A stretch of DNA of 47,878 nt, from positions 1-47,878 of the forward strand of contig JAJRYD010000019.1 of the NCBI GenBank assembly GCA_024275955.1, in the 5' to 3' direction. The position numbers and the translations under genes are program-made. Origin of the DNA: Nitrospirota bacterium (GTDB taxonomy: Bacteria > Nitrospinota_A > UBA7883 > JACRGQ01). Shown in pieces: positions 1 through 47,878 of the stretch; position 1 is the first letter of the stretch; each line of letters begins with the position of its first letter. Under the pieces are notes generated by a model. That model was not told the origin of the DNA, searched no databases, and saw only the letters and a program-made list of their open reading frames with translations.

Positions 1-552
1 GACAAAGCCAAAGAAAAGCTGCAAGACGAAACTGAAAGCAAGCTTGGAGACAAAGCCAAAGAAAAGCTGCAAGACGAAACTAAAAGCAAGCTTGGAGACA
101 AAGCCAAAGAAAAGCTGCAAGACGAAACTAAAAGCAAGCTTGAAGACAAAGCCAAAGAAAAGCTGCAAGACGAAACTGAAAGCAAGCTTGAAGACAAAGC
201 CAAAGAAAAGCTGCAAGACGAAACTGAAAGCAAACTTGAAGACAAAGCCAAAGAAAAGCTACAAGACGAAACTGAAAGCAAGCTTGGAGACAAAGCCAAA
301 GAAAAACTGCAAGACGAAACTGAAAGCAAGCTTGGAGACAAAGCCAAAGAAAAGCTGCAAGACGAAACTAAAAGCAAGCTTGGAGACAAAGCCAAAGAAA
401 AGCTGCAAGACGAAACTGAAAGCAAGCTTGGAGACAAAGCCAAAGAAAAGCTGCAAGACGAAACTAAAAGCAAGCTTGAAGACAAAGCCAAAGAAAAGCT
501 GCAAAACGAAACTACGGACGAAATGAAAGAAGAGCTGAAAAAAAAGAAATAA
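1..552 (+). CDS. Charged 16-residue-repeat protein, 5' end outside window
   Basis: Frame +1 is open from the first base to TAA at 550-552, giving the last 183 codons. It holds ten exact-length 48-bp units plus a degenerate eleventh. Each unit encodes about DKAKEKLQDETESKLG, with E/K and G/E alternation at two positions. The tail has 13 further residues and is very basic at the end. The repeats are rich in Asp, Glu and Lys with regularly spaced Leu and Ala, so long amphipathic helices resembling LEA or YtxH-type stress proteins are likely; this is inferred from composition. Because 48 is divisible by 3, other frames also stay open (one from ATG at 44, Lys/Cys-rich); I reject them because only frame 1 gives a normal soluble composition. 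No start, signal peptide or upstream context is visible. Confidence 0.7.
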   Translation, partial: DKAKEKLQDETESKLGDKAKEKLQDETKSKLGDKAKEKLQDETKSKLEDKAKEKLQDETESKLEDKAKEKLQDETESKLEDKAKEKLQDETESKLGDKAKEKLQDETESKLGDKAKEKLQDETKSKLGDKAKEKLQDETESKLGDKAKEKLQDETKSKLEDKAKEKLQNETTDEMKEELKKKK

Positions 553-594
553 AGCCGGCATTGTAATCAAGTGGCCGGAAACGGACTGTAAATT

Positions 595-1959
595 CTATTT
601 TGCTAAAACATTTTCAACAGCTTTAGCAATCTGCAATAAAGCTGTCTCCGAGAACGGTTTTGATACCAGCATAAGGCCTACAGGCAGACCGTTCTCCGTA
701 AAACCGGCAGGGATGGTGATGGCGCAAAGCCCCAATAGATTTACAAGCATACTGTTTCTAAGCGCTAGCAGGTTTTCCTCCCTGTAAAGCTCCGCGCTAT
801 TTTCCAATTCAGAAATAACCGCCGGTTCTCTTACCACTGTAGGCATCACTACGGCCGAGAAGCTATCGACACTCCTTGTAAACTTTTCCCCAAGCTCTTT
901 CACGCCGGCATAAACCTCTTTTATATCGGATTCCTTTATCCTCTCCCCTATTTCGAACCTTTCCATAACGCCGCTATATATAGCTCCCCGGTTTGCCCGC
1001 AGAAATTTTCCCCAGTTTTTATTCCCCTCGTAATTGACTATATGTCCCTTGCTTTTTATAAGGCCCAGCGTTTCTCCAAACTGGGGCGGTTCGCCCTCGA
1101 CAACCTTTGCGCCTGCGTCCGATATTTTATCTATCGCCAAGCTGATAACCTTCGCCACCGCCTCGTCAATGCCGTCCCATACCGCCGACTTACAAAGAAG
1201 CAGTCTCTCACCTTCGATACTGCGCCTAGAGAGATCAACCTCGGCCAAGCCGCTGAACAGCTCGCAGAGCGAAGCGGAATCGTCTACCGTTTTCGTAAAA
1301 AAGCCTACCGTATCGAGAGTCTCGCTTAACGGGGTTATCCCTTTTGTAGATATCAGCCCTTTGGTTGTTTTAAGGCCAACTAAGCTGTTCCATGCCGCCG
1401 GTATACGCACCGACCCTCCGGTGTCGGTACCTATTGCGGCTTGGCAAAGGCCTTTTGACACAGCAACAGCCGACCCAGACGACGACCCGCCCGGCACCCT
1501 CTTGCTCTGGCTGTCAAAACGGTTTGACGGCGTACCGTACGCAGGGTTTATCCCAAGCCCCGAGAACGCAAGCTCGCTCATGTTCGTTTTGCCTATCGAC
1601 ACCAGACCGGCATTGAGGGCGATGTCGCACGCTTTCGCGTTTTCGTTAGCAATTTTATCGGCTAAAAGCGGCACCCCAGCAGTGGTAGGGAAACCTTTTA
1701 TGTCAAAATTGTCTTTCCAAGCTATCGTGATTCCATCAAGGTTCGATAGCCGTCTGTTTTCTTCCGCCCTTTTCTTTGAAGCAGCAGCTTCTTGCATCGC
1801 AGACTTGGCAAGTACCTTAATGAAAATTTTATCTTTTTCCGGTTCTGCCTCTATTTTGGCAAGGTAATATTCGGTAAGCTCGCGCGGGTCTATCGTGCCG
1901 CTAGCTATAGCTCTGCCTATCTCTTTTAAAGAGCGCGTCTCCCATTGCTTAAAATCCAT
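595..1959 (-). CDS. Amidase signature family hydrolase (GatA-like)
   Basis: This 454-residue protein belongs to the amidase signature family, which cleaves carboxamides with a Ser-cisSer-Lys triad. The triad is visible: Lys82 in WKDNFDIKG, cis-Ser159 in the PGGSSSGSAVAV glycine/serine loop, and nucleophile Ser183 in GTDTGGSVRIPAAW. The 24-residue spacing between the two serines is the family norm. Length fits the family (450-490). It could be the GatA subunit of Asp/Glu-tRNA amidotransferase, but no gatB or gatC lies nearby, and the sequence after the triad (TLDTVGFFTKTVDDSA) is like general amidases. I therefore leave the substrate open. It is transcribed toward the repeat-protein gene and stands alone. 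Confidence 0.85.
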   Translation of the reverse strand: MDFKQWETRSLKEIGRAIASGTIDPRELTEYYLAKIEAEPEKDKIFIKVLAKSAMQEAAASKKRAEENRRLSNLDGITIAWKDNFDIKGFPTTAGVPLLADKIANENAKACDIALNAGLVSIGKTNMSELAFSGLGINPAYGTPSNRFDSQSKRVPGGSSSGSAVAVSKGLCQAAIGTDTGGSVRIPAAWNSLVGLKTTKGLISTKGITPLSETLDTVGFFTKTVDDSASLCELFSGLAEVDLSRRSIEGERLLLCKSAVWDGIDEAVAKVISLAIDKISDAGAKVVEGEPPQFGETLGLIKSKGHIVNYEGNKNWGKFLRANRGAIYSGVMERFEIGERIKESDIKEVYAGVKELGEKFTRSVDSFSAVVMPTVVREPAVISELENSAELYREENLLALRNSMLVNLLGLCAITIPAGFTENGLPVGLMLVSKPFSETALLQIAKAVENVLAK

Positions 1960-1988
1960 GAGCTATTCTAGACCAGAAGCGAGCAGAC

Positions 1989-2177
1989 TTAAGGTATCGT
2001 TGCGTGCCCATTTAGAAATCTAAAAATAAATTCGCTGGACGACTGCACAAATAATTTAGAAAAATCGGGCATTTCAAGAATAATCTTATCTGCCTCCTCC
2101 TGTAAAACAGTTCCTTTTTTCGGAATTTTCCAAATTTGCCTGCATGCAATAGAGTCAACAATATCGTCCGCATACAC
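1989..2177 (-). CDS. Small hypothetical protein, possibly a truncated PqqD-like domain
   Basis: A 62-codon reading frame starts with GTG at 2177 and ends at TAA. A segment around residues 32-58 (KIILEMPDFSKLFVQSSSEF, then a run ending in FLNGHATI) resembles the first half of PqqD-type peptide-binding domains, where a beta strand leads into a helix ending in LxG-x-T-I. The second helical half is missing because of the stop. No ribosome-binding site is clear. It may be a real small gene, a fragment of a larger one, or chance; the PqqD comparison is from memory of the family and is weak. Confidence 0.25.
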   Translation of the reverse strand: MYADDIVDSIACRQIWKIPKKGTVLQEEADKIILEMPDFSKLFVQSSSEFIFRFLNGHATIP

Positions 2178-2220
2178 GAAACGAAGGTAGGTTGACTCCC
2201 GCCATTACCGGCCTTGCGTG

Positions 2221-2340
2221 GGAGAAGCAAGCAGTACAAGGAGGGCTAGCAAAAAATGAGGGAGTGCAGGTGTAGCCTGCGTGACAGAATTTTTTGTGAA
2301 GTTCGACGAAGTAATGCGATGCCTATCGCGCGCAAGGTGA
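2221..2340 (+). repeat. Structured intergenic repeat, copy 1
   Basis: It shares blocks with 30371-30450 and 37464-37580: an AGCARTACAAGG block, a central hairpin, then GTTCGACGAAGTA and GATGCCTATC blocks. In this copy the stem is GCAGG (2266-2270) paired with CCTGC (2276-2280). The stem sequence differs in all three copies but always pairs, which suggests selection on RNA or single-stranded DNA structure. It ends just before the tpiA -10 box. Confidence 0.6.
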
Positions 2341-2342
2341 GG

Positions 2343-2348
2343 TATAAT
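2343..2348 (+). promoter_or_regulatory. -10 box placing tpiA on a leaderless transcript
   Basis: A perfect TATAAT lies six bases before the tpiA ATG at 2355, so transcription would begin at or next to the start codon. No Shine-Dalgarno sequence precedes that ATG, and no convincing -35 box is present. The same six-base spacing occurs at the repressor gene start at 27554. Confidence 0.45.
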
Positions 2349-2354
2349 CGACGG

Positions 2355-3110
2355 ATGCGCAAAAGATTGATAGCCGGAAACTGGAAAATGAACATAAATT
2401 CCAGCGAGACGGCGGAGCTTATAGGCCAAATAATCGAAAAATCCGGCGATATATCTGCCGTCGATGTCGTCGTAGCACCGCCATTCACATCGCTAGTATC
2501 GGCAAAAGCGGCTATCGGTTCATCAGGCATCGGCCTCTCCTCGCAAAATATCCACTGGGAGGAAAAAGGAGCGTTCACAGGCGAAATCTCTGCCGGAATG
2601 CTAAAAGATATCGGGTGCGGATGGACAATTATCGGCCACTCCGAGCGACGGCAATATTTCGGTGAGACTGACGAAACAGTAAACAAAAGAACCAAGATGG
2701 CACTTATAAGCTCTATAAAACCAATAGTTTGCATAGGTGAAACATTGGAAGAGCGCGATACCGGCAAGACAAACTCTCTGCTCAAAAGCCAGCTTGGCGG
2801 AGCTTTTGACAACATTAGCGAAGCAGATTTTGCCGACACCGTAATAGCGTACGAGCCGGTATGGGCTATAGGCACCGGAAGAACAGCTACCCCAGAGCAG
2901 ACGCAGGAAGCGCATGCCTTCATACGAAACTGGCTTAAAACCATCTACAGCGAACCTCTGGCCGAGGCTTGCAGAATCCTCTACGGAGGCTCGATGAAGC
3001 CTGCCAATGCCAAAGAGCTTCTTGCCCTGCCGGATGTCGACGGCGGGCTTATCGGCGGAGCAAGCTTGAAAGCCGACGATTTCAGTGCTATCATCTGCGC
3101 TTCGTTATAA
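2355..3110 (+). CDS. tpiA: Triosephosphate isomerase
   Basis: This 251-residue cytoplasmic enzyme interconverts dihydroxyacetone phosphate and glyceraldehyde 3-phosphate in glycolysis and gluconeogenesis. The catalytic residues are all visible: Lys11 in AGNWKMN, electrophile His95 in IIGHSERR and base Glu167 in AYEPVWAIGTG, followed by the mobile loop. The phosphate-binding YGGS motif lies near the C-terminus. The frame is open further upstream to 2256, but I start at 2355 because the conserved N-terminus RKRLIAGNWKM begins there and length then matches the family (about 250). secG follows 28 bases downstream, a common tpiA-secG order, so the two are probably co-transcribed. Confidence 0.97.
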   Translation: MRKRLIAGNWKMNINSSETAELIGQIIEKSGDISAVDVVVAPPFTSLVSAKAAIGSSGIGLSSQNIHWEEKGAFTGEISAGMLKDIGCGWTIIGHSERRQYFGETDETVNKRTKMALISSIKPIVCIGETLEERDTGKTNSLLKSQLGGAFDNISEADFADTVIAYEPVWAIGTGRTATPEQTQEAHAFIRNWLKTIYSEPLAEACRILYGGSMKPANAKELLALPDVDGGLIGGASLKADDFSAIICASL

Positions 3111-3138
3111 TTTTAGATATTGAGGGTTTTTCAGGAAT

Positions 3139-3501
3139 ATGGACACATTGGTACTGGTACTCCACATAACCGTGGCGCTTTTTCTTATCGTTGTTGTTCT
3201 TTTGCAGGCCGGCAAAGGAGCTAGCATCGGGGCGGCGTTCGGCGGCTCATCGCAAACCGTTTTCGGCGCTCGCGGCCCTGCCAGTTTTCTGGGCAAAATT
3301 ACGACAGCGGCGGCGGCTATGTTTATGATTACATCACTCATACTCTCGATGCTTTCAGGAGGGTCATCTTCATCTTCCGTGATAGACAGCATTGATGAAC
3401 CGATACGGCAAAAACAGGAGACCGCTCCTGTAGAAGAAGGCGGGTTCGACCCGTTTAAAGCGGCAACCGACAACGAACAGGGAAAACCGGCAAAAGAATA
3501 G
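3139..3501 (+). CDS. secG: Protein translocase subunit SecG
   Basis: SecG is the accessory membrane subunit of the SecYEG channel and helps SecA-driven export. This 120-residue protein has the SecG layout: a first membrane segment (residues about 3-24), the conserved cytosolic loop LLQAGKGASIGAAFGG with SSQTVFG and FLGKIT, then a second membrane segment (about 55-72). The Ser- and acid-rich tail after residue 75 is variable in the family. An AGGA-like ribosome site precedes the ATG. It follows tpiA closely, and the next gene starts three bases after its stop, which suggests translational coupling. Confidence 0.95.
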   Translation: MDTLVLVLHITVALFLIVVVLLQAGKGASIGAAFGGSSQTVFGARGPASFLGKITTAAAAMFMITSLILSMLSGGSSSSSVIDSIDEPIRQKQETAPVEEGGFDPFKAATDNEQGKPAKE

Positions 3502-3504
3502 CGT

Positions 3505-5151
3505 ATGCGCGGTATTGCGGTCATCATCACATTACTGATGGTGGCGGGGTGCCAGCCTTCACCTAAAAGCGACAGCTCCACAGCGCCTTCCCAAACGTCG
3601 AAAACCGACAACCATACTCCAGAACATGGAGGCACTCTTGTAGAAGCTACCATCGGCGACGCTAGCAACCTCATCCCTATGCTTTCCGGCGACGCGTCGT
3701 CTCATGCTATAGCTGGGCTTATCTTTCCCGGCCTTATAAGGTACAACCCAAAGTGGGAAATAGAGGGCGACCTTGCGGAAAGCTTCGAGGTAAAGAACGA
3801 CGGCAAGACGATAGTCTTCCATCTGCATAAGAATGTGAAATGGCAGGACGGCAAACCGTTCACCTCTGCCGACATAATGTTCGGCTACAAAACGATAATA
3901 GACCCCAAAACACCTACCGCCTATTCGGAAGATTATCTGCAGGTGTCAAGAGCAGAGGCTCCAGACGACCACACTTTTATAGTCCATTACGATAAACCTT
4001 TCGCGCCGGCGCTCGGCTCGTGGGGGAGCCTTACCGTTCTCCCAAAGCATCTGCTGGAAGGGAAAGATATAACCAAGTCCGAACTGACAAGGCGCCCTGT
4101 CGGGATAGGGCCTTACAGGTTTGTCGATTGGAAAACGCAGGAGCGGGTAAAACTAAAAGCCGAAAAAGGCTTCTTTGAAGGAGAGCCGTACATACGGCAG
4201 TACATTTTCCGCGTAATACCAGATACCGCCACCCAGTTTCTCGAACTAAAGGCGGGAGGCATAGACATGATGTCGCTTACACCGATACAATACAAAAAAC
4301 AGACAGGCACGAAAGAGTTTTCGCAGAATTTTCAAAAGTTCAAATACCTCGGCAACGGCTACACATACCTCGGCTACAACCTTCAAAGAAAAATATTTCA
4401 AGATAAGCGGGTAAGGCAGGCGCTTACATACGCCATAAACAAAGAAGAGATAATAGAAGGCGCACTCCTCGGGCTTGGCAAGCCTGCCACCGGCCCTTTT
4501 AAGCCCGGAACGTGGGCACACAACCCAAATGCCGGCAGATACGGATACAACCCGGAAAAAGCGAAACAGTTATTGGCTGAGGCCGGCTGGAAAGACAGCG
4601 ACGGTGACGGCCTGCTCGACAAGGATGGCAAAAAATTCGCGTTTACCATAGTTACCAATCAGGGGAACAACCAGAGAAAAAAGGCGGCGGAAATAATACA
4701 AAGAAGGCTAAAAGATATCGGCGTTACAGTTAAGCTACGGGTAATAGAGTGGGCCTCTTTTATAAAGGAGTTTATAAACAAAAGGGCGTTCGATGCCACG
4801 ATACTAGGCTGGTCGCTCTCGCCAGAGCCTGACCAATACGATATCTGGCATTCGTCCAAAACCGGCGAAGCGGAATTTAATTTCGTTTCATACAAAAACG
4901 ACGAAGTAGACAAGCTCTTGGAAAAGGGGCGACGGACTTTCGACCAGAAAAAACGGCAAAAAGCATATCACCGCCTGCAAGAGATACTGGCCGACGAACA
5001 GCCGTACACTTTTCTCTATGTTCCAGAATCGCTACCTGTCCTTACCAAACGGATACATGGGGTGGAGCTAACCCCCACCGGCATAGGCTACAGATGGCCG
5101 AACAGATGGTGGATACCAAAAACCTATCAAAGAAGTTCGCTCGCTAGGTAG
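3505..5151 (+). CDS. ABC transporter substrate-binding lipoprotein, family 5 (peptide/nickel type)
   Basis: This is a 548-residue periplasmic binding protein of the OppA/DppA/NikA family. The N-terminus is a lipoprotein signal with lipobox VAGC, so Cys16 would be lipidated. Typical family features follow: a GDLAESFEV strand region, the WQDGKPFTSADIMF motif around residues 113-126, and RRPVGIGPYRF near residue 200. The C-terminal lobe ends with WWIPKT. Length is normal. No permease or ATPase genes are adjacent, so it must pair with transporter parts encoded elsewhere or act as an orphan receptor. It starts three bases after secG and lies nine bases before kdsB, inside the same forward run. The ligand cannot be read from sequence. 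Confidence 0.9.
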   Translation: MRGIAVIITLLMVAGCQPSPKSDSSTAPSQTSKTDNHTPEHGGTLVEATIGDASNLIPMLSGDASSHAIAGLIFPGLIRYNPKWEIEGDLAESFEVKNDGKTIVFHLHKNVKWQDGKPFTSADIMFGYKTIIDPKTPTAYSEDYLQVSRAEAPDDHTFIVHYDKPFAPALGSWGSLTVLPKHLLEGKDITKSELTRRPVGIGPYRFVDWKTQERVKLKAEKGFFEGEPYIRQYIFRVIPDTATQFLELKAGGIDMMSLTPIQYKKQTGTKEFSQNFQKFKYLGNGYTYLGYNLQRKIFQDKRVRQALTYAINKEEIIEGALLGLGKPATGPFKPGTWAHNPNAGRYGYNPEKAKQLLAEAGWKDSDGDGLLDKDGKKFAFTIVTNQGNNQRKKAAEIIQRRLKDIGVTVKLRVIEWASFIKEFINKRAFDATILGWSLSPEPDQYDIWHSSKTGEAEFNFVSYKNDEVDKLLEKGRRTFDQKKRQKAYHRLQEILADEQPYTFLYVPESLPVLTKRIHGVELTPTGIGYRWPNRWWIPKTYQRSSLAR

Positions 5152-5160
5152 GTAGCAGAG

Positions 5161-7482
<2,322 letters not shown>

Positions 7483-7483
<1 letters not shown>

Positions 7484-8319
7484 TGCCTGCCGGAAAACAG
7501 AAAATAATAGACATAAGCGGAGTAAAGATAGGCAACAACCTGCCTCTTACGCTTATCGCCGGCCCTTGCGTTATCGAAAGCGAGAAGGCGGCGCTCTTGG
7601 CCGCCGAAAAGCTTGTAAAAATTTCGGAAGGTTTAAAAATCGGCCTTGTGTACAAATCGTCATACGATAAGGCGAACCGTTCGTCTATATCCTCTTTTCG
7701 AGGCATCGGCATAAAGCGAGGCTTGACTATCTTAAAAAAGGTGAAAAAGAGGTTCGGCATACCTGTAATATCCGATGTCCATAACGAAATGGAAATACCG
7801 GAAGCAGGGGAAGCGCTCGATATTATTCAGATACCGGCGTTTTTATGCAGACAGACCGACATCCTTACGGCGGCGGCAAAAACCGGAAAAGTGGTAAATG
7901 TAAAAAAAGGGCAGTTCATGGCGCCGGGCGACATGAAAAGAGTGGTAGAAAAAATTTCGGACTCGGGCAACAACCGTATAATGCTGACCGAAAGGGGAAC
8001 GACATTCGGCTACAACAACCTTGTTACCGACTTCCGCTCGCTCCCTATTATGAGGCGGTTCGGCTACCCTGTAATATTCGACGCGACACACTCGGTACAG
8101 CTTCCCGGAGCGAAAGGCGATTCATCCGGCGGAGACAGAGAGTATGTAATACCGCTCGCAAGGGCGGCGGTTGCCGTCGGCACTGCCGGAGTTTTCCTAG
8201 AAGTACACCAAGACCCAGATAAAGCGCCATGCGACGGGCCGAACATGATTAAGCTAAAAGAGCTACCAAAGCTGATAGAAGAACTTATAGCGATAGACCG
8301 GCTCACCAAAAAGCTTTAG
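7483..8319 (+). CDS. kdsA: 3-deoxy-8-phosphooctulonate synthase (Kdo-8-P synthase)
   Basis: KdsA condenses phosphoenolpyruvate with arabinose 5-phosphate to Kdo 8-phosphate. The 278-residue product has the barrel motifs LIAGPCVIES, YKSSYDKANRSS, RGTTFGYNNLV, FDATHSVQLPG and EVHQDPDKAPCDGPN. Cys29 in AGPCVIES is in the place where metal-independent enzymes such as that of E. coli carry Asn, so this looks like the metal-dependent class known from Aquifex, with the later His, Glu and Asp as other ligands; this is a family inference. Its ATG overlaps the pyrG stop by one base. It ends the forward run; a MITE-like element follows 75 bases later. Confidence 0.96.
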
Positions 8320-8393
8320 TGGTTGGGACGATGTTCCGCCGCTTGGCATTTCGGCAAAGCTCGGAATACTGCCCGACTCTCGACCTGCCTTGA

Positions 8394-8523
8394 GGGGACT
8401 GTTTCCAAAAGAGTTTTTTAAGCATTTTAAGGGAAAGTTTATTTTCTAACTTCTTTAAAATGGAACTGTTAAAGATTGGCAATTTGCAGAAAAATCAAAC
8501 TTATCTCATTCGGCAACAGCCCC
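8394..8523 (+). mobile_element. MITE-like element, copy A
   Basis: This 130-bp non-coding element runs from GGGGACTGTTTCCAAAAGAG to CGGCAACAGCCCC, so its ends are imperfect inverted repeats (GGGGCTGTT type). The interior shares GCATTTTAAGGGAAAGTTTA and GATTGGCAATTTG blocks with five other copies in the window. It encodes no protein. The forward reading frame inside it is chance. Confidence 0.75.
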
Positions 8524-8799
8524 TTAATGGAAACCTTTCCGCCGCTTCGCGCCACCTTCCCTTCCTTAATAAAGAGAATGAGTTTTTAAGAAATTGCAGT
8601 TCGAAAACTGACTTTGCTTTGTGGTCTGAGAATTGGTTTACAACTCAAGACCACCTATGATTTACTCCGGTATCGCATCCTTTATCCAAGGATGGGGCAC
8701 CCCCTTTCCTACAAAATCCTCTATGCTTAGCAACACGCCATCAATGTTGTCGTAAATATCATTATTGGAAAACCGAGAAAAAGAATTAATCTAATCCCC
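8524..8799. other. Gene-poor stretch with a possible minus-strand coding remnant
   Basis: On the minus strand a frame without a start codon is open from 8790 to a TAA at 8664-8662. It reads about 42 residues including NNDIYDNIDGVLLSIEDF and ending WIKDAIPE. The composition looks protein-like, so it may be the tail of a lost gene, but I recognise no family and see no ribosome site. Nothing else is evident here. Confidence 0.25.
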
Positions 8800-9420
8800 C
8801 TAAGCCCCGCCTTTCCGGGTTTCCTGAATTTTTAGCGCCTGCGATACTTCGAGGCGGGTAAGCTTGCCGGTATCTATAAGAATTTCGCCAAGCTTTTTGC
8901 CGGAGTCGCCGTTCCCCTGTATCGCTAGGGCATCTTCTATATCTTCTTTCCTTACAGCGCTGGAGACATATTTTGTTATCACTTCGCCGAAAAGCAACTG
9001 CTTGACCAGCTCCCGCGTAATCTCAGCCTCTTTTGCCGGTTCATCTATAGGCTCATCTAGGTCGCCGTCATCACCTTCAAAATCGTATTCTTCGTCGCTG
9101 TAGTTAGGCCCTCTTAATTTTTCAAGCCTCTCTTTAAGGTTTGTAAACCGGCCGGAAATGCCGGCGCCGGCGCTGTCGGTTGCTTTGGTAATGGTGCTAA
9201 ATATTATCTTTATCGCGTAAAAAGCAAAGAAGATGGCAATAGGGAGTATAAGAAGCTTTATATATTTAGAGGCATCGCCTGTCTGCTCGTCTATAGCATC
9301 GCCTACCTTGCCGAACTTTTCTATAAAGCGGGCTACCTCGTCGTCAGCCATTTGGTTAGGGTCTATCTCGGCAAAGATTCCGCCAAGCGAATTGATAATA
9401 AATGAGAGATCAAATTCCAC
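8800..9420 (-). CDS. Membrane-anchored protein with a MshEN/GspE-N-like C-terminal domain
   Basis: This is a 206-residue protein I cannot name. An acidic N-terminal region (1-50) is followed by one membrane segment (about 52-76, YIKLLILPIAIFFAFYAIK), a charged linker very rich in Asp and Glu (about 105-135), and a C-terminal domain. The C-terminal part ends with KKLGEILIDTGKLTRLEVSQ followed by ALKIQ. That matches the repeating LGxxLxxxGxxxxxxLxxALxxQ pattern of type II secretion ATPase N-domains (MshEN). A weaker first copy (FGEVITKYVSS, then EDIEDALAIQ) precedes it after a short spacer. MshEN domains of this two-motif form can bind c-di-GMP, and two GGDEF proteins are encoded in this window; binding here is inference. 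No secretion ATPase is adjacent, so this is a stand-alone adaptor. Confidence 0.6.
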   Translation of the reverse strand: MEFDLSFIINSLGGIFAEIDPNQMADDEVARFIEKFGKVGDAIDEQTGDASKYIKLLILPIAIFFAFYAIKIIFSTITKATDSAGAGISGRFTNLKERLEKLRGPNYSDEEYDFEGDDGDLDEPIDEPAKEAEITRELVKQLLFGEVITKYVSSAVRKEDIEDALAIQGNGDSGKKLGEILIDTGKLTRLEVSQALKIQETRKGGA

Positions 9421-9756
9421 AGTCCACCCCGATTAGTTGCGCTTAGAACATCCTAACGCAGAAAAAAGAGCAGAGGAAAAAGATTTTTAAATGCATGAGG
9501 CTACAACCTATCCCGTCGGAAAAAGCGGCAGGTTGCGGGCAAAAACCAGTTCATTCGTCGAGTCTCTCCGATACGCCGCAAACCTCAAACATTTAAAGCT
9601 AAGCTCTCGCTTAAGCTCGTAAGCAATAGTACCGAATAAAACTTTAAAATGAAAGAGAAAAATATAGTTAAGCTATTATTTTTAAACTACTTATGCGAAA
9701 TAAATTTCGCAAGAAAAAAATCTATGCAACGTGGAATACTGTGTGACATTCAAAAA
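9421..9756. other. Intergenic region without a recognisable gene
   Basis: This AT-rich gap separates two minus-strand genes. It contains a perfect hairpin TGCGAAA-TAAA-TTTCGCA at 9694-9711 followed by a run of A on the plus strand, and an imperfect dyad around AGCTTAAGC near 9600. Neither has the T-run expected for a terminator of hemB. I see no supported open reading frame of its own. Confidence 0.5.
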
Positions 9757-10731
9757 TCAGCCGTTGAGCTTTTTACCAGCTTCTTTGGCGTAGTAAGTGA
9801 TAATCATCTCTGCTCCGGCACGTTTTATCGACAGCAGTATTTCCATCATCACTCTATCGCCGTCTATCCATCCTTTTTCGGCGGCGGCGATAACCATAGA
9901 ATATTCGCCGCTGACATTGTAGGCGGCGACAGGCATATCGAACTCATTCTTCACACGGTAAATAATATCGAGATAAGAGAGCGCCGGCTTTACCATAACT
10001 ATGTCGGCATTTTCTTGCACATCTAGCTCTACTTCTCTTATAGCCTCTCGGCTGTTCGCTGGGTCCATCTGGTATGTAGATCTATCGCCGAACTCCGGCG
10101 CGGAGTTGCAGGCATCTCTAAACGGCCCGTAGAAACCAGACGCATATTTTGCCGAATAGGCCATTATCGGTAAATCTCCAAAACCTTCGGCGTCAAGGTC
10201 GCGGCGGATTCTCCCTACCCTTCCGTCCATCATATCTGATGGAGCTATCATATCTGCCCCTGCTTTCGCGTGCGAAAGAGCCATAAGGCCCAGCTGTTCG
10301 AGCGTCGGGTCGTTTAATACTTTTCCGTTTTCAACAATTCCGCAATGCCCGTGGGTGGTATATTCGTCTATACATACATCGGTAATAACAACCATATCGG
10401 GAACGGCAGACTTTATTTCCTTAATTGCGTTTTGAACCACGCCGTCAGCATCGAGCGCGCTACTGCCTCTCTCGTCTTTCGTCTCCGGTATCCCAAAAAG
10501 AATTACCGCTGGTATTCCAAGCGAGCTTATCTCTTTTGCCTCTTTGCCCAAAAGGTCTGCCGAAAGCCTAAAGTTACCCGGCATCGACGATATCTCATCG
10601 GCCACGTTTTTGCCAAAAGTGGTAAAAATCGGGTAGATAAGATTATCAGGGGTTAGCGATGTCTCCCTCACCATGCGGGCTATGCCGGCTGAGGCGCGCA
10701 TTCTTCTCGCTCTATATTCCGGAAAATTCAT
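9757..10731 (-). CDS. hemB: Delta-aminolevulinic acid dehydratase (porphobilinogen synthase)
   Basis: HemB joins two 5-aminolevulinate molecules into porphobilinogen in tetrapyrrole synthesis. The 324-residue protein has both substrate lysines: Lys195 in [15 protein letters not shown] and Schiff-base Lys248 in [12 protein letters not shown]. The metal loop reads [15 protein letters not shown], so the three ligand positions are Cys120, Asp122 and Cys130. That is intermediate between all-Cys zinc enzymes and the all-acid magnesium type. Length is normal. The gene is monocistronic as far as I can see, flanked by a 336-bp gap downstream and a divergent membrane-protein pair upstream. Confidence 0.97.
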
Positions 10732-10790
10732 GCGGCAATTCTAACCCGCAAGCAATTCAAAATAAAGCATTAATAACAAATCGGTGTAAA

Positions 10791-11345
10791 ATGCCTCTGA
10801 TGAATGACGGTAAAGAGTTGCTGGTGAAACGTGGCGTAAAAGCGGTTTTTGTTTTTGCCGCGATAATTATATTTATGCTTACGCTCAGCGTTACCCGATC
10901 TTTGCACAGCTACGAAAAGGGAATAGAGGCACTCAACTCCGGCAATCTGCTTGCCGCTGTTACATATTTCGAGCGTTCCGCGCTTTATTACGCCCCAGCC
11001 AACAGCTATCCGCTTAGAAGCATGGAAGAGCTAGCTAAAATACAAAATGGCGGTTCCCCATTCTCCAGACAAGCGGGAAAGGCTATCGAACGGACTAGAC
11101 AACAGCTCTACCCTGCAGTTTTATCTTTAGAAGCTCACTACAAACAGGCAAGCTTGCCCGGAGGGGTAAGCCTCCCACGCCGGATTGCTATACACCTTTT
11201 CTTTTTTCTCTGGATCGCTTGCGCTATATTCTTTTTCTTTAAAGGGTTCAGACCAAACGGGGAGATAGCAAAAAAACAGGCGGTAGCAGGCTTCTCCGCT
11301 TTTGCCGTTTCGCTTCTTTCGTGGCTTTACCTTCTGGCGGTTTGA
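10791..11345 (+). CDS. TPR-like membrane protein paired with a DUF2723 protein
   Basis: A protein of about 184 residues with an N-terminal membrane segment (VFVFAAIIIFMLTLSV), a periplasmic or cytosolic helical part with TPR character (SYEKGIEALNSGNLLAAVTY, then FERSALYYAP), and two C-terminal membrane segments (FFFLWIACAIFFFF and a final stretch ending in LYLLAV). The frame extends upstream to 10659, into hemB, but ATG at 10791 or 10800 avoids overlap; a GTG near 10827 is also possible, and no strong ribosome site decides. Its stop TGA overlaps the next gene's ATG (TGATG), so the two are translationally coupled. Small proteins of this design often sit beside DUF2723 or other membrane glycosyltransferases. 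The function is unknown. Confidence 0.7.
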   Translation: MPLMNDGKELLVKRGVKAVFVFAAIIIFMLTLSVTRSLHSYEKGIEALNSGNLLAAVTYFERSALYYAPANSYPLRSMEELAKIQNGGSPFSRQAGKAIERTRQQLYPAVLSLEAHYKQASLPGGVSLPRRIAIHLFFFLWIACAIFFFFKGFRPNGEIAKKQAVAGFSAFAVSLLSWLYLLAV

Positions 11346-13024
11346 TGGGAGCGCTGATATTTCTTGTCGCCTTTATGCTCTACGCCTACAGCGCCGTGCC
11401 TCTAATCTTTTACGAAGATAATCCAGAGTTTATCACCACCGCGTACACTCTTGGGGTATCGCACCCAAGCGGTTATCCGCTTATCAACATGCTTGGCAAC
11501 CTTGCGGGGCTGGCCCCCTACGGCAGTTTTGCCTACAGGTGCAACCTGATGTCGGCCTTTTTTGGGGCGGTAGCTGTCTACCTCTTTTACCGTTGCGCCG
11601 TTCTATTAATCAAAAGTAAAAGGCTTTCCATATCGGCTACGCTTTTATTTCTCTTTTCCGGCAACCTCTGGACGCAGGCAACGATAATGGAAGTCTACAC
11701 GCTCCATTACGCGCTTTTTTTTGGGATACTCTACATATCGCTTTCGGGGAGACTCGCCGATTATAGATGGCTTCTTGCCTCGTCATTCCTCTTTGGGCTT
11801 GGCGTTACAAACCATCTCTCTTTTTCTCTATCTCTCGTACCGTTTACCATTCTCTGGCTTGGCTGGAAAGAAGAGTGGTGCTACTCTATGAACGCAGGAA
11901 AATGGATAATTCTCTTAAGTACCGGCCTGATGAGCTGGGGAATTCAGCTATACCTTTTGGCGAGGTCTTCTTCCTCTGCCGGTTTGGATAAAATTTTGTT
12001 CAGCTGGGGAAAGGTGGAGAGCCTTTCGTTTTTCATCGCCAACATTACCGGAAGCGTATATTCCGGCGATGAGGCTAATAGCGGCAGTGTGCTGGAGAGG
12101 CTAGATATTTTTGGCGGCTATCTGTCAACGGTTTCGCTATGGTCTATGCTCCTCCTCTTGCTTATATTCATAATCGGCGGATGGAAGATGTTTAAAGAGA
12201 ACCGCTCCGCCTTCGCGGCGCTTACCATAGGGATAACGCTCTTTACCTTCTACATGCTTATACAGTATGCGGCGGTTGATATACTGGCGGTCATTCCGTG
12301 GGGGCTCTCGCTCCTTATCGCCGGTTACGGGCTAGATAAGATTAAAATATTACAAAACGACTTTGCCCTTACCTCTTTGATGATTGCTCCGCTTTTTCTA
12401 CTGCCGGTAAGTTTTCTGGAGAACGACAGGCATGCCGACTACTCCGCATACAACTACATAACCGACATAATAGACACCGTTCCTAAAAACGGCATACTAG
12501 GCATGTTCCCCGGGTTTCCGGAAAACTATATTTTTCAGTTCGCTCTTTTAGGGCCTTTGTCCGATAGTCTTAACAAGGAGGGTGATATGACAGAGTACTA
12601 TCCTTACGCCTCGCTCTCCCCAAAAACGAAAGAGAGTTACGGGCTCCTTTACAGCAATATCAAGCGGAGCAAGGAAGAAAACAGAAAGGTCTGGCGCCAT
12701 ATAAGGTCGCTAAACATTGATAATCAGTTCAAAAGCTTTTCGGGCGGAGAGCTTACGAGAGATTCCTATAAGGGAATTACGCTTTCAAGAGCCGCCATTC
12801 AAAAAGCTCTTCACTACGGTAGCGTCAACTGGCTGGAGACTGAAAAAGCTTTTCTCGGCATCGCCGCCTCGTACAGTGTGCCTACGGTGATAAGCGAAGC
12901 ATCTGTGCGGCTGTCGCGAGGGGAAAAGAGGCTGGCGGAAAAAATGCTGGAGGCGGTAATAAACAATGGGCCGTCAACAAAAGCCTCTATGATGCTGGCC
13001 CGAATCAGAATCGCCAAGAAATAA
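11345..13024 (+). CDS. DUF2723 family membrane protein (putative glycosyltransferase)
   Basis: This 559-residue integral membrane protein has about ten hydrophobic segments in its first 380 residues and a soluble helical C-terminal part with TPR-like character. The N-terminal motif FYEDNPEFITTAYTLGVSHP followed by SGYPLINMLGN is the hallmark of DUF2723, whose members resemble protein O-mannosyltransferases; the acidic residues in the first loop (EDNPEF) are where the GT-C fold keeps its catalytic acid. The frame is open to 11321, but I start at ATG 11345, which overlaps the upstream stop by one base. The pair probably glycosylates exported proteins or lipids; the acceptor cannot be read from sequence. 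A MITE-like element follows 8 bases after the stop. Confidence 0.85.
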   Translation: MGALIFLVAFMLYAYSAVPLIFYEDNPEFITTAYTLGVSHPSGYPLINMLGNLAGLAPYGSFAYRCNLMSAFFGAVAVYLFYRCAVLLIKSKRLSISATLLFLFSGNLWTQATIMEVYTLHYALFFGILYISLSGRLADYRWLLASSFLFGLGVTNHLSFSLSLVPFTILWLGWKEEWCYSMNAGKWIILLSTGLMSWGIQLYLLARSSSSAGLDKILFSWGKVESLSFFIANITGSVYSGDEANSGSVLERLDIFGGYLSTVSLWSMLLLLLIFIIGGWKMFKENRSAFAALTIGITLFTFYMLIQYAAVDILAVIPWGLSLLIAGYGLDKIKILQNDFALTSLMIAPLFLLPVSFLENDRHADYSAYNYITDIIDTVPKNGILGMFPGFPENYIFQFALLGPLSDSLNKEGDMTEYYPYASLSPKTKESYGLLYSNIKRSKEENRKVWRHIRSLNIDNQFKSFSGGELTRDSYKGITLSRAAIQKALHYGSVNWLETEKAFLGIAASYSVPTVISEASVRLSRGEKRLAEKMLEAVINNGPSTKASMMLARIRIAKK

Positions 13025-13031
13025 AGCTAAA

Positions 13032-13163
13032 GGGACTGTTGCCGAAAGAATTTTTTTGAGCATTTTACGAGAAAGTTCATTTTCTGTCTTCTTTAAAAAT
13101 AAAGCCGTTAGAGATTGGCAATTTGTAGCGAAATCAAATTTATGCCATTTAGCGACATCCCCC
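13032..13163 (+). mobile_element. MITE-like element, copy B
   Basis: A 131-132 bp copy with ends GGGACTGTTGCC and GCGACATCCCC. The same five to six bases, CTAAAG, lie directly outside both ends, consistent with a 5-bp target duplication. Its right edge touches the stop codon of the minus-strand mannose-1-phosphate guanylyltransferase gene. Confidence 0.75.
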
Positions 13164-14233
13164 TAAAGATAGTCCTTATGCCCAAGCCTCTCTATCTTAT
13201 CCACAAGCGATTTTATATCCTGCGAACGATCTTTTTTGCATATAAGAAGCGCGTCATCTGTTTCGACTATAATAAGCCCCTCCACGCCAAGCAAAGCAAC
13301 AAGCTTGCCGGAAAGGACAGTATTCCCCTCCGATTTAAGAGAGACAACCTGCCCTCCGCCCCCTGTGCGGTTTCCACTCTCGTTTGCCTCCCATATATCG
13401 TCCAACGCCTGCCACGAACCGACATCGCTCCAGCTGAAAGATGCGACAATAACCACCGCCGAACTACCGGCCTTTTCCATAACTCCGTAATCAATAGATA
13501 CCGGCTCCACCGAACCATAAAACTTTTCAAGGTCGGCTTTCTTGTTTCCGCTTTCAAAATATTTTTCCCAGTGGAAATAAAGTTCGCTCATGTTTAGCTT
13601 TATCTTTTCCATCAAGGTGTCGGCCCTAAAGACGAACATGCCACTATTCCAAAGATACTGGCCGGAATCGAGAAAGTATTTCGCCTTTTTCCTGTTCGGC
13701 TTTTCCTTAAACGATTTTACCCTGTAAACCTTGCCGTCGATTTTTTCACCGACTTCAATGTACCCATATCCGGTTTCGGGCAGGGTCGGCCTTATGCCGA
13801 AAGTAACCATAGAATGCTTTTCCTCGGCAAATTCCGCCGCAAGCTGTATATCTTCTATAAATTTATTGTTGCGTCCGATAACATGGTCGGCCGGAAGCAC
13901 CACCATAACCGCATCCGGGTCTTTTTCGAGAAGGTGCGCCGCCGCGAGGGCAAGTGCTGGAGCGGTATTTTTGCCGACAGGCTCTACTAGAATGTTCTCT
14001 CTTGGAATGGTGGAAACAGTTTCAATCAGGCTTTCGGCATGACTCGCGCCAGTGACAATAAATATTCGCTCCGGCGGTATCTCGGAACCAATACGGTCGA
14101 CCGTCTGCCTTATGAGCGTTTTGTCTCCATCTAAAGATAAAAGCTGTTTCGGCTTTGCCTCGCGGGAAAGCGGCCAGAAACGCCTACCACGGCCGCCAGC
14201 TATAATCACAGCGTAAAAATGCCTATTACTCAC
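13163..14233 (-). CDS. manC: Mannose-1-phosphate guanylyltransferase
   Basis: This cytosolic enzyme makes GDP-mannose from mannose 1-phosphate and GTP. The 356-residue product has the pyrophosphorylase signature IIAGGRGRRFWPLSREAKPK near the start, then LVEPVGKNTAPA (about 80-92), LPADHVIG, the sugar-site motifs PETGYGYIE and SFKEKPN, and a YLWNSGMFVF motif. It lacks the C-terminal isomerase domain found in AlgA/WbpW, so it is the short, monofunctional type. The gene is downstream of an MFS transporter with a 140-bp gap. It could feed GDP-mannose to the glycan genes at 23-25 kb or to the DUF2723 protein next door. Confidence 0.92.
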   Translation of the reverse strand: MSNRHFYAVIIAGGRGRRFWPLSREAKPKQLLSLDGDKTLIRQTVDRIGSEIPPERIFIVTGASHAESLIETVSTIPRENILVEPVGKNTAPALALAAAHLLEKDPDAVMVVLPADHVIGRNNKFIEDIQLAAEFAEEKHSMVTFGIRPTLPETGYGYIEVGEKIDGKVYRVKSFKEKPNRKKAKYFLDSGQYLWNSGMFVFRADTLMEKIKLNMSELYFHWEKYFESGNKKADLEKFYGSVEPVSIDYGVMEKAGSSAVVIVASFSWSDVGSWQALDDIWEANESGNRTGGGGQVVSLKSEGNTVLSGKLVALLGVEGLIIVETDDALLICKKDRSQDIKSLVDKIERLGHKDYL

Positions 14234-14373
14234 AAAGAACCCCCAAAATTCAATAACTTAGAAAGCAAGATTTTGACCTGTAGATTATATATCCGATTGA
14301 CGAAAAGTCACCACCAAAAAAACTGTATACCGGTATTTGTCTACTAAAGCTTGCCGCCAAAAGAGCGCTGAAG

Positions 14374-15558
14374 TCAGCCAATAACAGCATTTTCAAAAAC
14401 TGAACCTTTGATAAAAATTAATAGCCCCGTAAAGAGCGCGATAAGCATACAGGCTTCGAAAACAAGCTCCAGCTCGCCGAAAAGGAGGAGTGTCGCAAGA
14501 AGAGGCGGGCCTACTGTCTGCCCCAGCCTAATGAGCATTCCAAAAACCATTACCACTATCCCTCTATACTCGGCCGGCGCTAGCATCGTAGCCATGCTCT
14601 GCAATAGCGGTATTGTAAGGCCTATAGCTATGCCTAACGAAAGCATAGTAAACAAAAGCCATTCATACGAAGGAAGATATATCACAGAGCCAAACGAAAC
14701 TGTATAAAACAAAAAACCTACCGCAAGCATAAGCCTGCGCCCAAGCAGTTTTTCTATTCGATGAGAGGCTATAGCCACACTGCCGGACGCGACCGAGGCG
14801 GACGCTATAAAAATCCCGATAGAAAAAGCCGACATCGAAAAATAGCTGTCCATATATAACGTGAGGTAAGTAAGGATACCGCCATAGAGAAGAATGAATA
14901 TCACCAGCCCTATCGAGAAAACCGACAACGCCCTAGCATTTAGCATCTGTTTTATCGCTCCCTTAAGGTACGAGCCGTCCCGCTGGCGATCAATCTTCGG
15001 CTCTTTAAAAAACAGCACCGTAAAAACCGCGAGTAAAAGGCCGAGCCAAAAAGCCAAAAATGGAACGTTCCACCCTTTCATAGCCAGCATCCCTCCAAAA
15101 AACGGGAACAACGCCGTACCGACAGATAGAACCGCCGCGTTCATCCCCATTACTTTGAGCCGTATCTTTTCGTCAAAAAGATCTCCGATAAGAACAATGC
15201 CTATCGCCGGAAGCGCCGCCCCTCCCACACCTTGTAAAAAACGGAGAACATTTACCCAAAAAAAATCGTCCACCCAGTATATAGAGCCGCCGGCGATGCT
15301 GAATATTGTCAGCGAAGGAATAAGTATAGCCTTCCGCCCAAACTTATCTGCCAAAAGGCCGACAAGGAGGGCAAAGACAACGCCCGGCAATGTGTACGAG
15401 GTTATCACCAGCCCTACCTCGCCGGGAGAGAGCGAAAAATGTTTCATTATGGAAGGAAGAGCCGGCACCAAAAGACTTACGCTTACAACGCCGCTAAGCG
15501 TTATGGCGAAGATGATGTAGATATTTATATTTCTATAAAGCGGGATAGCTGTCTGCAA
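14374..15558 (-). CDS. MFS transporter (drug-efflux type)
   Basis: A 394-residue inner-membrane protein with 12 predicted membrane segments in two halves. The loop between segments 2 and 3 reads GLLADKFGRKAILIPS, the MFS motif A (GxLaDrxGrkxxl), and the fourth and fifth segments carry RFLQGVGGAALPAIGIVLIG, which fits motifs B and C of the 12- to 14-segment antiporters. It resembles Bmr/TetA-like proton antiporters. The substrate is unknown. Its start overlaps the end of pgpA by 26 bases, so both are likely co-transcribed. Confidence 0.88.
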   Translation of the reverse strand: MQTAIPLYRNINIYIIFAITLSGVVSVSLLVPALPSIMKHFSLSPGEVGLVITSYTLPGVVFALLVGLLADKFGRKAILIPSLTIFSIAGGSIYWVDDFFWVNVLRFLQGVGGAALPAIGIVLIGDLFDEKIRLKVMGMNAAVLSVGTALFPFFGGMLAMKGWNVPFLAFWLGLLLAVFTVLFFKEPKIDRQRDGSYLKGAIKQMLNARALSVFSIGLVIFILLYGGILTYLTLYMDSYFSMSAFSIGIFIASASVASGSVAIASHRIEKLLGRRLMLAVGFLFYTVSFGSVIYLPSYEWLLFTMLSLGIAIGLTIPLLQSMATMLAPAEYRGIVVMVFGMLIRLGQTVGPPLLATLLLFGELELVFEACMLIALFTGLLIFIKGSVFENAVIG

Positions 15559-16018
15559 AAAGGATTACCCCATGTAGAACCACGCATGCATAAATGCCTG
15601 CCGCGACATCATCCATCATAACGCCGAGACCACCTTGAAGCTTTTCGAGCCTCTTAAACGGTTTCCATATATCGAAAAACCTAAAAAGAAGAAAACCGGC
15701 AATCACAAAAAGAGGTTCGGCTGGAACAGCTATAAACGTTATTAGTATTCCGGCTATTTCGTCCAGCACAATTTTTTGGCTGTCCTTTTCGCCGAAAAAC
15801 TTCTCCGCGTGAGAAGATATCGGTATCCCAGCCAAAGTAACAGCGGCGGTAAATAGAAGATAGAAAAGAATTTCAAAATCGCTTACAAGCAGAAAAAGCC
15901 CGAGCCCCACAAAAGAGCCGGCCGTTCCCGGAGCTACAGGAGAAAACCCGCTACCAAGCCCTGTCGCCAATGCCAGCAGAGGGTAGTCCGATAGTCTTTT
16001 TTTTGCTGGCATACGCAA
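15533..16018 (-). CDS. pgpA: Phosphatidylglycerophosphatase A
   Basis: PgpA removes phosphate from phosphatidylglycerophosphate to give phosphatidylglycerol. The 161-residue membrane protein shows the family motifs in order: ATGLGSGFSPVAPGTAGS at about 18-35, IVLDEIAG near 83-90, RFFDIWKPFKRLE near 112-124, and GGLGVMMDDVAAGIYA near 128-143. The acidic residues in the DE and DD motifs are the likely metal-binding catalytic sites. Four hydrophobic segments are visible. It lies between the HPt gene (39-base gap) and the MFS transporter (26-base overlap). Confidence 0.92.
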   Translation of the reverse strand: MRMPAKKRLSDYPLLALATGLGSGFSPVAPGTAGSFVGLGLFLLVSDFEILFYLLFTAAVTLAGIPISSHAEKFFGEKDSQKIVLDEIAGILITFIAVPAEPLFVIAGFLLFRFFDIWKPFKRLEKLQGGLGVMMDDVAAGIYACVVLHGVILFADSYPAL

Positions 16019-16057
16019 AATAAAATGCTTTAGGAGGTAAACGGTAATATCTTCATG

Positions 16058-16363
16058 CTACTCATCTTCGTAAATGACTTCCACGTTATCAAGATATTCT
16101 GTAAGTTCAGCTATATGCTTTGAAGCCTCTTTCGCGTTGCTGTTCTGCGCGGCGGTTTCAATATGTGAGCCTATTTTCGAGATGCCGTCAAACCCATAGC
16201 CGCCGCCGGAACCTTTCATGCTATGCCCCAATATACGCACCGCACCGAAATCATCACTTTCAAGAGCTTTAGTCATCGCATCGACGTCGCCTCTGCGGTT
16301 TTCGAGATACGATGGGATAAGGTCCTCCAGATCAACATCTGCGGCAACAACTATTTTGTTCAT
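16058..16363 (-). CDS. Stand-alone HPt phosphotransfer protein
   Basis: A 101-residue histidine phosphotransfer domain. The phospho-accepting His47 sits in ILGHSMKGSGGGYGFDGI, the usual HS-x-KG-x(2)-G-x-G arrangement, and the N-terminal DLEDLIPSYLENRRGDV is typical of single-domain HPt proteins. I start at ATG 16363 because AGGAGA lies seven bases upstream. The open frame extends to 16486, but that extension lacks family similarity. HPt proteins shuttle phosphate between hybrid kinases and response regulators. Directly upstream lies a decayed hybrid kinase, so this protein has probably lost its original partner and may now serve another kinase. Confidence 0.88.
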   Translation of the reverse strand: MNKIVVAADVDLEDLIPSYLENRRGDVDAMTKALESDDFGAVRILGHSMKGSGGGYGFDGISKIGSHIETAAQNSNAKEASKHIAELTEYLDNVEVIYEDE

Positions 16364-16590
16364 AAATTCTCCTTTACGCCTCAAACTTTGAACGGTAGCT
16401 ATCGGAAGCTTTAAAACAACCATTTTCTTTGCCGGTTTCGCGGGTGCATCCACCACGACCAGCATTGACGCTCTTTTGTTACTCATCTTTTAAGAATACG
16501 GCGACAAGCGATGCTGTCGGCACTCTTTCACTTCCGTCTTCTTAAAAAACGCTATCTACCCACTGCCAGCATCAGCAGACTCATAAAATC

Positions 16591-17060
16591 ATACAAGCCT
16601 AAACAGCTTCGCCACTTCAAGGCGGTTCCAAGCGTGTAGCCGGCTAACCGCTACTCTTCTTTATAAATAGGCTTTTAATAGAAGTCTGTCCCGATGGTCA
16701 TCAACCAGAAGAACTTTTCTCGATACAACCTCTACTCCCTCCTATTGTAGCACTTTTTGCAGAATCTACCGATGGCACTTTTTCGCTATATTCCCCTGCC
16801 GAGACGAAGCGGTATATATGGAAAACATGTAAAGTGAAACCGGCTTCCTTTGCCAAGCTTGCTTCCTGCCTGTATACCTCTCGCCGATAAGCTTTACAAG
16901 ATTTTTCGAGATAATAAGCCTACATCGCCCCCCCCCCAGCAAAACTTTTTGGAGGCAAACGCTTACGGTCTGTATAAAACTTTCTAAAACCGTCTAAAGT
17001 TACATCTGCCGGTACTATGCCGGTATCTTCCACACAGAGAGAAGGCTATCGTAACTGTGT
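16591..17060 (-). pseudogene. Decayed hybrid histidine kinase (HATPase and receiver remnants)
   Basis: No long frame survives, but translated pieces in order fit a hybrid kinase. At about 17036-16966 the minus strand reads CVEDTGIVPADVTLDGF, matching the DTGIGIP box of HATPase domains. At about 16925-16820 it reads LIISKNLVKLIGE, matching the GLGL-x-ISK box, followed by a stretch like the domain's end. At about 16740-16671 it reads VVSRKVLLVDDHRDRLLLKA, the start of a receiver domain with the paired aspartates, ending in a stop. The pieces are in different frames. A run of nine C (nine G on the coding strand) at 16928-16936 falls where the G2 box should be. The HPt gene downstream was probably its partner. 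Confidence 0.6.
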
Positions 17061-17193
17061 ATGCTAGCCCGCTTTATTCATTATGAGATTTGGGATATTC
17101 ATTTTATAAGAGTATCAGCTTGAGAACCAGGTCATTAGCAGTAGAATGGGGGTGCGCTCAAAAAAACAGTCTGTTTTTTAAATTTCCTCTCCT

Positions 17194-17493
17194 TTGCGGG
17201 AAGGGGATCTACCGTTTTTGAATGACGGAGAGGTTACCAGTATTACAAAGCAGAATTTTATTGGAATTCCGAACCACCCATCTCTCCCATCTTTCTGCTT
17301 TGCTAAAGAGGGCGACAAGATGAACGCCATTCTTTGCGGTGCTGGGCATAATATGAGAAAGCTGTTGAGGGCTTTCTTGTTTTTCTTTTTGGCTGGCGGT
17401 TTTACGAAGGTTTACCGACAAAAAGCTGAGCAGGAAGGTCAGTTGAAATTCTCATCTCCCCCCGAAATCGACTTTATCAGGGGCGACTATTAA
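17194..17493 (+). pseudogene. IS5-family transposase C-terminal remnant
   Basis: The plus-strand frame contains GDKMNAILCGAGHNMRKLLR followed by AFLFFFLAGG, which closely matches the C-terminal end of IS5-type transposases (the usual text is GDxINAILCGxGxNMRKLLRxFL). The N-terminal catalytic part with the DDE residues is absent. The frame ends at a natural-looking stop after IDFIRGDY. No complete terminal repeats can be recognised around it. It lies next to the decayed kinase and may mark the event that broke the region. Confidence 0.65.
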
Positions 17494-17585
17494 AAAGGAG
17501 GGTTTCTCTATAAAAATTAACGCTCAAATTTAGTTATCTTTTTTATCTTTCGGTTATTCCCCGTATCGGTTACCGCCCTTTTTGC

Positions 17586-18548
17586 TTACGCTTCACTTTT
17601 GCCTACCCGAACAGAGTTTCGGCCTTCGTGCTTGGCTAGGTAGAGCGCTTCATCGGCAATCCTTATTATGCCCTCCGGCGAGGAGTTCCTATGCGGGACC
17701 ATAGAAGCAACGCCGAGGCTTATCGTTACATACTCCGACACGCGAGAGCTTTCGTGCAGAATTTTCATCGCTACGACTTCGCGGCGCAAGTCCTCCGCGA
17801 TTCTCTTGGCTACATCGAGGCCTGTTTCGGCAAGTATAAGCACAAACTCCTCTCCGCCGTAACGGGCAGGAATATCTCCGGGCCGTTTAGCGGCAAGCTT
17901 TATCTGTTCGGCGACGCTTTTGAGACAGTCGTCTCCATACTGATGTCCGTAGGTATCGTTGTAGAGCTTGAAAAAATCAATATCAATAATTATGAATGAC
18001 ATAGGAAGACCGTGCCGAACCGACCGTCTCCATTCCTTGTCTATCATCTGGTCGAAATGCCTCCGGTTTGGAAGCCCTGTAAGGCCGTCCTGCGATGAAA
18101 GCAGGAGGAGCTTTGCATTGGCTTTTTCCACCTGCGTCAAAAGTTCCTTTCGCCTTTCCATCTCCTCTTTAAGGCTCAAGGCAGACCTTACCCTAGACCT
18201 CAGCTCTACTCTGCTAACCGGCTTATTGATAAAATCAACCGCCCCCGCCTCAAAGGCTGTCTCAAGAAGAGTCTCGTCTTTACTGGAAGTGATAATTATT
18301 ATAGGTAAATCTTCGAACCTCGGGTCGCTCTTAATCTTTCTGCAGGCATCTAGCCCTACAGATTCCGGAAGGTAGATATCAAGCAGTATAAGGCTTATAT
18401 CGGTTTCCTTTTCCCCATCGACATCGAGAATCTCAAAAAGCTCGTCTTCCGAGTGCGCTATGACTATATCGTTATAGCCGGCAGTATTTAGAAAAGCCTC
18501 TAGAAGATGGCAACTTTCCGGCGTGTCGTCAACAATCAATATCCGCAT
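17586..18548 (-). CDS. Response regulator with diguanylate cyclase output (REC-GGDEF)
   Basis: A 320-residue cytosolic regulator. The receiver domain (1-120) has acidic Asp7/Asp8, phospho-acceptor Asp57 in LILLDIYLPES and Lys109 in FINKPVS. A coiled-coil linker (about 122-150) leads into a GGDEF domain with RYGGEEFVLI at 230-239, so the active site is intact. RPGD at 222-225 lies exactly five residues before GGEEF, the RxxD inhibitory site for product feedback. It is predicted to make c-di-GMP when phosphorylated. A paralog with the same architecture is encoded at 42540-43526. The cognate kinase is not obvious; the only nearby kinase is decayed. Confidence 0.95.
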   Translation of the reverse strand: MRILIVDDTPESCHLLEAFLNTAGYNDIVIAHSEDELFEILDVDGEKETDISLILLDIYLPESVGLDACRKIKSDPRFEDLPIIIITSSKDETLLETAFEAGAVDFINKPVSRVELRSRVRSALSLKEEMERRKELLTQVEKANAKLLLLSSQDGLTGLPNRRHFDQMIDKEWRRSVRHGLPMSFIIIDIDFFKLYNDTYGHQYGDDCLKSVAEQIKLAAKRPGDIPARYGGEEFVLILAETGLDVAKRIAEDLRREVVAMKILHESSRVSEYVTISLGVASMVPHRNSSPEGIIRIADEALYLAKHEGRNSVRVGKSEA

Positions 18549-18684
18549 ATTTAAAACCTGCCTATATGGTAAATATCAAAAACATTTTCTTCTTTCGCGC
18601 AAGGCCAAAACTCCGGCTACTATAATATTAGAATATTAGAGGAAATGAAAATCTAATCGCACGCCGGATAAAAGAGGCTCTACT

Positions 18685-19551
18685 CTAGCTTGGCCTGTTT
18701 TCTAAAGGTATGGCGGTACTCATATGTTTTATAAGGCTCGATATCGTGCTTTTTAGCTCCGCTCTAGGGGTAATCATATCGAGAAAGCCATGATCCAGCA
18801 AAAACTCCGAACGCTGAAAACCTTCTGGAAGCGTCTGTCTGATTGTCTGCTCTATCACCCGCGGGCCGGCAAAGCATATCAACGCTTCCGGCTCGGCGAT
18901 AATAACATCGCCAAGCATAGCGAACGACGCGGTAACGCCGCCGGTAGTAGGGTGCGTAAGAACAGAAATAAACGGCAAGCCTGCCTCGCCAAGCAGAGCC
19001 AGCGAGGCGGAAGTTTTTGCCATCTGCATAAGGGAGTTTGTCCCTTCCTGCATCCTCGCCCCGCCGCTACAGGCAACTATGACGACGGGACATTTTCGCT
19101 CAACCGCCCTTTCAATCGCCCGTACCATCTTTTCGCCGGCAACAGACCCCATGCTTCCGCCCATAAAGGCAAATTCGAAAGCACACAGCTCCACAGCCCA
19201 GCCGTTCATTTTGCCGCTACCGCAAACTACCGCTTCCGAGGTTCCAGAGGCGCGCTCGGCGCTTTTAAGCCTGTCCCGATACTTTTTTGTATCTCTGAAT
19301 TTCAGAGGGTCGGTCGATTGGAGATTTTCATCTTTTTCCTCAAAAGTTCCTTCGTCCAGCAAAAGCTCGATACGCCGGTACGCAGGCAGAACATGATGCT
19401 TCCCACACTTAGCGCATACACGAAAATCTTTCTCAAAATCCGAGCTGTAAATGGTATCTCCGCATCCTTCGCATTTGATAAACACGCCTTCAGGGAAAAT
19501 GCGTTTCCCTATCTTCCCTATCGGCGATTTACCTCTCGAAAACCAACTCAA
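18685..19551 (-). CDS. accD: Acetyl-CoA carboxylase carboxyltransferase subunit beta
   Basis: AccD pairs with AccA to transfer the carboxyl group from biotin to acetyl-CoA, the first step of fatty acid synthesis. The 288-residue product has the N-terminal zinc ribbon with Cys27, Cys30, Cys46 and Cys49 (CEGC and CAKC), followed by the crotonase-type core. Core motifs include GSMGSVAGEKMVRAIE, VIVACSGGARMQEG and LTHPTTGGVTASFAMLGDV, plus ICFAGPRVIEQT. Length matches the family. It lies 22 bases downstream of leuA on the same strand, so they probably share a transcript. accA is not in the window. Confidence 0.97.
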   Translation of the reverse strand: MSWFSRGKSPIGKIGKRIFPEGVFIKCEGCGDTIYSSDFEKDFRVCAKCGKHHVLPAYRRIELLLDEGTFEEKDENLQSTDPLKFRDTKKYRDRLKSAERASGTSEAVVCGSGKMNGWAVELCAFEFAFMGGSMGSVAGEKMVRAIERAVERKCPVVIVACSGGARMQEGTNSLMQMAKTSASLALLGEAGLPFISVLTHPTTGGVTASFAMLGDVIIAEPEALICFAGPRVIEQTIRQTLPEGFQRSEFLLDHGFLDMITPRAELKSTISSLIKHMSTAIPLENRPS

Positions 19552-19573
19552 CCTCTTTCCCCTTTCGTCTTTC

Positions 19574-21094
19574 TCACTTTTCCTCTACATATCTGTTGAG
19601 AGCGTTAATATAAGCTTTCGCGCTCGCTTCCACAGTGTCGGTAGAGGCGGCCCGACCACGGACGGTGGGCCCCTGCCTGCCGCCAAACCGAACCTGAACG
19701 GTAACTTCGCTCATAGCGTCCTTATCGGGAGTGGTAGCCTTCGCGATGTAGTTTAACAGCATTCCCTTTTCTTTGGTTGCCCTGCCAATAGCATTATAAA
19801 GCGCGTCTATCGCCCCGTCACCACTACCTGTTCTTTTCGTTTCAACACCTTTTCCGATATCCTTTACCTTTACCGTGGCCGACGGCTCTTCATCACTGCC
19901 GGTAACGACAGTAAAGCTAAGAAGCTTGTAAGCATCGCTCCGCACCGGAATCTCGGTGCCGACAAGCGCTCCCAAGTCTTCGTCAAAAACCTCTTTTTTC
20001 CTATCGGCAAGCTGTTTGAAACGCTCGAATGCCTTATTTAGCTGATCCTTATTAAGCTTAAAACCAAGGCCAGACAGCCGAACGCCGAACGCATGCCTGC
20101 CGGAATGTTTGCCAAGTACTATCCGGTTTTTCTTCAAGCCTATCGAACGGGCGGTCATAATTTCAAAAGTCTCACGCTTTTTTAAAACGCCGTCCTGATG
20201 GATGCCCGATTCGTGAGCGAACGCATTTTCGCCGACTATCGCCTTATTCGGCTGAACACCGATGCCGGTGATGGCGGTGAGCAGTTTGCTCGTCTTCGAA
20301 ATTTCCGCTGTCTTTACTCCTGTACTGCTTTTCAAAAAGTCTTTCCGTGTTTTTATCGCCATTACCACTTCCTCAAGCGAAGTGTTGCCGGCCCTCTCGC
20401 CGATACCGTTGATGGCGCACTCTATCTGCCTTGCTCCATGCTGTATGGCGGTAATCGCGTTGGAGACCGCAAGCCCCAAATCGTTATGGCAATGCACACT
20501 TACCACCGATCTTTTTACGTTATGAACATTCGCCATTATACCGTCAAGCAAAACGGCAAACTCCTCCGGTATCGTATAGCCGACAGTATCCGGCACATTT
20601 ATCGTGCCGGCTCCAGCCTCTATCGCCTCGGAAAAAAGGTCGTGCAGAAAAGCAGGGTCGGAACGGGTCGCGTCCATAGCGGAGAACTCTACATCCTTAG
20701 CAAAACTACAGGCAAGCTTTACCCCTTTCTTTGTCATCTCTATTACCTGCCTGCGCGACTTTTTCATCTGGTACTTAAGGTGTATATCGGAACTGCTTAC
20801 AAAAACATGTATCCGCCTCTTACCGGCAGGCTTTAACGCCTTTCCGGCCGAGACGATATCCGGCTCCAGCATACGGGCAAGCCCACAGATAACCGGCCCT
20901 TTTACCTTTTTGGCTATATTGTTTACCGCCTTAAAATCTCCCTCGCTGGAGATAGGAAAACCTGCCTCAATAACATCTACCTTCAAAACCGCAAGCTGGT
21001 ATGCCAACTGCAGTTTCTCGTCGACGTTCATCGAATATCCGGGTGCTTGCTCGCCGTCCCGCAATGTAGTATCAAAAATAACTATTTTTGCCAT
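19574..21094 (-). CDS. leuA: 2-isopropylmalate synthase
   Basis: LeuA condenses acetyl-CoA with 2-oxoisovalerate in the first committed step of leucine synthesis. The 506-residue product begins IFDTTLRDGEQAPGYSMNVD, the HMGL-type signature with catalytic Arg-Asp. It has the metal-binding HCHNDLGLAVSNA motif, GIGERAGNTSLEEVVMA, and the ESGIHQDGVLK motif. The C-terminal regulatory (leucine-binding) domain is present, about residues 370-506, so feedback inhibition is expected. ilvE, which acts at the end of the same pathway, is at 43.7 kb. A roughly 290-bp leader precedes the gene with a TATAAT on the minus strand near 21226. Confidence 0.96.
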   Translation of the reverse strand: MAKIVIFDTTLRDGEQAPGYSMNVDEKLQLAYQLAVLKVDVIEAGFPISSEGDFKAVNNIAKKVKGPVICGLARMLEPDIVSAGKALKPAGKRRIHVFVSSSDIHLKYQMKKSRRQVIEMTKKGVKLACSFAKDVEFSAMDATRSDPAFLHDLFSEAIEAGAGTINVPDTVGYTIPEEFAVLLDGIMANVHNVKRSVVSVHCHNDLGLAVSNAITAIQHGARQIECAINGIGERAGNTSLEEVVMAIKTRKDFLKSSTGVKTAEISKTSKLLTAITGIGVQPNKAIVGENAFAHESGIHQDGVLKKRETFEIMTARSIGLKKNRIVLGKHSGRHAFGVRLSGLGFKLNKDQLNKAFERFKQLADRKKEVFDEDLGALVGTEIPVRSDAYKLLSFTVVTGSDEEPSATVKVKDIGKGVETKRTGSGDGAIDALYNAIGRATKEKGMLLNYIAKATTPDKDAMSEVTVQVRFGGRQGPTVRGRAASTDTVEASAKAYINALNRYVEEK

Positions 21095-21390
21095 CTTTTA
21101 AAATCCCATTTCTAAAAAGGTATTGTAAATCAATTTGTTGTAAATATAAAAGCCCCAAAAAGCTTTTGAATGAATCACACTCCAGAGGCAAGGCGAACGC
21201 ACCTAGCCGTAAAAGCTGAAATTATAGGTGTCGTAGTTTAAATATTTATGCCCGTGAAGGGGCAAGCAGGGTGAGGACGAGAGTCGCGCGAAAGGTTTCT
21301 TTAAACATGAGGTGATGATACCCGATTGCTGACAATCTGTCCAGCTCTGTGGTAGCGACGGCAGTCTGTCAGATTTAGAGCGAGAGCTTT

Positions 21391-21939
21391 TCAGGCCTCT
21401 CTTGTTACTGGAAGGCCTAATTCTTTAGCTTTATCAAAATCAATAACGGTCAGACGCTCCATGCCAAACAGACGCACCCGTCCGGCAAGCTCTTTATTTA
21501 CAGCATCTTGTATATGTATAAGCAGAGGCTTGCGTGAGTCTGGTGTATCAAGAAGGAAAATGAACTTAAGAATGCCATCACTATAACGATGGGCTTTAAC
21601 AGGCAAGATTTCTTTAATACCTTTTCCTATTTTTGTTTTACTCCAAACAGCCGCCAGCATTAACAAAACATCGGTCGCCTTTTCCCTAAGATTCTTTACC
21701 AAGTGAGTGTGGGCTTCGTCTTTTGATTTATCGAATTTATCCCAAAGCTCCTCTCCTTTCAATTCAAGAAAAACGAGTTTGCCTTTACTGTCATCAAACC
21801 AGCCAACATCCATTTCCTTCAAGCTACGACCGCAAAGATTCTTATAAGCCAAACACTCGCAAAGCCGAAAACCGTTCTTTTAAGATATCGTTACTTTAAA
21901 GCCCGACTCAACAACCTCACGCATCCCTTTTTTGGCCAT
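21391..21939 (-). pseudogene. Nuclease-like partner of the ATPase, interrupted by an in-frame stop
   Basis: The frame begins with ATG at 21939, whose base A is shared with the TGA of the upstream ATPase gene (TGATG). It reads MAKKGMREVVESGFKVTIS, meets TAA at 21882-21880 (codon 20), then continues in the same frame as KNGFRLCECLAYKNLCGRS to a stop at 21391. Past the stop, EMDVGWFDDSK and LVFLELKG give Asp44 and Glu59-x-Lys61, the spacing of a PD-(D/E)XK nuclease core. A shorter product of 153 residues could start at TTG 21852 and would keep that core. The coupling to the ATPase marks the first ATG as the ancestral start. A single base change such as GAA to TAA would explain it. The nuclease assignment is inference from motif spacing. 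Confidence 0.65.
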
Positions 21940-22973
21940 CAGGTTGTTCTTAAGTTGTGCCTTACATCGCGGTCATAAAGATCCAGAAATGTATCCTGAA
22001 TGGCGTTGGGGTGGATTTGCAAATAGTCATCTGTGCTGTGGCATTGTATTTCTTTACTTTCCTTATCACGGTAGAGTGAGTGAAATGTAACTTTATCATT
22101 TCTCTCTTTTTGCAAATCTAATTCTTTGAGTAAAACATAGTCATGAGTTGCAATAAGTATTTGCACTCCCATGCGTTGAAGGATTAAAAGAATCTCAACA
22201 ATCTTCCTCAATATTCTAGGGTTCAAATTAGCTTCCGGCTCATCCCAGCAGAAAACAGCACCTTCTAGCAATGTGCCATTTTGAATAAGAACCCATAATA
22301 GGCCAAGTTTTCGAACACCTTCGGCAAGTAGAGAAAATTCAAGATTGCCTTGCTCATTGCGTAGAAAAAACTCTTCGTTTTTAACTTTAACTGTCCCTTC
22401 CATAGCTTCCCGCAAGCGGGACAATATTTCTCTCCGCTTTCTGTCAGCAGGCCCTCGCTTTAGTGGCAAAAGAGCGCGGTCAATAATATCAGCGTAGACC
22501 TCCTCAAAATGAACTTCTCGATAATTGTACATTGACCTAAAACCGGGCGCATTAGACAAGGTCTCTTTAACAGGAATAAACACAGATTCAATTGGAAAAC
22601 GACCCCACATCTTCTCGCCTTGCATCTTAGACGATTCCGCTTTTATTGCATGGTTGGTAAAAGATAGGTGGAGTTTTTTACCAGTAGAAAGAGCCGCGTT
22701 TGAACGAAATATATCTACTGTTCCCCGCGTACTGGCCTTCTGCCGTGTTACCAACCTGCCAAGCTGACTCATTGAAGGCATAAATACACCTAAAATTTTC
22801 TCGGCAAAACTTTTTTTCGACTTTGTAATATCGCATGCGGCATACACTGTTTTAAGAATATGGGTTTTACCAGTCCCGTTACTTCCAATAAAAACATTGA
22901 TGCCGGACGAGAACTTTACCTCTAGCCTCTTGAAAGCTGTAAAATTTGTGAACTTGATTCTACCAATCATCAA
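21939..22973 (-). CDS. AAA/ABC-type ATPase of a two-gene ATPase-nuclease cassette
   Basis: A 344-residue ATPase of the SMC/RecF-like, AAA_15/AAA_21 group. Walker A is GSNGTGKT at 30-37, the ABC signature region is LLAEGVRKLG near 216, Walker B with the catalytic glutamate is VFCWDEPEANLNPR at 240-253, and a switch His277 lies in IATHDY. No membrane segments or transporter features exist, so it acts in the cytosol. Such ATPases with an adjacent small nuclease form many anti-phage systems (Septu, Gabija-like, PARIS-like, retron-associated). It does not carry the TOPRIM nuclease of OLD proteins. The downstream partner overlaps by one base. The pair sits between housekeeping leuA and a glycan operon, a likely accessory insertion. 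Function in defence is inference. Confidence 0.8.
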   Translation of the reverse strand: MMIGRIKFTNFTAFKRLEVKFSSGINVFIGSNGTGKTHILKTVYAACDITKSKKSFAEKILGVFMPSMSQLGRLVTRQKASTRGTVDIFRSNAALSTGKKLHLSFTNHAIKAESSKMQGEKMWGRFPIESVFIPVKETLSNAPGFRSMYNYREVHFEEVYADIIDRALLPLKRGPADRKRREILSRLREAMEGTVKVKNEEFFLRNEQGNLEFSLLAEGVRKLGLLWVLIQNGTLLEGAVFCWDEPEANLNPRILRKIVEILLILQRMGVQILIATHDYVLLKELDLQKERNDKVTFHSLYRDKESKEIQCHSTDDYLQIHPNAIQDTFLDLYDRDVRHNLRTT

Positions 22974-23031
22974 TATTCTCCCATTAATATTTCGCCCTAA
23001 ATCCTACCACATTAAAAGTTCCCCTTTATTG

Positions 23032-23037
23032 TATAAT
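23032..23037 (+). promoter_or_regulatory. Probable -10 box of the glycan operon
   Basis: A perfect TATAAT lies 27 bases before the GTG start at 23065 and after the divergent ATPase gene, with an AGAGG ribosome site in between. The -35 region is poor. It probably drives the four glycan genes that follow. Confidence 0.45.
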
Positions 23038-23064
23038 CCCCTCTTTATAAACTAGAGGATTCAA

Positions 23065-23553
23065 GTGATTTACGTTACCGTCGGCAACCACAACCAGCCG
23101 TTCGACAGGCTGATAGCCGAGATAGATAGGCTCGCGCCAGAGCTTGGCGAAACCGTTATCCAGACAGGGTGCAGTAACTACAAGCTCGTAAACGCCAAGT
23201 CGCGAAGCTACTTCCCTTTTGACGAAGCGGAGAAAATGGTAAAGCGTGCCAAGCTTGTGGTGGGGCATGCCGGAATAGGAACGATAATCTCTGCCAGAAA
23301 ATGGAAGACACCGCTCATAATATGCCCGAGACGCAAAAAGTTTGGCGAGCATATAAACGACCACCAGATGGAGATATGCAAAGAGCTTGAAAAAAAGCCT
23401 CGCTATGGTGTTTTAGTAGCATACGAACCTGACGATATAGAAAGGTGCGCTTTGAAAATATTAAACGAAGAGGCGGACTCACCCGAAAACGGGTATGAGG
23501 AGCCGGGATTGGAACTGAAAAAAGCTTTGAAGAAAATTTTGGAAACTATATGA
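23065..23553 (+). CDS. Glycosyltransferase family 28 C-domain protein (PssE/Alg13-like)
   Basis: A 162-residue protein equal to the C-terminal nucleotide-sugar-binding half of GT28 enzymes. It begins MIYVTVGNHNQPFDRLIAEI, the usual PssE/EpsF start, and carries VVGHAGIGTIISARKWKTPL (about 67-86), the donor-binding loop, and GEHINDHQMEICKEL. Such half-enzymes need an Alg14/PssD-like membrane partner that binds the lipid acceptor, and no such gene is adjacent. GTG is the start with AGAGG nine bases upstream. It overlaps the next gene by four bases (ATGA), so four genes to 25595 form an operon for a surface polysaccharide or glycolipid. Confidence 0.85.
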   Translation: MIYVTVGNHNQPFDRLIAEIDRLAPELGETVIQTGCSNYKLVNAKSRSYFPFDEAEKMVKRAKLVVGHAGIGTIISARKWKTPLIICPRRKKFGEHINDHQMEICKELEKKPRYGVLVAYEPDDIERCALKILNEEADSPENGYEEPGLELKKALKKILETI

Positions 23554-24503
23554 AAGTTTCCATTATCGTTCCGCTTTATAATGCCAGAAAGACTGTCGGC
23601 AGGGTAATAGAAGCCTGCCTTAGCATCGACTATCCCGATATCGAACTTGTCGTTGTGGATGACGGCTCCACCGATGGTTCGGCCGAGATAGCGTCGAGGT
23701 ACCCGATAAAGCTTATACGCCAGACAAACGGTGGCCCCGCCAAAGCTAGAAATGCTGGCTGGAAGGCGAGTAACGGCGAAATATGCTTCTTTACCGATTC
23801 CGACTGCCTGCCGAGGTCTGACGTTCTTACAATACTGCTAAAGCATCTAAAGCGCGAAAATATCGGCGCGGCGGGAGGCTCTTACGACATCGCCAACCCG
23901 CAGTATCTGCTGGCAAGGCTTGTACACTCGGAGATAGCGACACGCCACAGAAAAATGCCGACGAATGTAAACTTTCTAGGCTCTTTTAACCTAGCGGTAA
24001 AACGGGAGCTACTAGAAAAGGTAGGCGGCTTCAACGAAGAGTACGGCTCGGCATCGGGAGAGGATAACGACCTTTCGTACAGAATACTAAAAAGAGGAAA
24101 AAAGCTCTCGTTCGATATGTGCGCGGCGGTAACGCATTTTCACGAAATCTCTTTGGCTAAATATCTCAAACAGCAGTACAACCACGGTAAATGGAGAGTA
24201 AAGCTTTACAAAGACCACAAAGATAAGAGAAAGGGCGACGATTATGCCGGTTTTCTTGACCTTATCCAGCCGTTACTGGCACTTTTCCTTATAGCCGGTC
24301 TCCCTTCGCTCTTTTTTGAAACAGGCAGGGTAATATACCTCGGTATTCTAGCGCTCTATACGGCACTGCAGATACCAAGACCTTTAGAGATAATACTTAA
24401 AACCGGACGGCCGGAAAACCTGCTGTTAGCGCCTGTAACTTTCCTGAGAGGAATAGCAAGAGGGCTTGGCCTTGTTGCCGGCATATTCAGGTTCGGGTTT
24501 TAA
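23550..24503 (+). CDS. Family 2 glycosyltransferase
   Basis: A 317-residue GT-A enzyme. The N-terminal domain has SIIVPLYNARKTVGRVIEAC, VVDDGSTDGSAEI and the metal-binding CFFTDSDCLPR (DxD-like). The acceptor region has GSFNLAVKRELLEKVGGFNE and EDNDLSYRILKRGKKL, with the probable catalytic acids. Two C-terminal hydrophobic segments (about 225-275) anchor it at the membrane, which suggests a lipid-linked acceptor. It is coupled to the PssE-like gene by a four-base overlap and is followed ten bases later by a second GT2. Confidence 0.9.
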   Translation: MKVSIIVPLYNARKTVGRVIEACLSIDYPDIELVVVDDGSTDGSAEIASRYPIKLIRQTNGGPAKARNAGWKASNGEICFFTDSDCLPRSDVLTILLKHLKRENIGAAGGSYDIANPQYLLARLVHSEIATRHRKMPTNVNFLGSFNLAVKRELLEKVGGFNEEYGSASGEDNDLSYRILKRGKKLSFDMCAAVTHFHEISLAKYLKQQYNHGKWRVKLYKDHKDKRKGDDYAGFLDLIQPLLALFLIAGLPSLFFETGRVIYLGILALYTALQIPRPLEIILKTGRPENLLLAPVTFLRGIARGLGLVAGIFRFGF

Positions 24504-24513
24504 GCAAAAGAAT

Positions 24514-25224
24514 ATGGCCAGTAAAAAAACGGCGGTACTGGTTCCCTGCTTTAACGAAGAAACAGCATTGCCGGAGCTTCTTGCCGAACTACTTTCTAAG
24601 TTTAGCGCAAAAACTATCGTAGTGATAAACGACGGATCTACAGATTCCACACCAAAAATCGCCTCGGCTCACGGTGTAAAGCTGATAAACCTGCCGGTAA
24701 ATATGGGAATAGGTGTAGCTATGCAGACAGGATACAGGTACGCGCTGAGAAACGGTTTCGATTACGCCGTGCAGTGCGACGGCGACGGCCAACATAGGGC
24801 GGACGAAATCATCCTTCTCAAAAAGGCGATGGAGGCGACAGGAGCCGACATGGTGGTCGGATCTCGTTTTGTAGATAAAAATGTTGCCGGCTTCAAATCG
24901 TACATCGCGCGGCGCGCCGTAATACGCTACCTTTCGCTTATCATAAATGCTGTTACCGGCATGAAAATCTACGATGTTACCTCCGGCTTTCGTATGGCGA
25001 ACAAAAAAGTGATAGAAATATTTGCCGAAAATTATCCGTTCGATTACCCTGAGCCGGAAGCTCTCGTCCTTTTGAAAAACTACCGGCTGAAAATAGCCGA
25101 AACTCCGGTATCTATGAGAGAACGTATCGGCGGAGTTTCTAGTATCGGCTTTCTAAACGGAGTGTATTATATTGTGAAGGTAACAATAGGCCTTGCCGTA
25201 ACAAGACTAAGGGGAACAAATTGA
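24514..25224 (+). CDS. Family 2 glycosyltransferase, dolichyl-phosphate-mannose-synthase type
   Basis: A 236-residue enzyme of the DPM1/GtrB-like group. It has AVLVPCFNEETALPELLAEL, VINDGSTDSTPKIA, the donor site QCDGDGQHRADEI with DxD, and VVGSRFVDKNVAGF, then the DVTSGFRMANKKVIEIF region with the conserved SGFR. Members move a sugar from a nucleotide to undecaprenyl phosphate. The frame is open from 24466, but I start at ATG 24514, where similarity begins and overlap with the previous gene is avoided. No long C-terminal membrane domain is present. The downstream DUF2304 protein is its usual neighbour. Confidence 0.9.
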   Translation: MASKKTAVLVPCFNEETALPELLAELLSKFSAKTIVVINDGSTDSTPKIASAHGVKLINLPVNMGIGVAMQTGYRYALRNGFDYAVQCDGDGQHRADEIILLKKAMEATGADMVVGSRFVDKNVAGFKSYIARRAVIRYLSLIINAVTGMKIYDVTSGFRMANKKVIEIFAENYPFDYPEPEALVLLKNYRLKIAETPVSMRERIGGVSSIGFLNGVYYIVKVTIGLAVTRLRGTN

Positions 25225-25595
25225 GCCTAAAACTTCAGATAGTCGCCGTTATCGCGTCGCTCGCCTTGCTTTTGTTCATTTTTGAAATGGTCCGCAAAAA
25301 AAAGCTTAAGGAAAACTACTCTCTCACATGGTTCCTTGTAGGCGCCGGCTTTTTACTGCTTTCGCTTTTTGGCAACCACCTCGGTGGTTTGGCGGCGTTT
25401 TTCGGCTTTACCCTTCTTTCCAACGCGATTATCGTATACGCGATATTCCTACTGCTTATCCTTATTCTAGGCCTTAGCATCGCGGTTACCAGAATTTCCA
25501 ATCTTGCCCAAACGCTCACCCAAGAAACAGCACTTTTAAAACAACGGCTGGACGAGCAGGAAAAAACCGATGAAACCAAAACAGAAAATGAATAG
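25221..25595 (+). CDS. DUF2304 small membrane protein
   Basis: A 124-residue protein with three membrane segments (about 5-22, 38-56 and 62-85) and a C-terminal coiled tail with many Glu and Lys. The motif KKLKENYSLTWFLVGAGFLL matches DUF2304 (typically KLREkYallWl), proteins that almost always accompany DPM1-type glycosyltransferases. It probably helps hold or flip the lipid-linked sugar; this is inferred from context. The start is TTG at 25221, overlapping the upstream TGA. Confidence 0.85.
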   Translation: MSLKLQIVAVIASLALLLFIFEMVRKKKLKENYSLTWFLVGAGFLLLSLFGNHLGGLAAFFGFTLLSNAIIVYAIFLLLILILGLSIAVTRISNLAQTLTQETALLKQRLDEQEKTDETKTENE

Positions 25596-25607
25596 CCTCA
25601 AAGATAA

Positions 25608-26468
25608 ATGAGACCGTTTAAACTGCTCTCTCCTGCAAAAATAAACCTTATACTCAGAATTACCGGAAAGAGAAAAGACGGCTACCACAGCCTAGCTACA
25701 CTCTTCCAAAAAATAACCCTATACGACAGGCTGTCGTTCCATCCGGTAAAAGATGGCAAAATCCACGTTATCTGCGACAATCGTTCGATATCTCAAAAAA
25801 AGAACCTTGCCTACAAAGCGGCAAAAGCACTCTGGAAGCCGGGGCTACCCGGAATAACAATAAGCCTTGAAAAGAAAATTCCAACAGGAGCAGGGCTTGG
25901 CGGCGGAAGTTCCAACGCGGCAACTGTTCTTTTGGGGCTGAACAAGGCATGGAACCTACAGCTATCTAACGCGGAGCTGATGAAACTGGGCAAAAACCTC
26001 GGCGCGGACGTGCCTTTCTTCCTTGGAGGACCCAGAGCATGGGCCACCGGCATAGGAGAAAAGCTTACCCCCCTGCCGAATGCCGAGCCGTTCCACATCG
26101 TTTTAGTAAAACCGAGAATAAATATTCCGACACCGTCCGTTTACATAGCGTATCACTGCAAATTGACAAACAAATTACGACCGGTTAGGATACCCAGAGA
26201 GGCTAGGGGGCTTATTCTATTTGAAGATACGGTGCGATATCTAAGAAACGACTTGGAAAGCACAGCATTGGGTATGCACCCTGTCTTGGCTAGGATAAAA
26301 GGTCTACTAAGGGGTAAGTTTGACAGCGATGGGGTTATGCTATCGGGAACAGGTTCTACAATTTTTGCTTTGTTTAAAAGTTATAAAAAGGCGCACTCGG
26401 TGCGCCTTGAAATGCTTAAAAGAAAATGGTGGTGTGAGCTGGCAAAGCCTATTATCACAGGGGGATAA
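25608..26468 (+). CDS. ispE: 4-diphosphocytidyl-2-C-methyl-D-erythritol kinase
   Basis: IspE phosphorylates CDP-methylerythritol in the MEP isoprenoid pathway. The 286-residue GHMP kinase has the substrate motif LLSPAKINLILRITGKRKDG and the ATP-binding loop PTGAGLGGGSSNAATVLLGL near residues 88-107. NLGADVPFFLGGPRAWATG carries the catalytic Asp. The C-terminal GHMP motif reads VMLSGTGSTIFALF. Length is normal. spoVG follows 37 bases later, the widespread ispE-spoVG order. Near its 3' end (26388-26408) the coding sequence forms a perfect hairpin AAGGCGCAC-TCG-GTGCGCCTT. Confidence 0.95.
   Translation: MRPFKLLSPAKINLILRITGKRKDGYHSLATLFQKITLYDRLSFHPVKDGKIHVICDNRSISQKKNLAYKAAKALWKPGLPGITISLEKKIPTGAGLGGGSSNAATVLLGLNKAWNLQLSNAELMKLGKNLGADVPFFLGGPRAWATGIGEKLTPLPNAEPFHIVLVKPRINIPTPSVYIAYHCKLTNKLRPVRIPREARGLILFEDTVRYLRNDLESTALGMHPVLARIKGLLRGKFDSDGVMLSGTGSTIFALFKSYKKAHSVRLEMLKRKWWCELAKPIITGG
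26388..26408 (+). repeat. Perfect 9-bp inverted repeat inside ispE
   Basis: AAGGCGCAC and GTGCGCCTT are separated by TCG. The hairpin lies in the coding region about 60 bases before the ispE stop. No T-run follows, so it is not an intrinsic terminator. It may be an mRNA processing or stability element between ispE and spoVG, or chance. Confidence 0.4.
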
Positions 26469-26505
26469 GCAAAGAGACAGTTTGACGCATGGAGGTTTAA
26501 GGTAA

Positions 26506-26820
26506 ATGGAGATAACAGAAGTAGTGATCCGCCCGGTAGAAGACGAGAGGTTGAGAGCTTACGTTTCAATCACGATTGAAAATTCGTTTGTGATTAAAGA
26601 TATAAAAATAGTAGAAGGGAAAAACGGCCTTTTTGTATCAATGCCGAGCCGCAGAAGAAAAAACGGCAAATATCAAGATATCGCCCACCCTATAAACACA
26701 GATTTTCGCAAAAAGCTGGAGGATAGAATCTTTGACGAATACGAAAGTGTCGTTGGAGAGAGCCTTGTAGAAAAAAGAGAAATCTCCAACGAAGATGCCG
26801 TAACAAAAGAGGCTGTTTAG
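26506..26820 (+). CDS. spoVG: SpoVG family protein
   Basis: A 104-residue protein of the SpoVG family, small nucleic-acid-binding regulators present in many non-sporulating bacteria. It begins MEITEVVIRPVEDERLRAYV and contains the conserved VEGKNGLFVSMPSRR and DIAHPINTDFRKKLEDRI, the family core. The tail after residue 85 is variable and acidic. The ATG follows an AGGTTTAAGG-type weak ribosome site. It is the last gene of the forward run and converges with the repressor gene, with only eight bases between stops, so transcription must end within overlapping sequence. Confidence 0.93.
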   Translation: MEITEVVIRPVEDERLRAYVSITIENSFVIKDIKIVEGKNGLFVSMPSRRRKNGKYQDIAHPINTDFRKKLEDRIFDEYESVVGESLVEKREISNEDAVTKEAV

Positions 26821-26828
26821 AAAAAGGC

Positions 26829-27554
26829 CTAGAGCGGCTGGGCAAAATTACGCCAGCCGCCTATCACCAGCCCTACTACCGGAGCAGGGTTCAAACGAAG
26901 GTCTACCACCATTACGCTCTCCGCGTTGTTGATAGGAATTAGAAAAAGAGATTTTTTTTCCCTCTGAAGAAGCTTTACCGTAAGCCCGCCGTCAACCCAA
27001 ACTGCGTACATCCTGCCTTTCAATATAGTCTGACTGTCGCAACCCCTGTCTATAACCACTATATCCCCACTAGCCAACTGAGGCGACATAGAATCGCCAG
27101 ATACTCTGCATGCGACTAGATCCTGCTCCCTTGAAAGATTTTTCTTTATCGGCCTTATATGGACAACGACCCACTCAATAATATCTTCTTCCGCTATTAT
27201 CGGCTCGCCTGCCGCTATCTTCCCCTCTATAAGCGGCACCGAACGAAACTCGTCCTCAGGCAGGTTTGCCGGAACCTGCGGAGGAAGGGTGGCAAGCCCT
27301 TCCCTGCCTGTAAGAAACCACTCGACAGTTCTGCCGCCCGACAAGGAACTTATCTTCAAAAGAATATCTGGTGACGGGAGCATCCCATTCTCGTACCGCC
27401 TGACAGTTGTATGCGCCACGCCTATTTTTCTCCCAAAGGCAGTAAGCGAATCTCCCCCACGCAAACTCCTTATCCGCCCCCCTACCGCTTTTCTCTCTAT
27501 CTTAAGATTTTTTGTGCGTAAAAGTTCAAATTTTTTAATTGACTCTGTTCCCAT
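26829..27554 (-). CDS. CI/LexA-like repressor: HTH_3 plus S24 peptidase domain
   Basis: A 241-residue repressor. Residues about 26-82 form a Cro/CI-type helix-turn-helix (SLTAFGRKIGVAHTTVRRYE). Residues 105-240 form an S24 self-cleavage domain with an Ala115-Gly116 scissile site in GKIAAGEP, nucleophile Ser155 in VSGDSMSPQL and general base Lys194 in LTVKLLQ. All three parts are intact, so DNA-damage-induced autocleavage through RecA is plausible. The open frame extends to 27833, but the TATAAT at 27561-27566 places transcription at the ATG 27554, making the mRNA leaderless like that of lambda cI. It faces a small HTH gene across overlapping promoters. Confidence 0.85.
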   Translation of the reverse strand: MGTESIKKFELLRTKNLKIERKAVGGRIRSLRGGDSLTAFGRKIGVAHTTVRRYENGMLPSPDILLKISSLSGGRTVEWFLTGREGLATLPPQVPANLPEDEFRSVPLIEGKIAAGEPIIAEEDIIEWVVVHIRPIKKNLSREQDLVACRVSGDSMSPQLASGDIVVIDRGCDSQTILKGRMYAVWVDGGLTVKLLQREKKSLFLIPINNAESVMVVDLRLNPAPVVGLVIGGWRNFAQPL

Positions 27555-27590
27555 ACGCACATTATAATCATAAACCATAGGAGGAATCAA
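27539..27590. promoter_or_regulatory. Overlapping divergent promoters with a dyad operator
   Basis: Forward: TTGACT at 27539-27544, 18-bp spacer, TATAAT at 27563-27568, then an AGGAGGA ribosome site and ATG 27594. Reverse: TTGATT (27590-27585), 18-bp spacer, TATAAT (27566-27561), six bases, ATG 27554. The -10 boxes overlap by four bases, so the two transcripts cannot start together. The dyad TTATAATCATAA (27562-27573) covers both -10 boxes and could be an operator. Confidence 0.65.
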
Positions 27591-27593
27591 GAG

Positions 27594-27800
27594 ATGAAAA
27601 ACGAAGGAGTAAACCGCTCCCATACCGCTCTGGGGAGGATGTTCATGTCGGTGCAGGCAGTAGCAAAACGGTGGAATGTTTCCGAAGCTACGGTAAGACG
27701 CCTTATCGACGAAGGAGAGCTTAGCGGAATAAAGGTGCGCAAAAGCTACAAGATAAAGCTTGAGTCGGTTAACGACTACGAGTCTAGGTCTTCTTTTTGA
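27594..27800 (+). CDS. Small excisionase-type helix-turn-helix protein
   Basis: A 68-residue DNA-binding protein. The core SVQAVAKRWNVSEATVRRLI followed by DEGELSGIKVRKSYKI matches the MerR/excisionase-type HTH_17 domain, where the wing carries the basic residues. An AGGAGGA ribosome site lies nine bases upstream of ATG 27594. It is transcribed divergently from the CI/LexA-like repressor. Such pairs occur in prophages and integrative elements, but no integrase is nearby, so it may be a domesticated switch. Its targets are unknown. Confidence 0.75.
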   Translation: MKNEGVNRSHTALGRMFMSVQAVAKRWNVSEATVRRLIDEGELSGIKVRKSYKIKLESVNDYESRSSF

Positions 27801-27944
27801 TAACAAAGCGGAGCGAAACAGATTGAGCATCAAAAGTGAATCGGATAGAATCTAGAGAGGGAAAGATAATATAGCACTCCAAAAGTCGGATTTTGGTTTT
27901 CTAAAAAAACGGGGTTGTGGTCTTTTGTTTTAAGGAGGTACGCC

Positions 27945-28679
27945 ATGAGAAAAGGCATCTATAAAGAGATAGGTTGGGATCTTCACAGCTACAACGGCTG
28001 GCTTAAAGCTAGAGAGGTGGCGGGAAAAGGCGGAAAAAAGGCTAATTTTATCACAATCTCCAGAGAGTTTGGTTGCGACGGCTACGAGACAGCTTCAAAA
28101 CTGGGGGATCTCCTAAACGATAAGTGTTCTGGCGAGTCGTGGCAGATATTCACGCATCCGATTATGGAATCAATAATAGAAGACGAAAAGCTAAGTGCCG
28201 GCATGATAGACAAAGTAAGCGAAGAAAGATACAGCCTTTCCAACTGGTTTTTTGACGGGATAGTGCCGGACCACCTACAGTCGCACCAATCGAAAGCTTT
28301 TACCAGAATGCGCCATCTTATCTTAAACCTCGCCTCAAAAGGCAACTGCATAATAGTCGGCGCGGCGGCCCAGATTATAACCAACAGGCTGGACCGTAGT
28401 AAATTCCACGGCACACATTTCCGCCTGATCGCTTCGCCAGAATTCAGGATAAAAAAGGTAATGCAAAGGTTTGGCCTAGAAAGAGCCGATGCCGACAACT
28501 TTTTGGCGGAAAAAGGAGATGCAAGAGACAAATTCGTGAAAGACTTTACGATGCACTCGCCGTCAGAAGACGAACTCTACCACCTGATACTTAACAACGG
28601 CTACAACAAAGCCGACAAAATGGCAAAAGTGATGCACAACTATATAGAAATATCAGGTTTCCTCGACGAAACCACCTAA
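27945..28679 (+). CDS. Cytidylate kinase-like protein
   Basis: A 244-residue protein of the cytidylate kinase-like family. FITISREFGCDGYETASKLG near residues 35-54 is the nucleotide-binding start; in place of a canonical GxxxxGKT loop it has GCDGY, a form usual for this subfamily. Later regions, CIIVGAAAQIITNRLDRSK and the RFGLERADADNFLAEKGDARDK lid-like part, contain the arginines expected for phosphate binding. The ATG at 27945 follows a strong AAGGAGG site; the longer frame from 27915 is not needed. The family's true substrate is uncertain. It follows the small HTH gene by 144 bases and may be read from the same promoter. Confidence 0.75.
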   Translation: MRKGIYKEIGWDLHSYNGWLKAREVAGKGGKKANFITISREFGCDGYETASKLGDLLNDKCSGESWQIFTHPIMESIIEDEKLSAGMIDKVSEERYSLSNWFFDGIVPDHLQSHQSKAFTRMRHLILNLASKGNCIIVGAAAQIITNRLDRSKFHGTHFRLIASPEFRIKKVMQRFGLERADADNFLAEKGDARDKFVKDFTMHSPSEDELYHLILNNGYNKADKMAKVMHNYIEISGFLDETT

Positions 28680-28900
28680 CAGGTCGAGGCGGCTCTTGCC
28701 CCACGCGGTAAAGAAACTTTCAGCTCTCCAGAGCAGTCTTGCATATATACCGCTGTTGCCTACGGCAAGGCGCTGGCAGTCAGACTAGGCAGAGGAATTC
28801 TCAGCGGCAGAGGCATCGCGCGACGAGGTGGAACGCCCCCTCAAACGGTAAAAAAGATTTGTTGGTTTGCAGCAGTGAAAGCTAGGAATCTTTCTGCATC

Positions 28901-30100
28901 TCAAGAGTTCTGCTTTTGACCCGGCATTAACAGGCGCACCACGCCGTTCTTGTCTATGCTAATGAGCTTACCCTTAATCAGTCCATCCAAATCCCGCTTC
29001 CTAGCCCGTGTATTTGGCACCAGCCTTTTATATAATGCCTGATACCATACCTCTTTTTGTATTTCCGAAAGGTTGTGATAGTAGCCCTTATCCAGCAAAA
29101 AACTGACGATTGAATATTGCCTATCATTTATTAGTCTCTTATCCAAACTGAACCTTAGTACCTCTTTATACAAAAGCTCGCCTATCATTTCATTTGCCGC
29201 GTCATGCTGTTCGTTCAAGACAAAAAGCAGTCCTTCCATGAAAAACTCTACAAACTTCTGATTGGGATATTTTTCCTTACCTTCTTCCGCCTTTCTGGCA
29301 ATGTTAAAAACCGTAAAATAGTCGTCGATATTTTCAAGGTAATACCTCGCAAGAGCGAAAGGGGCGTACTTGAACCCTGCCGATTTTAGAATCATCGCCT
29401 CAACAACTCTTCCAACCCTTCCATTGCCGTCCCAGAAAGGGTGTATCCGCTCGAAGTAATAATGAACCAAAGGGGCGCGAAGCAAAGGGGACAGACCGCT
29501 AATCTCGTGACTATTCACCCATGACAGAAACTCGTCCATTAACAGCTTTATGTCGTCATAACATTTTGGCGGAACATACACCCCGCCATGCCCTAAATCC
29601 CCCACTTTTGTAGGAGGCCACCCTTTTGGGTTATCCCTATACTTACCCGGAGTATTATCTTTATGCGTTAAGCCGGTAGTAATATGCTTGTGTAGGTTCA
29701 TAAACATGTCGTCTGCCAAAATGATGAGATATTTACCAGAACCTTCATTAAAGACATGCTCTGCATAGCCAACAGCCGTTTTATATGCCTTGTCGATATT
29801 TTTAGCCCTGCGCTCTTCTTCCTTTGTGGGGTTATCAGGAATTTCAATAACCTTCCTAGTCTCTTCCTCACTAAGGGTTCCCCCTTCAATCGTATTCGTC
29901 CCATAAATGGAAGAAACCACTATCGCCTTATATAACCTTTCCGAAATATCCGGCAGAATCGGGATAGAAGAAAAACGCTTTTGAGCATCGCCCACCCTGT
30001 CCATTAATGGCCGCAAAGCATCAAAATCCAGACCCACCTGAAAAGTAAAAATGCCGGAACGGTGAGTCTCTATTCTATTCTCATTTTCCATGACTAACAT
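28901..30100 (-). CDS. Fic family protein (AMP-transferase type) with N-terminal inhibitory motif
   Basis: A 399-residue Fic protein. The catalytic motif HPFWDGNGRVGR is complete at 220-231, so it should transfer AMP, or another group, from a nucleotide to hydroxyl side chains of target proteins. The inhibitory motif (S/T)xxxE(G/N) is present as TNTIEG at 68-73, in the N-terminal helix, which makes this a class II, self-restrained Fic. The flap region lies near KWPPTKVGDLG-type sequence at about 160-180. A winged-helix-like C-terminal region (about 330-395) may bind DNA or a partner. No separate antitoxin is adjacent, in keeping with intramolecular inhibition. Start could be ATG 30100 or 30091. 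Confidence 0.9.
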   Translation of the reverse strand: MLVMENENRIETHRSGIFTFQVGLDFDALRPLMDRVGDAQKRFSSIPILPDISERLYKAIVVSSIYGTNTIEGGTLSEEETRKVIEIPDNPTKEEERRAKNIDKAYKTAVGYAEHVFNEGSGKYLIILADDMFMNLHKHITTGLTHKDNTPGKYRDNPKGWPPTKVGDLGHGGVYVPPKCYDDIKLLMDEFLSWVNSHEISGLSPLLRAPLVHYYFERIHPFWDGNGRVGRVVEAMILKSAGFKYAPFALARYYLENIDDYFTVFNIARKAEEGKEKYPNQKFVEFFMEGLLFVLNEQHDAANEMIGELLYKEVLRFSLDKRLINDRQYSIVSFLLDKGYYHNLSEIQKEVWYQALYKRLVPNTRARKRDLDGLIKGKLISIDKNGVVRLLMPGQKQNS

Positions 30101-30249
30101 GTTAGCTTATTTCGCCAGATTTTTGTCAGTTTTTTTGTCAATACATTTTACACATAATGCTATTTATTTCATATGCTTATTTAATGCAACCTATTTTATT
30201 ATCTTAATTTTTGTCTGGTAAAATGTCCCTTTGTTTGTCAGCCAAAACG

Positions 30250-30368
30250 TCAAAAGAGTTTTTTGAGCATTTTAAGGGAAAGTTTATTTTCTAACTTCTT
30301 AAAAAGAGAGGTTTTAGAGATTGGCGATTTGTGAAAAAATCGAATTTATGCCATTCGGCAACAGCCCC
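30250..30368 (+). mobile_element. MITE-like element, copy C (left end diverged)
   Basis: Matches the element from AAAAGAGTTTTTTGAGCATT through GGCAACAGCCCC. The outer GGGACTG of the left end is not preserved. CAAAA occurs just outside both edges. It is followed directly by the structured repeat copy 2. Confidence 0.7.
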
Positions 30369-30370
30369 CA

Positions 30371-30450
30371 AAAGCGAAGGAAGATAGGTATAGCTATCTG
30401 ACCGAGCTTTTTGTGAAGTTCGACGAAGTAGGACGACGCTTATCTGAAGT
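30371..30450 (+). repeat. Structured intergenic repeat, copy 2
   Basis: A shorter copy of the family at 2221 and 37464. The stem here is AGATAG (30382-30387) paired with CTATCT (30394-30399). The GTGAAGTTCGACGAAGTA block is nearly identical to copy 1. It lies between MITE copy C and the 3' end of tRNA-Leu. Confidence 0.6.
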
Positions 30451-30454
30451 AAAA

Positions 30455-30539
30455 TGGTGCCGACGGACAGACTCGAACTGTCACAGGTTGCCCTACCGCC
30501 CCCTCAAGACGGCGTGTCTACCAATTCCACCACGTCGGC
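30455..30539 (-). tRNA. tRNA-Leu(GAG)
   Basis: On the minus strand an 85-nt class II tRNA folds with acceptor stem GCCGACG/CGTCGGC, D-arm with TGGTAGAC, anticodon stem CCGTC/GGCGG and loop TTGAGGG. The anticodon GAG lies at 30503-30505. A variable arm (GGTAGGGCAACC) and the T-loop TTCGAGT are present. The 3' CCA is encoded at 30455-30457. Confidence 0.95.
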
Positions 30540-30579
30540 ACTGGAATCTTTGAGACTGGTAATGGTAAAGGATTAGACC

Positions 30580-31050
30580 TCAGCTTTCAACAGGCAGTTT
30601 TCCGCTTGGAGAATATTTTTCCCCGTCCCATAAGAAAACCTGTGCGTCCTTTACCTTGCGGTCGAAAACCGAAACGATAATGTAAACAGCGCCAGGGTAA
30701 ACCGGCTCGCCCCAGATAACCGCCCCATCGTGGTCGGTCTGCGAGAAGTAGCATTCGTGGTCGGGGTGGGAGTGGTAAAAGGCCAAAACCTTCTTACCCT
30801 CATCCTCCGTCTGCTTTGTGAGGTCGTAAACCTCTTTTGGATCGACAAAATAGCCGGTACGGGAGTCACGGTCGAAATGCTCTGGGTCATCTTTTTGCAT
30901 CTCGTCCTGCCTGTTAGTTAGCCTCTTTACCTCGTTGGCGCAAGAGCCGTCTTTCGGGCCGATGACAACCCCTACGCACTCGCTTGGATATTCCTCCAGA
31001 GCGTGAGCATACAGCGCCCTAATTTCATCGTTGGTCAGTCCGCAATCCAT
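30580..31050 (-). CDS. JAMM/MPN+ metalloprotease (M67 family)
   Basis: A 156-residue zinc isopeptidase-like protein. Glu24 in YPSECVGVVIG and the JAMM motif are intact: His93 and His95 in FYHSHP, then seven residues to Ser103, and Asp106 (SQTD), the exact H-x-H-x(7)-S-x(2)-D spacing. Prokaryotic members remove C-terminal residues from small sulphur-carrier proteins, as Mec does for CysO, or act on ubiquitin-like proteins. No ThiS/MoaD-like or ThiF-like gene lies in the window, so the substrate is unclear. The gene stands alone upstream of tRNA-Leu on the same strand. Confidence 0.9.
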   Translation of the reverse strand: MDCGLTNDEIRALYAHALEEYPSECVGVVIGPKDGSCANEVKRLTNRQDEMQKDDPEHFDRDSRTGYFVDPKEVYDLTKQTEDEGKKVLAFYHSHPDHECYFSQTDHDGAVIWGEPVYPGAVYIIVSVFDRKVKDAQVFLWDGEKYSPSGKLPVES

Positions 31051-31087
31051 CGCGTTTGGTTATATCGCAGGAAACAGACTTTGGCAA

Positions 31088-31120
31088 CCTCCAGCGAACC
31101 GCCAAACCTCTCCTCACAGA
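31088..31120 (+). repeat. Short direct repeat flanking MITE copy D, left copy
   Basis: CCTCCAGCGAACCGC with a following CTCACA block recurs at 31343-31375, on the other side of MITE copy D. The whole stretch 31051-31554 holds only these repeats and the MITE; I see no gene in it. Confidence 0.4.
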
Positions 31121-31192
31121 TGGGTAGCTATAACAATCTCACAACGCACCGCTACCGCCTATCACGGCGGAACGCTTGCGGCGATACCTGAT

Positions 31193-31320
31193 GGGGCTGT
31201 TGCCCAATGAGATAAATTTGATTTTTCTACAAATCACCAATCTCTAAAGGCTCTATTTTTAAGAAGTTAGGAAATCAACTTCTCCTTAAAATGTTCAAAA
31301 AACTCTTTTGAAAATAGTCC
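31193..31320 (-). mobile_element. MITE-like element, copy D (reverse orientation)
   Basis: Runs from GGGGCTGTTGCCC to the AAAATAGTCC end. It contains the reverse complement of the shared GATTGGTGATTTG and AAAAGAGTT blocks. No clear target duplication is seen. Confidence 0.7.
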
Positions 31321-31342
31321 ACTCATGCAAGCGTTGCAAACG

Positions 31343-31375
31343 CCTCCAGCGAACCGCTGGAGAAAGTCCTCACAA
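31343..31375 (+). repeat. Short direct repeat flanking MITE copy D, right copy
   Basis: Second copy of the CCTCCAGCGAACCGC ... CTCACA repeat found at 31088. The sequence from here to 31554 also has weak repeats around GGCTACCGCTCCAC and no supported gene; it looks like decayed DNA. Confidence 0.4.
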
Positions 31376-31554
31376 GTGAGCAGAGAAGGTGTAAGCAGTA
31401 GGTACCACTTGCACAAGGCGACCAGCGGTGCATCCGGCGGAAACCCCTAATCTTCCGAGAGGTTTATCTTCCGCGTGCGGCTACCCGCTCCACGCCGTTG
31501 CGTGGCCACAGGCAAGGCTACCGCTCCACACTCTGTGTACCCCTCCCTTGCGGT

Positions 31555-32943
31555 CTACATGTTCGGCGAGGTAAGCTTTTTGGGGTCGAGAATTTTATCA
31601 AGCTCCGCTTTGGTCATCAGCTTATCTTCCAGCACCACTTCGGGAATAGTTTTCCCTTCTTTTATCGCCTTTTTTACCACCGCGCTGGCACGGTCGTACC
31701 CGATGACAGGGTTAAGGAAAGTAGCGATACTAGGCGACTGCATGGCGTACATCTCGCACTGTTTTTTGTTGACCGTAATTCCGGCGACACATTTTTCCGA
31801 GAGAACCTTCACGCCGTTTGCGAGAATCTTAAGCGACTCGACAAGCGCGTAGCCGGTAACCGGCATCGTTACGTTAAGCTCCAGTTGCGCGGAGAACGCC
31901 GATATCCCAATGGTCTGCTGGTTGCCGAAAACTTTAAGACAAACCATGTTTACCGCTTCCGCGATGGTCGGGTTAATTTTTCCCGGCATGATGGAAGAAC
32001 CCGGCTCTACCGGCGGCAGGTTTATCTCGTTAAAGCCGGTATTAGGGCCGGAACTCATCAGCCTAAGATCGTTGCATATCCTCGCCACGTCGGTGGCAAG
32101 CAGGTTCGACGCGGACGATACGTTAAACATATCCATGGTGCTGTTGGTAGCCTCTATGCCATTTTTCGCAACCGTGAATTTAAGCCCCGACTCTTTGTTA
32201 AGATGTTTGATTATAAGTTTTCTAAATTTGGGGCTAGTGTTTATGCCGGTACCTACGGCGTTGCCGCCGACGCCAAGCTCACTTAAAGGGTCTACTTTTG
32301 TTTTGAGCATCGCTATATCTTTCTCTATGCTTCTTGCGAACGCCCCGAACGCCTGCCCCATCCGTATCGGCACCGCGTCTTGAAGATGCGTCCTGCCCGA
32401 CTTTATAACCGTGTCGAACTGCCTTGATTTCTTAAGAAGAGTTTTATGAAAAGCTTTCGCCTCAGCTATCAGGTTTTTCAGCAATGGAAGAGAAGCTACC
32501 CGTATGGAACTGGGAAAAACATTGTTGGTAGACTGCCCCATATTCACATGGTCGTTAGGGTGGACAAGAGAACGGTCTCCACGTTTGCCGCCTAAAATCT
32601 CCACGGCACGGTTCGCTATCACCTCGTTCGTATTCATGTTGGACGATGTGCCGGAACCTGCCTGAAAAATATCGACTACGAACTGGTCTCTTAAAGCTCC
32701 GTCAATAATCTCTCTTGCCGCTTTTACTATCGCGTTTCCCTGCCTCTTTTTTAAAAGCCCAAGTTCCATATTAGCCTTCGCGCAGGCAAGCTTTATAAGC
32801 GCTAGGGCGGTTATCTGTTCCGGCGGGAGACAAAGCCCGCTTATAGGAAAGTTGTTTACGGAGCGTGTGGTCTGCGCGCCGAAATACGCGCTAGCTGGAA
32901 CCTTCATCTCGCCCATTGAATCTTTTTCAATTCTGAATTTCAT
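31555..32943 (-). CDS. Class II fumarase/aspartase superfamily enzyme
   Basis: A 462-residue cytosolic enzyme that either hydrates fumarate to malate or deaminates aspartate. Family signatures are all present: FQAGSGTSSNMNTNEVIA, HPNDHVNMGQSTN, SGRTHLQDAVPIRMGQ and the catalytic loop GSSIMPGKINPT. MPGK rather than MPAK and the LNPVIGYDRASAVVKKAI end resemble class II fumarases (FumC), which I favour, but aspartases of related bacteria are close enough that I give no symbol. The frame opens at 32985, but ATG 32943 has an AGGAT ribosome site and starts at the conserved FRIEKDSMGE. It follows the CDF transporter by 22 bases on the same strand. Confidence 0.88.
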   Translation of the reverse strand: MKFRIEKDSMGEMKVPASAYFGAQTTRSVNNFPISGLCLPPEQITALALIKLACAKANMELGLLKKRQGNAIVKAAREIIDGALRDQFVVDIFQAGSGTSSNMNTNEVIANRAVEILGGKRGDRSLVHPNDHVNMGQSTNNVFPSSIRVASLPLLKNLIAEAKAFHKTLLKKSRQFDTVIKSGRTHLQDAVPIRMGQAFGAFARSIEKDIAMLKTKVDPLSELGVGGNAVGTGINTSPKFRKLIIKHLNKESGLKFTVAKNGIEATNSTMDMFNVSSASNLLATDVARICNDLRLMSSGPNTGFNEINLPPVEPGSSIMPGKINPTIAEAVNMVCLKVFGNQQTIGISAFSAQLELNVTMPVTGYALVESLKILANGVKVLSEKCVAGITVNKKQCEMYAMQSPSIATFLNPVIGYDRASAVVKKAIKEGKTIPEVVLEDKLMTKAELDKILDPKKLTSPNM

Positions 32944-32965
32944 AGTAATATCCTTTCGTCCAAAG

Positions 32966-34132
32966 TTAGCTCTCTTTTCGACCAAACCTCTCGATGCTTT
33001 TGCTAGACAATTTTATATTCACCCTCGCTTCGGTGATCACTTCGCTTTCTATCAGCTTTTCTGTTAGAGCGTCCGCAATGTTTTGCGATTCACCGACAGT
33101 CAACCGGCTATCGACCATTATTGTAACATCGACACATACCTGATGAAGAAAGAAATGGAGAACGATTTTTCCATCCAGTTCCACTCCATCAGTTTCGTTA
33201 ATCAGCTTTTCTACTATCTCTTCCGGCTTTTTGCGGTCTATCGAATAGCATCTCCCCGTAAGGTCGTCCTCGGCGTCAATATGTATAAGCGCGTCGGCAA
33301 CATGATCTATCTCCTCTCTCAATCTCCGCCTTACCGTTTCGGCTATATTGTGCGCTTCCGAGACCGATATGCGCGGGTGTACCTGTATATGAAGGTCGAC
33401 AAAAGTATCGTGCCCCACCACTCTTGTCTTGAGTTCGTGAAAGTCTATTATATGACTCTCGCTCCTTATAATCTCCTTCATCCTCTCAAGCTCTTCCATA
33501 CTTACCCCTTTGTCCATCAGCCCCTGCAGGCCTTCCCAAAAGATGTTCCAGCCTACGCCGACAATCATTATTCCGACCACTACGCCGGCAAGCGGGTCGA
33601 GAAGCGGGTAGCCGAGAAACGCTCCGGTAATGCCTATTACCGCCGCCACAGAGGAAAGTGCGTCGGTGCGGTGGTGCCACGCGTTGGCTATTATAGATTC
33701 GCTTCTTATTCTATCCCCCACTCTTTTGGTCCATTGGAAAAGCGTTTCGTTTATCGCTACCGAGGCTATCGCTCCGTATATCGCTATCTGTGTCGGGACA
33801 AACTGTTTGCCGGCAAGCAGGTCACCCAAAATATGCCACGATATGCCTACGCCTACGAACATGACCGACGCGCCGATTATGGCGCTACCAATAGTCTCCG
33901 CCTTGCCGTGGCCGTAAGGGTGGTTATCGTCCGGCGCTTGGCTAGATATTTTTATAGAAAAGTAAGCGACTATATCGGTAGCAAGGTCGGATAGCGAATG
34001 TACCGCGTCTGCCGTCAGCGCAGCGGAGTTGCCTATAGTTCCGGCAAAGAATTTCATAATGGAAAGAACAATATTAACAAGAGCGCCGACGATAGTTACC
34101 CTAACGCCTTCTTTAAGCTTGTAATCCTCCAT
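32966..34132 (-). CDS. Cation diffusion facilitator (metal efflux) with doubled cytosolic domain
   Basis: A 388-residue CDF transporter that exports divalent metals such as Zn, Fe, Co or Mn in exchange for protons. Six membrane segments lie in residues 1-200. Metal site A is visible as HSLSD in segment 2 (DAVHSLSDLATD) and HHRTD in segment 5. PYGHGKAE marks the first loop. The usual C-terminal dimerisation domain follows (about 210-290, HELKTRVVGHDTFVDLHIQV). A second similar ferredoxin-like domain then occupies about 310-385 (LHFFLHQVCVDVTIMVDSRL). The doubled C-terminal domain makes it about 80 residues longer than standard members. Confidence 0.9.
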   Translation of the reverse strand: MEDYKLKEGVRVTIVGALVNIVLSIMKFFAGTIGNSAALTADAVHSLSDLATDIVAYFSIKISSQAPDDNHPYGHGKAETIGSAIIGASVMFVGVGISWHILGDLLAGKQFVPTQIAIYGAIASVAINETLFQWTKRVGDRIRSESIIANAWHHRTDALSSVAAVIGITGAFLGYPLLDPLAGVVVGIMIVGVGWNIFWEGLQGLMDKGVSMEELERMKEIIRSESHIIDFHELKTRVVGHDTFVDLHIQVHPRISVSEAHNIAETVRRRLREEIDHVADALIHIDAEDDLTGRCYSIDRKKPEEIVEKLINETDGVELDGKIVLHFFLHQVCVDVTIMVDSRLTVGESQNIADALTEKLIESEVITEARVNIKLSSKSIERFGRKES

Positions 34133-34161
34133 CGGTGAATAATATCTTTTTGTCGGTAACG

Positions 34162-34407
34162 CTACAACTTGGAATGGGAAAGTATCTCCGCGCCGAGCAG
34201 TTTTTCAAACATCTTCGCAAGCTCCAGTGTTTTCCCCAGAGTGTCCGGCGTCGCTATTAGCTCTACCATGGCGATCTCAGGGTCAAGCGTGCGGACAACG
34301 GCAAAATAGTCGCACGCCTCTAGTGTGGTATGTATCTCGGTTATCTGCGCCGGCTTTACCTTGAGCAAAACCGTTTTCGCCTTCACCATTGGGTTATCCA
34401 TCCGCAT
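34162..34407 (-). CDS. DUF4911-like small protein
   Basis: An 81-residue protein with an alternating beta/alpha pattern. ITEIHTTLEACDYFAVVRTL followed by DPEIAMVELIA resembles DUF4911 and ACT/Lrp-like ligand folds, where a helix precedes a pair of strands. Function is unknown. The start could be ATG 34407 or ATG 34389. With 34407 only 17 bases separate it from the divergent rlpA start, so promoters would have to lie in the opposite genes. It follows no operon partner except the CDF gene downstream. Confidence 0.55.
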   Translation of the reverse strand: MRMDNPMVKAKTVLLKVKPAQITEIHTTLEACDYFAVVRTLDPEIAMVELIATPDTLGKTLELAKMFEKLLGAEILSHSKL

Positions 34408-34424
34408 ATAGTAGACTTTTCACG

Positions 34425-35330
34425 ATGCCGATACGAAAATTTATTGCCCTTACCGTTACCGCCATCTTTTTTTACGGATGCGTTGGCGACCCGGGCGTCG
34501 CCCGCAGAAAACGCTCCGTCAAAGCTCTGCCGTCGACAGTATATTTAGCCACCGACCCGCGCAACGCCGAACTGCCGCCCGATGGACAGGCAGATGCGAT
34601 CCCCTCGCCGGTTACAGGCGTGGTAAAGATAAGCAAACCGTACACCGTGCTTGATATTACCTACTACCCGCTGGCAACATCACGGGGGTACAAAGAGGTA
34701 GGGGTAGCCTCTTGGTACGGCCCGACATTCAACACCAAAAAAACAGGCAACGGCGAAACCTACAACCAAAGAGACCAGACAGCGGCACACCGCACCCTAC
34801 CGTTCAACACTATGGTAAAGGTGGAAAACCTCGAAAACGGTAAATCGACCACAGTAAGGATTAACGACAGAGGGCCGTTTGCCAAGGGACGGATAATAGA
34901 TTTAAGCGAAAAGGCGGCGGAAGATATAGATATGACAAGGAAGGGAACCGCAAAAGTACGGCTTACCGCCATCACGCATAAAAGCGGCGGGGCGACTGTC
35001 GGTGGATGGCCCACTCCCACTGGAGGAGGCATCCCAACGCCGCCTGCCGGTGGAATAGACCCTGCACCAGCATCGGCCGGCATGCCTCTGGCAGACGGTT
35101 TTTATGTGCAGGCTGGAGCTTTTTCCGCACCCAGCGGGGCCGAAAAACTTATAGGACAGATGCCGTCAAAATTTACAGGCATCGCTAGAATCAGAGCAAA
35201 CGAAACTAGTAGAGGCACCTTCCATAGGGTGATGGTAGGGCCGTTTGCAGATAGAGGAAAAGCGGCCAAAGCAGGAAGAGAGATAACAACCTTCACCCGC
35301 ACAGGCACGATGGTGATTAAGAAGCCTTGA
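34425..35330 (+). CDS. rlpA: Septal ring lytic transglycosylase-like lipoprotein RlpA
   Basis: A 301-residue outer-membrane lipoprotein that cuts glycan strands lacking stem peptides at the division site. The signal ends in FFYGC (lipobox). The double-psi beta-barrel domain has GVASWYGPTFNTKKTGNGE, AAHRTLPFNTMVKV and the catalytic-region VRINDRGPFAKGRIIDLS. A Gly/Pro/Thr-rich linker (about 190-215) leads to a C-terminal SPOR domain (GFYVQAGAFSAPSGAEKL), which binds denuded septal glycan. I start at ATG 34425 rather than 34389 because the lipoprotein signal begins there. Confidence 0.92.
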   Translation: MPIRKFIALTVTAIFFYGCVGDPGVARRKRSVKALPSTVYLATDPRNAELPPDGQADAIPSPVTGVVKISKPYTVLDITYYPLATSRGYKEVGVASWYGPTFNTKKTGNGETYNQRDQTAAHRTLPFNTMVKVENLENGKSTTVRINDRGPFAKGRIIDLSEKAAEDIDMTRKGTAKVRLTAITHKSGGATVGGWPTPTGGGIPTPPAGGIDPAPASAGMPLADGFYVQAGAFSAPSGAEKLIGQMPSKFTGIARIRANETSRGTFHRVMVGPFADRGKAAKAGREITTFTRTGTMVIKKP

Positions 35331-35348
35331 GGTGACTGCTACCATTAT

Positions 35349-35371
35349 GTCCAATCTCCATGCCTGACCTC
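35349..35371 (+). repeat. REP-like short repeat, copy 1
   Basis: The motif CTCCATGCCTGACCTC is related to copies at 36577 and 37105. The core TCCATGCCTGACC is identical in all three. The repeats lie in the same orientation around the lipoprotein and HicBA genes. Confidence 0.5.
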
Positions 35372-35535
35372 ACATACCCCCTCAATAGCGACACAAACTG
35401 TTACATACAGCTGTGGTAAGTATAAAATAATATTACTTTCCCTCTTGTTTAACATTCAAATTGCAGGCAGGATGACCAAGTTTTTTTGATGACAATAGAT
35501 AGTTAATTTATAACAATAATTTTTAGGGGTATCTT

Positions 35536-36476
35536 ATGTTTGTTTTTAAGAAATGGTTTAACCGTAGTCTATATTTTTCTCTCATTATTGCTTCATTCGC
35601 ATTAACTGCGTGCGGGAGTAGCAGTTCATCAAGTGGAGACAGTTCCGGTGTTTTCTTGACAGTGCTTTAGAGGGTATTTCATATAGCACGGCTACTAAAT
35701 CGGGCCTAACAGATGCAAGTGGAACATTCTTGTATGTAGCTGGGGAAACAGTTACATTTACAATAGGTGGCATAACAATAGGTTCTGCGACTGCAGCGTC
35801 TACGCTTACTCCGGTTTCGCTTATTTCAGGTGCTACTAACGAGACAAATAGCACTGTAACAAATATTACCTCGTTTTTAATGTCTCTTGACGATGATGGC
35901 GATGCATCAAACGGGATTAAGATTACTTCTGCAACAGTAACAGCCGCGGCAAGTCAAACGGTTGACTTCACCGTTAGCACTGTAGCTTTTCAGGCAGACA
36001 GTGCCATCGTGGCTTTAGTGACTACATTGACAGGTAGTAACACAACACCGCAGACCAGTTTAACCAGCGTTGCTAACGCACAGAGTCACCTTAATACTAC
36101 CCTTAGCGGAATTACTACTGACACTGGCGGCGGTAGTACCTACCAGATAGAGGGCTCAACATGGAGTGTGCAAACTGACACGAGTATTGATGTCAGCTCA
36201 GCAGGCTGGACACTGCAATTTGCTCAAGATGGTACTTACACTAATTATCGCAGAGATGTTGTTGCGGCGGTCGATTCTGCCATGGCGGCTGACTGCACAA
36301 TGTCTGGAACCTACTCTGCTGTTACTTCAACAACGCTGACTATGGCTTTGACTGCAGACAGTTGCTGGACACCTACTAATGCAGGCAATACGTATACAAG
36401 TATGTCATGGTCCATTGATGATACCGTTACACCAAATGTATTAACATTTTCAGACTTTATTGCTAACAAGCTATAG
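35536..36476 (+). pseudogene. Surface lipoprotein gene with a one-base frameshift
   Basis: The first frame starts at ATG 35536 with a lipoprotein signal (SFALTAC followed by a Gly/Ser run) and stops at 35668-35670 after 44 codons. In the frame shifted by one base, FLDSALEGISYSTATKSGLT follows immediately after the TTTTC at 35651-35655 and continues to a stop at 36476. GVFLDSALEG-SYSTATKSG is a well-known motif in lipoproteins of this type, so restoring one T gives a continuous 313-residue protein. The rest is rich in Thr, Ser and beta-strand patterns, typical of exported surface proteins. It lacks the ATA-rich codon use of the neighbours. Either a real deletion or a sequence error explains the break. 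Confidence 0.75.
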
Positions 36477-36576
36477 TTGCCAAGTAGCAGGTAGAAGCGT
36501 TTCTTCCAGTCATCCCTTTTCAGTGGTGATTGGAAGAGCCTTCACCCCAAAAAGCAGAACATGAGGGGGTACAATA

Positions 36577-36598
36577 TCCATGCCTGACCCCGGCTTTA
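36577..36598 (+). repeat. REP-like short repeat, copy 2
   Basis: TCCATGCCTGACCCCGGCTT lies just upstream of hicB. It matches copy 3 downstream of hicA in 17 of the first 18 bases. Confidence 0.55.
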
Positions 36599-36651
36599 CT
36601 CTACCTGCCCCCCACTTTGTTTCCATTCTCCTTACCTGATAGAATGGCCGT

Positions 36652-36846
36652 ATGAGAATTGGCGTTCGTAAAGATGGAAAAGGTTATTTGGCAGAGGTGA
36701 AAGACCAGCCCCATCTTTTTGCATGGGGCTTAACGAAAGATGAGGCGAAAGCAGAGCTTGCTAAGGTAGCCGATATGATGCTCGACTATCATCTGGAGCA
36801 GGTGGAGATAGAGCGTAAGGTAAAGAGTAAACTAACCAGAGTCTAG
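36652..36846 (+). CDS. hicB: HicB-like antitoxin
   Basis: A 64-residue protein with the HicB partial RNase H fold: GYLAEVKDQPHLFAWGLTKD followed by EAKAELAKVADMML. It lacks a clear C-terminal DNA-binding domain and is therefore the short type. It precedes the toxin gene by two bases, so both are translated from one mRNA. HicB binds and blocks HicA. The pair is flanked by copies of the TCCATGCCTGACC repeat, a sign of acquisition as a unit. Confidence 0.85.
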   Translation: MRIGVRKDGKGYLAEVKDQPHLFAWGLTKDEAKAELAKVADMMLDYHLEQVEIERKVKSKLTRV

Positions 36847-36848
36847 AG

Positions 36849-37058
36849 GTGCCGTACAGCTATCGGGATATCGCTCGCCGTCTTAGAAAGCTCGGCTATA
36901 AAATGGTGAGACAGGGCAAAGGTTCTCATGTTATTTTTTCAAACGGATCGATCACCTTTCCGCTTCCCAAGCATTCTGGGGTTGATATATCTGTCGGTGT
37001 TGAAAAAAAAGTTCTAAAACTAATAGGTCTAGCCGTCAAGCAGTTCCGTGAGCTTTAG
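36849..37058 (+). CDS. hicA: HicA-like mRNA interferase toxin
   Basis: A 69-residue toxin of the double-stranded RNA-binding-like fold. It has the hallmark KGSHVIFSNGSITFPLPKHS with the catalytic His in GSH, preceded by ARRLRKLGYKMVRQG and followed by a helix ending KLIGLAVKQFREL. HicA cleaves mRNA when free of HicB. The start is GTG at 36849 with an AGAGG sequence overlapping the hicB stop. All key residues are intact, so the pair should be functional. Confidence 0.88.
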   Translation: MPYSYRDIARRLRKLGYKMVRQGKGSHVIFSNGSITFPLPKHSGVDISVGVEKKVLKLIGLAVKQFREL

Positions 37059-37104
37059 CTAAAGAGGTTTTTACTTTATTTGAGAACGTCCAATGTCCAC
37101 AATG

Positions 37105-37126
37105 TCCATGCCTGACCCCGACTTTC
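37105..37126 (+). repeat. REP-like short repeat, copy 3
   Basis: TCCATGCCTGACCCCGACTT lies downstream of hicA, preceded by a short CAATGTCCACAATG duplication. Same orientation as the copies at 35349 and 36577. Confidence 0.55.
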
Positions 37127-37149
37127 CCCGTTCTTGGACCAAGGGTTCT

Positions 37150-37278
37150 GGGGCGGTTGCCGAATGGGATAAATTCGATTTTTCCACAAATCGCCAATCT
37201 CTAAAACCTCTCTTTTAAAGAAGTTAGAAAATAAATTTCCCTTTTCAATGCTCAAAAAACTCTTTTGGAAACAGCCCC
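37150..37278 (-). mobile_element. MITE-like element, copy E (reverse orientation)
   Basis: A 129-bp copy from GGGGCGGTTGCCGAATGGG to TTTTGGAAACAGCCCC. The five bases GTTCT occur directly outside both ends, consistent with a target duplication, making this the best-preserved copy. Confidence 0.8.
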
Positions 37279-37373
37279 GTTCTACAAAAACGCCAAAACC
37301 TTTACCTCTTCATGCACCTGTTCTACACCGCTAACCATGTTGGACTCCATCTCCAGATGCCTTGCTGGACTTT

Positions 37374-37404
37374 GGCAAAATAGGGGTGCCGTCCCTATTT
37401 TGCC
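37374..37404. repeat. Perfect 12-bp inverted repeat
   Basis: GGCAAAATAGGG (37374-37385) and CCCTATTTTGCC (37393-37404) are perfect complements around a 7-base loop. No T-run follows on either strand. It lies in a gene-free stretch (37279-37613) that otherwise contains the structured repeat copy 3. Confidence 0.7.
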
Positions 37405-37463
37405 GGCAAGAATGTCTGTGCCACCGCAAGCGGTAACCGTCCCACCGGCAAACTGCTTGCACA

Positions 37464-37580
37464 GGAGAGGCGAGCAATACAAGGCGGGTGAAGCAATGAG
37501 TGAAGGAGCGTAGGGAAACCTACGCGACCGAATGAGGGCGAGTCCAACGAAGTAGTTCGATGCCTATCCGAAGCAAGGTG
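37464..37580 (+). repeat. Structured intergenic repeat, copy 3
   Basis: The longest-stem copy: GCGTAGG (37508-37514) and CCTACGC (37519-37525) close a GAAA tetraloop of the GNRA class. The flanking GAGCAATACAAGG and GATGCCTATCCGAAGCAAGG blocks match copy 1. It lies just upstream of oadG, as copy 1 lies just upstream of tpiA. Confidence 0.65.
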
Positions 37581-37613
37581 GACTTGCCCCTGCCCCCTAT
37601 AAATTGCTAGTAT

Positions 37614-37859
37614 GTGTCGGCTATGGAGGAATTCAAAGGGGGGCTAATACTAATGGCGACCGGAATGACGGTAGTTTTCGTCTTCCTTGTCGCTATGATA
37701 GGCGTAATGACGCTAATGAGCCAGATAGTGACAAAGCTATTTCCAGAAACAGAGCCGGCAGGAAACGCTGTAAAAGCCGGCAAACCGGCCAGGCCTACCA
37801 AAGGGGAGCTAGCGGCTATTACAACGGCGCTTCACCAATATTTAGGGGGGAAAAAGTGA
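37614..37859 (+). CDS. oadG: Oxaloacetate decarboxylase-type gamma subunit
   Basis: An 81-residue small membrane protein. One membrane segment (about 12-36, ending MTLMSQIV) is followed by a Pro/Lys/Gly linker and a short C-terminal helix, the OadG layout; the subunit stabilises the pump and delivers zinc. GTG 37614 is the listed start, but ATG 37623 is equally likely; neither has a strong ribosome site. A TATAAA lies at 37599-37604. It overlaps oadA (GTGA, 37856-37859), giving the order G-A-B in one operon. Confidence 0.85.
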   Translation: MSAMEEFKGGLILMATGMTVVFVFLVAMIGVMTLMSQIVTKLFPETEPAGNAVKAGKPARPTKGELAAITTALHQYLGGKK

Positions 37860-39616
37860 GCAAACATAAAGTACATATAACGGAACTGGCACTTAGGGAT
37901 GCTCATCAATCTCTCTTAGCTACAAGGATGCGTACCGAAGATATGGTGCCGATTGCCGAAAAAATGGAAAAGGCCGGTTTCTGGTCTATCGAGATGTGGG
38001 GAGGGGCTACTTTTGACTCCTGCGTAAGGTTTCTTAACGAAGATCCGTGGGAAAGAGTGCGGACGCTCAAAAAACTAATGCCTACCACCCCGTTCCAGAT
38101 GCTCCTAAGGGGGCAAAACCTTATAGGCTACAGACATTACGCCGACGACCTTGTGGTCCGCTTTGTCGAGCTGTCTGCCGAAGCCGGCATAGATGTTTTC
38201 AGGGTTTTTGACGCGCTTAACGACATAAGAAACCTTAAGACCTCGCTCGAAGCGGTAAAAAAGGTTGGTAAGCACGCGGAAGGAACGATCAGCTACACAA
38301 TAAGCCCTGTACACAACACAAAGATGTTTGTCGACATGGGCGTGGAGCTGGAGAAGATGGGGTGCGACACCATCTGCATAAAAGATATGGCTGGACTGCT
38401 AGCCCCAGAGCCTGCGTACGAGCTTATCAGCAGTCTAAAAGAAAAGGTCTCTATACCTCTTCACCTCCACTCTCACTGCACATCGGGCTACGCTAACTTT
38501 ACATACATGAAAGCTATAGAGGCAGGCATTGACATACTCGACTGCACCATATCGTCGCTCTCGCAAGGTACGGCCCACCCGCCGACAGAAACAATAATAG
38601 CGATGCTAAAAGGAACCAAACACGACACAGGGATAGACCTCGACACCGCTATAGAAGTAGGCAACTACTTTGCCGGAGTCAGAAAAAAATATAAAAAGTA
38701 CGAAAGCGCGTTCACAGGAGTCGATGTAAACATACTCAAAAGCCAGATACCAGGCGGAATGATATCGAACCTTGAAAGCCAGCTTAAACAGTCGGGGGCT
38801 ATCGACAAGATAGATGAGGTGCTAAAAGAGGTGCCGAAGGTAAGAAAAGATCTCGGCTACCCTCCGCTCGTTACCCCTACATCGCAGATAGTCGGCACGC
38901 AGGCAGTGCTTAACGTGATAACCGGCGAACGGTACAAAATGATATCGAAAGAATCGCGGGAGGTTCTTCGCGGAAACTACGGCAAACTGCCGGCCGAGCC
39001 GGACAAAGAACTCCAGACAAAAGTGCTTGAAGGCAAAAAGCCGACAGTATGCAGACCTGCCGATAATATAGAGCCGGAGCTGGAAAAGATGAGAGCCGAA
39101 CTTTCCGGAAAAAGTGATGAAGATGTAATGGTACACGCCCTCTTTCCACAGCTTTCCGAGAGCTACTATAAAAACAGAGGAACTATGCCGGAAGGCTTCT
39201 TCGACGAGGAGCCGTCCGACTCAGACGGCGCAAAGCAGTCTGACAGAGGCGTATACACAGTTACCGTTGATGGAAAGGCGTACAACGTCTCTATACAGGA
39301 AGGTGCTACCGATGGAGCGCCTGCCGTAGCTATCCCTGCGACAAACGCAAAAGCTACCGCCCCTGTATCGGCAGGTGCCTCATGCTCTACAGAGGCTGAC
39401 GGCACACCGATACCGGCGCCTTTGCCGGGCAACATATGGAAAATCCTTAAATCCGAGGGTGACGCGGTAGATGAAGGCGACGTAATTATGATTATGGAAG
39501 CGATGAAAATGGAGAATGATATCGTCGCCCCTTGCTCTGGAACAGTGGCGCAGATACTTGTTTCTACCGGCGACAAGGTCCACACCGGACAACATCTCGC
39601 GATTATCGGCGCATGA
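37856..39616 (+). CDS. oadA: Oxaloacetate decarboxylase-type alpha subunit (carboxyltransferase plus biotin carrier)
   Basis: A 586-residue biotin enzyme. The carboxyltransferase barrel occupies about 1-300 with [32 protein letters not shown], a catalytic lysine in CIKDMAGL and the metal-binding [12 protein letters not shown] conserved PYC_OADA region follows ([16 protein letters not shown]). The C-terminal biotinyl domain has EAMKMEND, with the biotinylated Lys near 551, after an Ala/Pro-rich linker. With the G and B subunits it forms a Na+-pumping decarboxylase. Oxaloacetate is the most likely substrate, but methylmalonyl-CoA-type pumps use related parts. Translation starts at GTG 37856, overlapping oadG, and the stop overlaps oadB by ATGA. 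Confidence 0.93.
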
Positions 39617-40899
39617 AGCAAAGAGCTCTAAAAGTTCTCGCTATCGTGCTGTTGCTTGCCGCAATCGTGCCGACCGGCAGTTTTGCCGGTGCTGGCCATT
39701 ACAACGCCGACAAAACAGTCACCGCCGAGCAAGGGCCTGCCAAGGTAACGTCGTTTGGCGAATCTCTCAAAGTGCTATGGAAATCTACCGGCATCAAAAC
39801 CACCAGCTTTAAAAACCTGATAATGATTTTTGTCGGGTTCATCCTTTTGTACCTCGGCATAGGACGCAAATACGAGCCTTTGCTTATGGTTCCGATAGCA
39901 TTCGGGGCGATACTTGTAAACATCCCCGCCGCCGGGATGATGGAACCTGGCGGACTTCTCTATATGCTTTACGACGTAGGTATAACTACCGGCGTGTTTC
40001 CTCTTTTGATATTTATGGGGGTAGGCGCGCATACCGATTTTGGCCCTCTTATAGCCAACCCGAAAACCGCGCTTCTAGGTGCGGCGGCGCAGTTCGGCAT
40101 TTTCGCTACCCTTATAGGTGCTCTGGCACTTAAATTTCTGCCTATGTTCCCTATCGAGTTCACGCTGGCAGAAGCGGCATCTATAGGAATAATCGGCGGC
40201 GCAGACGGCCCGACCGCGATATACACCACCAGCAAGCTGGCCCCCCACCTGCTTGGCACCATTGCTATCGCCGCCTATTCCTACATGGCACTTGTGCCTC
40301 TCATACAGCCGCCGATTATGAGGCTCCTATGCACCAAAGAGGAAATGGCGGTGGAGATGAGACAGCTGAGGCATGTAAGCAAAATGGAAAAAATCACATT
40401 CCCTATAGTGGTGCTTGTGCTATGCGCCGCGTTCATTCCTTCGGCTGTGCCGCTTGTAGGGATGTTGATGTTTGGAAACCTTATAAAAGAGTGCGGAGTG
40501 GCGGAGAGGCTGGCAAAAGCGGCGCAAAACGAAATCCTAAACATTACCACCATCTTTTTAGCGCTTACGGTGGGAGCCAAGATGGATGCCGAACAGTTTC
40601 TTACCTCGCAGTCTATCGGAATTATAGTACTCGGCCTTATCGCGTTTTCGATAGGTACTGCCAGCGGAGTTCTTATGGGAAAACTTATGCACAAGCTTTC
40701 AGGCGGAAAGATAAACCCGCTTATAGGGGCGGCTGGTGTCTCTGCCGTGCCTATGGCGGCCCGTGTAGTGCAAAAGGTAGGTGTGGAAGAAAACCCCAAA
40801 AACTTCCTCCTTATGCACGCAATGGGGCCAAACGTAGCCGGTGTTATAGGCTCGGCTCTCGCGGCTGGGGTACTGCTGTCGTTATTGGGCGCGGCCTAA
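39613..40899 (+). CDS. oadB: Sodium-pumping decarboxylase beta subunit
   Basis: A 428-residue integral membrane subunit that couples decarboxylation to Na+ export. It has the family blocks [36 protein letters not shown], and the sodium-site region [20 protein letters not shown] with the key Asp, plus [10 protein letters not shown]-like and [15 protein letters not shown] near the end. Nine or more membrane segments are seen. An added N-terminal segment of about 50 residues, with a signal-peptide-like stretch ([20 protein letters not shown]), precedes the normal start of the family. The start ATG 39613 overlaps the oadA stop; upstream frame is not needed. Confidence 0.93.
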
Positions 40900-41063
40900 A
40901 AACAGCAGAAAACTATACCTAATTTACCGCACAGGTGCGATAAAAACGTACCACGCTGATGCCTCTTTTCGTACCTGCTTGAAAATAAAACAGCTTAAAA
41001 ACAACTAGTTGCATGTTGGCATGTTAGTTGCTTCTACTCATGTGCAGAGGGTCTATTTAAGAC

Positions 41064-41111
41064 GCGGTACCTTGCAATATAAGCTACATCATTGGGTACC
41101 GCTCTTTTTTT
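41064..41111 (+). terminator. Intrinsic terminator, first of two twin hairpins
   Basis: GCGGTACC (41064-41071) pairs with GGTACCGC (41095-41102) and is followed by TCTTTTTTT. The 23-base loop contains GCAATATAAGCTACATCAT. It lies 165 bases after oadB and 18 bases before a second hairpin with a related loop. Confidence 0.8.
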
Positions 41112-41128
41112 AGTATCTTTTAAAAAAT

Positions 41129-41181
41129 GCGGCGCCACGCAACATTGATTAACATCATAGATTAGGCGCCGCTTTTTTTTT
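41129..41181 (+). terminator. Intrinsic terminator, second of two twin hairpins
   Basis: GCGGCGCC (41129-41136) pairs with GGCGCCGC (41165-41172) followed by nine T. An A-run precedes it, so it could also work on the minus strand for the CheD/CheR-like gene. The loop contains GCAACATTGATTAACATCAT, similar to the first hairpin's loop. Confidence 0.8.
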
Positions 41182-41199
41182 GCCTGTCGCCTACAGGGA

Positions 41200-41332
41200 G
41201 GGACTCTTTCCAAAAGAGTTTTTCGAGCATTTTAAAGGGAAGTTCATTTTCTAGCTTCATTTAAGAAAACAGAGGCTTTAGAGATTGGCAATTTGTATCA
41301 GAATCAAATTTATTCCATTGGGCAACTACCCC
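41200..41332 (+). mobile_element. MITE-like element, copy F
   Basis: Runs from GGGACTCTTTCCAAAAGAG to GGGCAACTACCCC and holds the shared GAGATTGGCAATTTG block. It lies between the twin terminators and the 3' end of the CheD/CheR-like gene. Confidence 0.7.
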
Positions 41333-41340
41333 TGCGAGGT

Positions 41341-42465
41341 TCATCCAGCGCGGAAAAGCCTGTACCGCCGAAGCTCACTAAGCCCGAAATCAGAAACTGC
41401 CTTGACGCTCATAGGTTTTACGAAAAAGTAGCCAGGCCTTAAAGATGCTCCTATAAAGTTCCGCATAAAATGGGCTCTCGCGTCATCTTCGTAATACTGA
41501 AAAACATTCGCGCATATAATCATCCGAAAACCTTTTCTTCTCGGTACGTTTTTTATGTCGAAAACGCCGAATGAAAGGTGACGCTGTATCTCATCACCAA
41601 AACGTACCGACATTTTATCTGCGTCAATAGTTCCGTACCGCTCGAAATACGGGCGGTAGCTGTCCATATCAGTCTGGCTTACTTTGTACTCTCCTATTTT
41701 TGCCTTCTCTATAAGTTTTGCGTTTATATCGGTGCCGTAAACTGCAAACGAGCATTTCGCCTTCACCTTTGTAAAGAGGTGATGGATGTACATCGCGTAC
41801 GAGTAGGCCTCTACACCGCTACTGCAGGCGGCACACCATATCATAAGAGGTTTATCAGGGGTTAGCCTTATATGCTCCATAAGCACCAGCTCCCTTAACG
41901 CCGTAAAGGTGCTTTCTTCTCTAAAAAAACGGGTGGCATTGGCAACCACACCGCCCGCCTGACCATCGCTAAAGCCTTTCGTGCCGGAATCTATCGTCAG
42001 CTTTGCTTTGGCTGGGTTCCAATCGCTTGGGTCTGCCTTTTCCCTAAAAATTCCTGTTTTCCCGGATTTCGGCTCAAAATATATCTTGCGGTAATAAAGC
42101 CCTCCCTGATCGTAGCTCTTTGGGGTAAGTGAGGCCGCGACAGCTACCGCCGAAAGCTTACCAACTTTCCATATAGCGTTATCAGCGCCTCCTGTTACCG
42201 CCGCTTCAAGCTGATTTTTTTCCAAACCTGCTAACGAGAATTTTTTTATCGCTTTTTCCAAAAGTTCGGAAGCACGCGTGCCGTACCCGCTTCCAGATTC
42301 ATCCACGCAGATAATACCGCCGATAGAGCCATCAACGGAGCGAAGCAGTAAAACCGGATTTTGGCCGGCATCAACCCCAAGTTTTCCACGCCCCAGCCAT
42401 ACACCTGTACCGCTATACGCCGGAGGTTTTCCCTCATCGCTAGAGAGCAGTTGAAAACTAATCAT
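41341..42465 (-). CDS. CheD-like/CheR-like fusion with altered catalytic motifs
   Basis: A 374-residue protein in two parts. Residues about 20-115 resemble CheD (GVWLGRGKLGVDAGQNPVLL, then a GxxA-glycine strand and LEAAVTGGADN, as in the CheD KLVGGA motif), but the deamidase Cys position is Ile48 (DGSIGG). Residues about 172-370 resemble CheR: ATRFFREESTFTALRELVL, the SAM region MIWCAACSSGVEAYSYAMYI, YGTDINAKLIEKAK, and ICANVFQYYEDD in place of CRNVLIYF. The SGEEPYS motif is changed to SGVEAYS. CheD and CheR are normally separate. It lies 74 bases downstream of a REC-GGDEF gene on the same strand, so an output role linked to c-di-GMP is possible. Function is inference. Confidence 0.6.
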   Translation of the reverse strand: MISFQLLSSDEGKPPAYSGTGVWLGRGKLGVDAGQNPVLLLRSVDGSIGGIICVDESGSGYGTRASELLEKAIKKFSLAGLEKNQLEAAVTGGADNAIWKVGKLSAVAVAASLTPKSYDQGGLYYRKIYFEPKSGKTGIFREKADPSDWNPAKAKLTIDSGTKGFSDGQAGGVVANATRFFREESTFTALRELVLMEHIRLTPDKPLMIWCAACSSGVEAYSYAMYIHHLFTKVKAKCSFAVYGTDINAKLIEKAKIGEYKVSQTDMDSYRPYFERYGTIDADKMSVRFGDEIQRHLSFGVFDIKNVPRRKGFRMIICANVFQYYEDDARAHFMRNFIGASLRPGYFFVKPMSVKAVSDFGLSELRRYRLFRAG

Positions 42466-42539
42466 CGTGCCATCGGTACCTGCGTTAATAGACAGCTAAA
42501 AATAAGAGCCGGCTAGCGTATGCCGAGGGAGACGGAATA

Positions 42540-43526
42540 TCAAGAGACTGCCACCTTTACCCTGTTGCGCCCTTCTTCTTTAGCGCTGTAAAGCGCCGCG
42601 TCGGCCATTTCGATAAGATCGCAAAAGTCGGACCCTTCTTTTGGAAAAGCGGCCGCCACTCCGACACTGATAGTAACAACACCGCCGACATCCGAGAGCT
42701 GATGCAAAATCTTGTTGGAAGCAACCGCCGCTCTCATTTTCTCGGCAAACTTTGCCGCCACATCTATTACGGTATTGCCGAGAACCGCCACGAACTCCTC
42801 TCCTCCGTAACGGGCAATAAGGTCTCCCGGTCTATTGACCTCATCGGAAATGATTTTCGCCACCTTTTGCAGACATTCATCACCAGCCTGATGCCCATAC
42901 ATGTCGTTATATTTTTTAAAAAAATCTATATCTATAAAAATAAGTGATACAGGCTGGTGGTTCCGTATCGCCAGCCTCCACTCCCTGTCGATAAACTCGT
43001 CAAACACTCTCCGGTTAGCTATCCCTGTAAGCCCGTCGATGGAGGAGAGAATCTCCAATAACCTGTTTCTCTTTTTAAGCTCATTTGCCACTTCTAAAAG
43101 CTCCAGTTCGCGGGCTTTGCGCTTGTCGGTTTCACGCTTGAGCTTTAATAACGATTTTACCCGCACCCCAAGCTCCACTTTGTCTATCGGCTTGCTTATA
43201 AAGTCTATCGCGCCGGCATCGAACGCAGGCTGGAGGTTTTTGGTCTTCTCTGTAGCTGTTACCATGATTATAGGAATATCGCGTAGCTCCTCTTGGGCCT
43301 TAATCCTCCGTATCGCTTCGATACCGTCGATTTCCGGCATAACTACATCCATGAGAATAAGGTCTATGCCGTTTGAAGACGACTTTTCTTTTCCGTTCAT
43401 GCCGAGTTTTTCAAAAGCGTCTACCGCCGATTCGGCAAAAACAAGATCTTCATGCCCAGACATTTCAAGAACAATCTTGATGAAATGCCTCATCGTCTGC
43501 GTATCGTCCACAACAAGAATACTCAT
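42540..43526 (-). CDS. Response regulator with diguanylate cyclase output (REC-GGDEF), second copy
   Basis: A 328-residue paralog of the protein at 17586-18548. The receiver has Asp7/Asp8, phospho-acceptor Asp60 in LILMDVVMPEIDG and Lys112 in FISKPID. A coiled linker (about 125-160) leads to a GGDEF domain with RYGGEEFVAVL (active site 241-245) and the inhibitory RPGD at 232-235, five residues upstream. It should make c-di-GMP under phospho-control with product inhibition. It is the first gene of a probable two-gene unit with the CheD/CheR-like fusion. No kinase is adjacent. Confidence 0.95.
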   Translation of the reverse strand: MSILVVDDTQTMRHFIKIVLEMSGHEDLVFAESAVDAFEKLGMNGKEKSSSNGIDLILMDVVMPEIDGIEAIRRIKAQEELRDIPIIMVTATEKTKNLQPAFDAGAIDFISKPIDKVELGVRVKSLLKLKRETDKRKARELELLEVANELKKRNRLLEILSSIDGLTGIANRRVFDEFIDREWRLAIRNHQPVSLIFIDIDFFKKYNDMYGHQAGDECLQKVAKIISDEVNRPGDLIARYGGEEFVAVLGNTVIDVAAKFAEKMRAAVASNKILHQLSDVGGVVTISVGVAAAFPKEGSDFCDLIEMADAALYSAKEEGRNRVKVAVS

Positions 43527-43714
43527 ATTTTAAGAAACCAGTACCTCCAACTAAACTTACCCGACATAATAAACTAGATAGCCCAGCTACAGGATAACGC
43601 AAAACTGGATATCGGCAAAATATCTTGGGGTCAACCACATTCGACCCAAAACATCTATACAAAGCAGATGAGAGTTTGACAATAACATAGCTGAATAGAT
43701 AGACTTGACCGCTT

Positions 43715-44632
43715 ATGAACGCACCAGAAAGCAAACTGATATGGATGGACGGAAAACTTGTTCCGTGGGACGAGGCGAATGTCCACATCCTTACCCACAC
43801 CCTCCATTACGGCACAGGGGTTTTTGAGGGTATACGGTGTTACAAAACCGCGAAAGGCCCTGCCGTTTTTAGGCACGGGGAGCATATCGACAGGCTTTTT
43901 GACTCGGCCCATATACTCGGCTATGAGATACCACACTCAAAAGCGGAAGTAATGGAAGCGGTAAGAGCGACAATAAAAGAGAACGCTCTAAAAGAGTGCT
44001 ATATACGTCCGCTGGCGTGGCTCGGCACGGAAGGACGGGGACTTAACCCGATAGGAATAACGGTACACCTTGCGATAGCGGCATGGGAATGGGGTGCCTA
44101 CCTCGGTGCCGAAGCACTTGAAAAAGGGATAAAGGTAATGACCTCTTCCATAACAAGACACCACCCGAACATAAGCTTTACCAAATCGAAAGCTACCGGA
44201 TGGTACCTGAATTCGGTTCTCGCCAAGCAGGATGCGGTACAAAACGGGTTTGACGAAGCACTCCTTTTAGACCCGCTCGGCAATGTTGCCGAAGGCTCTG
44301 GAGAGAACTTCTTCATAGTTAGAGATGGGATGATTAAAACCCCGCCTCTTGTATCTGTTCTGGAAGGGATAACCCGCAAAAGCATAATGCAGATAGCCAA
44401 AGACAACGGAATAGAGGTGTCCGAAAGCTACTTCTCGCGCGACGAAGTATACATAGCCGATGAAGCGTTCTTCACCGGAACAGCCGCCGAGCTTACACCT
44501 GTCTGCGAACTTGATAGAAGAAAAATAGGCGAAGGAAAACGCGGGCCTCTAACTAAAAAGCTACAGACAATATTTTTCGACGCGATAAAGGGAAAGAACG
44601 GTAAATACTCAGAGTGGCTTGACATTCTGTAA
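43715..44632 (+). CDS. ilvE: Branched-chain amino acid aminotransferase
   Basis: IlvE carries out the last step of leucine, isoleucine and valine synthesis, exchanging amino groups with glutamate. The 305-residue fold type IV PLP enzyme has [20 protein letters not shown], the PLP lysine in [32 protein letters not shown] and [14 protein letters not shown]. Length matches the family. It stands alone with its own 190-bp upstream gap; leuA of the same pathway is at 19.6-21.1 kb. Confidence 0.95.
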
Positions 44633-44697
44633 GCTAAGCCTTATCCGTATATCAACGATAAATATAACCTCAACAGCGTACAAAGAGATTTAAAGAG

Positions 44698-45024
44698 ATG
44701 CCGATTTACGAATATATCTGTACCGCGTGCGGCGGCAAGCTAGAAATTATCCAGTCGTTCTCTGAAAAAGCAAAAAGAAAATGCGGCGAGTGCGGAGAGC
44801 TTAAGCTAAAAAAAATCATCTCCATGAACGCTTTCCATCTAAAAGGTGGCGGATGGTACAAAGAAGGGTACAACTCCACAAGAAAAAACGGTAAACCGGA
44901 TAAAACTGAAACCGGCTCTGAAACCGGCTCTAAAACCGAAACCGCCAAAGAAAAGAAAATAGGCGGCAAAGAGACGAAAAAGAAAACCAAAGGAGAAGGC
45001 AAAAAACCGACTACCGCCAGCTGA
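44698..45024 (+). CDS. FmdB-type zinc ribbon protein
   Basis: A 108-residue protein. The first 50 residues are an FmdB/CxxC_CXXC_SSSS zinc ribbon: MPIYEYICTACGGKLEIIQS followed by KCGECGELKLKKIIS, with four Cys ligands. The tail after residue 65 is a low-complexity stretch of Lys, Thr, Glu and Gly, common in this family. FmdB was linked to formamidase regulation, but most members are uncharacterised. The gene lies 65 bases after ilvE. Confidence 0.88.
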   Translation: MPIYEYICTACGGKLEIIQSFSEKAKRKCGECGELKLKKIISMNAFHLKGGGWYKEGYNSTRKNGKPDKTETGSETGSKTETAKEKKIGGKETKKKTKGEGKKPTTAS

Positions 45025-45049
45025 CAAAAAAAACTAGAACAACCGCTAG

Positions 45050-45086
45050 TTACTATAATATGTGATTTTACAAAGTGTTATAGTAA
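45050..45086. repeat. Inverted repeat upstream of the iscU/nifU gene
   Basis: TTACTATAA (45050-45058) and TTATAGTAA (45078-45086) are perfect 9-bp complements 19 bases apart. No T-run follows. It may be a regulator site or part of a promoter region (TATAAT at 45054-45059 on the plus strand is embedded in it). Confidence 0.4.
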
Positions 45087-45103
45087 AATAAAATAACTAT
45101 ACA

Positions 45104-45128
45104 ATACCTGAGGAGTCTGATAAGGTAT
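45104..45128. promoter_or_regulatory. Candidate IscR/Rrf2-type operator
   Basis: This 25-bp site starts ATACCTGA and ends AAGGTAT, with the dyad and spacing of the type 1 IscR consensus. I count agreement at about 18 of 25 positions, best at both ends. It lies 40 bases before the start of the Fe-S scaffold gene, where such a site would be expected. No iscR gene is in the window. Confidence 0.4.
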
Positions 45129-45167
45129 TAACGATGTGTAATGAAAAATAGGTAAAGGAGAGCCTTT

Positions 45168-45797
45168 ATGAGCATGGATATGAGTGAGAACAACTTTGGG
45201 TATTCCGATGAGGTGATGGACCACTTCACAAACCCAAGAAACGTGCTAAAAACACCGGAAGCGGAGTACGGTGCCAACGGTGTCGGCATGGTCGGCAACC
45301 CTTCATGCGGCGACATGATGAAAATATGGATAAAGGTAGACACGGAAAATGACAAGATAACCGACCTGAAGTGGAAAACATTCGGCTGCGCGAGCGCTAT
45401 CGGCTCTACCTCTATGATGTCGCTAATGGTCACGGAAAACGACGGCATGAAGGTAAACGATGCGCTAGCGCTTACCCCACAGATGATAATGGACAGGCTT
45501 GGCGGGCTTCCAAGCATCAAGATTCACTGCTCGGTTTTGGGGGACAAGGCGCTACGCTCCGCCATCCACAACTATTTCGAGACAACAGGGCAAGAAAACA
45601 GAATACAAAAAGTAACGGCCAAGCTGGTCTGCCAATGCCTCAACATAACCGATAAGGAGATTGAGGAGGAGGTGCTAGAGGGTGCCGACTCTTTTGAAAA
45701 GCTTCAGGAAAGAACCAAGATAAGTACCGGATGCGGAAACTGCAGGCCGGAAGCGGAAAAACTTTTTGAGCAGTACAGGGCAAAATACTTTGGCTGA
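45168..45797 (+). CDS. Fe-S cluster scaffold, IscU domain plus BFD-type [2Fe-2S] domain (NifU-like)
   Basis: A 209-residue scaffold for Fe-S cluster assembly. The IscU domain (1-145) has the three ligand cysteines, Cys47 in GNPSCGD, Cys74 in FGCASAIGSTSM and Cys121 in HCSVLGDKALRSAI, plus Asp49. The C-terminal BFD-like domain (150-200) has Cys155-x-Cys157 and Cys189-x2-Cys192, ligands for a permanent [2Fe-2S] cluster. The third Nfu domain of full NifU is absent. The sulphur donor IscS/NifS is not in the window. AAAGGAG precedes ATG 45168. A possible IscR-type operator lies upstream. Its end overlaps or abuts def. Confidence 0.93.
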   Translation: MSMDMSENNFGYSDEVMDHFTNPRNVLKTPEAEYGANGVGMVGNPSCGDMMKIWIKVDTENDKITDLKWKTFGCASAIGSTSMMSLMVTENDGMKVNDALALTPQMIMDRLGGLPSIKIHCSVLGDKALRSAIHNYFETTGQENRIQKVTAKLVCQCLNITDKEIEEEVLEGADSFEKLQERTKISTGCGNCRPEAEKLFEQYRAKYFG

Positions 45798-46344
45798 TGT
45801 TTTCGATGGTGCCGGCTCCTTACTAAAGGTGGCCCAGCTCGGCAACCCGATATTAAGGCAGATAGCCCAGCCGTTAACGCAGGAAGAGCTAGCCGACCCA
45901 AAAACACAGTTCTTTATCGACTCGATGATAGCGAGCATGCCGGAATACAGCGCCGCCGGGTTTGCCGCCCCGCAGTTTCACCTATCTAAAAAAATCATAG
46001 CAATAGAAGGGACGGAAAATAACCCACGCTACCCGGAAAGGGGCAGTATCCCCAAAACGATTCTTATCAACCCGGAAATCAAAAAATTCTCCGACGAAAT
46101 AAAGGCAGGAACAGAAGGATGTATATCGGTAAAAGGCCTTTGGGGCGAAGTAAAACGCTCTACAGCTATTACTGTGGAAGGCTGGACGCGCGAAGGCAAA
46201 GAAGTAACGATAGATGCCGAAGGTTTTTACGCCGTTGTGCTACAGCACGAGATAGACCACCTTTACGGCACACTTTTTATCGACAGAATGGAAAATATGT
46301 CGACTTTGGCCTTCACATCCGAACACAACCGCTTTCAAATATAG
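45790..46344 (+). CDS. def: Peptide deformylase
   Basis: Def removes the formyl group from new proteins. The 184-residue product has the three motifs of the family: AAGFAAPQ (GxGxAAPQ), EGCISVKG with the metal Cys, and QHEIDHLYG with the HExxH metal site. Motif 1 has Ala-Ala in place of Gly-Val/Leu at the first positions. The start is uncertain: TTG 45790 and TTG 45766 lack ribosome sites, and a GTG near 45830 would give the usual start just before QLGNPILR. All candidates lie close to the end of the scaffold gene, so translation is probably coupled. Confidence 0.9.
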   Translation: MADVFDGAGSLLKVAQLGNPILRQIAQPLTQEELADPKTQFFIDSMIASMPEYSAAGFAAPQFHLSKKIIAIEGTENNPRYPERGSIPKTILINPEIKKFSDEIKAGTEGCISVKGLWGEVKRSTAITVEGWTREGKEVTIDAEGFYAVVLQHEIDHLYGTLFIDRMENMSTLAFTSEHNRFQI

Positions 46345-46584
46345 CTGAAGATAGGCCTCGCCCCTTTCGCCTACTATTGCCGTTTAAGAACCGCCCAATT
46401 CCTACTCGCTAAAAGTGAAGATTATCTCCGTCGCCGTTCCCTATACCGCCTTTGGGTAAAGCATAAGCAAAAAAGTAGCCCCCCATAACCTTAGGTACCG
46501 ACGGCGGCAAAAGCCGGCACTTCCGCCAAATACCCGTATTTTCGGGAAACCGGCAGGTTTGCCGAAAAAATAAAGAAAAAAAAC
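46345..46584. other. Gene-free stretch after def
   Basis: The stretch contains small hairpins such as CCCG-TATTTT-CGGG near 46532-46545 and CGGCA-GGTT-TGCCG near 46551-46564. On the minus strand a short frame ending in a Leu-Pro-rich stretch vaguely resembles a histidine kinase tail, but this is too short to call. No gene is supported. Confidence 0.35.
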
Positions 46585-46985
<401 letters not shown>

Positions 46986-46993
46986 ATATCACT

Positions 46994-47022
46994 GCCCGGC
47001 TCTGCAATGGGGCCGGGTTTTT
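46994..47022 (+). terminator. Intrinsic terminator after ferredoxin
   Basis: CCCGGC (46994-46999) pairs with GCCGGG (47012-47017), followed by TTTTT. The 12-base loop is unremarkable. The position directly after the ferredoxin stop supports its role. Confidence 0.8.
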
Positions 47023-47063
47023 GCCCTAAAGCCGAGGCCGATTGCCGCCGATAGGTAGACGAT

Positions 47064-47387
47064 ATGGGTATATTGCTGGATTTTATTAATGTAAATGAAA
47101 TCGCCAGATTCATTTTTATGGGCGAATTTGCATTACTCGCTTTTCTGTCACTAACCGGAATTTTTAAGATGATACACCATGATTATGAAATAAGGCGTAA
47201 CTATGGCGAACGTCTACACATATTCAATGTTTTCTTTAGCACCTACAAGGCCGAAGAAGAACGGCTGGATAAAGCACGTGAAGAAAAGGAAATAAAACGC
47301 AAAGCACTTGAAGAAGAGATGGCGGCGCGCCCTCTCATCACCTTGTCGGAACCAGAGCCGATACCAGAAGAATACGATATAGATTAG
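47064..47387 (+). CDS. Small membrane protein with coiled-coil tail, unknown function
   Basis: A 107-residue protein I do not recognise. One membrane segment lies at about 14-36 (ARFIFMGEFALLAFLSLTGIF-like stretch). Residues 60-88 are a charged helix rich in Glu, Lys and Arg (KAEEERLDKAREEKEIKRKA), a likely coiled coil, and the tail is Pro/Glu-rich. The ATG has no strong ribosome site. It lies between the ferredoxin terminator and tRNA-Gly and therefore has its own promoter. The clean composition argues for a real gene. Confidence 0.6.
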   Translation: MGILLDFINVNEIARFIFMGEFALLAFLSLTGIFKMIHHDYEIRRNYGERLHIFNVFFSTYKAEEERLDKAREEKEIKRKALEEEMAARPLITLSEPEPIPEEYDID

Positions 47388-47430
47388 CCAAAACCACTAG
47401 AGACTAATCGCCCCCGGCAATTCGCGGTTC

Positions 47431-47439
47431 TGCTATAAT
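47431..47439 (+). promoter_or_regulatory. Extended -10 promoter of tRNA-Gly
   Basis: TGCTATAAT is an extended -10 element (TGN before TATAAT) located 22 bases before the tRNA. The -35 region is poor, as is usual for extended -10 promoters. Confidence 0.6.
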
Positions 47440-47460
47440 CAGCCGGTATCTGAATCTACC

Positions 47461-47535
47461 GCGGGAGTAACTCAATGGTAGAGTGTCAGCTTCCCAAGCT
47501 GGACGTTGCGGGTTCGATCCCCGTCTCCCGCTCCA
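47461..47535 (+). tRNA. tRNA-Gly(CCC)
   Basis: A 75-nt tRNA with acceptor stem GCGGGAG/CTCCCGC, D-arm ACTC...GAGT, anticodon stem TCAGC/GCTGG with loop TTCCCAA, and T-loop TTCGATC. The anticodon CCC lies at 47493-47495. The terminal CCA is encoded. Confidence 0.95.
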
Positions 47536-47680
47536 ATACTCCTTTAAAATATAAGGAGTTACGCTCAAAAAAGCTTGTCGCAGGCTGTCGCAAGATTGAT
47601 TTATTACGACTATTGCCCCCTTTAAGTTTAATTGTTTTACCTGGCTTGCGATGGATGGATTCGAACTCTCAACAGGGGTT

Positions 47681-47878
47681 TGATCTTCCCCCATTTTTAT
47701 GGACACACCGAAAGGTTAGAATTGTTAAATCATTTATGACTCGGAGGTGTAGATATGAGAAGTCGCAGGAAGTTCGACTCGGAATTCAAGCAGGAGGCCG
47801 TTCGTCTGGTTATTGACGGAGGAAGAGCGGTAACGGAAGTTGCTCGTGGACTTGGCATTCATGAGAATCTTCTTTGGA
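47681..47878 (+). mobile_element. IS3-family element, left end (cut by window edge)
   Basis: The element appears to start with TGATCTTCCCCCATTTTTAT at 47681, the TG-type end of IS3/IS150-like elements with the usual GGACAC that follows. The orfA gene starts 74 bases inside. The right end lies outside the window. Confidence 0.65.
47755..47878 (+). CDS. IS3-family transposase OrfA, N-terminal part
   Basis: The first 41 codons, beginning MRSRRKFDSEFKQEAVRLVI, then a helix-turn-helix with VTEVARGLGIHENLLW. This is the HTH_Tnp_1 start of IS3-group OrfA proteins, which bind the element ends. GGAGG lies eight bases upstream of ATG 47755. The gene runs off the window; OrfB with the DDE domain is expected downstream by programmed frameshift. 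Confidence 0.9.
   Translation, partial: MRSRRKFDSEFKQEAVRLVIDGGRAVTEVARGLGIHENLLW

Follow-up and report, generated by a model that had tools for sequence, protein, structure and literature searches.

The window, i.e. the whole stretch of 47,878 nucleotides that was analysed, carries two adjacent genes on the minus strand: an intact ATPase gene (21939..22973) and, directly behind it, the frame of a small protein (21391..21939) that is interrupted at codon 20. They are referred to as HEC-02A and HEC-02B, respectively, after the family to which they are assigned below. HEC-02A comprises 344 codons and a TGA stop when read from a TTG at 22973; an ATG at 22970, four bases after a GGAG, may apply instead, giving a product of 343-344 aa. 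In Pfam searches, AAA_21 (6.6e-22) and AAA_15 scored above cut-off, and the translation contains a Walker A motif (GSNGTGKT), a signature region (LLAEGVRKLG), a Walker B motif (VFCWDEPEANLNP) and an H-loop (ATHD). Judged by these features of its sequence, the protein is an OLD-type ABC ATPase with intact motifs.

The HEC-02B frame (21939-21391, minus strand) consists of 182 codons and a stop; the 183 codons counted in an earlier interpretation made from the letters alone (hereafter the sequence-only reading) include this final stop. As described there, the ATG at 21939 shares one base with the ATPase stop (TGATG), and a TAA at 21880..21882, codon 20, splits an otherwise open frame. The ATG at 21939 had also been proposed as the start. 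It does overlap the ATPase stop, but a second ATG at codon 6 (21922..21924), where many homologs begin in our alignments, may be the real start. After the TAA, 162 codons remain open up to the stop at 21391. Only one of 20,000 base shuffles of this downstream part stayed open, which indicates that it codes for protein or did so until recently. The TAA is the single lesion and no frameshift was found; since the frame is intact on both sides of it, rescue by a single frameshift is ruled out.

Assignment to the HEC-02 family

Both proteins were searched with profile HMMs. The PADLOC models assigned the ATPase to HEC-02A (PDLC04213, E 5.2e-129, over positions 1-341) and the small protein to HEC-02B (PDLC04224, E 4.1e-34, for the part after the TAA only). 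A name and a family can thus be given to a pair that the sequence-only reading could not match to any named system. When the genome was searched with the HEC-02B profile, the match ran through the TAA and covered profile positions 1-174, and our own A2 profile likewise gave a HEC-02B match through the TAA (E 1.0e-68). Because these matches cross the stop, the sequence before it belongs to the same protein, in agreement with the earlier remark that protein-like sequence continues on both sides. By profile similarity, the pair is a member of HEC-02, a known candidate defence system, with a broken HEC-02B frame. The resemblance to ATPase-nuclease defence modules that had been suggested is also borne out, in that a defence-type ATPase is paired with a nuclease-like effector.

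HEC stands for "Hma-embedded candidate", a term from a preprint by Payne et al. (2024) according to PMC12988326, in which it is cited. No description of an anti-phage activity of HEC-02 was found in the accessible literature. Like HEC-02 as modelled in PADLOC, the window pair has both matching proteins, adjacent and in the same order. It differs in that the small gene is interrupted by the TAA, and in that the pair is solitary, flanked by leuA (19574-21094) and a glycosyltransferase gene (23065-23553), and not embedded in a defence locus.

Predicted nuclease function of HEC-02B

Of HEC-02B, 14 distinct full-length homologous genes were collected, 12 from genome contigs and 2 from plasmid records, and each of these genes stands behind a HEC-02A-type ATPase gene. 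The putative PD-(D/E)XK active site extends from Asp44 to Glu59-x-Lys61 (21757..21810), with all three residues at the positions numbered in the sequence-only reading. D44 and E59 are invariant in homologs, and position 61 is K in most and R in several. A divergent HEC-02 small protein, encoded by a genome of the same bacterial family (G009), aligned its D and its E-V-K-D stretch with those of the window family in a profile comparison (hhalign, E 0.0008), and had a sub-threshold NERD match on the same E-V-K-D stretch.

Two structure models for HEC-02B were confident, with pLDDT values of 94 and 92. For the second model, the five best Foldseek matches were Can2 (prob 0.85, E 0.027), SduA, EXO5, SfsA and Cdn1, none with E <= 0.001; we take all five to be PD-(D/E)XK-type folds or enzymes. 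Foldseek searches against the PDB and viral models returned weak matches only, none individually significant. Taken singly, each of the fold matches is weak, but as a group they tend towards PD-(D/E)XK enzymes. Pfam and NCBIfam gave no match for HEC-02B, including none to a curated nuclease family, a sequence search of solved structures returned nothing, and hhalign comparisons with single VRR_NUC and HamA sequences gave no signal. The PD-(D/E)XK assignment proposed earlier is plausible: it is favoured by the invariant D44 and E59 and by the direction of the fold matches, but weakened by the R at position 61 in several homologs and by the missing Pfam nuclease match. Overall, we predict with good confidence that HEC-02B is a PD-(D/E)XK nuclease.

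Genomic context and comparison with known systems

Third-position GC was 0.38 in both HEC-02 genes vs 0.55 in leuA, and this lower value would fit horizontal acquisition of the pair. No second copy of the pair was present in the genome, no repeat or RNA element adjoined the pair, and no HEC-02 relatives were found in viral contigs and phage records. When family members were compared for an empty site, the leuA and glycosyltransferase matches lay on different contigs there.

The closest homologous pair (L020, JAFDKF010000003.1) lies inside a BREX locus, between PglX and BrxHI-PglZ-BrxA. Other HEC-02 pairs were located between pglX and pglZ on a Polaromonas plasmid (L017) and between PglX and BrxC in Malikia (L026). 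The window pair shares about 75-76% identity with L020 in the ATPase and 59% in the small protein, vs 56% and 57%, respectively, with another homologous pair (L018), so that the small protein is nearly as close to L018 as to L020. Such values may mean either that HEC-02B evolves fast or that the partners have recombined.

OLD-ABC ATPases paired with PD-(D/E)XK REases have been described in BREX loci as backup effectors in a 2026 survey (PMC12839542). The window pair is the same combination of proteins and its closest relative is BREX-embedded, but no BREX genes were seen beside the window pair and its nuclease gene is broken. PARIS (AriA/AriB) also combines an OLD-type ATPase with a small effector, and AriA is a more distant match to the window ATPase (3e-23). 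Its AriB, however, is a TOPRIM nuclease (PMC12839542), whereas the small protein of the window had no AriB or TOPRIM match in Pfam and PADLOC. Septu and Gabija belong to the same broad ATPase superfamily and gave weak matches to the window ATPase; the pair lacks the HNH partner (PtuB) of the former and the TOPRIM/helicase architecture (GajA/GajB) of the latter. Taken with the BREX embedding of relatives, the D...E-x-K pattern across divergent small proteins adds sequence evidence that HEC-02 is a module of an OLD-type ATPase and a PD-(D/E)XK protein.

Interruption of the effector gene

The codon at position 20 is a sense codon in 14/14 full-length homologs, where it encodes S, K, E, N, D, A or V; this variability indicates that the position is not catalytic. 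The window frame retains 34 of 39 strongly conserved columns, as compared with 32-36 in intact homologs. An open frame of 162 codons with its conserved residues kept points to a break that is recent, or equally to a polymorphism or a consensus error. We consider the first of these to be probable: the locus would be a HEC-02 ATPase with a likely PD-(D/E)XK nuclease, in which the effector was lost through a recent nonsense codon and the module is probably inactive. This agrees with the silencing of the effector by a single mutation that had been suggested earlier. The recent date is indicated by the single lesion, the lack of a frameshift and the undecayed remainder of the nuclease frame. When branch rates were compared to look for decay in the window HEC-02B, the outcome was ambiguous, as the choice of outgroup changed which branch was the faster.

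By analogy with PARIS- and OLD-like systems, the ATPase of an intact module would sense an infection cue and then release or position the nuclease, which, once licensed, would cut nucleic acid. In the window, a single nonsense codon would have arisen early in the nuclease gene, such that translation would yield only a peptide of 14-19 residues and leave the ATPase without its effector and the module off. Loss is common among defence modules whose effectors are dangerous, and the window pair is a simple example of a nonsense codon in the effector gene with the ATPase still intact; it is ordinary and matters little alone.

A different origin of the TAA, through an error in the assembly or consensus or as a strain variant in the minority, with the gene intact in most cells, appears unlikely to us. 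A consensus error would be expected to show, as here, as one isolated substitution, the frame past the stop is unspoiled with its conserved residues in place, and the genome is in 56 contigs. Consensus substitution errors are nevertheless usually rare, the genome is estimated to be 98% complete and 0.15% contaminated, and decayed copies of HEC-02B occur elsewhere too. One of these, in a Thiosymbion MAG (L031, 4337-6372), is broken by two stops as well as an insertion and is without an ATPase match, and at another locus (L028) both HEC-02 genes are truncated.

The sequence-only reading had also raised the possibility of a short product made from the TTG at codon 30 (21850..21852). The 153-codon remainder is open and includes D44, E59 and K61, but this TTG is the start of none of the 14 full-length homologs, all of which begin upstream of the nearly invariant E11-S12-G13 that precedes the stop, indicating that it is not the start used by the family. 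A protein begun there would lose the conserved E11, S12, G13, F24 and R25, as well as a beta hairpin that is modelled at residues 6-19 for the closest homolog (pLDDT 94), and no Shine-Dalgarno-like motif lies at usable spacing upstream of the TTG. A functional shorter HEC-02B, made from this TTG or by re-initiation past the TAA, is accordingly improbable. It also seems very improbable that the pair, instead of being a dead copy, works as a regulatory variant of HEC-02 in which the stop is tolerated, either owing to an independent role of the ATPase or since truncation of the effector is deliberate. Read-through of the TAA as a deliberate control keeping a toxic nuclease at low levels can scarcely be credited: the same frame does continue past the TAA and a cell might hold a dangerous effector at a low level, but no homolog has a stop at codon 20, the search showed no recoding signal, and TAA serves as an ordinary stop in the window, terminating 12 of its 38 long mechanically called ORFs.

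Other loci of the family

Divergent intact HEC-02 pairs were found in related genomes of the same family (G009, L005:1489-3054) and the same class (G018, L006:927-2565). Judged by the matches of the L005 proteins, two labels in PADLOC-DB 2.0.0 look swapped relative to the remaining HEC-02 models, since the small protein is matched by PDLC04145 (labelled "HEC-02A", 170 positions) and the ATPase by PDLC04146 (labelled "HEC-02B", 344 positions). The decayed HEC-02B of the Thiosymbion MAG immediately follows an ORF for a type I restriction enzyme. In Halochromatium roseum (L030:4916-8587), two pairs of an ATPase and a small protein form a tandem, and the small protein of the second pair (8054-8587) is without a PADLOC or Pfam match. 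In the closest homologous locus (L020:4704-6552), brxHI follows immediately after the HEC-02 pair, and upstream of the pair there is a short ORF similar to the beginning of BrxHI, which looks as though the insertion had duplicated the 5' end of brxHI.
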